The notes beneath the pieces are model-generated. The model saw nothing but the letters and a program-made list of their open reading frames with translations, was not told the origin of the DNA and ran no database searches. DNA of 64,000 nucleotides, from the NCBI GenBank assembly GCA_037903355.1, contig JBAJFE010000032.1:620001-684000 (forward strand), written 5' to 3'. Positions within the stretch are counted from its first letter, which is position 1; every line of letters begins with the position of its first letter. The stretch is from Trichuris trichiura (Eukaryota; Nematoda; Enoplea; Trichinellida; Trichuridae). This document shows positions 1 to 64,000 of this stretch, in pieces. The translations under genes and the position numbers were made by a program.

Positions 1-321
1 TTTGACCGCCTCCCTTAAACAACTCTGGCAAGTTGTGAATGTCACAGTGGGATGATGTTGTGGTTTGCACTCAGTTGATGAATATGTTAGTCTCCTAACG
101 CACCGGCCAGTATTAATTCAAGGTACTTTCTTGTAAAAGATAAAGATAAATATCGCTTCACTCAATATTTTGCTATTGCGTTCTCCATACAGACAAGACT
201 TTCAAATGTGAGCGATATTGTGCAAGTTTTCTCTGAAACTGCCCTTCTGCCTTTACTCATGACGACAAACGATCGCCTCACTGTAAATCCCTGTAATTCT
301 ACCCGTCTGAGACAATATTTT

Positions 322-393
322 GTCCTTGCCTGGGCTCGAACCAGGGACCTTCTGTGTGTTAGACAGATGTGATAACCACTACACTACAAGGAC
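322..393 (-). tRNA. tRNA-Val (AAC)
   Basis: A 72-nt cloverleaf. The acceptor stem is GTCCTTG/CAAGGAC, the anticodon stem TCTGT/ACAGA closes the loop CTAACAC (anticodon AAC), and the T arm is CCTGG TTCGAGC CCAGG. The 3' flank on this strand has no TTTT within about 30 nt, so Pol III termination may be weaker than for the sister copy at 477-548. The two genes appear identical. Confidence 0.93.
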
Positions 394-476
394 ACATTTG
401 GACAATTATTCCGATGAAATAGAATAATAAATTCTAATGTCAGTTACTGTATCCGTTGTAACGCGAGAGTGCATGC

Positions 477-548
477 GTCCTTGTAGTGTAGTGGTTATCA
501 CATCTGTCTAACACACAGAAGGTCCCTGGTTCGAGCCCAGGCAAGGAC
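477..548 (+). tRNA. tRNA-Val (AAC), second copy
   Basis: Head-to-head partner of the copy at 322-393, with the same 72-nt sequence and anticodon AAC in the loop CTAACAC. A TTTT run follows at about 554-557 and could terminate Pol III transcription. The tRNA bodies are better conserved than the surrounding arms, which suggests both are under selection or were gene-converted. Confidence 0.93.
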
Positions 549-785
549 AAAAATGTTTTCTCAAACAAGAATACAATAACAGCGATTTACGGGGAGGCGA
601 TCGTTTGTTGTCGTGAGCAGACGGACAGTATCAGAGAAAACTTGCAAGATACTGGTTGCATTATGAAAGTTCTGTCTGTCTGGGAAATGCAATAGCAAAA
701 TATAGAATGAAGTGATATTTATCTTTATCTTTTACAAGAAAATACCTTGAATTAACACCGGCAGATGCGTTAGGAGACTAATGTG

Positions 786-1975
786 CAGTCGGCCCTCGTT
801 ATCCGCGGGGTTCTATATAACGCGATTCGTCCGGAGTGAAATAGTGCCGTCATCTTTTGCACGTCGGTACACGAAATAAAGCCTAGAACAGTCAGTGGTC
901 GCTAGTTTGAATGCGCCAATGTCAGTGAATGCGAGGACTTAGGTGCCATCGATGATGAGGTCATGGGCATAGCGAATATTGCCAAGGAGTTGGGAGGTGA
1001 GGGTTTCTCCTACATGATAGAAGATGATATCAGGGTGCACACAGAAGATTGTGGAGACCTGTTCACCAACGAGGAACTCGAGGAACCGATGCAATCACCT
1101 TTAGGCAGCAACGACGACGTTATGGAAGATACAGGAGCTCAAACATCCTCAGATTGGGCGCTGCAAAGGCATGCCAGTATTTTCAGGCAAGCGCAGGTCT
1201 TAAAGGATAAGATCACTGAATACGATCCATCCACGGAACGTGGCATTATGGTTACATGAGGAATAACGGCTTCGTTGAAGCCGCTACAAGATTTATTCGA
1301 TGAAACGAAGAAAAGGGGGAGACAGTTCGCAATAACAATGTTTTTAAATAAAGCTCCGACAGCTGCGGAGCCTTACGTTTTAAGGCGGGAAGTTTTGCTA
1401 CCAACAAGTTCAAGAAACCCTAGGATTGGCCGGTCTTTAGGGGATTTGTGCCCACTTACAGAAAGCAGATGAATTGTCTGATTCCTGACGCGCCAAACAT
1501 TTCTGCCCGTAGACGTTTTGTTCTATGTGGATGTGTTCCATGTGATGTTCACTATTTCTGCTTAAGTGGGCCTGTGCATTTTATATTTCCCCTGCTCTGT
1601 ACCCAGTCTGCGCACCAGCACATCGCTTAGCTCGTCAAAGCAAGGCGTTTCCTAGGCGTTAAAAAAAAACAGCATCTTGCTTTCATCCCTTCTTGTACCT
1701 GACGGCTTAGACTCAGATGGCTAACCTCATTGGACAAGCGCAGTTTCATTGATGTCATTATCTCGTGGCTAGATTCCGTAGTACCAAGCTTCGAAGGATG
1801 ACTAGGTATGATAACCGTTCCGAAAGGAATTCAAGGGGACAGGACGAAATACGCAGCTAGAATATAAGTTATTTAGCCTTTTTCATAGGGTATCCTATAT
1901 AACGCGGATTCAGCTTAAAGCGGTGAAACGCTCAAAATTTTGGACGAATTAACCGCGGACAACGAGGGCCGACCG
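786..1975 (+). mobile_element. Decayed pogo/Tigger-like DNA transposon
   Basis: The element is bounded by inverted termini: CAGTCGGCCCTCGTTATCC at 786 and its near complement ending in GAGGGCCGACCG at 1975. TA follows the right end and TG (probably a mutated TA) precedes the left, matching pogo-family TA target duplication. At 963-1259 a 98-residue reading frame, followed in another frame by 1275-1472, contains an FTNEELEE segment and a basic, Phe-ending tail typical of the acidic C-terminus of Tigger transposases. The DDE catalytic domain is absent, so the copy is non-autonomous. It inserted after the tRNA inverted duplication formed, because only one arm is split. Confidence 0.75.
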
Positions 1976-2060
1976 TATTCATCAACTGAGCGCAAACTGC
2001 AGCATTATCTCACTATGACATTCACAACTTGCCGGAGTTGTTCAAGGGAGGCGGTCAAAC

Positions 2061-4500
2061 ATGCAGCAAGCTGGTACAAGTCAACTGCAGCATGAAATAG
2101 CCCAAGAAAAACTGTAATCCGAAACACAGATATTTTTGAGAATTACTCACTTTGGCGCTTATCTAACCCAATTTTAAAGCAGCAGATGGCAACGAGAGGA
2201 TGAGCGCGGAAAAAAATTATAATAAGCGGTCGAGTTGAGATAGCGGTAGAAAAAAATTCGTAGTACTTAATCATTTTTTGTTGTTACTGGTTGCTGATGT
2301 GTCAGCATATGTTGTTTTGTTGATGTTTTTCTTTGTTGTAAGTTTGATTAAAAGATTAACCGTGCAAGTATTACAAAGCAGTCTTGCGTTTGCGTAAAAA
2401 AAGTGCACCCAGTGGCTATGAGGCAGAGTATCTGTAGCCATTATGAGCATAAAATTGTTAAACCTTTGCATATGATATAATGGGGTTTGCGGTCGTCGCG
2501 ATAGAACGAATAAATGTAACGTTATAGCTTACTTCAAGCGTTAATACATAAGCAGATTATACCTTTAAATGTTTTTGATCGTCGGGTAAATTTTACAGAA
2601 ATGAAATTTTTGTGTCTATGGCTACATGAAAAGTCGAGTGGAAGTTTCCCATCCAAGTTGTAGCGATTTTTGAATGGAAGCGTAGGTGTCATTTTTTCGA
2701 GTTGTACGTCATGCTTCCATTCATGCTGTCTAAAAACTCATTATTTATGATGAAAAGGAAGACAGAGTTGCTGACTGGCCACGTGTCGGCCTGAAAGCTC
2801 TGGACAATGACTTTTAACAACGCACTCGCCATGATCCAGAGTCGTGAAGAAGCTTTAAAGTTGCATTTAGTTGCATTTAGCCTGTTGAAATTAGCGAATC
2901 GCTTATTGGAAAAGTTTCAAGCAGCGGCATAACTGCAATCGTTTTTCAAGTGTTTTGCAGGGAGAATGAATTATGTCCAAAACTGCTGTGCTGTTTTCAG
3001 ATCAGGTACAGGTACTTTCCGGGTACTAAAGGGTTGCGTACTTAATTGAAGAAGTAACTGACATTACTACTTAACAAGAGGGGCTTTGAAGGTGGTCAAG
3101 GTCAGAACATTCTACGAAAATCATGCCGCAGTATTCATGCCTTTGCCTAAACTAACATGATCATTACTGTAACCTGCACATTGTTATATCCAGTACGGTA
3201 GCAGGCTGGAAGCTGTCTGCCCTATCGCGCTATAAATTGTATATATGCCCAATGCTGTAAGTCGCACCAAAACTATAACTTATGCCCTTATAGAATAAAA
3301 ATAGGAATGTCATGATAAGTACCGCTTAAACATAGCGGAAGTAATGTTTATATGCGATATTCCACAACAACTGGCTGCTTCCAGGTTTTATAACGCAACG
3401 TTCCCAGACCTAAAAGTTGAACTACGAAACGATTGCGTTTGCGCCAGGCGTTGGATGGTTTCTAAGTTTTGCATCTTGCATAGAATAGTAGCTAGGAAAT
3501 AAAACTAAATGCTTAGGTGCTTCGACGAGCGAAACAAATGGAAAACTTTGAACCCTGTCCTGAATATATTATTCGTACAAGTTAGCAATGTGCAGAAAAA
3601 GGCAGAAATTTCAATATTTCGGTCTCATTATAATTCTTGTACTATGACTTAGTCCGCAGCGGAGCCCGAAAAGCTAGATAGAAGTTCCCGTTGGCTTTGT
3701 GTGGTACGCAGCTAGTCTAATTATTTATTTCTATTTTTGAAAAGAAAGGGGAGATACGGTAGTCGTTAGAACCTGCACATATTCAGTTGGTCAAGTTGCG
3801 AATACTCACTTTTTGTTACACTGGTGCGCGATCAGCAATCTCTGTTTGTGGAAAACAGCACAACTGCTAATTGCAAAGATTAGCTAAAGCAATACGTAAA
3901 ACCTTGCAACTGGCTCCGTTTATTCTGCTGAAAGTTTTGCGAAGGGTTTAACTCGGTCGGGTAAGACGGTGTACTCCATTTTTAAAGGGGTACTACTGAT
4001 GCAACTAAAGCCTTGCGCCAAATCGTGTTTGTCAAAACATTGCACATTTTCATTTCACAGTAAAATCGTTGAGCAATGTTACCTTATTATCTTTTTACCT
4101 GAGAATCACTACTGCAGTGCTGTGAGCATAGTCGTTACTAGTCAGTGTGCTAGACGATGTTTCGTAGTAGACACCGTCGGCCACGTGCACAGGCGGTCAG
4201 GTCTTATGTAGTGGGTAACGTGATGATATCCCGACGAAGATATTAACAATGATATGCTGCGCGCTGACGACGATATGCTGTGAGTATTGTATTTATTATC
4301 GGAAATTTTTGTCATCCCTCTAGTTGTTATAAATGTTTATGTTTTTCTGGAATCAGCCGGGTAGTCCGCTTTCAATAGCTCCTTACCATTTAATAACGTA
4401 AGCCAAAGCAGCTTCTAAACTTCTGCGCAAAACGCAGCCTAGGTACAAAAATTCTCGAAACCAAAACGTTTGTAAGTGATCATTAATGGCTCACAAGTTT
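2061..4500. other. Intergenic, nothing recognised
   Basis: Only short unconvincing ORFs occur here. A 10-bp direct repeat (TTGCATTTAG twice) lies at about 2863-2882. I see no RNA gene, transposon termini or conserved protein. Confidence 0.6.
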
Positions 4501-4539
4501 TACATCTGTGTTTAATAAATACTCGCCACCTAATTTGTT

Positions 4540-5180
4540 CATATTTTCAGGAATGCGCCTAAGATATTTCGCGTCAGACTGGGCCAGCTGCAAGGCGATG
4601 CTTCATCCGTCGCCGTTGAATGATATGCGGTTTTGTATAAGAGAAAGCAAAAGCAGCATGTTTTATCTCACCGTGCGCAATCCGGTGGATACTGGCGCAC
4701 ATTTTGGCATAGCGTCCAGTTCAGTTAAATTTCCGGGACAGTGGTATTTCTTCCGGCAAAAGATATCACCCTATGCTGCGTACGATATCGCGACTTCATC
4801 AAATAATTGAAGTCGTCTGTTCTCCTGAAGAAACGCATCTCCCACGCCCACCTTTGTTCGCTACACTGCCTTTTTTGTTCAAACGAAAAATACGATATTC
4901 CCCCTTGCTTAAACGATATTTCGTTGCAACTTTCTGATCACGGATTGCACTACTTCAACGTGCGCAATGTGTTGACAAATGGCGCGCACCTTGCACCATG
5001 TCAAATTCTACGATATCCCATCCGTGATTGCATGGAAAGCAACTTACCAGATTAGTGGCCCTATTATTAACGATATTTCCATCTGCGTTCTACGATATTC
5101 TCATGCTGTACTTTGAAGTCGCCTGTTCTCCTGAATACTTACCTATTTCGTTGCAACTTTCTGATCCATGGTTATTCATT
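4540..5180. repeat. Cluster of degenerate short repeats
   Basis: Several motifs recur. GAAGTCGYCTGTTCTCCTGAA is at about 4809 and 5115. TTTCGTTGCAACTTTCTGATC is at about 4919 and 5146. Variants of TACGATATYC or ACGATATTTC occur at about 4779, 4890, 4913, 5010, 5069 and 5090. The GTGCGCAAT...GGCGCRCA block is at about 4672 and 4960. The two adjoining ORFs (4508-4810 and 4807-5055) resemble each other only because of these repeats. The GTGCGCAATGT-TTGACA block recurs at 59330, so this is a dispersed, decayed repeat family of unknown class. Confidence 0.5.
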
Positions 5181-6180
5181 GTTATGATATCAAAATAAAG
5201 AGAACCTATGAACTAGTGACTATGACACGTTCGAAAAAACGCGAGAAGGCCAGTTGATAAGACGCTACTGCTAAGTGTGCAGCACGTAATTTGTATAGTT
5301 TTAACCATTTAAATAACAAATACGATCTTTCAAGGGGCCCAAATATTAAAAAAGGCAGCCCGAACCACCTTCAACTTTACTAGCGCAGTTCGGAAAGCGT
5401 TTGATAAACAAACATGGGATAGCTCTGCCGCAAAGGTCGCTTTATTACGGTGTGACTAGCACAAAATTTTCAAAGGTGCATAGCCTCGTTTATAGTATCA
5501 GTGAAGACAGTGAAACTTTGACTACTCTCGCCGGTGGCCTGTCGGATCTTAAAACGTCTGAAAAGCTGAACTTCTGACTTTTGTTATTTTTTTATCTTTA
5601 TCGTGTTTTTGCTGTAAACGTACTGGATCTTTAGTCGTTTTTGCTAGCCCCCAGTTTACAGCTAATTTTGCGCAATGCTCTGCTCAAGGACCAGTCGGCG
5701 CGCCCAAACGCCAGTTAACAGCCCGCTATAATGCAGCCTTGCGTTTAAGCTCAGGCATGATTGCTTGCATGCTTTTTTCTTAGGAACACCGTTTGACATT
5801 ACTTGTGTTAAGCTTAAGGTGTTGAAGGATGGGCTCACGCTGAGCAGCGCCGAGACATCATCAAACATGAGTATCATGAAGGCCTGACGGTGGAATGTTA
5901 TTGTTGGAACCACTACGTTGCACTCTACCGAAGCAGTTCTCTGTAACTCACTGCACATTCAGGCTGACTAATTAAAGGTTGTCTGTTTCGCTCGCTATAC
6001 ACTGGTGATCTGCTCATTCCTCATCGCAAAGAAAGCTATACAGTTGTCGGAAGCCAGCACCGTTACCGACATTTCTATAACTCTCTCTGTCCCAGGCCTA
6101 TACGGCTGCTGAGCCTGAACTGTGATTTACTGGATTTCAGCTCTTCTTTCAATATCAGTGCATTCAGAATGAAGCGAGCA
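5181..6180. other. Intergenic, nothing recognised
   Basis: A 98-codon minus-strand ORF at 5662-5958 has no family features I recognise. The 3' part may belong to the 5' untranslated or gag portion of the adjoining Gypsy remnant, but no LTR could be found. Confidence 0.5.
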
Positions 6181-8580
6181 TGTTCGAGTTGGGCTTGCGT
6201 GTCATGTGGGAAGATCCCTCGTCGCAGCTATGCAACTTTGTCCTGACGCCTCACACAGCCAGCACCTTTCACAACCCTTAGAAAGACTAGCGGGCAACAT
6301 GTTGTTGTCAATGTGGATCAACTCGTCCTGCAAGCCCTTACTGCCGAAGAACTTGCCCACCCAAGTCATCAGCGTTCCTTCGGCACCTTCACAACTGGTG
6401 CCATCCTCACAAGTAGAGTGAGAGGATGCGATCTTATGACAGGTTTTCCTTACCTGTTCGCCCCACCGGCTCCAGGGAATACTACCCCCTTTCACTCATC
6501 GTCGTTGAGGAAAACACTCATTGTTTTCCATGCAGTCCATCATCAGCTAGCCATTACCGACCAAGCTGCTTGCCTTCGCTTAGGACCGATATCAATGCTT
6601 TCGCAAACGTCGTTTCAGTCAGCGAATGCGCATAGGCACAACCCCGTGTCAGGCGGGAAACGACAACCGCAGACGGCGCTGACAGCCGTCGATGCTGCCG
6701 TAGAACATGGTCGTTGCCTCTACGTGAATGGATGCCGCTCAGGCATTCATTTTCTTGTCGACGCGGGTGTAACAGTAAGCCTGCCATTTGCCCTGTTACC
6801 TAAATTAATCCTCAGAAATTCTTAAGCCACCCCCCTCGTTAGTGTTGCAGGTGGTTAGCGGCACGTCAGTAGTGGTCAGCAGCCAACAAACCATTGCGAT
6901 CTAGCTCAGGAATTCACCTGCGCTATAATGGATGCTTATGGTAGAGAGAGTATGCTCAGCAGTTATAGATGTAGGTCTAACTCAGCATCCATGTCTCATA
7001 GCCGAGCTCACGACTCAGCTTGCTTCTTCCCCATCTCAACTTATTCTGCAGGTGTCCTTTCGCGGCAGAACAAAATCTATCAATTGCTACAGCGTTTTAT
7101 AAACGCACAAGATCACTATGGTACAAATACTGCCCAAAAAGAAAGCTGCTTGGAATATGTGCACTATATTGAAACAACTGGACCGCTGATATTCGCAAAA
7201 GCTCACCGTCTCGCGCTAGAATGCCTGCACATTGCAAAGCAACACTTCGAGAAGTTCTTGCACCAAGGTATTGTTCGACCTTCAAACAGTAATTGGTTAC
7301 TATCTCTCAGCCTGGTTCCCAAACAACAGCCAAAGCAATGGTGGCTTGAACCGTTGTACTAAAACTGACCGATGTCTGTTTCCCAGCATTGCTGACTTCA
7401 ACAACGATCTTTGCGGGAAGATCATTTTCTCGAAAATCGATCTGGTACGTGCTTACTTCCAGATTCCAGTGCGTCCTGACGATGTTCTAAATGGCTATTA
7501 CTACTCCTTTCGGATGGTATGAACTCAGTATGCTGGCATATTCAGCTTAAGAAACGCTGCCGAGACATTTCAGCATTTCATCGACCACATCTTATGAGGA
7601 GTTGACAGTTGCTTTGCATATGTCCATGACATCTTGGCGGCCAGTCACTCGAAAGATCAAAATTCGTTCAACCGGCTTGAAGTCACATGGTCTGAAGGTC
7701 AAAGCAAAGAACGGCGTACTGGGCGCCAACTCACTCGTTTTTCTAGATCGACCACAACGGCATCCTACCTTCACCAGACCACCCAACAGCCATGCCAACT
7801 GACGCTTCGGAGCATGCAACTGGTGCTGTGCACTATAGTAGATTAGACTTGGCGACTGTTGGCATCTTTTTCCAGGCGTCGGCAAAATCTTCAAAAGTGC
7901 TATAGAACTTTCGGCAGAGAGTTACCGGGCACTTACGCCACAGTGAAGCATTTCCGGCCAATGATCAAAGGCCGCAAGTTCACCGCCTACATCGACCACA
8001 TACCGTGAAAATGGCTCAGAAGGTTTAACCGCGATATCGACCAGCTAGATCTGATCACGTCAATGAAGGTACAGTTGGGCCACATAAGCGGCACAGACAA
8101 CTCTGTCGCAGATGCTTTTTCTCTTAGAATTCTAGCTGAGACAGACAGCGCACCAATCCTGTCTGCAAATGGGTTGTCAGCTGCCCAAAGTAATAGTGCA
8201 GAGCTGCAATGGGTCAAACACCATTACTCTTCACGTCTCGTCCATGAATAGATAGGTTGCGCATTCTCGCTATGGAAAGACATTTCAATGCGAAAATCTC
8301 GAATCTGTGCCCTTGTGATGCTCAGATTAGCAGTGTTTTTCTCTCTTCACGACGTATCTCGTCAGGGTATCAAAGCCACCAGGCACTTCATGTCGACGCG
8401 TTATGTGACCTAGCACACAGAGGGATGCAACGTAGTGGACTCACGGTTTGCACAGGCATATGCGTTCAGTCATCCAGCGACGGCGTACACATCACGAAAC
8501 TTCTGCCATCGTCCAACGGCCAGTATGTACTGACAGCAGTAAATAGCTATACCTGTGTGGCGAAAGCCAAATTCTAGTTA
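6180..8580 (+). pseudogene. Dead Ty3/Gypsy retrotransposon (gag-pol remnant)
   Basis: Pol domains occur in canonical order but in shifting frames. An aspartic-protease-like segment lies at about 6700-6790, where the expected D-T/S-G reads FLVDAGV. The RT N-terminus is at about 7150-7330 (HYIETTGP, IVRPSNSNW, SLVPK). The RT core is at 7380-7620 (IIFSKIDLVRAYFQIPV, then a frameshifted palm in which the catalytic YVDD reads YVHD). An RNase-H-like stretch is at 7800-8000, followed by HISGTDNSVADA at about 8080-8115 and an integrase-like zinc-finger/core start at 8350-8580. There are multiple stops and frameshifts and mutated catalytic residues. No flanking LTRs were found, so it is an old truncated copy. 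Confidence 0.85.
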
Positions 8581-8983
8581 CCTCTTAAAAGTTTCTAAAC
8601 CTATTGCCAGAAACACACCACGTCACCCATAGGTGGCTTTAAGGAAACCTTCAACAATAAACAACAGCTGTTACTATCTTTGAAATGTGAGGGTAAAAGT
8701 TTATTGTGCAAAAGTTCGCAAGCAAATGCATCCTAAGCTGCTTCCTCTCAGTCATTATGCATTCGCTTTACGTTTGGTCCAATAATAGTCAAGTGAGTGA
8801 ATAACTATGCTAAACCCGAAGGAAGGTCGTACACGAGAAAACGTTGAGCTAAACGAGTAAACAGTAACTGATGCGTGCATATTCGAAAAGATAGCTAATA
8901 TAACGCTTAGGCCAACATGAGGTTAACAAGTCAGAGGCGTTGCCATTTTGCCTTCAGCATTCATTCCGCCAGGACAAAATTGG
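8581..8983. other. Intergenic; probable 3' UTR of the WSB-like gene
   Basis: There is no coding signal. On the minus strand an AATAAA hexamer (TTTATT on the + strand at about 8700-8705) lies about 280 nt past the WSB-like stop codon and could be its polyadenylation signal. Confidence 0.4.
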
Positions 8984-10581
8984 TCAGCAATCCCTGAACT
9001 GAAGTAATTCTTTATATCCTAAGTATAAGTGCAACTCTTTGGGCAGCAAACACTGCTGAAGTGTTTCCCAGGAAAATGTAGAGCGCAAAACTTTCCTACA
9101 TATAGCAGACAAGCGCTGCACTGATGTAGGCGTCGAACGTATCTCTAATATACCATCTGCTGAGCTAAGAATAAAAGACAAGAAGAGTTATACAGAAGTT
9201 CGAGCTTCACATTTACCAAACTGCGACGGACTTCCCATTCTTGAAGTAGCAAACTGAAGTGGGATCGCGCATCGGTGCCCTAGTGCAAGGAAACAGCGGC
9301 GATGATAAATTCCATACGCGCAATTTGCTGGAAAGAAAAGTTGTTCTAACGCTGAAGGGCGTAAAACGCACTCATACTTATCTGTGCAGATCGTTACAAT
9401 ATGTTCGCCGTCCGATGAGAATGATAAGCCGATTACTTTGTGGTGGGTGATGGCACGCTGATAACAGGTTAATGGCACCGGGAACTCATGACTAACAAAG
9501 TATTGAACAAGTGATGTATGTTAAGGGAAAAACAGACAAGATTTTAGCTTACGGTAGGGTTACCAATGGATAGTTGTTAACATGGTCAAACACTATGGCC
9601 ATGCTATCGCAAGAACAGGAAACGAGCAACGCCGAGTCAGGAGAGAAGTCGCAGTCAATAACACAACTTCCGAGCCGATATGAACTATGGGGACTACACC
9701 AGCAATTCGTACGCCAAACTATTAACTGAAAATGTTCAATTGTAGCCCATAAGCAAGCAGAAACTTCTTACTCTATGATCAGTGCCCCCACTGGCTGCCC
9801 AGCGGCCATTTGATGACCATGCGCAACAAAGAACGTGTTCGCCGCTTAAGTGATCCTTGAAAATCAAGCTTTAGATGCTCGAAACAAATTCCCACACTTA
9901 CTTTTAAGGTACGATACATATTACCACCATCGTAAAGGTCCCACAGTTTTAACGTTGAATCACCTGAACAGGACAGCAGCAAAGAATGCCATACTGAGTT
10001 ACGTGGCGAGAAGGCCAACTTTTCAATGGCATATCGATGGTCCAACAGCTCGACTAATAATTTCCCTAAGGAACAAAATTGGTACTTGGCTTCCATTGGG
10101 AGTTCACTGGCCAACCTGTTTCAGGCAAGTAAATTCGTATGGACCCATGTTTTAAGCCAACGGCCAAAAGCAACGCGTTCGTAGGGTCTTTTAGGCGAAC
10201 TCCGTGACCAAAGCCGAGTGGTGACGTATACTGGCTCAGGGAGCTGTTCCCAAAGCATAGTGCGGTAACTTGACTGGGACAGTTGATTTTACGCAGCCTG
10301 TAGTAGCAACGTTGGTCGCTGGACAAACACGCAGTATCAAAGTAGAAAGCCATTGGATAAAGACTAAAGCTGTCCCAAGTAGTGTCGTTTCTGTCGAGAC
10401 TTTTGCGATTCACCAAAGTGACGACAGTCGCCTCAGATGACCAGGCCAAAAAGGAATCGTCTGTCGAGATTGCGACAACCCGCCTTTGGAAGTTCCTTGC
10501 CAAAGCACAACAGCTCGGGATTCTGCGACGCCTATACGGAGCTATCAAATGGTTCAGTGTCCAAAAAAGCTCTGAAAACAT
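8984..10581 (-). CDS. WD40 repeat and SOCS-box protein, WSB1/WSB2-like
   Basis: Seven exons join in frame as complement(8984-9164, 9217-9327, 9378-9457, 9564-9725, 9772-9855, 9902-10065, 10116-10581). This gives 415 residues, close to vertebrate WSB1/WSB2 at about 400-420. Every intron is about 45-105 bp with GT-AG ends and consistent phase. WD-repeat signatures are visible: AVGLKHGSIRIY, LLSCSGDSTLKLWDL, CDFSPDSALLVSC, IGLSFSSDGEHIVT and NKLRVWNL. The C-terminus (SVQRLSAICRKVLR ... LPKELHLYLGYKELLQF) has the SOCS-box pattern, with the Elongin-binding LCR-like and Cullin-box PxP-like positions. WSB proteins are substrate receptors of Cullin-5/Elongin E3 ligases; the substrate here is unknown. 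The start is the first Met of a long open first exon, and an upstream start was not excluded. Confidence 0.85.
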
Positions 10582-12868
10582 TGACAGATGAAAAATGCAG
10601 ACGGTTAAACCAAAGGAAGTGAACTGTCAATGGATAAACGTTTTCAAAGTAATCAGCCTTCTTATTGGTACATTTAAGAACAACAAAAGTTGAGCCGCCT
10701 ACTTGATGTTATTTACATTGACATATTATGAGCAAATATCTGTCAAAAGTACAAGAAAAAAATAAACGCTTGAAAGATAATCTTTTCAAACACTGACAAC
10801 AAATTCAACGCGAACAGTTGATGCTGGAATGAAAGGTTTCCAAAAAAGGTCAACAACAGAAGTCTCACCTTGCATTTCGGTAAACACCTCAATCGGCCGT
10901 CGAGACAATCAGATAGCAGGATTCTTTAAAAATAATGAAATATTAGCTGTCGAAACGAGAGCAAATATGCTGCCGCAACAAATCGTTAATTGAGCGGAAA
11001 GCTGACGAAAGGTCACCGACAAATAGAACAATCTAAACAGGAACGAAAAGGCTAGCAACCGTTCGCTTGTCGTTAAAACCCCGTTTATGATAAGAGAACA
11101 AGCAAACAGACGGCTGCCGCTACTTCCACCCACGCATCACGACAACAATTATTGATTATTTATACTGTTGCTTTCAAAACTTGGATAAATTGTTTTCGGG
11201 GACGTTTGCACGCGTATGGCCGAACCTGGTCGTTAGAATTTCCCTTTTTCTACTCAACACAAAGTTGCTGAATAGCCTACGCTAGAATAAGACGCGCAAT
11301 TTGATGCGCTGCTTAACTTTTGCGGGAAAATAAGCTTTTTTTTAAAAAACAGCTTGCTTTCGCAATTATTTGTCAGCACCGCACCACCGAGCTGCGAAGT
11401 ATTATTACTGGATGCTTTAATTCATTTCCCCGTTCTTAGATAACATCGTTTGTAATTAAAGCATAAGTGCACGAGCAATAGGTCACTAGAAGCGAAAATG
11501 TTAAATACATAAAGACAATAAAATATTAACTCGCAGGCTAACTATTTATCCGGCTGCAAAAGTTTGCTCGGATTGTTCAGGACAGGATTGTACCTGAGCA
11601 TGATGTATACAAACCTGAGAATCCTTTACTCGTTGAGGAGGCTGCAGTTGTTAATTTTTGTCAGTGGGGAAGAGCAACCGTCCGTTTTCGTGTAACGCAA
11701 CATGTATATTCATTTAAGCTGAAACATTTTACGAAACACACTAAGCATAAGGGAATGCGGGTTGAAGCACAGCGTTCGGAAGACTTCCGCGTGATAAATG
11801 ACTCTCGAGAAGTAGGCTGCAAATAAACAAATGGTATGGACGACTTGTACAATAAGTCGCCTCATCCGAAAGCATGTTTTATGTTTATTAAGCCGTAATG
11901 AAAGCTTTCTTGACTTTTCGGCTCCCCGACTTCGGCTGACTCTTTCGCCTAGTTGTCATGGGATTATTTGCTACCCTGCGCATCATTTTCTAAGTACTTC
12001 GACGCATTTTCGTTTAGAACTTATCTTTTAATTTTCTATTCTCTGTTGCGTTTATTGTTGGTCTTTAAAGTAGAAATGGATAAATGTGCTCATTGGTAGG
12101 CTGCCAACGTGAACAGTAGATTCCCCAAAGCTTCGTATTTTGTCGTCAAGTGAACTTTTCTAGGTTTGGTACTAACTTTTTAAAGAATAGTTATACCATG
12201 TACGTATGAGTGCGTAGTCAACACTATGGAGTACCAGCAGATCAAGTAATCATTCTTTTCTCTTCAAATGAAGAGTTAGAACATCAGGAGCCAAAAATTG
12301 CTTTGTTACATTTATGACAGTAGAGTTTTATCAGCAGTCTTTGGCTGAAAGTTGTCCGGACACTTATACGTTGGCGACTGTGATGTGAGCCAACGGCTGG
12401 AGTAAGGACTCCTCAGAGAAACTAAAGTTAGAGGTTTGTAGCAATGCCGAAAATAATTCTGCAAGTGGAAATGAGAGAACTTGTACGCAAGTCTGCTGTG
12501 AAGTGAAATGGAAGACAGAAGCGAGAAAAATGGCTACCATTAGTGTATTATACTAATTATGTCATTCATATGCTTAGCGTGCTGCTTTGACAACAAGGGA
12601 ACAGTATGTTACGATACGTTGGTAGCAGTAACTAAGGCAGTATCTGACGAGAGCGCAAAAGAAAAAGCGCTATTGAACCGAGCACATAGAATCATGTCTT
12701 TTATGGAAAGCGAACATTTGTGAAAGGACGTACTACAAAGCACTAAGTTCAACAATAAGCGATTGGTTCTTGTTCATGCTGTATTACGCAGTTTTCAGTC
12801 CAAAATTAATGCACTCAATAAGCCGTTGCTTTTTGTGAGATGATGCACAGTGTTAAACAGTAAAACTT
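10582..12868. other. Intergenic, nothing recognised
   Basis: Only short ORFs without recognisable domains. No transposon ends or RNA genes were identified. It presumably includes the WSB-like promoter just beyond 10581. Confidence 0.55.
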
Positions 12869-12951
12869 GACGGAGGTGGGATTCGAACCCACGCCTACCG
12901 GAGTAGAATGCGGCCTTAACGCATCGCCTTAGACCACTCGGCCACTCCGCC
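12869..12951 (-). tRNA. tRNA-Leu (AAG)
   Basis: An 83-nt type II tRNA. The acceptor stem is GGCGGAG/CTCCGTC with one G-U pair. The D arm is GGCCGAGTGGTCTAAGGC. The anticodon stem ATGCG/CGCAT closes the loop TTAAGGC, so the anticodon is AAG. There is a long variable arm (TCTACTCCGGTAGG) and a GTGGG TTCGAAT CCCAC T arm. TTTT follows a few bases downstream on the minus strand. Confidence 0.95.
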
Positions 12952-15460
12952 GTTATACCAAAGTTTCACTTACGCTAAACAAACACTACCACCAACAGAT
13001 TTAAAGTTTGTTCTCAGACTAATCGCCGTGGACAAGTACTGATGAGTGAATGAGTTACCATCGACCGGAAAACAAGTTCCAATTCATTTTGCGATATTCT
13101 TCTTGGTTTATCATTTGTATGTTCATCAGTATGCGATTTTTCATAAGACAAGTAGTAACATGTCCGAGTGTTTCGTAAAGACAGGTAAGACTCCAAAGCT
13201 ACGTTTCCAGTTCGCTTTGGAATGGAACATAACGCTTAACAGCTGAGTGGATGACTTTTTCCATCTCAGCATTCTTCAGTGAGCTACAGTCCAAGTGATC
13301 ACGTTTAGCGCAATTTGCTTTCTTCGATGTAAATACAAGCTGAGGTTTAAATGATTATTTTTGAGATTGAATAAAGGTAGTAGAGTTCTTTATATTTCCC
13401 AACAATCGTTCGTCCATTCTTTAGTAGAGCAGCTGTTTTAGTTTAACCTCAGAAACTCATTACAAGAACGAGCGGGAACACGCCTTGAAAGGCATTACTG
13501 TATTTTGAGATCATTCTTCATATGACAGAGTTTATCTCTGTTGAAGACATGTATTCTTATTGCTCAGTGGTGTAAAGATGAACGTATACATCGTCTTCAG
13601 GGCTCGTATAAGTGGGTAAGCACGTACAGGAGTTCGACTGAGCTCGTATTTACGGGAGCTGACGACGCTGCCCTTTGTTTCAGGTAACTCCGAACGATAG
13701 AACCTTATTCTAGGCACTACCTAATGCGATGGGTTCTACCATGTAAAAGTTTGAAGTTTTAAAACAGATTTATGCCACTGCTCATCTGAAGAAAGATAAT
13801 AGCTGAGATAATTTTCAATAGGATTATGTGAATATTGCTCATATCATGGACCTGCTTACTATATTTAGTGAGCTCTCCTACTCTTTCGATAGAATAAATC
13901 ATGGCTGAGCTATTAATCTAAGCTGCAATTTGTTCTGTTATCCAATTATGCAGACGTTACTACGCTTGTTGGCAGAGTCTGAGGAAATAACGGTACGAAG
14001 AGAACAAACGGTTTGCGTTCTAAATTATGCTGGCTGTAGTGGAATTATTAATAGGCCCTGCAAAATGTTGAAATTTGCGAGAGTAAAAGTAGAAATAGTC
14101 ATTCATTTTCGGTTCAAGTGACGCAAGCTTGACTTTTGCTGCGGGTGTGATTCGCTGTAAGAGCCTACTGTTGTACGTTTGATCAGCAGGCTAGAAGATG
14201 GTACCTGCAGATCCGTAGTAACGTGCCGTTTGTCATAAAAGGAGCGGTTGCTTGGCGGATGTCTTGAAAGTGGTAAACTTTTTTTTTCAATGAAGTATTG
14301 GTTTTCATTTTTAAAAACAAATTATTTAACTCTTCGCTGCGCATGTTCTGAACTGAAATGTTTGCAAGCTCAAAGATTTTTTCTGTCGCTAGGTAATTAC
14401 AATTGAATGTCAAAATGGTCGCATTAATTTGACACTGAAAAAACTCGCAATGACTCCCGAATCTCCGATGTGCTTTCACCAGAGCTGCACCCTTGTTCTT
14501 CCTTTTTTCTTTTCTCTTTCTCGTCTCTAGCATCTATTGCTTGTTTTGTCTTGTTTATTTGATCACAATTTATGGTTTTGATCTCGGCGCTTTTTATAAC
14601 AAGGCGTATGTTTTCACATTGTCAAATAATTACGGATAAACCTGCCTGTTGAACAATGTATTGAAAAAGAGTTCAGTAACTTGCCCAACAAATGGGTTAT
14701 GCATAAATCCTTATAGTCACCGCAGTTTATCCTGATATTCTCCTAGTATCAAGTACAATTTCGCTATTCCCCCCTCCACCCCATCACCCTGCCACGTTTG
14801 AGTCCTTGCGGTTTATCAACTTTTTTCAACCATTGTCTTACTTTGTTTTAACTTATTTTATCTTACTTTCAATATGTTCGATATAGAAGCATATCATACC
14901 GCAGCCAAGACGTCATAGCTGTGCTTCAAACGGGTCTTGTCAATTATGACCCCCACCGTTTGAGAGTTGCGGGTTCCTTTCCGTTAAGCATGCAGCAATC
15001 TTGTTTTTCCCTTAATGGCAAGCGTATCAGCTAGCCTGTTCCGCCCTCATTTAATCTTAAGCCAAAATATAGTCTTTATGTTTAGGCTTAATCTTAGGGC
15101 AAGCCAGAACAGGAGGGTTAGCAAAGGTACAGTGTGACTGTGGAAAGCACAACCGACATGACCCGTTCAAATTGCTAAAGTACGCAAACGTTCTTCAATA
15201 CCAATCATTATCAAGACGCAGGAAATGAAATCAGGTGTATTCCGAAAGCTTCGTCATTTTTGGCAATAAATAGAGCAAATTACACGTTATCCAATGTCGT
15301 TTGAACAGATTCTTCCTCATGCAAATATTATTTCTGTTTTGAATCTTGCGTAATAGCGGCTCGCCATTGCCGGCACGCTGCAATATCAAAGCACAATCCG
15401 TGATTACGCTGCGTAATGAAATGTGATTAGCGTAACAACGGGAGGGACGTTTTCGTGCGG
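12952..15460. other. Intergenic, nothing recognised
   Basis: The longest ORF (14183-14533, minus, 116 codons) is lysine-rich at its N-terminus and matches nothing I know. I do not consider it a gene. No other structure was recognised. Confidence 0.5.
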
Positions 15461-15469
15461 GTTACTGAA

Positions 15470-15594
15470 CACTTGCCGGCGTGACCCGAAAGTTCCGGAG
15501 ATTCAAGTTATTTTACGTATAACGGGACACTCACTCCGTAATAAAGGCACTTCATTATGAAAGCTTATAGTCCCGTACCAAGACATCATATCTT
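15470..15594 (+). mobile_element. Decayed Penelope terminal-repeat fragment
   Basis: The stretch GACCCGAAAGTTCCGGAG (about 15483) through TAACGGGACAC, TCCGTAATAAA, TTCATTATGAAAGC and TCCCGTACCAAGA (to about 15585) aligns in order with the terminal repeat and end extension of the PLE at 55.67-58.61 kb. The 5' half of its hammerhead-like core is degraded. No coding region is attached. Confidence 0.65.
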
Positions 15595-15843
15595 GTAACG
15601 GGATTGCAGCATTTGATGGATATGTATGTTTTTCTTGTACGGTAGTATCCCATTAGTTCGTAAACAAAAATCTTCAAATCTTTCAGGTTCTGCCGTAATC
15701 CCTCCTCAGTGGATAACCAATAAAAGTTTACTTATTATTATTATCCCTCTGATAATTCGCTGAGGATAGATTACGGCTGAACCCAAAAGCCTCAGAGAAA
15801 TAACAGAAGATCTTTTGGTTACAAAATAACGGTATAGGACATT

Positions 15844-16198
15844 CTTGAAAACTGGGTGTTTTGTAACGGGTTGAATTTTCATGGTTGTAAGGTTTTCTAC
15901 GGCTTTTCCCATTTTTCGTTGTGCTGTTATCTGTAATTAAACTAAAACAACTGCTCTACCAACGGATGGATGAGCCGTTATTAAGAAAATGTACAGATAT
16001 CAACGCACTCAACCACCTCACTGACGACGGAACTAGAGCGTTCCGAGAGCTTTGAACATTAAAAAAGTTGAGTGCGTTGATATCTGTACATTTTCTTAAT
16101 AACGGCTCATCCATCCGTTGGTAGAGCAGTTGTTTTAGTTTAATTACAGATAACAGCACAACGAAAAACAGGAAAAGCCGTAGAAGACCTTACAACCA
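15844..16198 (+). mobile_element. Non-autonomous Penelope-like foldback element (family 2)
   Basis: A 355-bp insertion is flanked by a perfect 13-bp direct repeat, GGTATAGGACATT (15831-15843 and 16199-16211), read as a target-site duplication. It starts with an unpaired extension of about 47 bp containing GTAACGGGTTGAATTTTCAT. Inverted arms then run from about 15891 to 16013 and from 16071 to 16197, around a centre carrying a hammerhead-like motif. The layout (asymmetric end extension, inverted terminal repeats, 13-bp duplication) matches the PLE family 1 copies in this window, although the arm sequence differs. It has no ORF. Relatives lie at about 40.15-40.43 kb and 47.1-47.41 kb. Confidence 0.75.
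16018..16055 (+). ncRNA. Hammerhead-ribozyme-like motif, family 2 (decayed)
   Basis: It reads as stem I TCA, core CTGACGA, one extra C, stem II GGAAC/GTTCC, then GAG (GAA expected), AGCT (2-bp helix III), T (H expected) and stem I TGA. Two core positions are mutated, so this copy is probably inactive. Confidence 0.45.
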
Positions 16199-16211
16199 GG
16201 TATAGGACATT

Positions 16212-19200
16212 GTATGATAAACACGTACATATCCATGCCTTTATGATAAGTAATACCAGGAGCAGATGTTAAGCGATTAATAGATATGCGTCTGATGACC
16301 ATAGATAAGTTGGACAAAAGAAATATTTATGTAGTTTCACCCGGAATGGTGCAGAATAGCGCGCGCGGTTTCATCTCGTCACCCAAAGTAGCTTACAAAT
16401 CAAACCGTAATACACGTTCATCTCCAAAAATGTTCAGTTTACAGTAATGATGTCAGGCACTGTTATTACCCAATTCGATATTTTTTGCCCAAAGCCGCTA
16501 TTACCTCTGACCTTCATTTTTACGAAAATGGCACATGTTTTTTTCATTGACTTATCTTCCGGCGGAAATTTTAGCGCACTTCTACTATATAAATATATTA
16601 GATTAACCTGTGCACGAGGTCAGTCCAGGCGAAGTTTTAAAAATAATATAGCTGGCGAATCTCTGTTGATTAGATCAGCTTTGTAGTAGTAACAGAAATA
16701 ATGAATTGATTTCCAAAGTTAGTACATAAAATGGTATTAACAGAAGTTTGAAATTCAGAAAGTGTGACCATTCAAGGAAGAGGGTTCAAAAAGTAAGTGT
16801 CAGCGGGATGGTTGGATGGCTAGCATTTTACAAGTTCAAGTCTAAAGCAGGCTTCCAGAAATATGAGGATGAAAGTAAACTAAAGGATTTCGTCGAGCGC
16901 TCAGCAGTAGAGGACAGCGAACATATTAAAAGGTATACCAAGCTGGCAGGTGTACGTGAATATAGTAACAGAGGGGAACATTGAAAAAAAGAAAGGCGGC
17001 GCAGAAGAAGGAACTTGCACATTATAAAAAGTCGCTGCGTAATGATTCGAAGGCAAAAGACCCAATTTTTTATAATTTTTGCATATTTTACGAGTCATTC
17101 CGGGCAACCGAGTTTTTATCGTGCAGTGGCCTATTTCAAACTTACTTTACCGGGTCGTTTATAGACCTGAAAATTGTCGTGATCGCCTGAAAAGTTCCAT
17201 TTTTATTCTTTAACATGATTGACCATTAAGAAGCATTTGAACTTTAGCGATAGATCGAAGAATACTACGGTCCAACGTTTTGGAAGAAATTTTGCATGTG
17301 AATATGTTTGTTGTCAGAAAGTGAACAACTTCGTAACTGTGTGACTTTTTTGAACGAAGCTTGTTCCCCCTCATAGGCAGGACATGATGACTCATAGTTG
17401 GTATGGGATTTATTTAGGGCTGACAGCTTATAGCGAGCTACCATACACGTCTTCTGTATGATTATCGATACTGGCCCACCATAACCTGTTCAGCACTTCT
17501 GCTGATTATTTTGTGATTTTTATTTTTTAAAGAAATGTATTCACAATTACGTAATATCAGTTTACTGTGCCACTTGTAAAGCTATACGAAGTAAATGTCG
17601 CCCTACGCCTTTCGGGGCTCTATAGTTAAGGAGGATGGCACTGGCTCGTTGTGCCCAGAACAATGAACTTAGAACAAAAGGAAACCTCAGCAAGTTCGTT
17701 GCTATGCATTCGTTTTACTCCACTTGAAATAACCTCTGTTTTTGTGTTAGCTTGGTTTGTAGTATCCAGTTTATGAGAGATTGCAGTCAGCTGCTGTATG
17801 CAGAACTGATATTTTAATTCCTTTACGTGCTATGGATAGACTTCTTTTTAAAACCAGTCATGTCGTCATTTTTTATGGTCTGAGCCCGGCTGTTTTAACG
17901 TACGCTTTCAGCGACTTTAGAAAACGTTAGTAAAGCATGATTGTAGGTGCGAATATTGCCGCAACAGCGACTTGTGTTACAAGTGTTCCATTTCGGCGTG
18001 AGAATGCAATTGCTTACTTTTTCCTTTTGTATCTCATCTTATCTTCCTAATTAGAAGCTTCATTGCTCGGCTATTAACTTTATGGCTGAATCAGCCCATG
18101 TTTCGTTGCAGATGGACGTCATAGATTGCGTTATTCATCACTTCTTGTCTTGCGTAGTCGTAGCGCTTTGCGAAGAAAAGTTATCTGAATGAAGAAACTT
18201 GATAGTCGCAAAGCCAGAGTTCAAGTGCCATGCGACAACAGCCTTTCTTGACTTTCTTGACCTTTATTGTACTCCTGCAATGCGTCCTTGAATGGCCTTT
18301 TCTGACTGGCCCGTTGCGTGATGTTTTCATTTTCAAATTACACCAAGACCCGTGGCATGTATTAATAAAACTGACTGCATAGCAGTCCACCGTGCTTCGA
18401 CCGGTGCCATTATTGACCCTAGTCGCTTAAGGTTTGATGATGCAACTTTTGTTGCCATTGAACGGCGTCGTCAAAACCGAACAGTCAGCGGTTCGGCCAG
18501 CCGATTTTCATTCTTTTTGTTGTTCAAGCTATTTACCTAGTTTCAAGCTGACCAAATGGTTCGATTTGGCTTTTACCTCGCCTTTGAGTAGGTCGATGTG
18601 AACCGCCTGGTCTCCTCCAAACATTGAACCGATTTTTGGTTCGCTTGAATCTGGGTTTCTTTTCTTCTTCTTATGTTTTGCCAGGAATACCAGCAAGACA
18701 AAGCAGCCTGCTTTCTACGTTTAAACGTAGGCAGGCTCAATGCATTACTGAACCAATTCATTCCGGTCACTAAGCATCCGATTCAATGCAAATGTCGGAG
18801 CCTTGCATAGCTTTTGCTATCGCAACAAGTTCCGTCATCTGTATTTTTAGCGTAATCTTTTGCCGCCTGAGAAAACAGTGCTCGTTTAACGAATAGGCTG
18901 TTTTGCTTTATGGCCAATCTAACTTCGTGCGCACATGCCATGAAGAAAGAAGGGAGGTGGGAATTTCAAAGAGGTCATCGTACAGCCAGCCATGCCAGAC
19001 CTGAAGAGAGGTTGGGACATATGAAACTTAGTCACCGTCGTAAACTGCCTGCCATGAATGGTGGCAACGACCTCGGCAACCTGGTCTGCTCGAATTTGAT
19101 TGGATGTTACGTGACACTATGTCGTTAGCTAGGCATTGCTTAGCCATATGAAAGCGCTGCCTTCAGCTGCCAGCTCGATCCATAACGGACATCGAGGTAG

Positions 19201-20984
19201 CAGTGTATATACGCAAGAGGTTCACTTTCTGAAGCCCCGCTCCTTTTGAAAAACAGCGGATACCTTTCGGGAAGGTACGACATGCAAATCAGAATTGGAG
19301 CATTTTCACGCCCTTCACTGCAGATGCGTCTGACGGAAAGTTCAGTTTCCTTCCCAGCGTGAAGAACGGTTTTGGTTTTAAATGCTAACGGTACTGGAAG
19401 AAGAAGGAGATCATTTTATTTGCTTGCACTTCTTCCATTTGAACTTGCCTTCCGGTTGACGAGCCATGGGCCATCTTAAGTCTTCGCGCCAAAACTTCAC
19501 GCTGCTTCTAGCTGGTTTTATGGGTGCAGTTTCGTGCACATACCAGCGAAGTTATGGTAAACAGCTTTTTTTGTCGCCACTGAACTTTCTGTTATTTTAA
19601 AAAGAGAAGTCATTAAGCGAGCTTTGCATCTGCCGTTCTGAGATTGTGAGCGGCTTCGCAGTTCCTATGACTTGGTACGAATTCCATCTGTGAATGGCAA
19701 GGTGAACCGCGTCTCTGACCTTCCCTAAAGTATAACAGATTTGCTTGGCGCCATTAGCGAGTTTGCGTTTCTCACGTGCCCCATAAGGAGCAGGAAGGGA
19801 TGTCAAAAGTCGAGTTTTGTTGTCCTCTTGTCTGTCACTCTTCCGTACTTATGATGACAAGAACCCGTTGTCGGTATGGTAGATTCACCGGTCAGCACAA
19901 TGCATTCATTACAAGTGGACATTGGCGGTCATCAAAGGCCAATTGATGGTCGCATTGGCCTGGCAGCGTTGGTGGCCTTCCTAAGCCTGCTTGAAGGTCG
20001 TCTGAGTGATCGCAGAGAGGCGTTTGACTAATCGTTGCTTGCGTTGACGTTAGCAGATGGTCACTTAACGCTAATACTGATGGAATGCATGTCCTAACCT
20101 TAGATGGAGGTTAATGCCGCATAACACTAAAATCTTAGTTTTATTTTTTGTCCATATCTACGCTTTTTTTTCGCTTGCATATATACGGGAAATACTCAAG
20201 TACCTTGAAGAAGTAGCGCCCTTTTTTTCAAATGATTTTCAAGTAGACTACGCGTAGTGATTTAACAGAGTTCAAATGAGTCAACGCGACAGTATTCCGA
20301 ATTATCTACGTTATAGGTGTACTAAAGCTGACTCGGGTCGCTTAAATAAGCATGGTATGACCAATTGAAATATCAATTCAGCATTGCCTGCCATGCAAAA
20401 TGGCAGGTCAGCAAAACCTAAACTGTTTTACAAATCATTGGGGTCAGTACAAATGCCTGCTTTCATTTTTGTCTTTAAAGAATAGTCAGCGGGGCTATGC
20501 GCTAGGCAGCTACTTTTTATTGTTTTTCTGGCAGCCTTAGAGAGGTTAATGCCAAGGACGATTATGCAGAGTTTTTGGTTCGTAACGCTTTGAAAGTTTG
20601 GTCTCTCGGCTGATTGTAAGTTGCTGACGATATCGTACGTCGAGCACATATGACACATCAGCCTTAGTAAAGCGGTTGAATTTAACGCTTCTCTTTACAG
20701 TTTTGCTATTGCTTACTGCAAAGCATTTCATCAGTAGCTGTGCACGATTGACTCAATTGTCTGCTAAGACGGAAAATGTTACTCGGCAGTTAAATTTCAA
20801 AGTTCTGACATCATTCGTTATTAGTAAAAATGATGCGATTATGTAAAAGGCATTGCAAAGTTTTCTTTTTGCTGTTTGGAAGGTGTTTGAGCTTGGTATA
20901 TTTTTTTCAAGGCTTCGAAAGGCTCTCCTGCTTGTCCATAACTTGTTGTACTATCACGCAATAGTTATTTATCGTTGCTATAAG
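16212..20984. other. Gene-poor stretch
   Basis: No confident gene. At 16798-17090 a charged reading frame interrupted by a frameshift looks more protein-like than its surroundings and is listed separately. A GGCCAAT...ATTGGCC short hairpin lies at about 19948-19971. The 5' exon(s) of the mua-3-like gene (signal peptide and possibly another LDLa) must lie somewhere upstream of 22677, but I could not identify them here. Confidence 0.5.
16798..17090 (+). pseudogene. Possible frameshifted gene remnant, unknown family
   Basis: One frame gives GMVGWLAFYKFKSKAGFQ followed by a charged helical stretch ending in YSNRGEH and a TGA at 16982. The next frame continues immediately with a lysine-rich helix (KKRKAAQKKELAHYKKSL). 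The two halves read as one charged C-terminal region split by a single-base shift. I do not recognise the family. It could equally be chance. Confidence 0.25.
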
Positions 20985-21451
20985 GCAGGGGTGGGGAACC
21001 TTTTTGCTGCCGCAGGCCGTACGGAATACTCAACCGAAAAACATAGCCTGCTTTACTTGCAATAGTTTCATTTAAGTCACCATTTGAACTAACCGATAAG
21101 GCGAGATAAGAATAATACTTTGGGTCGGTAGGCGGCCAATGGTTCACGCTACCGATGCGCACACTAGTGCCGCCTACTGCTTGCGTCCGAAGACTAACGA
21201 CATCGGTTTGTTGACGGAGAGCCGACAGCAAGGCAGTCTTCCTAGCCAGCCTGAGGCTCCCTGCTTGTTACGCAAGGTTTATGTTATTACTAGGATTCAC
21301 ATACAATAATTTTATGGCATTATGAAAAATAAACTCCCATAGTCAGATTTCAATGAATTTCGCATCCACGTGCGGTTGTCTATGTCGGTGGGAGGGAATT
21401 TTTCGCGGGCCGTATAGAATGGTCTCGCGGACCAGAAGTTCCCCACCCCTG
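20985..21451. mobile_element. Non-autonomous hAT-type DNA transposon
   Basis: The 467-bp element has inverted termini: CAGGGGTGGGGAACCTT at the left and AAGTTCCCCACCCCTG at the right, a classic hAT end. The 8-bp flanks CTATAAGG and TTATAAAA look like a mutated 8-bp target duplication, which is the hAT size. There is no transposase ORF. Confidence 0.75.
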
Positions 21452-22676
21452 TTATAAAAAAGTTTTTTTTTATAACGTACTGTTCGAGAAACGAATGGCT
21501 AGTCCATAGCCTTGGGTACCCGTTCACGTAACATCTTTATCAGAGAAAAATTAAGTCCGTACAGCAAATATAATGATGAAAAAAATTATGCGACCCTTGA
21601 GTCTTTAAACACTTACTGAGTTATTTCCAGTCAAAGGGAGAATAAGTCGTTAAGTAAGGCCGTGCGAAACGCATGCTTTTTTGGGGAGAAATATTTAAGC
21701 AGTATGTATCGCTTAATGGGGCACCAGAGACAGCAGTTGGTTAGCGAACTAGGACTTATGTCAAACGGTTGAACCATTTCTTCACTTACATGATCTCTTA
21801 TTCACGATGTACTTCTAGTGAATAATTACGCGTTATAGCGTATATGATAAAGTTACGACTTGCATGAAAGAAGATGCAAGTGCGTATTTTAACAATTCTG
21901 TCCTGTCGTTTTTTCACTCGAAATGTACCTGCGCACAGTATTTTTGAATTTATGGGTTGATTTGAGTAGGCGCGTTGACTGTTTGGGACATTGAAGATGA
22001 GTTTCCTTTCGATAGTTCCTTCACTTGCTTTGGAAGCGTAGCTTTTCCCAATGGCTCACTGAAGCTTCATAGTTTTCTTACAGAAAAGGCCATTTTCTTA
22101 TAAACTCACTTTCGAAAGGGCTTTCGAAGCTACATGCGTTCTTAAAGGTTCCTTCAAAATGGGCTTAGAATAAAATCACCTTTTCTGTTCACAAATTATG
22201 AGAAGGCCCTTCATTTAATTTAAGGCGACACGCTATCCTTCATGCAGTCTTTAATAGCAACAGGCTGTAATCAGGGACTCTCTGTAGTTTAAATAATGCC
22301 TATTTTTTATTGAGGCAGGTTTAGGTAGCAGTTGGTTATCCAATGAGAAGTTATGTCAAATGATTGAACCATTTCTGCGCTTAATTGTTCTTTCATTCAC
22401 GAGTTACCTGCGATTAATAATTATCCGTTGTGACGTATAAGATAAACTTATGAACTAAACTTCTTGGAACGAGAGGCAGATCGTGCGTGAAACCGTCTGT
22501 TTAGTGCACTGAAAGCATATGAGTAATTTTGTATTGCTTCTCTTTACGAAACATACGCGCCTGTGTTTTTTGAATTTACGTGTTGGTTTAAATAGGTGCG
22601 CCAACTTTTTGGGAGATTGAATATGAACTTCTTTTCGCCAGTGATTAGTTCGTATTTGATTAGACGCTCTTTTCAG
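21452..22676. repeat. Diverged tandem duplication upstream of the first LDLa exon
   Basis: About 21733-22015 and 22329-22640 are diverged direct copies about 600 bp apart. Shared blocks include CAGTTGGTTA, ATGTCAAA-GRTTGAACCATTTCT, AATAATTA and GAATTTAYGNGTTGRTTT. The second copy ends at the TTTTCAG acceptor of the first visible LDLa exon. One explanation is duplication of an LDLa-flanking intron with subsequent loss of the exon in the first copy. Confidence 0.6.
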
Positions 22677-25600
22677 AGTGCCATACAACAGAATTTGACT
22701 GCCAATCCGCCTTCACTCAGTGCATCAATGCTTCAAAAGTGGGTGATGGCAAAATAGACTGCTCAAATGGATTCGACGAGGGTATCGGTTCGTGTTTCAG
22801 TTTAAGTTTCGAACTTTGATTGTTAAGGGTGCCCTAACGGCTACTTCCTCTGTCATGATCGTAGCGGGTGCCTGGAGCCTCGAAAGTTCATGGACGGCGT
22901 TCAAGATTGCTTCGACAATTCAGACGAGCGTAAGTTTTGTGAAAATGCCTATAATATTCAGGCAGCAAAATGCATTTTCAGCCTGTTTGCCTTCGGAATA
23001 CTTTTGCGAGGGCAGTAAAACGTGTATTGACCGATGTAAAGTTCAAGATGGCGTGCCGGACTGCCCCGATGGACAGGACGAAGGTACGTTTTGCATATTT
23101 TCACATTAAGGATAGTTTCCTCGAGGTCATTTTTGTACATTTCAATAATTGAAAAAGTTTCATTTTTTGGCTTCTTTTTGTACGGATTTTCTATGTCCCG
23201 TTGAAAAAAATTTTATTAATAAACTGTCCGTAGCTTTCGGGTCCGAACTTGACCCGTCATCAGCGGTCTAAGGATTGACGTATGAATAAAGTGCACTAGT
23301 AACGTGCAAGGTGTATAGCTGTTTAAAGGCCAGTGTTTTAAAGTGGGCCTTGTAGTTCTTTTCTCTTTGTCTGTCAGCAGTTCGAGCGGGTGTATCCAAT
23401 TTTAGTTGAGCAAGCAACAATTCGAGCGGGTTACAATATTCGTCCATATTTCATTTATTTCCGCTCCTTTATTTCGGTTGTAGGTTGTGTTGTTTCTAAT
23501 ATACAGAGCTTCCTTAATTTTTCGTAAGCGTGCATTCTTTTCATAACACAAAACTTTTGCGCCAAGGCTTAGATTGCAATGTGATGCGTGTTCCACAACA
23601 GCCGAGGCTAGTATTGCCTTCTCCATGGTGATCCTTGGGTCTGATATTGGTCTTCCACGTTGTCTTGTGTGGTTGTTGCCGTTGCTGAGAATGTTTTTAG
23701 CGTTGTTATAAGTGGTTAACCCCTTTATGTGTTCATTGAATCTGTGTTCGAGGGTGTTGCCCGTTTCCCCAATGTACACTCCTGAACAGGGACATTCGAT
23801 TGCGTAGACTAATCCTGTCCTTTTGTTTTCTGGGATTTTCGTTTTGTCCTTCCGGAGAATTGTCCTGAGGTTGAGGAAGTCTTTGAAAAAGACTCGGAAC
23901 CCTAACCGTTTTCCTAACTGGACAATCTTTTCTCCTAGTCCTGCCACATAGGGGATAACTAAGCGTATATCAGGCAAATTACTTAGTTGCCGTGATTCCT
24001 GGTTGCGCAGCTTTTGCTTGAATACTTGGTCAATAAAAGATTTCGGGTAGTCATTTTTGTAGAATGTTTTTCTAATGTAGTTGAATTCCGATCAGAGAAA
24101 TTAGAAAAACATTCTACAAAAATGACTACCCGAAATCTTTTATTGACCAAGTATTCAAGCAAAAGCTGCGCAACCAGGAATCACGGCAACTAAGTAATTT
24201 GCCTGATATACGCTTAGTTATCCCCTATGTGGCAGGACTAGGAGAAAAGATTGTCCAGTTAGGAAAACGGTTAGGGTTCCGAGTCTTTTTCAAAGACTTC
24301 CTCAACCTCAGGACAATTCTCCGGAAGGACAAAACGAAAATCCCAGAAAACAAAAGGACAGGATTAGTCTACGCAATCGAATGTCCCTGTTCAGGAGTGT
24401 ACATTGGGGAAACGGGCAACACCCTCGAACACAGATTCAATGAACACATAAAGGGGTTAACCACTTATAACAACGCTAAAAACATTCTCAGCAACGGCAA
24501 CAACCACACAAGACAACGTGGAAGACCAATATCAGACCCAAGGATCACCATGGAGAAGGCAATACTAGCCTCGGCTGTTGTGGAACACGCATCACATTGC
24601 AATCTAAGCCTTGGCGCAAAAGTTTTGTGTTATGAAAAGAATGCACGCTTACGAAAAATTAAGGAAGCTCTGTATATTAGAAACAACACAACCTACAACC
24701 GAAATAAAGGAGCGGAAATAAATGAAATATGGACGAATATTGTAACCCGCTCGAATTGTTGCTCGCTCAACTAAAATTGGATACACCCGCTCGAACTGCT
24801 GACAGACAAAGAGAAAAGAACTACAAGGCCCACTTTAAAACACTGGCCTTTAAACAGCTATACACCTTGCACGTTACTAGTGCACTTTATTCATACGTCA
24901 ATCCTTAGACCGCTGATGACGGGTCAAGTTCGGACCCGAAAGCTACGGACAGTTTATTAATAAAAGTTTTTTCAACGGGACGTAGCAAATCCGTACAAAA
25001 AGAAGCCAAAAAATGAAATTATTTGGTCCCGTACGAAGACACTATATCTTCAATTGAAAAAGTTATCCATTAATATTTCTCCGTTTAGCACTCTTTTTGT
25101 GACTTAAGGGTGTTTTTGTTTATAAATGCGCACAGCAGCGAAAATTGTGTTAACATGGGTAGCGAACCAAATCATTTTTGCATTAACTCTTGAAAATAAG
25201 TGCGGAGAGTATTAATTTAGCTCTGCCCCTCCTGAACGTGTAAATCTTAAACGACAGAGCTCCGTAAAGGTAAAAATTACCTGTTTTACAATTTTTCAAA
25301 AACTATCCGACATACGTTTCAGTCATCTCAGAATTATGAATTTCTGCTGCCTATCTGTTAATGGTTACGACGACATATATTAAGATAGGAGAGAATTTCG
25401 ATTGCAGAATACATTTTCATTCACTAAACTCAATATAGCTGGTTTAAGGTGTATAAGCGGTTTAAATGTAACTTCTTGGTACGGGACCGTATAGTTTCAT
25501 GTTGAGTTTCTTTTACGGAAATCTGTCCCGTTGATAATATTTATTATTCCGGAGCTTTCGGGTCAAGCGAGACCCGTCTTCAGCGGTGTTAATATAAAGC

Positions 25601-26406
25601 AACGACGTAACGAAAATTCACGGTGTCCTGTCACGGTGACACCGTGAATTTTCGTTACGTCGTTGCTTTATATTAACACCGCTGAAGACGGGTCTCGCTT
25701 GACTCGAAAGCTCCGGAATAATAAATATTATCAACGGGACAGATTTCCGTAAAAGAAACTCAACATATAAGCGGTTTATTGTTAAAAACGAGCAATTTTG
25801 AATGAGCGGAACTAAAGTTATGGCGGACTTGTTAGGTCAGCATCTTCGGTGGATTTACATTGCAGAAGGCAGAGCATATTCAAAGGTTGGCAGGGGGAAG
25901 GTCAGTATCAAAAGTTTTGCGTTTTCCATATTCGTTTTGTACGTTTTGTAAACTGTCGACTTATCTTCTATCAATACATCAGGCTCTTATCATGCGTTCA
26001 TATTGCTAACTTACTGGATTGCTTCAGCTAAAATCAAGCGGTATATACCCTATCTTTCTTTTGCCGGAAAATTTGTCTTTAATTCTCCGGTTTATTTTAA
26101 GAGATAGCGATTGAAAGGCAGTGTAAAATTTAAAGCATCCAATTTTCAGAATGTTCCCCGTTTCAATTCCATTGTCGTTGTGGGCAACCGCGTTGCATCA
26201 ACTTGGATAAGTTTAATAACTCAAGATTGGATTGTTTGGACGGATCCGATGAACCTTCATCGCCTGAATATCTCAGCGACAGACACTGCCTCGTCGAACA
26301 GGCTCGAAATGCTCTTCCGTCAGAGCTGATCACTTCGTCTCACCTTGTCTTTTGCGACGACTCGCTAGACGTGAAGTGCAACACTGACGCGAACGAAGTG
26401 TGCTTG
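22677..26406 (+). CDS. mua-3: mua-3 exons 1-4: four LDL-receptor class A modules
   Basis: Exons 22677-22781, 22828-22929, 22982-23083 and 26150-26406. Each carries one LDLa module with the Cys spacing and the acidic calcium cage before the last Cys: [26 protein letters not shown] and DCLDGSDE. Introns 1 and 2 are about 50 bp, but intron 3 (23084-26149, 3.07 kb) is swollen by two Penelope-like insertions. Exon 4 runs on into the first EGF-like module ([18 protein letters not shown]). Exon 1 begins in phase 1 after TTTTCAG, so at least one further exon precedes it. Confidence 0.87.
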
Positions 26407-29400
26407 GTAGGGCATTTTATACGTATAGTGAGAAATGGTTTCAAGCAACAGCAAATCGTTAGGTCGTACTTGGAAAACCGCACTGCGCCTGCAGACCAGG
26501 TTTCATAAAGCTCAAGCATGATCATGCATGTTTCCCGACCAGTGCTACACTATGGAAAGCAGTGGCAATGACCGATGGTTGGTTGAACCGTCCGCTACAG
26601 CCACCGGTATTTCGGAATGACCATTGCTCTCCATACTCCAACAGTTCATGTCTTGGGCGAAATGAGCAATGCTCCAAAACGGGTGAAGTCTTCAGTTGCA
26701 GTTGCAAGGAAGGGCATATACGTCATCCAAAGACTCATAAATGCGCAGGTAAACAGATCACTTATTATAGCACGGTTTTAAAGGCTACCTTGCAGAGTTG
26801 GTCGATGAATGTAGCGATCGGACATTAAATGATTGTGATCCAGGAGCAACATGTATAGATAATCCTATTTCTTATGAATGCCTATGCAAGGAAGGCTATT
26901 TGGATGTTTCACCTTCTCCTCGAAAATATCCCGGTCGAAAATGCATTCCGCGTAAGAATTTATCGTCTTTTTGTTAGGTGTCAAGTCATTTAAGGTTTTT
27001 CTCGCAGTGGTCGATGAGTGCAAGGACACAAGAACAAATGACTGCGACCCAAACTCGACTTGTCTGGACCTTCCTAGCGGCTATACATGCCGTTGCAAAG
27101 CTGGATTCCGCGACGCTTCTCCTGAACCAAAGCACTATCCAGGAAGAAGGTGCTCTGCATGTACGTCTTCCTTCGCCTTTGCTATTATAGAACGTAAATA
27201 TAGTACTAACCTTTAGTGAAGAACGAATGTGCCAGTGCGGTAAGAAACAATTGTTCAGCCAACTCGATCTGCGTAGATACGGCCGATAGCTACGCATGCA
27301 GGTGCAAGACCGGATTTGTGGACCGTTCTCCGGAACCCATCTTATTTCCAGGCCGTATTTGTTTGAAACGTAACATGCGCTTATAAAGTTGCAATCATAT
27401 TTTGATCTGACAAATGCCTAGTCGTGAATGAATGCAAGAATGACTCGTTAAACGACTGCGACAAAGTCAATGCACACTGCATAGACACGGTTGACTCCTT
27501 CGTTTGCCAGTGTAAAACTGGGTTCATTGATCAAGATCCGCAAAGAGCAGGTCGAATTTGTACAACAGGTAAACCTTTGTTGTAGTTGTGATTGCTCCGA
27601 TTTTGGACCACCTCATTCTGTACTCCATGAAATTTGGAGGTTGCGTGAATGATTTATTTGCATCAAGTTTTCCGCCCCATTGGTTGTCGACGTTTCGGTA
27701 CAACCGGTTTCGACGTTTGGCATTCGTTAGCTTTATATTTTCCATTAATAGAAATGCTTTAGCAATTCAGGGGAATACTTTTCGCAGAAAAAGAATTTTT
27801 GTAACAAGTTTTTAGATTCTGAGGAAGAGAATGCGTCACCTATAGAGTAAGAAGTGTTACCAGAAAATGTATGGCTGATTTGATTTCCAAACTTTTCATC
27901 ATCGTTTCGCAGTACCCAAAGAACAATTAGAAAAGGTTGAATGTAATAGCGAAACGTATATCCTTTATTTGCTGCTACAATTCGGCATCAAGGCCTGAAC
28001 GCGAGAAGTTGCTGAACTCATTTCCAAGTTTGTTCTTTTGTGTCGAATGTAGGAACTCGAAATGAAAACCGCAAATTAGGGAGTAGCGTCCTTGAGGTGT
28101 CCATATGTGGCATAGCAGTTTGTCCGAAGCGGAGGGAAAACCGCAGTTATTGACGCTGCTTACCACGGACGTGCCCTCAACCACCGTTGTCCTCCTTTTT
28201 TGACTATCTTTTCGATAGCCTCAATCTGGTTTCCTCTCGACGGAATTATCAACGGTCTCTCTTGCGGACCGACAGAAATTCCGTGGGAAGATGTTCGCTC
28301 TGATTGGTCGTTCTGAAGCTTAACCGGTGTCCTGTTTTCCAACAATAGAATAATAACTTGCGGCTTGTCGGTCGCCTGTCATGACTGCCAACGGTGCAGT
28401 CGAATGTGAACGCGGAGTATGACCCTACAGTTCCGTTTGTGCACAGGGAGATTCAGACAACCGTTTCCTGGGCGATTTCCCGTTGCCTTTGGGCTGGGAA
28501 TATTTTTACTTGGGCTTCCACCCGCACTTGGAGTATCCTTAAGTAAAATTTTCTCTTTTGCTAATAGCAGCCGAGTTTTTCATTACTATTTGACCTTTTT
28601 TGAAGTTCAGAAAAATGTAACATATTGAGTAGAATGAAAGGCTGCAGACTGTTTTACCGATATTTTCCGACAGTTGACTTCTTTCAGCGAAAAATCCATG
28701 TCTTGAACGCTCATTGAACGATTGCGCCAACGATGCGATATGCTTTCCAAAGCACTCAGGGCAGTACGAGTGCGCCTGCGCTCATGGTTTTGTGGACTTG
28801 TCCAAGGACAAGAGTAAACCTGGCAGAATATGCCGGCAACGTATGAGAAAAACATTTAACAATGTGGATGGAAATTTAACTTGTTTAATTGTAGTAATGA
28901 ATGAATGCCAACTTGGTATGCATCACTGTGATCCAGTAGCTATTTGCATAGATACTGCCGAATCTTACAAGTGCGTCTGTCCTGATGGTTGGATCGACAT
29001 TTCGGAAAATCTTAGCGAAAGGCCCGGTCGAAAATGCGTAAAGAGTAAGCTGCACATCGACCCAACTTTCCGTTGCTTTGCCATCTTGTAAATGCCAATG
29101 CCCTTTTAGAGGAGAATGAATGTTTGAATTCGAATAAGAACGAATGTTCCCCAGACGCAGATTGTATAGATACAGAGCATGGCTACTTATGTCACTGCCA
29201 TGTAGGGTACGTTGACGTGTCTCCCAAGTATGGCAAGCAGCCGGGACGGATTTGCAAAGAAAGTAAGCCTCTGTTTTTTCTACGGTTCAGGAAAAGTTGC
29301 GCAATACGACATTAGCATATTGTGCTAAAATTTAATTTTTATAGTCTCTAACCTACTTTTTGCTGATTGGTTGTAAACTGCGTCGCGAAGGAACTAATTT

Positions 29401-32400
29401 CAGTGTATACTTTTTGTTTGTTCAATCGCTCCAATTGTCAATCTGCTTTTTTGAATCAGTTTGGAAGCGTTACTGTAAACAAAAGAAGAGCAAAATGTCG
29501 GAAGCTTTTGAGATTATTCATCTCGCAGCGGACGTTGGGCTTTGCTTTTCAGAATTCCTGTTTTGATCTGTCACACGATGTCGCAGGTAGCGTTTCAGCT
29601 AGCGTAGCTTTGCGAATTTCAAAATGAACGCTGATTGCATCGAGCGCGTCGACTGCAACTCTGCTTTTGCCTCTTCATTTTGAAAGTTTCAGCAGCATTA
29701 ATTTCCTGTATTGGGGAATAACCATTAAATGTTTACCATGTTTCACTTTTGCTCTGGCATGTACCTTGAAAAAGCACGTTTAAGAGGAATCATGTTGTTC
29801 TATTTAATAAAAGAGAAACAGTACGATGAGCTGAGAGAATATCAGATGGCATTTGCGCCGACAGGATGGTGTTATCAGTACCGGGTTAAGAGGGTGCAGA
29901 AGAGCTCCGGAAACAAAGGTAATTTTCTAAGTTTAGGGATCAACAAAACAAGGAAGGTAAAGGCTTGCGAGCACTGCCTGACGAACACTGGGTTGTAGCT
30001 GTACGAGAACTAAAAGGAACATTTTCATATAAATAAACCGTCCCCAAACCGCCTTGTGGAAAACTCAGGAGTGTGGAAAATCAGCGCCTCTTCGAATGCC
30101 TGAATCGACCATGATAGGTGGCATTATAATTTGCTTTTCGTTGCTGTCTACATAGCTAGAAAATGCGTTCTGTTACCGGCTCCTGCCGGTAAATGACCGC
30201 CATTATCCTGTGGTATAGCTTGAAGGAATCTCTTTATAATGAAAGGCGAACCACCATGGCAAAAAGCGCTCTTTTGTTTTCAGTGGGATTAAGAAAGGGG
30301 TTTGCAACTTAAGTTGCAGCAGCCTGATTACGCATCTATTGTGGATTTCTGGCGTTCACCGTTTGCAAAATTATTAAAATTTTTGTGGACGAAGCAGCGA
30401 AAACTGTGTTAAGCAAATAGGACGTCGTTCTGCTGCTGCGCACTCTCACATCAGGTCTGGGATAAGCAAAATCTTCTGTGCTCAAATTCAGGCAAAGATC
30501 GGAAGTGTTGCAATGTGGAGCGTACTCGTTAGACATTGCCCCTTTTGCTGACCTTAGACCTTAGTTGCCAAATGCAGCGCGGTTTTTCTCTAATAGCTAA
30601 CAGTTCAGTTTTTCATCGCTCTGCAACGTAGTCAGGCAAATTCTCCGTGAAACGCAGTGGGACCTCCGTCATCTGAAACCTGTACGTTTGTTTGGTCTTT
30701 CTGTGGCTTTCTCTCGCTCTGTATAAGCGTATTTGTAAAATACTGAAGCAAGCACCCCAGTGACAAAAGTACTAGGACCTTTTTTAGGGAAATCATAGAA
30801 AAACAGGCCATGTTGCTTTCGGGGCGATCTAGGAAGTGTTTACTACGTCATCTACATAAAAGGTTCTTTACAGGGACAATGAATGAGATCAGCTCGGTAT
30901 AGTGCAGCAACGATATTTATTTATGAGTGCACTCAGCTCACTGAGCTCTAAACCGCTTTCGCGGTCGGCTGTTAATTCGGGTGAACAATCTTGTTTGATC
31001 TGGCGCAGGTTGAGTTGGTTCCCACGAGTATTGGCCGTTGGCCTAAGGTCGAAGGAACGCTGGGAAGCCTGTTCAGTCGCTATGAAGACCTTTTGACTAC
31101 TACCTTGGAAGAGCCAAATGAGGATCCACTGCCCTATTTTCTAGACCTCCGGTCTTCGAAAACCCTGTTAAATGAATTTTGCCAGAAGATGAGCTAGCCG
31201 TACACAGTAAAGACGCTTAGGCCAACACGCCGCTGCACCCTCTGCCTTCTGGAGTTTGCCTTTTTTTCAACGAGAGTACAAGGCCTGCTAAATTTGAAAT
31301 GCTATTATTTTTGTAACACTGAAATCTACCGGTCAGTCAAACTGCGGGGTAGGACGTTTTCCATAGATAGCTCGCTATATTCAGGTGGCTCTGAGTTTCA
31401 GGTCTCCACTCAGGGAATGCAACAAGCTGACAGCTGTATCCGATTTTAAAAAATTACAAAATCTTTATAATAAGGCATGGTTTCCAAAATAAAATTTAAA
31501 TGTTGGATATTGCTGTCTTAAGTGGCAAAGTGCTATTTAAGTTCATTTAAATATAATAAAATTGAATGAAACAATTTTTCCTTAAAGATGAACTCAGATA
31601 GGAGCACATTTTTGGCTGAACTGGTTCTTTTTTTTAGTGACCGATGAGTGCGCCTTGAATTATCATGATTGTTCAATACACGCAGACTGCATCGACACTG
31701 CGGAGTCTTACCTCTGCCGTTGCAAGGACGGCTTTTCCGATAGGTCGGCGCAAGCAGACAAGTTTCCGGGTCGTATCTGCGTTGCGGGTAAGCACATGAA
31801 GCGCATGCAGTCTAAGGAAACCAAGAAAAGATCAAAAGAGGTTTCCTTTTTCGCACATTTCAGAGTTTGCCTCTTTTGACGCACTTTGCAAATCTTTGCG
31901 TAGGTTGTTTATGCCTGAAACGTTACGACGTAAGTCGTTTAATGTATTATTAATTTTGGGTTTGGAATGTTTGCCGTTTATCACGCGCTTATTTCTTGGT
32001 GAGCAAAAAACGTCTAATATTTTTGTAGGTCCATTTATGAGCGATTTTTTCTGCAAAGTGGACGATCCTTTGAGCTGCAACGTCGCTTTGCTGGAGGTAT
32101 GCTTGTTTTCAAATGGTACTTACAAGTGCGGTTGCCCCCAAGGTGTCTCAAGGCTTCCGGATGGCCGTTGCAAGGGTATAACCTTTTCTTCAAAATATAA
32201 TGCTTCAGTCAGCCTTTGTAGCCGTCAACGAGTGCAGAGAACCGCGGCTTAATGATTGTGACAAAAATGCTGAATGCATTGATGAGCCTGAATCTTATAC
32301 CTGCCAGTGCAAGCCTGGTTATGTCGACGCTTCTGCGGCACTCCGTCAGAAAGCTGGACGCATTTGCAAAGCTTGTATGTTGTTAATAGCCAGCTTGTAG

Positions 32401-35400
32401 GTTTACTAAGTTATTTCAGTGGTCAATGAGTGCGCAGAACCTAAGAAACATGACGTGAATTGTGATCAGAATGCTTTATGCATCGACACTGACCTGTCTT
32501 TCACGTGCCGATGTTTACCCGGCTATGTAGACGTATCTGAAAATTATAATGACCTTCCTGGAAGACATTGCAAAGAAGGTAATGCTGTTATTTTTAATAG
32601 TATTCCCTTGAGCTAGTATAGCATTATCTAAATGTAAAATAAGCTTAATGCGTTCAATTAAACTGAGGTGGAAAATACCAACGAATGAGTATGCGCGAAA
32701 AAGCTAGTAAATTTATAAGTGAATGTCGTTATTAACTTCTTCTTTAGCTGTTAACGAATGCTTGGATCGTAAGCTTCACGATTGTTCTGTAAACGCTCTA
32801 TGCGAGGACGCCAAGGAAGGTTACACGTGTCATTGCCGCGAGGGTTTTGTCGACGTGTCTCCTGACGTGGATCACTTTCCCGGGCGTGCGTGCGTTTTGC
32901 CTAAAAAAATGGCTGCCCCCATAGAAGAGTCGTATAATAGCGATTCCTGTGACCCAAGCAATCCGAACGCTTGCAAAGGAGCAGAGAAGTGCATGGAAGT
33001 TGACGGCCACTTCATTTGCCATTGCCCTCCCAATGCTGAACGTTTCGAGGACGGAACGTGCACCAGTATGATCGACACCGTAACTGTGACTCTTGTGACT
33101 TTCTCCTTTACTTAAGTGATCAACGCTTGCGACAGAAATGAGACAAACGAGTGCGACAAAAATGCCGTATGTTCCAACATTCTGGATTCCTATTCATGTC
33201 AGTGCAAACCAGGTTTTATTGATACCTCAGACGACCCTGTCAAGTTGCCTGGCCGAAAATGCAAAGAAGGTATTTTGCCGTCTTGCTCATATCAAGCGCA
33301 AGCTAAAGATTATTGATTTTAGTTGTTAACGAGTGCGCTTCCGTAACTTTGAACGACTGTTCACCTTATGCGGAATGCATTGACACTAGAGAAGGCTATG
33401 CTTGTTCATGTAAGCCAGGCTATCTGGATGTCTCTTCGAGATTTGATTTGCCAGCGGGTAGAAAATGCTACAACAGTAAGTAGCTGCGGCCCTTCTTTCA
33501 AACGATAGATGACGGCTGTTCTTTCAGCAACGAATGAGTGTGCTGTGAAAAATTTGAATACATGTGACGATAATGCGGATTGCATCGACCTACCCGAAGG
33601 ATACACATGTCAATGCGTTCCCGGTTACGTGGACGTTTCAAGCAGCGCCAAACTTGCTCCCGGAAGAGTGTGCACAATTCGTATGTGCCCATCTGGTGGC
33701 AGATTGTTTTGTAACTGTTTAGTTTAAATGCAGAAACCTACTGCCCGTCACAGCCGACTGATCTCATGTTTCTACTGGACGGTTCAGGCAGCATAGGCTC
33801 GTCGGTCTTTCGAGATGAAATCATGCGTTTCCTTCGAGATTTCATTTCCCTTTTTAACATCTCTCCCAACAAAACTCGCGTGGCGATTATCCAGTTCAGC
33901 GATCAAATTCGCCATGAGCTTGACTTCGCTCAATCGACAAGCATGACGGAGGTGGAAGAAAGTTTGAATGAAATCAACTACTTGACCGGACTCACGAAAA
34001 CTGGAAACGCAATGCATGATATGCTTGAGGTGGGATTCAGGTAAGTTCGAATAGAAGCTTTTGTCGTTTTCTACGGTGACTGATTCAAATGAATTTAGCA
34101 CGAAAAGAGGTGCTCGCCCTCTTGGTTCTGGCGTTCATCGAGTGGCCATTGTGATCACCGATGGCCGCTCCCAAGACGTAGTCACTTTTTCCGCCGTCGA
34201 AGCTAGAAGGAACGCTGTTCTTGTTTTCGCTGTTGGCGTTACGGATCACGTTTCAGAGGCAGAGTTAATAGAAATTGCCGGTGCCAAGGAAAGGGTTTTC
34301 CTGGTCAAAGATTTTACCGGACTGGACGTTCGACTAAGAAGTTTAATTCAAAAGGCTGCATGTCGTAAGTTTTGCTGTTTTGTACTTGCATTCGTAAACA
34401 GTAAGCAAGAGCATTTCTGACTTCTTAATCGGCAGCATACTCGCCGTGAAAGTTTTCGAGCAGCTGTAGCTGTTGCGTGTGTTAGAGCGCAAGCGTTCAA
34501 GATAGGTTAGAAAAACGTGGTGTTAAGTTTCTTTTCATTTTTGTTTTGGCCAAATTTTCTTTATTGAATCGTCAGCCATGCCAAATAAGGTGACACAAAG
34601 CGTTGAAGCTCAATTCGTTAGTGAAATTGTGTTTTGCTGCACGTAGATTTCATAGACGACAAAGCGTTTGGAAATAGGTTTTCCTCACTGTGGTAAAGAG
34701 GTTCGATTCGTTAATTTTTTCCATAAAACTTCCGTATGATAGACATAATGAAAGAGTTGCTCATTTCTCTTTTCTTTTTATAATTATTTGAGCGTGGAGT
34801 CACTGTCACTGCGTAGCTACTGGCGAAGAGGGTGACCTAAGCTTCAGTGTAGCTAATATACGAGCTAAACGCGAAAACTCGTTGTTTCTTGGCTAAAATG
34901 TTGTGTGCGCGTTGAAATAGACTTGGTAAACAAATACTGTTGCTATTGAGCGCTGGCAAAAAGGCCGACGGATATACCAGTTTAAACAACAATTTTTTCC
35001 CGTTTTAGCAGTGGAGAAATATGGGAAGTAAAACAAATGCATAATAAAAAGCAGGAAAAATGAATGAGCAAAAGATGGCTCTTTGTTGGTTATGCGTCCC
35101 ATCGTCATACTGTTGTTTTGCTGGCCATCCTGTTCTACCCCTTCTGAAGTGTAAGCCTCAATTTATGGCGTATATTTTGACTTAAGCATAGGTAAGGGGA
35201 GAACAGGACAGCTGACACGTTTGTCAGTGAAGGCAGGACAGGATGGGCGCATGCTCAATTGAAAAGGAGCCTGCATTTTTTAGACGGTGGGGCGCGTAAC
35301 CGACGAAACCTGAAAGTTTAGGCCGTAGTCGAAAAAAGTTAAGAAAACGCAAAAGGCGACAAGTGCAATCAGAAATAGAATAACATGTTAAGTTAGAAAC

Positions 35401-38400
35401 TAAGACTAAAGAGGATGTGAGAGGGATATATGTAAATAATGCCAGATGAACGTGAAATGAATTGAGTTCGGTTAAACGTGGTGGGATGATAAATGGGAAG
35501 GGAGAAGAAAAATAAGAGCCCAGAAATAACGGAGATAAAGAAGCAAAAGACGGAATGAAAAAATCTTCATTATCTGAAAACATCAGAGCGGCCAAAACTT
35601 GACTGCTAGCAAGCGGAGACACGTTTATCAAAAGGAAAATAGAGAAAAATGGAAACACTATCTCTACGGAATGTCACGAAGCTGCGTTCCAATAGAAGCA
35701 GAGGCAATATCTTATTTTCTGGATTAGGCTCGGCATTTCTGCTTTTAGCCAATCTGCGTAATGATAGACGCAGATGAAATAGTTTTCCAAAAAATAGGGA
35801 TGGATGCTAATGGATCGTTCATTGCTTTTATCCAGCGACGATGACGTCAGTTTACTGGTTGAAATAATTTTGCTTCACAGGTTCTTTTTTGTTGGACCAA
35901 AACGTATACATTTTGTAGCGCCCGTTACCGAAGAATGGAGCCGAGCAAGTCAGTGTTCCACTGATGAACCGAATGCGTGCGATGCCTCGAAAAATGAAAT
36001 GTGCAGCAAAGTTTCGGAAGGTTTTTTCGTATGTGACTGTCCCGACGGGTTCGAGCGACATCCTGCGACAAACATATGCGGTAAGCTTTGCGTTGGATTT
36101 TTATTTTCGTCGACATCGATAAGAAGAATTTTTTTTTCAGGAGGGGTGCTATGCAATCCGGAGGTGAGAACGTCCTGCGTTTATCCTGAAGTTTGTGGAA
36201 AAACACCGTACGGAAACTATCGTTGCATCTGCCCCACTGATCACTTTCGCTCAAGGCTAAGCGGTCACTGCGGTAAGAACCATGGCAATGGCTCGCTTTT
36301 GTTCAACGGGTGTCTCTTTAGTTTCTTTACTGGAGGAAGCAGAGAGAAAGATGAAACTAAATGTTGGTTGTTCATTATTGGATAATTCTACTTGCCCTCC
36401 AGGAGAGATCTGCGTTAAGGCGACTGCGGAAACTAACCATTGCGTTTGTCCCGAGGGACTGGAAAGAAACGCTATGACCAACACTTGCGGTAAGTCTCAA
36501 ATTCGTTTTCGCCTATTTCAGAGAAACGCATTCTAGCGCCACCTGGTTCATGCGATCCTTACAAAGCTTCTTGCGACGAAAGGAGGCGTGAGGTATGCAT
36601 GAAAAATGAGCAAAACCAGTACGTTTGTCAATGCCCAAAGTTTGCCGTTCGAGACCCCGTGACGCAAGTTTGCTGTACGCTTGAGCTTAAAAAGACAGCT
36701 TTACGATTGATTCACAGCGCTTAGATTTAGTGATTAACGAATGTTTGGCTAGAATGGACGACTGCGATGAAAGAGCAACTTGCATAGATACCAGAGACGG
36801 CTATCTGTGTCAATGTCCAGCTGGTTTCCTGGATCTCAGCAACGACCCAAAGCGGGCGGGGCGAGTTTGCATTATGAGTAAGTGATTACATTTGTAGTCG
36901 TCCCACTTATTGTATTTTTGTTTTCCTTTAAGAAAGCACCGATCACTGTTCTGATGGCAAAAGGCACTGCTCGCGTAATGCGGACTGTGTTAATCTTGCC
37001 GACAGTTTCTTGTGTCGTTGCAAACCGGGATACATTGATTTCTCTCCCAATCCTCGTCAGACTCCCGGAGTCGACTGCAGAGAAAGTCAGCTTTACTATT
37101 AGGCTTCTTTTAGCCCATTTTTCCACAGCAGCAACAATTTAGAGCGTGACGAATGCAGCGATCCAACCCTAAACGACTGCTCACCGAACGCTATTTGCAT
37201 AGATACGGACGAAGGGTACATTTGCATGTGCAAACCGGATTTCATTGACCGTTACGAGTTCTCAAAGCCCGGACGATTCTGCGAGCGTGGTTGGTACAAA
37301 GTGGTGCGGAACATAAATTCGCAATGTTTCATTACTTTCAGCTCATGCGAACAAGATGTGCGAGCCAGGCAGAAACGACTGTGATCGAAATGCTGAGTGT
37401 TTTGCGAAAGGCGCGAACGAATTCGTCTGTGTATGCCCGTCGGGATATCAGGACAAATCCCCCAACCCAATATCCAGGCCAGGCAGGGTCTGCCTTCCAC
37501 GTAAGTTAAGTATTATCCAGTTGGAGCTGTTTACATTCAATTCTTGTTTCTGTCAGATATTCCTGTATGCGATAACCCAAGCTTGAATGATTGCGATAGG
37601 GAAAACGCAGTTTGCACTGAAACTGGAGAAAGCTTCTCTTGCTCTTGCATTGCTGGATTTCTGGACATATCTCCAGACCCTGAGCGGCCTGGCCGTTTAT
37701 GCAAAAAGCGTAAGCTCTAGTGAAGTTGACGCCTTGTAAAGCTGAACGACAACTTTTGCATGTGTTAAGTGGTGGACGAATGTTTTGAGGGTACCCACGA
37801 CTGCGCTCCTGTCGGTGGTCTTTGCGAAGATACACCAGACAGTTACAAGTGTACTTGCGCGTCTGGCTACGCTGATGTATCACCTGACGTGGACAAGAAG
37901 CCGGGAAGAGTTTGCAAACCATGTTTGTGGAACTCCAGTAAAAATATAACTGTATAACCTTTTGCATTCAGTGAAAGACGAGTGCATTACAAAGTCGAAT
38001 GACTGCTCAGCCAATGCAAATTGCATAGACACAGCAGACCATTACACTTGCGCTTGTAAGAAAGGATACCGAGACGCTTCCGTTGATCCGGTCAACATAC
38101 CTGGGCGGACATGCATTCGACGTAAGTTGTCTTACGTTTGATTCTTTAAGGGCATGATGAAAGCAGCGTCTTTGAAGCGCAGCAGCTGAGTTACAAGATG
38201 AAAACAATCCACAATGTTTATAGCATCAAATACGTTACGCTTTGGCAACTTTTACGAATTTTTATAGAACTTTATGTGAGTACTGCTTGGACTTATGTAA
38301 CCGTTTTAGTGATCAACGAGTGTGATCAAAGGGAACTAAACGATTGTTCGCCAAATGCGTGGTGCACAGATACTTTGGACTCCTATCTGTGTCACTGCAA

Positions 38401-41400
38401 GCGTGGCTACGTGGATAGATCACCGGACATGCTGCGATATCCGGGCCGAATATGCCTTGCGAAACGTTTGAATTCAAATCGTCTCTTCGTGCTTAGTGGC
38501 CCTCATTGAGCAATGTTTAGATGTTAACGAATGCTACTTGCAACAGCACGACTGCAGCAGCAATGCCATTTGCAAGGACGAAGAAGAAGGATACAGCTGC
38601 CGATGTCGCGAAGGGTTTGTGGATAAATCTCCAAATATTCTGGCTCTGCCTGGACGAGTTTGCGAAGCAGGTCGGCATACTCTCTTTACATGCTCGAAGT
38701 GCAGCCTAATGGGTTGCTTCTTTCAGAAGTAACAATTCAACAGGATTCGGTATGCGATGTTAAAGACGCGTACTCTTGTGATATCAGCAAAAATGAGGTG
38801 TGCCGTCTGATTAACAACGAGCCTCAGTGCACGTGTCCTGAAATGTACGAAAGAGAGCCGAATACTGGCAGTTGCACAGGTTTGCTTGCTTCTCCCGTTC
38901 GCCTTTGTACTTATTTCTAAGGTTGAATTATTTTCAATTTCAGTGATCAACGAGTGCCTCCGTTCTGAGTTGAACAACTGTTCAACTAACGCAATTTGCA
39001 CTGATCAGACTGCGGGATACGCTTGCCAATGCAAAGAGGGATTTAAGGACGAGTCTCCCAACCTCCCAGCGCAACCTGGCCGTGTCTGCAAACCCTGTAA
39101 GTTTTCTCAGCCTTCCACATCTGTTATTGAAAATTTTGGTCACCATTGTCACAAGTCTGATTGTATTTATTACTCACCGAACACTTCAGCTGAATGTTAC
39201 CTTAAGCAAATTGCATTCAAAGGATGCTTGTCCGTATATCATACCTTTTTGTCTCTGCTAGTATACGCTGGGCCGTTGCAGGATAGCGACTTGTTTATTT
39301 GTATTAATACTAACTGTATGGATGCGGTAAACGTCAAACCATTGAAAAAAAGGTTGTTTTTAAATACGCACAAGTTTTCTTGATTAATTCAAATCTGGCT
39401 TGGTCATTATTAATACTTGAAGACTATGCAAAGTAGGGAAACGCATCGTGCGATTCAACGTACCTACGCTAATCTTAATCATTGGGCGCCGCTGTCTTTG
39501 CAGGCAATATTATTATGTCATGCGAAGAATGCAGCTTTTGTTTTTCTGCTTTCAAGATGGCTTCCTTCTTTAAAAAGCGTTCGTTAGAATTTCTGTGAGC
39601 AAACTGCAGCTTTTTCCACTATCACCGACGATTAAATATTTTGCCCTGAAATTTCGTGAAACATTGCATTTTTATTAGTTTGCGCTTTTTTAAAAAATGT
39701 GATACTCAGGTTCGAGGAATTTAAAGTGAGTGCTTTAAACTCAAGTTTGAAAACGCATTTTTTTAGTACGGGGTAGTACTTCATGTATAGTATAGAACCT
39801 TGCTGTTACGGTATCTTCCCGTTATTTCAAACAGCAAAGTTATATCCGGAGCTTTCAGGTTAAGCCTTACACAGTCTGCAGGAAAACGAATTTCAAGAGT
39901 TATCACTCCACCGTCTCTTGCAGCAAAGTTACGCTCGAAAAATAGCGAGCAGGCCTTATGCTTAAACTTAGATTTAGATATAAGCGGAACATGATGGTCG
40001 GTATGCTTTTTTCAGCCATCATGCAGTGTCTTTTTCTAAGCTTATGCTTAAACATAAGGTGTACGTTATGGCATAGGCTTAAGCAAAGACAGCATACGAT
40101 ATTCACATACATTCACGCATGAATGCGTTATGCGTCATCCATGTTCTTAAGCACGGGGTGCTTTGTAACGGGCATGTGTCTCATGTTTGGTAAATCTTCT
40201 ACGGCTTTTTCCGTTTTTTTCTGTGTGATGGTATCTGTAATTAGACGAAACGACTGCTATGCCAACGAATGGATGAGCGATTATTAGGAAAAATTCAGAA
40301 ACAAAACATTCAGCTTTTATTCAGAGCTTTCGGAACGCTATAGTTCCGTTGTCAATGAGATGGGAGGAGCTTATTGCAGATACCATCACACAAGAAAAAC
40401 GGGAAAAGCCGTAGCAGATCTACCAAAACATTATCCATATTAAGAATATGACAGTTAAAACATGCACATACGTGCACATGCTAATCAGTTTACTGAAACG
40501 ATGAGCATGAAAACATTATACGCGTAAAACTACTTGCGCGTCATGTGGATGCCATTGCACGGAGTTTTCATGCTGCTCTGAATGGAAGCGCGATATAAGT
40601 TATGTTTTTTTCATTCATACAGCTTGCGTGCTTCTATGCAATTATGTGAAACGCATCGATTGTTTCAGTGGTGAACGAATGCGAGTATGAGCACTTGAAT
40701 GACTGTCATCAGGAAGCTGAGTGTACCGACCTGGAGGACGGTTATCAATGTCGTTGCAAACCGGGCTTTGTGGATATCAGTGCCAATGCCGGCTTGACAT
40801 CCGGTCGAGCTTGTCACAAGCCCACAGATGAATGCGCTGATCCAACGCTTAACACTTGCGATCGCAATGCTCTTTGTTTGGATGACCTTTTTGGATACCG
40901 ATGTCAATGTCCCGAGGGATATTTGGACGTAAGCCCTGTTCCTAGTAATCCAGGCAGAGCTTGCAAGAAAAGTAAGCGGTGCAGAACCTGCGTACGCACC
41001 TTAATGCGAAACGTATTGCTTTAGTCGTTGATGAATGCTCGTCTGGTGAACATGACTGTGATCCCATTGCATTGTGCGTAGACACTCCAGATAATTACAA
41101 ATGTATCTGCCCGGCGAATTCGACCGACATTTCACCAAATCCAAGCTTTCCTGGAAGAGTATGTCGTATTGGTAAGTCGCCATCCTTACGTTACCGACTT
41201 AGCTCAATGTTTATTGTCACTGGAAATGTTTATTGTCATGTATTTAGCCATCGACAAATGCGGTTCGAAAATGCACGATTGCGACAGCAATGCTGACTGT
41301 TCCAACACGGATACATCTTTCGTTTGTACGTGCAAAGAAGGCTTTGTTGATCGTTCGCCAAATCCAAATAGACCAGGCCGTTTTTGCGTAAAACGTAAAT

Positions 41401-44400
41401 GCTAGCGCATCAAAATTTTTTTGAAGAATTAGATCTTCATATGATCATCATTGTTCCAGTTGTTAACGAATGCGAGGATGGTTCAGCTCAATGTAGCCCA
41501 AACGCGGACTGTCGGGATCTTCAGGATGGCTACACTTGCGAATGCAAAGATGGGTTTATAGATCAGTCCCCAGTGACTCATCAGCCTGGTCGAATCTGCA
41601 GCAAACCAGGTAAAGGATGCCAGTTCTTTCGAATTGCGCTGTATCCTAATTTATCTTTTTTAGATATATGTCCGTCGAATCATGACTGTAGCTCTGCGGC
41701 TGTTTGCGAACCATTACCAGAAGGTTCCTATACATGTCGATGCGTTCCTGGATACGTTGATCATTCGCCTCCAGAAACTCCTGGAAGAAAATGCGTTCGA
41801 GGTAAAGCTTTACAAGTTTAATTCCAATTTCAGTTTTTAAAAGTTTTTTTTATTAGCAAACGAATGCAGGGATCCTACGCTGAACAATTGTTCAAGAAAT
41901 GCTCTGTGTACAAAACTGACCGTTGGGTATAGTTGCGAGTGCCTGCCGGGATTTGAAGATAAATCTCCCACTGCAACCTTTCCTGGCGTCGTTTGCGAAT
42001 TTCCACAACCCTCGTTTGAGGAAACAAGTACTACTACAAGTGTTAGTTATAATGTTTGCTCCTTAAAAGCGCTTTATTCCAGCACATGCATGCCAAGATC
42101 CGAGCTTGAACGATTGTTCTCTACAAGGAACTTGCAAAAGCAACGATTCTCCTGAGGGCTATACTTGCGAATGTCCTCCAGACTTTGTTGACATGTCACC
42201 AGATTTATTGAATAAACCAGGGCGAGTATGCGCTCCAAGTATGCATATACCAATTTTATCTCATTACACATTTCGATACTAACTTTCCAGAATTGCCTGT
42301 CTGCTTGAACAAAACGGCAAACGACTGCCATAAACATGCTATATGTCAAGAAACTGCCGGTGGAGATGGTTATACTTGCCGTTGCCGAGACGGATACAAC
42401 GACCAGTCGGCGGACCACCTCCGGCCTGGTCGAGATTGTAAAGAGAGTTTAGTGAACCATAGAGCATTTTGAATATCCATTTTCGTAACTTCCATTTTTA
42501 CAGAAATCAACGAATGCTTGGATTCCAGCCTCAACGATTGCGATTCAACTGCAATTTGCGAGGACACTGAAGCCAGCTACTCTTGCCGCTGTCCGCTGGG
42601 ATATTTGGATCAGTCACCGGATATGCACAAGCCGGGTCGCTTCTGCACCAAACGTAAGGCTCATCTCCTACGATTGAGCATTCATCTAGACACATTTTAG
42701 TGATCAATGAATGCATGATGCCTGCAATGAACAATTGCAGTCGTTTTGCCGATTGTGTCGACCAGCCGATAGGTTACAGTTGCTCATGTCGGGAGGGCTA
42801 CCATGACATGAACCCACTTAATGCAGGAACTGCATGCATCCTAAGTAGGCCCTATGTTAAGCTACGTTTAAGTGACTGCCTATAAATTGAATTTGTTAAG
42901 TTCTAAACGAATGCGAAAGTTTTCACTTGCATGACTGCGATCGCCGCGCCGTATGCGTCGATCTCGTGGGGGGCTACAACTGCACTTGTCCAGAAATGTA
43001 TGAAGACTATTCTCCCGATCCCGAGAAGCCTGGCAGAATTTGCAGGGGTCAGTACTCTCTTTGGATTCTTCTTAGCATAATCGGGTCTAAATCTTTTTTG
43101 TATCAGTGAATGAATGCGAGTTTGAAACCCTCCACGAGTGCGACCCTAACGCCACCTGCAGAGACACCGAAGATGGCTACATCTGCTATTGCAAGGAGGG
43201 CTTTTTGGATGTTTCACCCGACCCTCTACAGCCAGGCAAGAAGTGCATAACTGGTATGCAGTTTCCCGACGGTCAAGTGCGCGTGCATAAAGGAAATCCT
43301 TCTAATTGCAGAGGAGCCCGTTATTATTAGCACCCAAAGACCAGTGACTGTACCGATTGAACTAACCCCTTGCGCGCTTCGATTTTGCAACAAGACCCTT
43401 GGGGAGTATTGCGTTGCTGGCATTCGTTGCGAATGTCAACCTGGTCACGTCCGACTCGATGACCAGTCGGTCTGTGAGCGAGCCTGGGCATTTGCGTTCC
43501 CTCTGCGCGTCGTCCGACGTAATCAAACGATGCTTATATGGTCGAGCCACTACGGAAATCCTGATGACGTTCGTTATATAGAAATTGTAAACTTATTCAA
43601 CAAAGGGGTGCGTAATTGTTGTTCTCGTAGGCACTTGAAGTTTTCGTAACCTCAAGCATGTTGCAGATAACTCAAGCTGTAGCGGTCACGAGACTAGCAG
43701 ACTCATTTATTTTACCCAAAGTCAACTCAATTACTCCCCCGCGTTTGCACAACTCCAGTTGGGTTGACGGCTTAGTGTTCAATTATACTGTCTTTATGAG
43801 ACCAGACGATTCCTTGACACCGCAAATGGTTTGGAACGAAATAATGCAATCAATACAGCGTTCGAATTTCTCGATTGGGGGAACGGAACTGTACATTGAC
43901 CGTTTCCAGCTTAATCCATTCGGTTGGTATTCCCAATTTACAAATAACCAACTTTCGCATGTACGATTATTGTAGTTGGGCCTAAGCCGCCATCAGGCTT
44001 AACATGCGGCCCTTTGAAGTGCAATCAAGCCCTGGGAGAGGTTTGCGTGAACAACTTGTTGTGTACGTGCCCTTATGGACAAGGAAGGAAGGAGGAAACC
44101 CATCCTTGCAAAGGTAATATTCCTTTACGTTATAAAGTCTTGAAAGCTCGCTTTAAGAATTGCAATCTTATACGATTCCTTTGTTGGTTGCCTACAACGG
44201 AGATATCCTACTGAAATTTGACACTACGTTCAGCAGCGAGTCTTCTCCAACAAACACCGAATTGGAAGATATGTTTACCAAAGGGGTAAGCTATTCGAGC
44301 AGACGTAGAACGGAAACGTTTATGTCACGCTATCCCGTGTGATCCTATTGGAGTAGAAATTTTAATGCACGTGTATTGTAGGTTAACCAGGCCTACAGGA

Positions 44401-47400
44401 TAACGCCTGTTTGGCCTCATTTCATCAGAGTTGAGCTAAACGAAATATTGGATCCATCGAAGTTCAGTTGGTCAGACGAAATCAAAGGAGGCTTGTTGTT
44501 CAATTTCACGGTCTATTTTGAAAAAGGGTCCCTGGAAGATCGTCAAACGGCATGGGAGCAGCTATTCCATTCTTGCGTGTCAACAAACTATTCCATTGGC
44601 GGTACGAGGCTGTTCATTGACCCATTGCAGCCTAATCCTTTCGATCCATGCCAATGGACGGACTGCTACAGGAATGCTCTTTGCAATTCCATTGGAACTG
44701 ACGCATATCAATGCCGTTGCCCGGAAGGCTATATTGACTTGAATTCTGCACTTCCCGGACGGCAGTGCGTCAAAGGAGAAGGTAAATAAATGCTTTTCAC
44801 AATCCATTATTAATATGCGTTGTTCTAGATTACAACGAGTGCGCATCTGACGCATCAAATAACTGTTCTGTGAATGCCATTTGCGTTGACAAGCAGGGAA
44901 AATACAGCTGTGAATGCAAGCCGGGTTTCGTTGACGTCTCCCCGCCTGAGGGACCTAGAGGTCGCATTTGCATTTTGGACTACTGCGCTGATGCACCGTT
45001 CTGTCCCGCCAACACTACCTGCTTAAATATACCAGAAATTGAAGGGGCTCGATGCGAATGCAATCCTGGTTTTTTGGATATTAGAGGAAGTCCGTTTGTC
45101 GACCGCTTTCCGCCGGATACTTATTGTTTAGGTGAGTGGAAAGCTTTTATTTCAGCATAAGTTAATTAGATAAGCTTTCTAGCAACAAAGGATGTCGATG
45201 AATGTGCCCTTGGTTTGACCAATTGCTCTGCAGTGGCCATTTGCAAGAACGAAGACGAAGGCTATTCTTGCAGTTGCCCTCCCGGCTATGTGGACGGCAA
45301 TCCTTCTCAACCAGGTCGAGCATGCGCAGCAGCCAGTTGTTCATTGTGCAATGATCACGGTGATTGCATTCAAAATCCTGAAACAGGCGAAATAGGATGC
45401 AAGTATGGGTTAAGCTCTATTTTGCATATTTTAGTATGCTTTGAAAATGAAGCTCTTTCTTATGACCGTGTGAAATCTCACAATGGTTGACGGAAATGCG
45501 ACTTGTAAAATTTTACGGGTCGCACGTCCGTGAACCATTAATAAATGCTTTATTATGCATTCCTGTGATCAGGGCAATCCCTTCTATTGTATTCATAGCA
45601 ACAAAGTTGGACAGGGCTCATTGGTTCCAAAAGCTTTGTTTGCAAAGTTGAGCTACCATTCTTCCTTGCTCCTTGGTAGTGTTTGCCAGAAATCCTGTGT
45701 TAGTGTTTTCTTGAGCTGGTTTTAATTTATTTCGCATATTTTGATGCGTTAGTACATAGCTTCGTTCCAGAAGTAGGCGGCTTCATGTTTCGCAACGTTT
45801 GAAAGGCATATTTTCTTTTCGTTCCTTAAAAGGAGAGCTTGTTAGGGTACTCCTAAAAGAAAACAGATAGAAGTGTCAGCACGCTGACAAAGACATGTTC
45901 CCTACAAAGCCCAGTGACCGACAGCGAGAAGTGTCTATTACCTGATAAAATAACATGCGGGGCAGACGTATTGCCTGACAACCTTGTTTATTTTTCCTGC
46001 GTACAAAACGCCGTTTTTTTGTTGCCCACAAGAAAGTTAACATTGAAAAAGTAAACTTTTGATATATTGTACCTTCAGTTACTTCAGCTGTTAACGTCGT
46101 TTGTATTTATTAAATGGTGTTTTTAGGTGCCATCCATGGTATACGGGAGAACGGTGCGACACGGACGTTCGCGTTATATTGCTGTTTATTTTTGCCGCTA
46201 TATTCTTTTTGTTAACGCTTTGCTGTTTGCTGTATTTCTGCCTCAAGTGGTAAGCAACATTTTCCGCGCTAAACTTGGCATTTCCAAAGAAGTTTTCTGC
46301 TTGTAGTCGCTGCGTACGCCGAAGAAGCCTTTGGTATCGAGAACCATTGTTAACGCAGCGTAAAGCTTTCTGGCCGTGGTCTACTGTGGGCGCATCGTCG
46401 AGCAGCGAAAGTCAAGCTGACATAAGCGCAATGTCGACTTCACCGTTTGGCATTGGTGCAGCTAAATCGTCTGAGCATTATCCAGACTTTACCATTCCGC
46501 GGGCAAAGTTGAAGGCTGCGGCTCATGGTTCCAATGGTTCCACAGGCGAAACAGCGGAAGCAGGATACATGAGAGCCTATTTGGACGCTCCAGACGCAAA
46601 GGGATGGAAGATTCCTCGAGCCCGACTGAGCAGCGATGGCGTAGAACACGAGGGAAGCGAGAGCGTCATTTTTTCTGATGTTCATGCTGGCCTGATGCCT
46701 GGACGTTCTCAGCTGCAAGGAACCAGATACACTTCCGCAGACGCTGCTAGCGGCTCTTCAGAATATTCAGATAGTTCATACGAAGAGGAAATTATTAAGA
46801 AAACTAAAACAACAAACGTGAAGCGAACAGAGGTTCGTAAGATTGTGCGACCAGAAGTACACAGTACTGAAGTGCTTGCAGTCAGTGAAAACGAAGCCGA
46901 AGGGAATGCAGTAAGTTTAACGGTTTTAAGGCATTAATTTTATACGCGACTTAGCCTATAAGTGTAATTGCCGCCTAAGTCACATTTGAGCACCTTCAAA
47001 AGACGTTGTATACATGCAGTGCTAAATTATGCCACTGTCAAGTGTACTAGTATTCTCTGTTTCGCTGCGTAGCTTGCATGTGTCGATGGACTGTAAAGAA
47101 GCTGGCAATGAAGTATCAAAAGTATCTTCTCATTTTTTCTTCATTCAGTTTGTCTCTGCTAGGTTTTTCTAGTTTTTTAACCCTTTAGCTAGACCGAATG
47201 GCTGTTGTACCAACGAGTGAATAAGTAGTTACTAATTTTCGAAAACTTAAGGACGCTCCAACTCTGTCGTCAATGATGTGCAGGAGGTAAGGCGTTTTGT
47301 AAGCTTCGAAAACTAATAACTACTCATCCATTCGTTGATAGACTACTTTTTTTAGCTTAATTACAGATATTCACTTATAAGAAACGGAAAAAGTAGTGAT

Positions 47401-48108
47401 AAGTTCATCAGCGTGTTGTAAACGTCTCTCCGAATATTTCAAACAGACAAAACTGATGCATAGTCTCTTTCTGGCTAATTACATAGGTGCCTTACCTTTT
47501 GAACAAATAGCTTTAGTGTTTTATTGATTCAACAAGCACTAGTTGTTTCTTTTTTAAATCTTCCAGCAGCTGTTAGTTAAATCGATCAAAAACTGTTGGC
47601 TACACGTTAGATCCAAAGTTGTGCCTGCTTTAGGAGTCAGCTGTACATGCCTACAAGTCGTCTTCTTCCGCTTTTGGAACGGTTCGCTCGGTATGCGAAT
47701 GTTATTATCGATGCAATTGAAATATTGGAATGGGTTTAAGGAAAAAGACTGCGGACAAACCATAATAGAAGTAAACAGCAGGAATCCAAACCAAGGCGTA
47801 GCATTAGTTGAACGCAAAATGGTAAGGACGGCTGCACAAGATGGTAGCGACCTAGATTCAGTGTCGATTGAAACTGCGGCATCCAGTTTGCCGGAAGACA
47901 TAGCTGACGTAAGATGAACATAACTTTTCGACTGCCTAGGCACAACTCAGTATTCACTTGTTATTACCAGGAAAAGCATGACCAGCAAGTATTGATTGAA
48001 AAGTCACGTGAATTTCGACCTCATTCGGATGGTAAAAGCAGCAAGGCAAAGGACACCACTCATGTACTCACTACGACGTCAGTCAAAAGAAGATCGCGGC
48101 TATTTTGA
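22677..48108 (+). CDS. mua-3: MUA-3-like transmembrane adhesion receptor (5' end missing)
   Basis: About 60 exons join in consistent phase into about 3,626 residues, near the length of C. elegans MUA-3 (about 3,770), so only the signal peptide and perhaps one module are missing upstream. The order is LDLa x4, about 18 EGF-like, vWA, about 28 EGF-like, SEA x2 interleaved with EGF-like modules, more EGF-like, one membrane helix, and a cytoplasmic tail of about 300 residues. In C. elegans, MUA-3 and the related MUP-4 sit in fibrous organelles (hemidesmosome-like junctions) and link epidermis to cuticle and, indirectly, muscle. The LDLa modules and module count favour MUA-3 over MUP-4. Nearly every EGF module is a single exon bounded by phase-1 introns. 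An AATAAA at 48432-48437 is a candidate polyadenylation signal. The parts are detailed in separate entries. Confidence 0.88.
23226..23268 (-). ncRNA. Hammerhead-ribozyme-like motif, PLE family 1 (left arm)
   Basis: On the minus strand: stem I CCG, core CTGATGA, one extra C, stem II GGGTC/GACCC, GAA, AGCT (2-bp helix III), A, stem I CGG. All conserved hammerhead core bases are present. The single C between A9 and stem II is non-canonical but is shared by every copy in the window. Confidence 0.65.
23402..23977 (-). CDS. PLE GIY-YIG endonuclease domain (left arm)
   Basis: A 191-codon open frame whose annotated Met is internal to the natural ORF. Upstream in frame is the RT C-terminal tail ([19 protein letters not shown]). 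The GIY-YIG nuclease motif reads [22 protein letters not shown] (split here as [16 protein letters not shown] then HRFNEH), with downstream conserved EKA, EHA.HCN and RKIKEALYI segments. In PLEs this domain nicks target DNA to prime reverse transcription. The frame is intact, but the copy lacks the RT catalytic core, so it cannot move on its own. Confidence 0.88.
   Translation of the reverse strand: MPDIRLVIPYVAGLGEKIVQLGKRLGFRVFFKDFLNLRTILRKDKTKIPENKRTGLVYAIECPCSGVYIGETGNTLEHRFNEHIKGLTTYNNAKNILSNGNNHTRQRGRPISDPRITMEKAILASAVVEHASHCNLSLGAKVLCYEKNARLRKIKEALYIRNNTTYNRNKGAEINEIWTNIVTRSNCCLLN
24199..24774 (+). CDS. PLE GIY-YIG endonuclease domain (right arm)
   Basis: Inverted twin of the ORF at 23402-23977: 191 codons, identical except for the third-last residue (Ser in place of Leu). 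The ORF is open upstream to at least about 24110, including RKTFYKND from the RT tail. The palindrome means any readthrough transcript of the host gene would form a hairpin with a stem of roughly 900 bp. Confidence 0.88.
   Translation: MPDIRLVIPYVAGLGEKIVQLGKRLGFRVFFKDFLNLRTILRKDKTKIPENKRTGLVYAIECPCSGVYIGETGNTLEHRFNEHIKGLTTYNNAKNILSNGNNHTRQRGRPISDPRITMEKAILASAVVEHASHCNLSLGAKVLCYEKNARLRKIKEALYIRNNTTYNRNKGAEINEIWTNIVTRSNCCSLN
24908..24950 (+). ncRNA. Hammerhead-ribozyme-like motif, PLE family 1 (right arm)
   Basis: Mirror copy of the motif at 23226-23268: CCG, CTGATGA, C, GGGTC/GACCC, GAA, AGCT, A, CGG. This arm lies in the transcribed orientation of the mua-3-like gene, so it would be present in that pre-mRNA. 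Confidence 0.65.
25549..25586 (-). ncRNA. Hammerhead-ribozyme-like motif, PLE family 1
   Basis: On the minus strand: CCG, CTGAAGA, C, stem II GGGTC/GACCC with loop TCGCTT, GAA, AGCT, C, CGG. All core bases are intact, and C at the cleavage position (H17) is the most favourable base. Confidence 0.65.
25679..25716 (+). ncRNA. Hammerhead-ribozyme-like motif, PLE family 1
   Basis: Mirror copy: CCG, CTGAAGA, C, stem II GGGTC/GACTC (one G-U wobble replaces a G-C pair), GAA, AGCT, C, CGG. The single difference between the arms preserves pairing. Confidence 0.65.
26463..31787 (+). CDS. mua-3: mua-3 exons 5-13: N-terminal EGF-like array
   Basis: Exons 26463-26748, 26796-26951, 27008-27160, 27217-27369, 27422-27568, 28688-28840, 28895-29044, 29110-29262 and 31638-31787. 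Exon 5 completes EGF 1 (PHCACRPGF) and holds a second, atypical EGF-like module. Exons 6-13 each hold one module of the repeated form VNEC...NDC..NA.C.D....Y.C.C..GF.D.SP.....PGR.C. The DEC/NEC start and the Asp/Tyr positions resemble calcium-binding EGF. Two introns here are long (27569-28687 and 29263-31637) without recognised transposons. Confidence 0.85.
29263..31637. other. Long intron of mua-3, possible decayed insertion
   Basis: This 2.4-kb intron has no recognised transposon ends. A frame at about 31009-31196 ([18 protein letters not shown] ... [16 protein letters not shown]) looks protein-like and could be a remnant of an inserted element, but no family was recognised. Confidence 0.3.
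32029..33680 (+). CDS. mua-3: mua-3 exons 14-20: EGF-like array before vWA
   Basis: Exons 32029-32175, 32222-32374, 32420-32578, 32748-33065, 33117-33269, 33323-33475 and 33528-33680, all phase 1. Exon 14 is a divergent EGF-like module with Cys but no DEC start. Exon 17 (318 nt) contains two EGF modules without an intervening intron: a calcium-type module followed by a divergent one ([15 protein letters not shown]). That implies intron loss. The remaining exons are single canonical modules. Confidence 0.85.
33734..34364 (+). CDS. mua-3: mua-3 exons 21-22: von Willebrand factor A domain
   Basis: Exons 33734-34040 and 34099-34364, joined by a phase-2 intron, encode a complete vWA fold. The first strand and MIDAS read [11 protein letters not shown] (DxSxS). 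The MIDAS Thr lies in TGLTKTGNA, and the third MIDAS element is [12 protein letters not shown]. Flanking segments [14 protein letters not shown] and VFAVGVTD are also typical. All metal-coordinating positions are present, so divalent-cation-dependent ligand binding is plausible. In MUA-3 and MUP-4 the vWA domain likewise sits between two EGF arrays. Confidence 0.9.
34365..35918. other. Long mua-3 intron after the vWA domain
   Basis: A 1.55-kb intron. The + strand is purine-rich around 35220-35660, which creates a 144-codon hydrophobic antisense ORF that I treat as compositional. No transposon ends were found. Confidence 0.45.
35919..39096 (+). CDS. mua-3: mua-3 exons 23-37: second EGF-like array, part 1
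   Basis: Exons 35919-36080, 36141-36272, 36322-36489, 36537-36674, 36731-36877, 36933-37085, 37143-37289, 37342-37500, 37557-37709, 37770-37922, 37972-38121, 38310-38465, 38521-38670, 38727-38879 and 38944-39096, all phase 1. The first four are divergent EGF-like modules (for example [17 protein letters not shown] and [15 protein letters not shown]) that lack the calcium-binding start. Exon 36 is another divergent one. The others are canonical VINEC/VDEC modules ending in PGR.C. Introns are about 50-190 bp. Confidence 0.86.
39765..39890 (-). mobile_element. Decayed Penelope family 1 terminal repeat
   Basis: Read on the minus strand, CTGCAGAC...AACCTGAAAGCTCCGG is followed by AATAACGGGAAGATACCGTAA, and then (39765-39786) by a relic of the GGTACGGGACC end extension. 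The hammerhead-like core is mutated at several positions (CTGAAGA reads CTGCAGA, CCCGAAA reads CCTGAAA). Confidence 0.6.
40150..40430. mobile_element. Penelope-like foldback element, family 2 copy
   Basis: It starts with the extension-like GTGCTTTGTAACGGG and TGTCTCATG. Inverted arms follow: CTTCTACGGCTTTTTCCG ... ATCTGTAATTA at the left and its complement at the right (to about 40425). The half-arm GCCAACGAATGGATGAGC is shared with copies at 15.84 and 47.2 kb. It has no ORF and the flanking duplication is unclear. Confidence 0.65.
40321..40358 (-). ncRNA. Hammerhead-ribozyme-like motif, family 2 (decayed)
   Basis: On the minus strand: stem I TCA, TTGACAA (CTGANGA expected), C, stem II GGAAC/GTTCC, GAA, AGCT, C, stem I TGA. 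The stems are intact but two core bases are mutated. The family 2 stems differ from family 1 stems yet still pair. Confidence 0.45.
40669..43253 (+). CDS. mua-3: mua-3 exons 38-49: second EGF-like array, part 2
   Basis: Exons 40669-40971, 41025-41171, 41248-41394, 41460-41609, 41664-41801, 41857-42027, 42083-42238, 42291-42446, 42504-42653, 42701-42844, 42901-43047 and 43107-43253. Exon 38 (303 nt) fuses two canonical EGF modules without an intron. The others hold one each. All boundaries are phase 1. Modules keep the form DC..NA.C.D...GY.C.C..G..D.SP...PGR.C. Exon 43 carries a short Ser/Thr-rich tail after its last Cys. Confidence 0.86.
43312..44781 (+). CDS. mua-3: mua-3 exons 50-54: duplicated EGF-SEA unit
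   Basis: Exons 43312-43607, 43667-43922, 43976-44113, 44158-44285 and 44382-44781. Two EGF-like plus SEA units follow one another. The EGF-like parts are C.L(R/K)(F/C)...LGE.CV. Each SEA domain is split by a phase-0 intron at the same place, after LFNKG or MFTKG. Each contains a DG(L)...FN(Y/F)TV(F/Y) strand and a conserved (F/Y)SIGGTxL(Y/F)ID..Q.NPF segment at its end. Sequence and intron position both show a tandem duplication. Exon 54 continues into a further EGF module ([12 protein letters not shown]). Confidence 0.86.
44829..46249 (+). CDS. mua-3: mua-3 exons 55-57: last EGF modules and membrane helix
   Basis: Exons 44829-45131 (two modules in one exon), 45183-45402 and 46127-46249. The last EGF module is split by a phase-2 intron: [10 protein letters not shown]...GC, then [11 protein letters not shown]. 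It is followed at once by the single transmembrane segment [17 protein letters not shown] and CLLYFCLKW. The switch from phase-1 to phase-2 introns marks the end of the shuffled extracellular part. The 724-bp intron before exon 57 holds nothing recognised. Confidence 0.86.
46307..48108 (+). CDS. mua-3: mua-3 exons 58-60: cytoplasmic tail
   Basis: Exons 46307-46910, 47741-47908 and 47971-48108 encode about 300 cytoplasmic residues ending at a TGA. The tail starts with a basic stop-transfer ([11 protein letters not shown]). It has two similar short motifs, FTIPRAKL and WKIPRARL, a Ser/Tyr/Glu-rich patch ([12 protein letters not shown]) and a Lys/Arg-rich end. Exon 59's acceptor (TTTAAG, 47740) is weak but is the only one that preserves phase 0 and the flanking frame. 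In MUA-3 the tail is thought to connect to intermediate filaments; here that is inference. Confidence 0.75.
47100..47410. mobile_element. Decayed Penelope-like foldback element, family 2 copy
   Basis: Inverted arms around 47190-47245 and 47300-47360 (GTACCAACGAGTGAATAAGTAG with TACTCATCCATTCGTTGATAG) match the family 2 arms at 15.84 and 40.15 kb. The following TTAATTACAGATATTC...GAAACGGAAAAAG matches the outer arm. The central TTGACGACAGAG retains only part of the hammerhead-like motif. It lies in the last large mua-3 intron. Confidence 0.6.
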
Positions 48109-50300
48109 TAGCCAACTATTGAAGTCACTTGATCGTCCAGCATATTGAAAGTTAGGCGATCAGGCTCTTCTCCTATTTTGTTTTTTGGTGCCAACGTTGT
48201 TCTCCATCCTTGTAACATTTGAATTGCAGTGTTGTTTCCGAAATGTGAATAATGTCAATAGTATAGATATAATCGATGCAAGGGCAACCTGTTTCTTAGG
48301 TGCACTGATGGAAAAGCAACTTTACCGACTGAAGAAAGTTCACAAGCTCACCCGATGAGTGCGGCCACAGCATCATTGGTCTATTAGTTGTTCTTAAGTT
48401 TGATTGTGTATGTGATCATGAGAAATATGAAAATAAAACTTGTGAAAATTCTTAATATTAAGTACTGTAATAAAACAATCGACATTGGGGACATCCCCCT
48501 TTGTCAGGTGATCAATCATTTTTTGGGGACCTTATTACTGTTCTACATTGGGCAGTTCGTTTCATTTTGCTGTGCTGTACGAATGTGGAGCAGTCTTTCA
48601 CTACGGTTAGTCTGCGATAAGCTCTAAATAGCGGAATGCTATATCGTTATTTGAATTTTGTTTTACCATTAGTACAATATATACGCAATGGTATAGGCAT
48701 CACAATATTCGTGCTACTGTCAGCAGACGTTAGCTTGTTTACTGTTAACGTCAGCTATACGCAAATGTTTCGAGTTAAGTAACACTGAAACATCACAGCA
48801 GTGTTTCTCGTTCTCAGGGTCCCATTACTTCATGCTCTGCTTGGTTGATGCTATCCCACAGCAAGGGAGGGTAGAGAAAGATCGGGATTCCGAAATTCTT
48901 GGACGTGAGCACGCCCAAGCTCCGCGTTTTACTGCTAAAATTGTTGCTCATAGTATTTTGCTTTTCCATGCATTGGTTCACACTCGTATGGATGTCACGC
49001 GGACAAGAGGTAATCACTAGCCTGATGGGGGACGCGCTTCAGTAATGCCGAGCGTGCTCCTCGGCGCGGAGTGCCACCAGTTACCATCTTGGAAAACACT
49101 GGGATAATGAGTGACGAGTTCGCCGTCAGAATTGAATTTCGTCATTTCGTAAGTTCTGCAGTTCAATTAACTTTGAAACTAACTTACATGCACATCAGAT
49201 AATTTATACTGTTCACAACAAAATTCGAATTTGACTGTGAGACTAACAATAACGCAGCTTCCGACTGACCGTTTATTGAGTCTACAGAATCTCTAACAAC
49301 GTGTCGTTATACGGTAGAATGTGCAGGTACAAATGAACTCCCTGCTCATCATTAGTTCCAGCTTCAGCCGGAACATATACATTATGCCACCTGCTTCGCG
49401 GTCGGGACCGAGTGACTACCTCTGATTAGGCATTCTCTATTGCGGATACGCAAAAAGACGACCCAAACATTAGAGGCATTAGCGTTTTTTTGGCATATCA
49501 GCATTTGTACGTCCATGCTTTACCAATTGACGAAAACGTTCAGCTTAAAAAAATTTCTTCAAGAAGAAAGAGACGGTTAACTTAGCGAGGTTGTGAATGT
49601 AAACATGAGAAGAAGAAGCTAAAAGCTTTCTAGACCACCAGGACATTCTTTTACATGAAGTGAAATCTTCAAAAAAAGTTTTCACAAGAGTTATACGTCG
49701 TAGCAAATGGGTGCTGTCCCCATTGCGTTTTTAGAAGTTCGTAAAGTTTAGATAGCCTAAAACTTTTCGATCAGCAATGAGGATTAATACGTACCCACTA
49801 CCAAACATCTCCAGCATTAGCACTTGCAATCTATTATGGTATTATGGCTGAAGATAATTTATTCAGTTTGAAGTATTACTAATCAGCTTGGCCGAAATGA
49901 CCATTAAGCTACTCTCACGTAGCAGTGCCAGTAAAGCGTTTATCTTACACAGCGTAAAACGCTTGTTACGCTAAGTACATGACGATCATTTATGCCTGCG
50001 GTTATTCTATCACTTGCAACGCTAAGCGTTACGTGGCGGTGTTCGTATAAAATCTCTTGTGCACTTTTCAAATTCGTCACGTCTAGTCGTGCATTTTGAC
50101 AGCCGGCCAGAAGTTCCCCTCTGTTTAAAATTTTATTGAACTTTGCTACATAGGTACAACGCGTAGTTGTGTTTGGTGAGCTGTGCTATTTAGCTTTTTT
50201 GTTTGTTAAGGTCGTGTCCTGATACTAGCTTGATTTTCCACTCTCTCTTGGGAAATATTGGCGCTGACCAAGTGTTTCGAAGCAATTAAAAGAGCGAAGG
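48109..50300. other. mua-3 3' UTR and intergenic region
   Basis: AATAAA hexamers at 48432 and about 48471 are candidate mua-3 polyadenylation signals. No ORF, RNA gene or transposon end was recognised in the rest. Confidence 0.5.
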
Positions 50301-50618
50301 AGTGCTTTCATCAATTCGATTATCTATGTTCGAACTATGGGCGATGCTAATGACGGAAAAGGCAATTTCCAGAGGCTAAAGTCGAATAAAATATTTGACA
50401 GCAGTCTAACCGGCCATTTCCGTATCTCCGGTGGAAACGTATGCAGCTATTGCAAAAAACTACGTATAGGAAATGTTAGCTCTGTCGGTGCTGCTCTGAA
50501 TTCAAGTGTCGGTGATTAGTTCTCTGTATCCTCCGTACCTCAATGGTGCACTCGGATAGCTGTTTAGCCAAAGGTATGAATGAACGTAGCTTCTTAATGC
50601 TATACCCTATTCACCATG

Positions 50619-50686
50619 TTACTATGATGAGTTGAATTACCGTTTGAAAATTCCTATGAGATAAAGAATGGCTGTTGGCTGACCCT
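50619..50686 (+). ncRNA. C/D-box snoRNA candidate 1
   Basis: Box C ATGATGA at 50624-50630, box D CTGA at 50679-50682. It begins 50 nt after its intron's 5' splice site, and box D ends 64 nt before the 3' splice site. The internal segment TTGAATTACCGTTTGAAA is shared exactly with candidate 2, so the two are paralogues. The terminal stem is weak. Confidence 0.65.
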
Positions 50687-51328
50687 CTAGAGCCCTGCAG
50701 CCTCAGCTTTCAAATTGGTTTTTTTAGTAAAATGATTTTATTTCAGGTATCCAGTGGAATCTCAAGTAAGGCATGCTTTGGAGCGATGCAGGGATCCAGC
50801 TTCTTGACGCACAATGTTTGATTGCATAATGTTTCAAGGCGCAGGACTTCAGTGTGCATCAGTTAGGTCAATTAGAGAGTATCAGGAAGCCCCTTTTTGT
50901 CACCAAAATGAATTGGCTTCGACAAGTTGGGTTTAAAGATAAAGTAAGCGTTGCTAGTCCTATCAGCTTTTGTGGGATGAAGTGTTTGCAGTATGTCAAG
51001 CGCTGCGCGTTCGATTGCAAAAGTAGGCGCGACACAGATACGGAAAGTTGTCGACGAACTCAAACGCGGCAGTTTCGATCACAGTGGAATTTTTCCTAGT
51101 TCGAAATGCCTTAAAGATTTGAACTGATGAAATATGCAATTCTCCGGCAATAGTTCTTCGGGGAGTGCGTCAGGGTGTTTCGCAGAATTTGTGAGCTCAT
51201 CTGCCATACAACGAGAAAGTTCACCCAACGGAGGGCCTCTCTACGCCCACTGTATCAGCAATATCTACAGTCCATCGATTACTGGTACGACATGCGCTTT
51301 TAATTTTATCTTTAAGCTACTCATCATA

Positions 51329-51395
51329 TCACTGTGATGACTTGAATTACCGTTTGAAACTTATTATGAAATAAGCTTTGGCACTAACTGAACTT
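51329..51395 (+). ncRNA. C/D-box snoRNA candidate 2
   Basis: Box C GTGATGA at 51334-51340, box D CTGA at 51388-51391. It lies 49 nt after the donor and 63 nt before the acceptor. It shares the TTGAATTACCGTTTGAAA segment with candidate 1, but the 3' guide before box D differs (GCTTTGGCACTAA against GAATGGCTGTTGG), so the two would have different targets there. Confidence 0.65.
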
Positions 51396-51635
51396 CTATA
51401 GCTGCGCAATATTAATCTTTCCCATACTTTCTTTTTAAAATTTCTTTCTTTCAGGCATCCAATTTGCATTTCAATAGAGCCCAGAGTTCTTAACTATTTT
51501 GTGCTCACCATGCATACTGTAAGTCTGCAGGATCACGGAAAATCCTGAAAGTGCAAGTTCGTTATCTCCGCTGCGAAAGTGGCACTTCCAAGGTAAGTCT
51601 TGGTCTAATGTAAAATTGAATGCTCATTTTGGCCT

Positions 51636-51711
51636 AGAAAATGATGACCATTAATTGCTACTCTTGAATTCGACTGATGAGAAATAGCCACCTTGTTGCA
51701 TCCTGAATATT
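51636..51711 (+). ncRNA. C/D-box snoRNA candidate 3
   Basis: Box C ATGATGA at 51641-51647, internal CTGATGAG at 51674-51681 (overlapping D' CTGA and C' TGATGAG), box D CTGA at 51703-51706. It lies 48 nt after the donor and 66 nt before the acceptor. AATTGCTACTCTTGAA and the internal box region are shared with candidate 4. Confidence 0.7.
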
Positions 51712-51935
51712 CCTAATTTCTACGCTAAGTTTATTCCGTTTATTTGATTACTGACGTTTTCAACTTTTGCAGAAAGTCTCTTTGACCATGCGGACCCAGC
51801 GTGAATAGGGTTGCACCAAAAAAGTTATTGGTCGTCAGTCCAAGTCAGTGCAGTCGGCAGTTGGTAGGCAAATGGGGCACATTAACCGCGTAAGCATAAT
51901 ACCAGTTTCAGTAAACTAAGTTTTGCGTAGTGAAA

Positions 51936-52013
51936 AGAAAATGATGACTCCTAATTGCTACTCTTGAACGTTTCTGATGAGAAATAGCCACCATATACCG
52001 TGTTCTGAGTCTT
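51936..52013 (+). ncRNA. C/D-box snoRNA candidate 4
   Basis: Box C ATGATGA at 51941-51947, internal CTGATGAG at 51974-51981, box D CTGA at 52005-52008. It lies 51 nt after the donor and 65 nt before the acceptor. It is a paralogue of candidate 3, with the same region after box C and the same GAAATAGCCACC after the internal box but a different sequence just before box D. AAGA and TCTT around the ends could form an external stem. Confidence 0.7.
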
Positions 52014-52330
52014 AACCTTTCTAACAGAAGCAGACGTGTTGCTTCATTTGTTTACGTGTTTTTTTGCTTGCAGGAACGAATTGGTCGTCCGCGAGGTGCT
52101 GCAGCGCAAAGACATTCGCAGTGAACAAACCAGCCGTTGCTCGACATGACAGGAAGGGCGATTGTAAAATGCTTCAGTCAGCTGTATTCGCTTTGTGCCA
52201 AAACAAAACTGCCAACTTTATTGTGCATTTCAATTGCAGTAGAAATTTGCATTCCAGTACGAATACACAACGTTTGGCCCATTTAGCTGAGCCTTTGGCG
52301 TTTCGCTAACTTTAACAGGCGTTCCACGTG

Positions 52331-52711
52331 GCACCATTACTTAGTTTTCTATTGCGGTTTACTACGAGTCACCAGTGAGAGCAAATCAATTTTGCAAAGC
52401 ATTTCGTGACTTGCTGGCATAGCTTTCGCGCTTCTTCCTAACGTATTGCCAAGTAGATTGGTAGCACCGGTGTAATGAGCTCTTTGTCTTAAAATTTCCG
52501 TGACCAAATTTTATCCTGTTCGTTGTTCGAAATCACCCAAATATAAGCCTACTGGAAAACCTATCCGCGAGTAGCAAAAATGTTAAGCCAAGGTTTATTC
52601 TGTTGCAATAAATTGCTCAGTAGGGCATCAGCATAAAAGGGCGTATTATGTTGGTTAGAAAACATTGATTTGTTCTGATCTTGATTGTTGATTACTTACT
52701 GTTCATTAGCC
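52331..52711. other. Intergenic, probable promoter region of the ETF-QO gene
   Basis: No ORF or RNA gene was recognised. It lies directly upstream of the ETF-QO start at 52712. Confidence 0.45.
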
Positions 52712-55172
52712 ATGCCGGGCTTATTGAGGAAGGCCGGCGCGGTCTATCAGCTGTCAGCCCGTCGACTACTTTCAAGTGAAAGAAAAATCACTACGCATTA
52801 TACGGTTGTGCCTCGGGAAACCGATCCACGATGGAAAAGTACGCTATTTTGTGGCTATTTTTCTGAACATTTTGCATGAACTGTTGTTAGACATCGACAT
52901 GAGCCGAGTTTCGGACGATGTCGACGTCGTTATTGTTGGCGCTGGACCTTCGGGTTTGTCGGCAGCGATCAAGTTGAAACAGTTGAGCGCGGTAAACAAA
53001 AAGGACCTGCGAGTGTGCATTGTTGAGAAAGCGTCGTACGTAGGTAAATACTTTTTCTAGCCGTCATAATCTGGATATCTGCCTTTTTTCGCAGGTGGGC
53101 ACACGCTGTCAGGTGCTTTGATAAAGACACTTGCGTTGGACGAACTCTTTCCTGACTGGAAAGCTCTTGGGGTCGTCTTGCTTATTTTTCTTGTTCTGTG
53201 TGACAAAAAGAATAATTCTAGGCGCCAGTTTATCAGAAAGTAACTGAGGAACGTATAGGAATTCTTACCAAAAATTATCGTATTCCTGTTCCCGTAATCC
53301 CCGGCCTCCCGTTAAAGAACTCCAATAGTTACATAGTTCGTTTGGGTCACCTGGTCAAATGGTTGGGAGAAAAGGCAGAAGAATTGGGCGTAGAATTGTA
53401 TCCAGGTTACGCAGCCGCTGAAGTAGGTGTCGTATCTTGAGTCAGCCGCAAAAAGTGGCAAGTTGCGCTTCACAACAGGTTCTATACGACAAAAGTGGCT
53501 CCGTAAATGGCATTGCAACGAACGACGTTGGAATCGCTAAAGACGGTTCCCCAAAGGTGCTTTTTATTCCATAATACTAATTTTCAGTTGCTGCGTAAAA
53601 CATTTCAATATTGGCACCTTCTCCTTCGAATGACAACCTCTTATTTTCACAGCCAACTTTTGAACGCGGAATGGAACTTAGAGCAAAGTGTACGGTATTC
53701 GCAGAAGGCTGCCGAGGTCACTTAACGAAAGCTCTAAGCCAAAAGATGGGCTTACGGGAGAAAAGTGATCCCATGACTTACGGAATTGGTTTGAAGGAAC
53801 TATGGGAACTTGACCCTGCCAAACACCGACCCGGCTACGTCGATCATACGCTCGGTTGGCCCTTGGTACGTTTTTCTTACGCAATGTCAACTTTGCGATA
53901 ATGTGCAAATTTTCCCTATCTGCTCGTCGCTTATTATGACTAGTCAGTGGCCAAGTGAAAATTTGAAATTGTTGTGACCTAAGTACGCTTAAGGCTTACG
54001 ACAGCTATGGCGGCTCGTTTATGTACCACATTGATGAAAATGGTCATCCTTTATGCTCGCTTGGACTGGTGATCGCGCTGGACTATAAGAACACATATAT
54101 CAAGCCTTTCGAAGAATTGCAGCGATACAAACTGCATCCATCGATTCGAAAGTTCCTGGAAGGCGGCAAGCGCATCTCATACGGTGCGAGAGCGTTGAAC
54201 GAAGGCGGATTTCAAGTACGAAGCCGTTTTGCGGAATTTTAATCTTTTTTCTCGTTTTGTAATTTTTAACATAGTTCACGTTTTAAGGCAATTCCGAAGT
54301 TCACCTTCCCTGGCGGTTGTCTGGTTGGATGCACTGCTGGTTTTCTAAATCCCGCCGCCTTAAAGGGTGTTCACTACGCAATGAAGAGCGGTATGTTAGC
54401 TGCGGAGGCAATATTTGAGTCGTTGTTTGACGGCAGCGCGCCTTCGTCCACTGGTGCTTTCCATTTTTTTTGCGTAATATGCGAATCATGTTTTCCTTTT
54501 TAAGTCGAGCCTGTTCGATTTGAGGAAAAGGTAAAGAATTCGTACATTTGGAAAGATTTAAAAGCGGTGCGCAACGTACGACCATCTTTTAATTCAGCCT
54601 TAGGCATGTATGGTGGCCTGCTCTATACCGGAATGTTTTACGTGCTCGGCAGAGGACTTGAACCATGGACGCTCAAGCGTAAAGGTATGATTTGTAAGTC
54701 GAGTGGGGGATTTGTTGTTCATACCAGTTGTTTTTAAGAGCCGGACAATAAGGCGACTAAGCCGTCTAAGGAATGTAGGAAGATCGATTATCCAAAGCCG
54801 GACAATGTGCTGACATTTGACTTGTTATCGTCTGTCCACATTACGGGAACAAATCACGAGCATAATCAGCCTCCTCATTTGACGCTTCTTGATGACGATG
54901 TGCCATTGAAAACGAACCTGCCCGTCTACGACGGCCCTGAATCGCGCTACTGTCCCGCAGGTAGCAGTTAGTTTTATCAGGCGTTTAAGTAAGCGTAAGT
55001 CTTTCAAGGAGTCTACGAGTTTGTACCAGACGAATCTGGGAATTCCTACCAACTGCAGATAAATGCGCAAAATTGCATACACTGCAAAACCTGTGACATA
55101 AAAGACCCACTGCAGAATATAAATTGGGTCACTCCTGAAGGCGGTGGTGGTCCTGCCTATGACGGAATGTAA
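52712..55172 (+). CDS. ETFDH: Electron transfer flavoprotein-ubiquinone oxidoreductase
   Basis: Eleven exons (52712-52838, 52891-53043, 53095-53171, 53222-53422, 53479-53556, 53653-53865, 53994-54215, 54288-54453, 54505-54684, 54739-54960, 55009-55172) join to exactly 601 codons including the stop, the usual family length. The protein starts with a basic, Ser/Arg-rich mitochondrial presequence, followed by the FAD Rossmann motif [14 protein letters not shown]. Family blocks [44 protein letters not shown] and MKSGMLAAE follow. The C-terminal 4Fe-4S ligands are in YCPAG and [12 protein letters not shown], and the conserved end is [11 protein letters not shown]. It passes electrons from ETF to ubiquinone at the inner mitochondrial membrane. 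No lesions were seen. C. elegans calls the orthologue let-721. Confidence 0.96.
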
Positions 55173-55672
55173 ATTTGTCTCTTTAAAAGTTGACACTGTT
55201 GCTAACAATTGCCTGTTGGTCATTGCTATTGTTTTACCGCCTTTTAATCCCAACGTTGCCTTAACCGTTGCTTGCCTTCGCCTTGTGTGCAGCTTGACTT
55301 GCTCAATTATTTTCCTTCCAGTTTTGTGATACTCTGATTATCGTCCGTTTTCGTAATCCTTGACGATCTGTTATTGTTTTGAACATATAGTTTTATCCTC
55401 TGTTGTAAGTTGGTAGTTGACATTGATCTTTTAACGAAAGACTGTCCTATGCAAATTTGTCGTCAAAACGACGTTAAAGTAAATGCTGTGCCATCAGTGA
55501 GCTGTTATTGAATGTCTGAGTATGCTGTTATACCTAAAATTTATGGCTATGCTGCCAAAAAATACAAATTGTCAAGCCGACCAAGCAATAAATAACTGAC
55601 TTGCATGTCGTACTGGAAATGAAAGTGCAAAACTGCGCAGCCTGCTGGTCTACAACTGGCATTTCAATTCCT
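55173..55672. other. ETF-QO 3' flank
   Basis: No gene. A candidate AATAAA lies at 55587-55592. The region ends at the left 12-bp target duplication of the PLE (55661-55672, ATTTCAATTCCT). Confidence 0.5.
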
Positions 55673-55762
55673 GAAAATGTGGTTTCTTGGTACTGGAGCG
55701 TATGTTTTCATAATGTAAAAGTTTTATTACGGAAGTATTCCCGTTTACTGTGCTAAATAACT

Positions 55763-55800
55763 CCGGAGCTTTCGGATCGACCGAGACCCGTCTTCAGCGG
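55763..55800 (-). ncRNA. Hammerhead-ribozyme-like motif, PLE family 1
   Basis: On the minus strand: CCG, CTGAAGA, C, stem II GGGTC/GATCC (one G-U wobble) with loop TCGGTC, GAA, AGCT, C, CGG. All core bases are retained although the element's coding region is broken. Confidence 0.65.
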
Positions 55801-55938
55801 TTGTGAATTACGGATGTAACTTGTGCGCGTGACTTGAGTCTTCTGTCGTTTTCATGGTTTAAAGCGGGTGTTTTAAAGCTCTTTGTTAGTGGTCTTCTGT
55901 TTGTATGATATGTAATTTGTTCGTTTTTTCGCATTTTT

Positions 55939-58524
55939 TCATGTGCGGGGATTATTTCTTCTTTCTCTTGCTCCATGTGTTCTTCTATCATGTCCAATTA
56001 TGGAGTAGCAGTCGTAGCGCGTCACTATATTTGTCCAAATTTCACTTACATCTGCTCTTTGGTCGCGGTTATATGTGAGGTTGTGTCTTATGTAAAGGGC
56101 TTCTTTGATTCTTCTTAATCGTAGGTTCTTTTCATAACATAAGACTTTTGGGTTGAGCGTCTGGTTACATTCTGTGGCATGTTCTGCCACGGCAGAGGCC
56201 TGTTTGGCTTTTTCCATGGTGATTATCGGGTTTAAAATTGGTCTTCCTCTTTGTGTAGTTGCATTGCCACTGCTATTGAGCATGGCCTTCGCATTGTTGT
56301 AACTTGCAAGCTTTTTTAAGTGTTCATTAAATCTATGTTCTAAAGTGTTCCCCGTTTCGCCAATATAAATTCCTCAGCAAGAGCATTCCATTGCGTATAC
56401 TAATCCTGTCTTCTTGTTTGTTGGGATTTTTTTGTCCGAGCGAAGAATTGATCTGATGTTAGGGGAGCTCTTGAAGAAGACTCTGAAACCTAACGTTCTT
56501 CCTAGCCGGGTAATTTTTTCTCCTAAGCTAGCCACATAGGGAATAACTAAGCAAGGTTGGTGCGAAGCGTTTTCTGCACTAGGTTAACGTTTGCGAAGCT
56601 TGTAGTTGAATACTTGGCTAATAAAGGACCTGGGATATCCGTTCTTGTAGAAAATTTTTCGAATGTGGTTGAACTCTGGTTGAAGATATTCAGGACTGCA
56701 TAATTTGATTGCTCGGTCAATCGTTCCGGAGAGGATACCTCGCATTACTGATCTGGGGTGATGTGATGAAAAGTTGGGGTACTGATCCGTGCGCGTGGGT
56801 TTTCTATATACTCTGGTTTTTAGCCCATCGTTTGTGCGGATAATTAAAGCGTCTAGAAAGGGTAGGGTGTTGTTGTCTTCTTTTTTCATTGTGAAAACAA
56901 TTTGGTTCGGGCGGATGTTGTTGAGGAATTGTAAAAATTGCTCTTCCTTTCCAGCTTTAATAATTACGAATATGTCGTCTACGTACCTTTTGAAAAGGCG
57001 TGGAGCTATGTGTCTCTCTACCGTTGCGAACATCTGTCTTTCAAAGCTTTCCATAAATATTTCTGCTAATACTGGTGATAAGGGGCTGCCCATAGGTACT
57101 CCGCTAGATTGTTTGTAGTACTTGTTATCAAAAGTGAAATGATTGCCTTCTTCCATGCAAAAGGAAACCAATTTGACAATGTGAAAGGGATTTAGTTTAG
57201 TTCTGGTGGGTAGACTTGTGTCTGCATTGAGGAGATTGTATAGGATCTCAAGTGTATCTGATATGGAGATGCTCAGGAATAGTTCTTTTACGTCATAACT
57301 AGCCAGAATCTCATCTGGTTCTAGGTAGTGATTCCGGATTTCGTTGACAAAAGTTTTGCTATTTTTGATAAAGGACGGCTCTTTGCCAGTAAGCGGTTTG
57401 ATGATCGTTCCTAAGTATCGACTGAGTTCACTTGTGATACTATTAATGGTGGAGACTATTGGTCTCATTGGAATCCCTGGTTTGTGTACTTTTTGGAGAC
57501 CATAGAGCTCAGGGGGTCTGAAGTTCGATGCAAACTTAAGATGTGTTATCATTTTGCTGATTTCAGGTTCTTTGGTCTCTGTGGCATATGTGATGAGGAG
57601 AGATCGAAGATTTTTCAGGGAAGTCTCTGTAGGGTCAGTGGGTAAAGGGGCATAATTGTTGGTGCTTAAGATAGCTGTCATTTTTTCCATTTAGGTGTTT
57701 CTGTCTAGTCGAACTATTTTATTCCCTTTATCGGCTTTAGTGATGATTCTGTTCGGTTGATTTCGAAGCTGATGTAGGCAGTTCATCTCATGTCGACTTA
57801 AGTTAGGAGTGGCGTTGAAGCGGTGATTTAAGATTAATGTAGATAAAGTGCTTTTAATCTGTCTGGCTCTTTGTGGGTCTGTCGAAGATTGAGGTAATGA
57901 TATCGAGAATGGGTGGTCGTTTAGGGGTGGGAACGAAGTTCAGTCCCTTTTTTAGTATGGCCTTCTCATTTTCACTTATAGAGGAGGAGCTGAGGTTTAC
58001 TATTGTTGTATTTAGTTCCGACTCAGTGGTCCTTTGTAAGCTATTGCTGTAGACATTTAGAGAAGTCACCGGGAAACTCGCCTGAAGTCTATCGAATTTC
58101 CTTTTTAATACCTGTTTTTGTGTCGTGCAAACTGTTCCTGCGGCCACATCCACATGTCTGACCAAGGCTTCGTAAATTGCTCTCTGTAGTTGGTTTCTGA
58201 GGTAACTGAGTGTTGTTGGAGTTTGCTCTCAAATTCGCTAGTGTAAATCTGTTGTCTTATAACGTTTTTGAGCAGAGATAATCCAGCGGAAAATAGGATT
58301 CGTTTTGAGTGACTATCCACGTTCTGACCCCATTTTAGTTGAAAGCACTTCGGTAGAATTCTGTGATCTCTGCATTTCAGTAAGAAGGTCAGTTGGCCTT
58401 GAGTAAGACCCGCTTTAATACGTGTATGCTCCAAATATCTGGCCGCTGACAGGAAGGGTGTTCCGTATACACCCTGTATAGTCTTGAAAATGTGGTTTCT
58501 TGGTACGGGAGCGTATGTTTTCAT
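55939..58524 (-). pseudogene. Penelope-like RT / GIY-YIG polyprotein, broken
   Basis: Read from 58524 leftwards. The N-terminal segment starts MKTYAPVPRN, encoded by the element's own end extension. A frameshift at about 58130-58160 and another near 57860 precede the ADKGN motif (about 57725). A TAA at 57691-57693 interrupts just before the long RT frame (57690-56584). The RT frame has conserved YGLQKVHKPG, ASYDVKELFLS, GVPMGSPLSPVLAE, the catalytic YVDDIF and PFLDALI. The GIY-YIG domain ([10 protein letters not shown], about 56340-56370) is preceded by an in-frame TGA at 56374-56376 and continues to about 55939. The RT catalytic residues are intact but the ORF as a whole cannot be translated. 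Confidence 0.93.
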
Positions 58525-58622
58525 AATGTAAAAGTTTTATTACGGAAGTATCTAGCTCCGAAGTTATTTAGCACATTAAACGGGAATACTTCCGTAATAA
58601 AACTTTTACATTTCAATTTCTA

Positions 58623-59922
58623 TCTTAATAGACAAACGTTTTCCTGCACTGCTAGCATACTGTATTCAATATTACCTGATTATCAAGTAGCTTACGATTT
58701 GCAATGCGCTGTAGGTCTGTCCTTCAATAATTAAAGGTTTTTATCTCCATACAGCCTTAGTTAGAATTTTTTAGTTTGGTCCTTAACATTTTACATGTCA
58801 AGTTGGCGTCGTTTTGGTATTTTGAGTTTAGACCAACGCGCATTGAGCCTAAGCAGTTGTTTCCCATCAAGTACACGTGAGCAAATCGTTGAGCATTTTT
58901 ACGCTAATTGTCGTACGAAACAGTGTTTTATACGGATGTTTTCTCATTCCAAAAGCCGTGCTCAACTACAAAAAGAAAAGCTTCACACACGTAACATGAC
59001 AAAAAACGTCATCACGATTAAAAGTCTTGTTGGTCACGCACCAGGCTTGGTTTACAGGAGAAGCCTTTTCCGCCTTACCCGCAAGTGTCTGACCGTGTAG
59101 AGTCAAATCTTAATTCCTCGAAGCTGGCTTGCACGTGACGAGTTACGCATTAGAACAGCTTCATTTTTGACCTATTCTAACTGCTAGCCTAACACACGAC
59201 CTGCCCTGCGTTATTTCGGATCTCGTTCGTTGCTCGTCCATCAGTCATACTGTAGCGATAAAATGCAGGTCCTTCCTAGCAAGCGTGTCAAAATGTGTAC
59301 TTGCGTCATGTCAATATGTAAAATTGAAGGTGCGCAATGTTTTGACATACGCGATTTAGAAAAAATGACATATTGACAGGGCAGCACTTGACTTAACAGT
59401 AAGTATCCGGTGAGCTTTTTTGCTGGTTTGTAATGTTCGTAACTGTGTCCTTAAGCCCATTTATGTCCGGGAAGACTGCCCCGGTTTGATGAGGCTCCAA
59501 GCAATGAAAAGTTGATGCTAAAACTGTAATCGCTTGGTATTAGGCAGATGAAGCTTTTACCGTTTTTTCAACCCTAAGCACAGTTTTGTGAAGTCAGGCT
59601 TAGTTTGCTGACAAAACAACCATAGCAAAATAGGTACATGAGAACTAAGTAGCCCGAATGGAGCTCTCTGCCCTATGACGTGTGATTTAGAGCAAAGCGC
59701 ACGAAAAGATAAATTTTCCATTGCTAGTTTTAAATAAACTGTTTAAAACAGCCTCTTTTGCCAGGAGCTAACAAAACAAAAAATAAAATTCAAATTAAAC
59801 TTTTATGACCACATAGCTCCGCGCATTTATTAAAACAAACCTGTGCCAGCGCATTGGCATTGCGAAGAGTACGGTAGGGAAAGCGTGCATTTCTTTTAGA
59901 TACTGACTTTATCGTTTTTATC
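58623..59922. other. Intergenic; one short dispersed repeat and hairpin
   Basis: A 101-codon ORF (58795-59100) has no recognisable features. TGTCAATATGT (about 59309) and ACATATTGACA (about 59367) form an inverted repeat. Between them GTGCGCAATGTTTTGACA matches the repeat cluster near 4960. Nothing else was recognised. Confidence 0.45.
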
Positions 59923-60290
59923 ATGTTTGGACAAATTGTGGTGGCTTGTCTAAAACCCGGTCATTTGCCGCTCGCTGCTAAATTAATTCAGCGTGGCGCG
60001 CACGTCCCAGTGCCTCCATTTAGCCATCCAAAGCCAAGTACGTGTATTTGCTGCATTTTTACTCCTTTGGGAAATGCGCGCTTACTGCTTTCATGGCCAC
60101 TGAAAACGTGTATAATGATTCTGCTATTGCAGCTTTTGAAGTAAAGCTCGCTCGCTTTATTGTGGCAATATCAGTCCCATTGATTGGCATTCTTGGCTAC
60201 CAATCATACCGGGTAGAAAAAGAGCACGAAAATCATCCCAGACCACCCTATATAGACTACGACCATCTTTACGCGCACAGGAAAGCTCGG
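59923..60290 (+). CDS. Cytochrome c oxidase subunit 6A-like (3' exon not found)
   Basis: Exons 59923-60037 and 60133-60290 join in phase 1 to give 91 residues. A basic N-terminus suited to mitochondrial import is followed by one membrane segment (RFIVAISVPLIGILGYQ) and then KEHENHPRPPYIDYDHLYAHRKAR. The latter matches the COX6A pattern (E/H-rich, R-P-x-F/Y, Y-x-H-L, R-x-K). The family's C-terminal FPWGDG..(S/T)LF(H/Y)N motif is missing. The donor-like GTATGC at 60291 suggests a third exon, but no matching sequence was found in the following kilobase. Without splicing the frame ends at KARVCSKV and stop (60306-60308). COX6A is a nuclear-encoded complex IV subunit. Confidence 0.6.
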
Positions 60291-60308
60291 GTATGCTCTA
60301 AAGTTTGA

Positions 60309-61243
60309 CCGTATTTTTAATTACTGTAAACCTTTTATTTTGCCTAACTTGAGCTGTTTAGGTTGTCTTGAAGCTCACCTAATAACATTTTATCATCTCC
60401 CAATTTCATTTCTGGTATATCAAACAGCGCTTCACTTTGATTTTTATACTACGCGTGCAAGCTAATTATTTTGAAGTCAGTTTTACAAAAAAAACGTTTG
60501 TCTGTCTTCTTTTCAACTAATAAGAGGAGTCAAACTATCTGAAATATCTGTTAGGCAGTGAAATGTACAATTTCGCCCAGTAGTCAAGATGTCGGTTAAA
60601 TATTTTGGGCAATAGGTTATAGGCTTTCATCAATGTCCTTTGAGCGAAGAGAGTAGTGTTACTTGTTTAGAGTTAGAGTAAGCTGGCCTGATAGTGATAA
60701 ATTGATTTGTCTGCTCTGTAAGCATGTCATCAAAGTTTGAGGACAAATATGGCGAATTCGTGTACAGTAGAATCTTTATTATACAAACCCCATTTTTCAG
60801 AGATTAATTTAGATGATAGAGGTGCCCTGGCAATGGTGAGAACAGGGAGAATAATGTTCTACGCTTATATTTAAGCTTAGGAACGTCTTATTCCCCCAGA
60901 AATGTAGCTGATACTTTATCCATTATTGTGGCATGTCTTTGACTCTTCATTTTCCCACCTTGACTTTCTTCACTGAAGATAAGATAGAATTTGTCCGGAG
61001 AGCTTCGCGCAATGAAAAATAACTGGTTCTTCTCACGTGCACAGCAGTGCGAAAAATAAAATCAACATGCAGATTAAGCCCTTTAAAAGTTCACCAGCCT
61101 ACTGTGTGCTTAGGTCATTTTACGCTTTATTCGCTGAAGTTAACCGCAAATATCCCAGAGCACTGCAACTTCACCTAATTAGCTTGACTTCACTGGTTTT
61201 ACCTCAAGCCAATCTGACCTGAATCAACTGAACTTAAAAACAA
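60309..61243. other. Intergenic, nothing recognised
   Basis: I searched for a third COX6A exon encoding FPWGDG and found none. No other coding, RNA or transposon signal was seen. Confidence 0.45.
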
Positions 61244-63398
61244 TTGGTCCTGTTGCCATACTGGCACTCACGCATGCTTTTTGCCTGTTAAGAATTCAGT
61301 ATACGTGATACATGGAAGCAGTACATGCTGCTTACACGTAGGATATTTTCTGCTCTCTAATGTCTAGAGTTTCTACAATATGCACGTAATATAGATTGTA
61401 TACGGTGTACATTCGAGATAATCAGGAAATTTGCTGCATCAGCGCAGTATACTTTGCCAATAAGCAGAATAAATGTAGTAGCCACGATTTCTATGGAACA
61501 CGAGCAGTATGTATGCTGTATGTACTCGCATATGCAGAGTATTTACGTCATTCATTTCTTCTACGTAATAAACATTGCTTATAACTGGAATAGCTATAGC
61601 CTAAATCAGCCATTCTCAACGGGGGGCCGAGAGGGTGTCGGGGGGGGGGGGCGAAATCGAAAATTTTTCAGGGGGGGAGGGGTAGGAGGCCGTCAAGGGG
61701 GGTTGAGAAGCCTTATTGGAACAAGCGTAGTTAGGTAGATCGGAAGGGTGAAAATTTATGCCAGTCCTCTAAAGAGGATTGGTTAACCCTTAACAGCATC
61801 CCTTTATAGAGGATTGGCATAAATTCTCACTCGACTCGACGAAGTTGTTTCATTGTTAGTTTCGAAGAACCCCAAGTGCTCTTTTCAAATGATTTGACGA
61901 CTATATATTCGCATTGTATCATTGCATTAAATTGATCCTAGGAGGTTGCCGTTGAAAGCTGATTGACTCCTATACAAAAAACGCAAAAATTAATCGACCA
62001 ATAGGAAAAGGGGGGCTGGCACCTGAGGACACCTTCCAAGGGGGGCCTAGCGCAGAAAAGGTTGAGAATGGCTGGCCTAAATGATTTTTACGACATAGAC
62101 GTAGTATCTATGCCACATATAACTGCACGCATGAGGTATTCATGGAATCTATGACATGTACATGATTTAAGTTGCATGTGAGAAAGGTATTTAAGATATG
62201 CAGCCTCTTTATGGCATACGTGTAGTATCTATGTTATATATACTTATATTGAGGGAATGTAAATGTGGCAAACAAACGGTATACATTGCGTATAGACAGG
62301 ATATTTGTGATATACATGACCTCCAGCCACAATTGAGGTTTCTGTTGCATACATACTTCCATATAAGATATATTTACGGACTTTATGGTATGCGCGTGGT
62401 AAACTCGAATAGAGGGGAAACGCCTTCGAGCAAGACGAAAATTAAAACAGGTGGACAAAATACACGGGAATCTAAAAGAACTATGAGTCACTCAGGACTA
62501 GGTATTCGAGTGACGCAACTGGAAGAACATCACCAGAGACGCAGACCCCGCATAAGTGAGACAAATGGGAAACAAAAAAATTAGTGTGCACGTGGTATAC
62601 TGCATGTGTATTGTAGAGACACTAGATATTATAAATATCTTTTTTATAAGCAGGGTAAAGTGCGTGCATCCTATAGGCGGTGTAAATGTTCGCTCTGTGC
62701 AACAATATACACCGCAGGCATTACATGTGTGACTGGACATTCAGAGTATCACACATATTCTATTTAAAAGCAATGTATACCGTTTGTGGGCTATATTTAC
62801 ATTAAAGATTCCCTCAATATAAGTATATGTAACATAGATACTACATGCACGCCGTACAGAGGCTGGATATCATAAATATCTTGTTTATATGCAACTTAAA
62901 TCATGTACATGTCATAGATTCCATGAACGACCCAAGCATGCAGTTGCATAGACCACAGGTACTAGATTTATGTCCTAGAGATTATTTATGCCATAGCTAT
63001 CCCATTTATAAGCAATGTTTACCACGTATAAGAAATGTATGACGTTAATATTCTGCGTACGCGAGTACATACTGCATTTAAATTGCTCGTGTGCCATAGA
63101 AATCGTGGCTATCACATGTGTTTTGCTAATGCAGGCAAAGTATACTGTGTGAATGCTACAAATTCAATGAATATCTTGGATGTATACCATATACAGTCTC
63201 TATAATACGTGTATGTTGTAGAAACTTTGGAGAACAAAAAATATCTTACGTGTAAGTAGGTTGTACTGCAAGCATACTGTATATGGCATACATACGTGCT
63301 CGTTCTGTGGTTACTATGCATGTCTTCCATGTACTACGTATACTAGATTTGGAACAGGCAAATTGTATGCGTGAGTGCATGTATAGCAACAGGACCAG
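61244..63398. repeat. Long foldback (inverted-repeat) element
   Basis: The left arm runs 61244-62330 (interrupted by a hAT-type insertion at 61607-62074) and the right arm about 62700-63398. They are diverged reverse complements of each other. Matches include TTGGTCCTGTTGC / GCAACAGGACCA at the outer ends, CCACGATTTCTATGG / CCATAGAAATCGTGG, and TGACATGTACATGATTTAAG / CTTAAATCATGTACATGTCA. Inner ends are AAACGGTATACATTGC / GCAATGTATACCGTTT. The centre (about 62330-62700) is unpaired and includes a purine-rich ORF tail of no known family. Within the arms a TAC/GTATAC-rich pattern recurs irregularly about every 50-70 bp. No target duplication or transposase is evident. Confidence 0.75.
61607..62074. 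mobile_element. Non-autonomous hAT-type element nested in the foldback
   Basis: A 468-bp element with inverted termini CAGCCATTCTCAAC and GTTGAGAATGGCTG, flanked by a perfect 8-bp duplication GCCTAAAT (61599-61606 and 62075-62082), as expected for hAT. It contains several runs of 6-11 G (61620-61705) and an internal inverted repeat around 61751-61832 (AATTTATGCCAGTCCTCT with AGAGGATTGGCATAAATT). It has no ORF of its own. Its presence in only one arm dates it after the foldback formed. Confidence 0.85.
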
Positions 63399-64000
63399 TT
63401 TCTTCTAGGTCAAGTTGACATGAAGTCAAGCCGGCAACATCATATCCCTCAGTACTTGTTCGAAACATTATAGCGAAGACTCAGAAGCTGCTGAGATCGT
63501 ACTCCAGAAACAGAAGTTCGCAGCTATCAGCTGAGGTGACCTAAGATTGTTCAGGCCACCTGTGGACGATCTCCTAAGCTATGGTTCGATTGGTCACTAA
63601 CTTTAGTCTTAGAAAAACAATAGCATTTCTAAGTTCGCATGGCGTGCACCCTCGTCAGAAGAAAATTGGCAAGAAGGCAATTGAGATATTTTCAGTAAGC
63701 AGCTGCATAGTACTCTTAATACTTTCGCCGTGTTCGGTCTGTCCAGCGTTCTCCTAACTGCATTCAGGTAGTGGAAAATTCACTCTGTTTCTACTGTGCC
63801 GCCTGCCAGTGGCGCCACTGCGATTCTTGTTTAATTTTTGCATAATCGAGCCTACATTTCCGAGTAAAAATCCACTCTTGCAGAGTAAGTGTTGCCGTGC
63901 TTATCAGCTGTATAAATTTGAACTTTATCTTCCACTTTTCGAAACGCGATTCTGCTGCTTTTTTGGTTTATTTGGCTGAGGTGAGCTCGCGATGCTGAAG
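63399..64000. other. Window end, nothing recognised
   Basis: No ORF longer than about 60 codons, tRNA or transposon end was recognised in the last 600 bases. Confidence 0.5.

Follow-up and report, generated by a model that had tools for sequence, protein, structure and literature searches.

The four short introns that lie between about 50.1 and 52.6 kb of a 64,000-nucleotide window of the Trichuris trichiura genome (contig JBAJFE010000032.1, 620,001 to 684,000 of the forward strand; window coordinates are used below) raise the question of what this gene is for, since each intron carries a pair of motifs resembling boxes C and D. We consider it very likely that this region is a noncoding spliced host gene with one box C/D snoRNA per intron, the snoRNAs belonging to two duplicated guide families. 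An intronic C/D host gene is supported because box anatomy, geometry, noncoding exons, paralogous pairs, and guides at two ancient methylation sites all agree. The boxes, their spacing, the 18S pairing, and the lack of coding signal can be read from the DNA itself. This probable host gene is ordinary in kind, a sound case of a well-known gene type. New here are an snR77/SNORD65-type D' guide in the first snoRNA pair that pairs with the genome's own 18S rRNA and a U24-type D' guide in the second, with a predicted LSU target.

A first-pass annotation of this DNA had described one C/D-box snoRNA-like sequence in each of four introns, with box C 48–51 nt after the donor and box D 63–66 nt before the acceptor. 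A box scan bore out the four intron lengths and both distances. All four introns have GT...CAG ends, as judged from sequence only, and each has one box C and one box D:

50574..50746, + strand: intron 1, 173 nt, GT...TTTCAG
51285..51454, + strand: intron 2, 170 nt
51593..51772, + strand: intron 3, 180 nt
51890..52073, + strand: intron 4, 184 nt
50624..50682, + strand: sno1, box C to box D (C 50624-50630, D' TTGA 50644-50647, D 50679-50682)
51334..51391, + strand: sno2, box C to box D (C GTGATGA 51334-51340, D' 51354-51357, D 51388-51391)
51641..51706, + strand: sno3, box C to box D (D' TTGA 51664-51667, C' TGATGA 51675-51680, D 51703-51706)
51941..52008, + strand: sno4, box C to box D (D' 51964-51967, C' 51975-51980, D 52005-52008)

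Box C reads ATGATGA in introns 1, 3, and 4 and GTGATGA in intron 2, and box D is CTGA throughout. In introns 1–4, respectively, the donor is separated from box C by 50, 49, 48, and 51 nucleotides, and box D is followed by a further 64, 63, 66, and 65 nt of intron. These are the only four places on the + strand of the window at which RTGATGA is followed by CTGA at 48–100 nt; the − strand has a single such pair, which is without intron context. Among 60 first-order Markov sequences of 64 kb, the mean number of C–D pairs per strand was 1.7 (maximum 8), and it was 0.27 (maximum 2) when intron context was required, that is, a GT 41–60 nt before the pair and a pyrimidine-rich YAG 50–79 nt after it. 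These criteria were set after the four pairs had been seen, making the null generous to the finding. Four C–D pairs in 1.4 kb are far outside this null.

The internal boxes are less uniform. D' is TTGA in all four snoRNAs, and C' (TGATGA) is present in sno3 and sno4, has one mismatch in sno2, and is absent from sno1 in a strict scan that allowed at most one mismatch. No terminal stem flush against the boxes was found in the flanks inspected. This does not exclude the sequences from the C/D class because C/D snoRNAs without a stem are known. Possible external stems occur around sno2 (AGCTA/TAGCT) and sno3 (TAGAAA/TTTCTA), and another around sno4 (AGAAA/TTTCT, within 51635-52030) was noticed by eye; those of sno3 and sno4 may serve as stand-ins for the absent terminal stem.

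The sequences between and around the introns were assigned as follows:

50046..50051, + strand: TATAAA, a possible promoter element
50747..51284, + strand: host exon 2, noncoding
51455..51592, + strand: host exon 3, noncoding
51773..51889, + strand: host exon 4, noncoding
52074..52630, + strand: host exon 5, its 3' end tentatively placed near 52630 from AATAAA at 52607

Joined together with an assumed start at 50150 and end at 52700, the exons have a longest ATG open reading frame of 63 aa, compared with a mean of 64 for shuffled sequences, so the earlier statement that they lack coding signal holds. A donor-like site was also seen at 50766, within exon 2. The TATAAA at 50046 and the AATAAA at 52607 could bound the transcript, and another AATAAA lies in exon 1 at 50385.

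The outline of the transcript is where the strongest alternative enters. An ETF-QO gene, recognized by Pfam PF21162 and the solved structure 2gmh, lies downstream on the same strand with its start codon near 52712, and the four introns might belong to the 5' untranslated part of this gene, or the host might share an operon with it as the first cistron. The end of an acceptor-like TTCATTAG, at 52709, lies two bases ahead of the ATG, and the AATAAA at 52607 is about 100 bases upstream of the ETF-QO start, as in nematode operons, in which the spacing from AATAAA to the next gene is of about this size. The interval 52607-52712 has a spacing reminiscent of operons or trans-splicing. On the other hand, an AATAAA ahead of the ETF-QO start suggests a separate 3' end, but only weakly, since exon 1 has one as well. 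Three donor-like sites lie between 52074 and 52712. None of this is decisive. On balance, we regard a joint transcript with ETF-QO as a real but rather unlikely possibility.

Within the separate noncoding host gene that we favor, the snoRNAs fall into two paralogous pairs (1/2 and 3/4). The first-pass annotation had proposed such pairs, with one half kept and the other guide differing, and the alignments agree: it is the D' half that has been kept and the D guide that has diverged. With gaps counted as differences, sno1 and sno2 are identical at 22 of 24 positions from box C to D' and at 6 of 15 in the D guide. For sno3 and sno4, the corresponding values are 24 of 27 between C and D', 19 of 19 between C' and CCACC, and, for the D guide, 4 of 12.

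Comparing the guides with the species' own rRNA, a check suggested in the first-pass annotation, gave pairing with 18S in register with U602 for the D' guides of the first pair:

50634..50643, + strand: sno1 D' guide, pairs with the genome's own 18S 598-607, D+5 = U602
51344..51353, + strand: sno2 D' guide, 18S target as for sno1

The 18S sequence used was taken from the rDNA array of this genome. Both guides consist of GAATTACCGT before TTGA and form 10 pairs with 18S 598-607 (9 Watson-Crick and 1 G-U). This is a guide of about 10 nt beside the D' box, and U602 faces the fifth nucleotide from that box, as the D+5 rule demands, in both snoRNAs. The duplex energies are -19.1 kcal/mol for sno1 and -14.9 kcal/mol for sno2, and for neither was any of 1000 shuffles as good at the site. 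When sites across the entire rDNA unit are ordered by raw score, U602 comes second for both guides, and 18 of 60 shuffles of the sno1 guide equal its best score somewhere in the unit. The argument for U602 is carried by the register and the known site. From the numbering of the GCGGTAATTC loop, we take U602 to be equivalent to human Um627 and yeast Um578, so that the guide selects the SSU position of the snR77/SNORD65 family (CL00057). This equivalence leans as well on matches to Rfam snoR77Y that span the same guide. These matches reach 18.3 bits on sno1 (E 5) and 20.1 bits on sno2 (E 1.8, with agreement at the guide and not at box C), well short of the family cut-off of 52. The target of this guide family is given as Um627 for human HBII-135, Um578 for yeast snR77, and Um580 for Arabidopsis snoR77Y in PMC3511168.

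The drifted D halves of the same pair can also be placed on 18S rRNA:

50671..50678, + strand: sno1 stretch before box D, 8 bp with 18S 589-596, directly 5' of the D' target; would be accessory pairing or a second guide
51375..51386, + strand: sno2 segment ahead of box D, pairs with 18S 584-596 over 12 bp, with one bulge on the rRNA side

Pairing as good as that of sno2 was found in 1 of 1000 shuffles and in 3 of 189 other 18S windows, while for sno1 the counts were 48 of 1000 and 27 of 189. The D halves of the first pair may be rRNA clamps, but this is not established by just two cases, of which one is weak. When all four D guides were compared with the readable part of the rDNA unit, in which most of the LSU is unreadable, no match above shuffles was found; the rDNA-unit shuffles covered six of the eight guides.

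The second pair points to a different rRNA:

51655..51663, + strand: sno3 D' guide core TTGCTACTC, U24-type by its identity with sno4; predicted target the LSU Am2350 equivalent
51955..51963, + strand: sno4 D' guide core TTGCTACTC, as in sno3
51688..51692, + strand: sno3 CCACC, as in U24; could, by conjecture, pair with LSU GGTGG beside the D' target

Rfam SNORD24 aligns with sno4 over its whole length at 21.5 bits (E 2.2), below the cut-off of 41, and the matched letters include TTGCTA (D' guide) and CCACCA (D half). Rfam pulls sno3 toward SNORD36 instead (19.7 bits, E 7.9), but its guide and CCACC are common with sno4. For LSU pairing we used a conserved LSU segment in its generally known form, on which the D+5 rule selects what we take to be the Am2350 equivalent (human numbering). 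On this segment the D' duplexes of sno3 and sno4 were no better than shuffles (123 and 172 of 1000 as good, respectively), and the CCACC pairing was not above them either (200 and 133 of 1000). Because the D' energies do not exceed shuffles and the genome's LSU is mostly unreadable in the copy examined, the predicted LSU target of sno3/sno4 is less certain than the 18S target of sno1/sno2. The adenosine in question is listed as Am2350 (human U76), Am1451 (AtU24), and Am1447 (yeast U24) in PMC3511168. D' of sno3 and sno4 reads CTTGA. Yeast U24 modifies two neighboring nucleotides, and in an artificial snoRNA it was the sixth nucleotide on which the C'/D' motif of U24 acted (PMC5389607). If sno3 and sno4 behave like yeast U24, the neighboring G in LSU is a possible site. 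The second guide of U24, for Cm2338, has been lost in this pair: beyond CCACC, the sequences of sno3, sno4, and U24 all differ from one another, and CCACCAAGAT with CTGA 0–8 nt after it occurs, in exact letters, nowhere in the searchable genome.

Searched at Rfam cut-offs, the window yielded three tRNAs only and no snoRNA match. Two of the tRNA genes are identical in sequence and inverted (321-393 on the − strand and 477-549 on the + strand, 66.5 bits each), and the third is at 12868-12951 on the − strand. The window also holds a reverse-transcriptase reading frame (56584-57690, − strand), whose best T. suis matches are 64% over 85% and 80% over 81% of the query, with others from T. muris among its many Trichuris relatives. 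The snoRNA scores raise the possibility of decayed copies or chance box arrays without function: no cut-off was reached, E-values were above 1, and the D guides have diverged. Comparable scores come from unrelated families within that stretch, such as ZEB2_AS1_1 with 20.8 bits and snR69 with 20.0 bits on the other strand, and the best U14 and U18 matches of this genome are also below their cut-offs. Decay or chance is nevertheless very improbable given that four pairs occur where 0.27 would be expected per 64-kb strand and that the D' guides have been kept, in register with known methylation sites.

The constant distance to the splice sites had been noted in the first-pass annotation. The spacing is real, but it is not peculiar to the host gene. 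For comparison, five Rfam families were searched in this genome, giving 12 loci (4+2+1+3+2), all below cut-off. Such matches alone prove little, since control genomes of bacteria and archaea likewise had matches below cut-off for these families. Four candidates were kept: two U18 (U18a and U18b; 31.4 and 27 bits), one U14 (32.6 bits), and one SNORD36/37-like (L101, 29.7 bits). Among those dropped, a SNORD24 match (L038) scored 32.4 bits, above sno4, and was without an RTGATGA box or a TTGCTA guide; three others of that family (L039-L041, 22.7-24.8 bits) gave no SNORD24 match at E 1. Three SNORD15 loci (L097-L099, 22.8-25.6 bits) and a SNORD36 locus (L100, 29.8 bits, with the cut-off at 30) showed no C/D pair in the setting of an intron.

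The distance between box D and the acceptor is 67 nt in U18a, 65 in U18b, 65 or 71 in the SNORD36/37-like candidate, and 51 or 88 in U14; from donor to box C there are 45, 46, and 56 nt in the first three. U18b lies in a gene with a protein disulfide isomerase (PDI)-type thioredoxin domain, and the reading frame of the flanking exons fixes the ends of its intron, leaving 46 nt ahead of box C and 65 nt after box D, while the acceptors of U18a, U14, and the SNORD36/37-like candidate were picked among several YAGs. Three of the four kept candidates are therefore 65–67 nt before an acceptor, one of them fixed by the reading frame, and U14 does not fit the spacing clearly. A scan of both strands of 30 kb around U18a, U18b, and U14 found exactly these three C/D pairs in intron context; it requires an RTGAnGA-like box C and misses weaker ones, so that L101 (ATGATGT) was added by eye. 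In vertebrates, the optimum lies some 70 nt upstream of the acceptor, which is 50 nt upstream of the branch point, and the splicing factor Aquarius aids assembly (PMC8178906 and PMC8162545). With several snoRNAs, one per intron, at 63–66 nt, the whipworm host comes close to the optimum given in the former. Because the other candidates and the vertebrate optimum show a similar distance, the spacing is most simply ordinary intronic C/D snoRNA geometry, kept tight here. Least probable of all is that each snoRNA has its own promoter inside an incidental intron, like the tRNA-like UM2 element, whose 47 C. elegans ncRNA loci include 40 snoRNAs (PMC2527325), given that donor and box C leave room for just 48–51 nt, that the acceptor spacing is constant, and that no A or B box was found by consensus on the + strand of 50000-52400.

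Two of the comparison loci showed further features. U18a lies in an intron-like stretch whose flanking exons have no evident coding signal by eye (L057:5240-5700), the next exon running for about 76 nt before a GTAAGTG donor-like site, and this could be another noncoding snoRNA host. The PDI-like gene (L059:3926-4059 and L059:4960-5021) has, in addition to the intronic U18-like C/D sequence, an H/ACA candidate about 1 kb upstream on the same strand (ceN88 26.3 bits and SNORA57 23.5, cut-offs 40).

The guides of the favored host gene seem to be rare in the genome. The sno1/sno2 guide with a D'-like TGA occurs at 11 places, compared with 14 for a reversed control. Both places in the window have a C box at most 25 nt upstream and CTGA 18–50 nt downstream, as do 0 of the 9 outside it. 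For TGATGA followed by the U24-type TTGCTA and TGA there are 52 places against 23 for the reversed control. The 50 outside the window form 49 loci, of which 45 are without RTGATGA or CTGA at a fitting distance; the others (L070, L071, L076, and L085) have both boxes and neither TTGCTACTC nor CCACC, and are doubtful U24-type places. A looser guide pattern (59 places; 0 of 12 inspected outside the window with a C box) was replaced by the stricter one. A DNA search with 1.7 kb of the locus found no second copy in the 72.7 Mb and 62 contigs of the genome, its sole match being 53 bases at 85% to part of exon 3. The four snoRNAs may be the genome's only guides of their type, although guides with changed letters would escape these patterns.

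From what is known of the family, the host would be transcribed and spliced, and each intron would act as the precursor of one C/D snoRNA, released after splicing and trimmed to its C/D core to give the mature RNA. The D' guide of sno1 and sno2 would direct fibrillarin to methylate 18S U602, and sno3 and sno4, through their U24-type D' guide, are predicted to have the LSU counterpart of human Am2350 methylated. The drifted D halves of sno1 and sno2 may act as clamps on the rRNA immediately 5' of the D' target instead of guiding a second methylation. The 63–66 nt between box D and the acceptor would reflect a rule of placement, known also from vertebrates, to which other C/D snoRNAs of this genome seem to keep. 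More tentatively, we suggest that a strict, vertebrate-like rule of 63–67 nt before the acceptor also governs this dedicated noncoding host and that, after duplication, the D halves ceased to guide at a second site and were either retained or remodeled to clamp the rRNA 5' of the D' target; taken as a whole this is a speculative proposal, and we would expect it to fail somewhat more readily than to hold.

No title on a Trichuris or Trichinella snoRNA host gene was among the literature matches listed. The analysis attaches named, testable methylation sites to a whipworm locus that is blank in Rfam at cut-offs, and the locus offers a case of one snoRNA guide kept and the other drifting after duplication. 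A constant acceptor distance in this nematode, which we take to be placed outside the C. elegans group, bears on the age of splicing-coupled snoRNP assembly.

With snR77, HBII-135 (SNORD65), and snoR77Y of clan CL00057, sno1 and sno2 have in common the D' guide core GAATTACCG and the 18S target nucleotide. Unlike in those RNAs, the remaining sequence has diverged, there are two copies, and the D half may pair with 18S 584-596. From U24 (SNORD24, RF00069) and U76, sno3 and sno4 retain TTGCTA in the D' guide and CCACC, and they are predicted to act where human U76 and the U24 of plants and yeast do (on the conserved LSU segment); unlike U24, they are without the Cm2338 guide. As for the host, the first-pass annotation had called it a gene of the GAS5/UHG type. 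Vertebrate GAS5 and UHG/SNHG1 have exons without coding signal and one snoRNA per intron, as in the whipworm host, and are also marked by a 5'TOP start and nonsense-mediated decay; the label stands for the first two features only. Drosophila Uhg4 is likewise an lncRNA host, with seven intronic snoRNAs, and unlike the whipworm gene it includes H/ACA snoRNAs (PMC9710044). Compared with the GAS5, UHG, and Uhg genes, the whipworm host is set apart by its two tandem paralogue pairs from two guide families.
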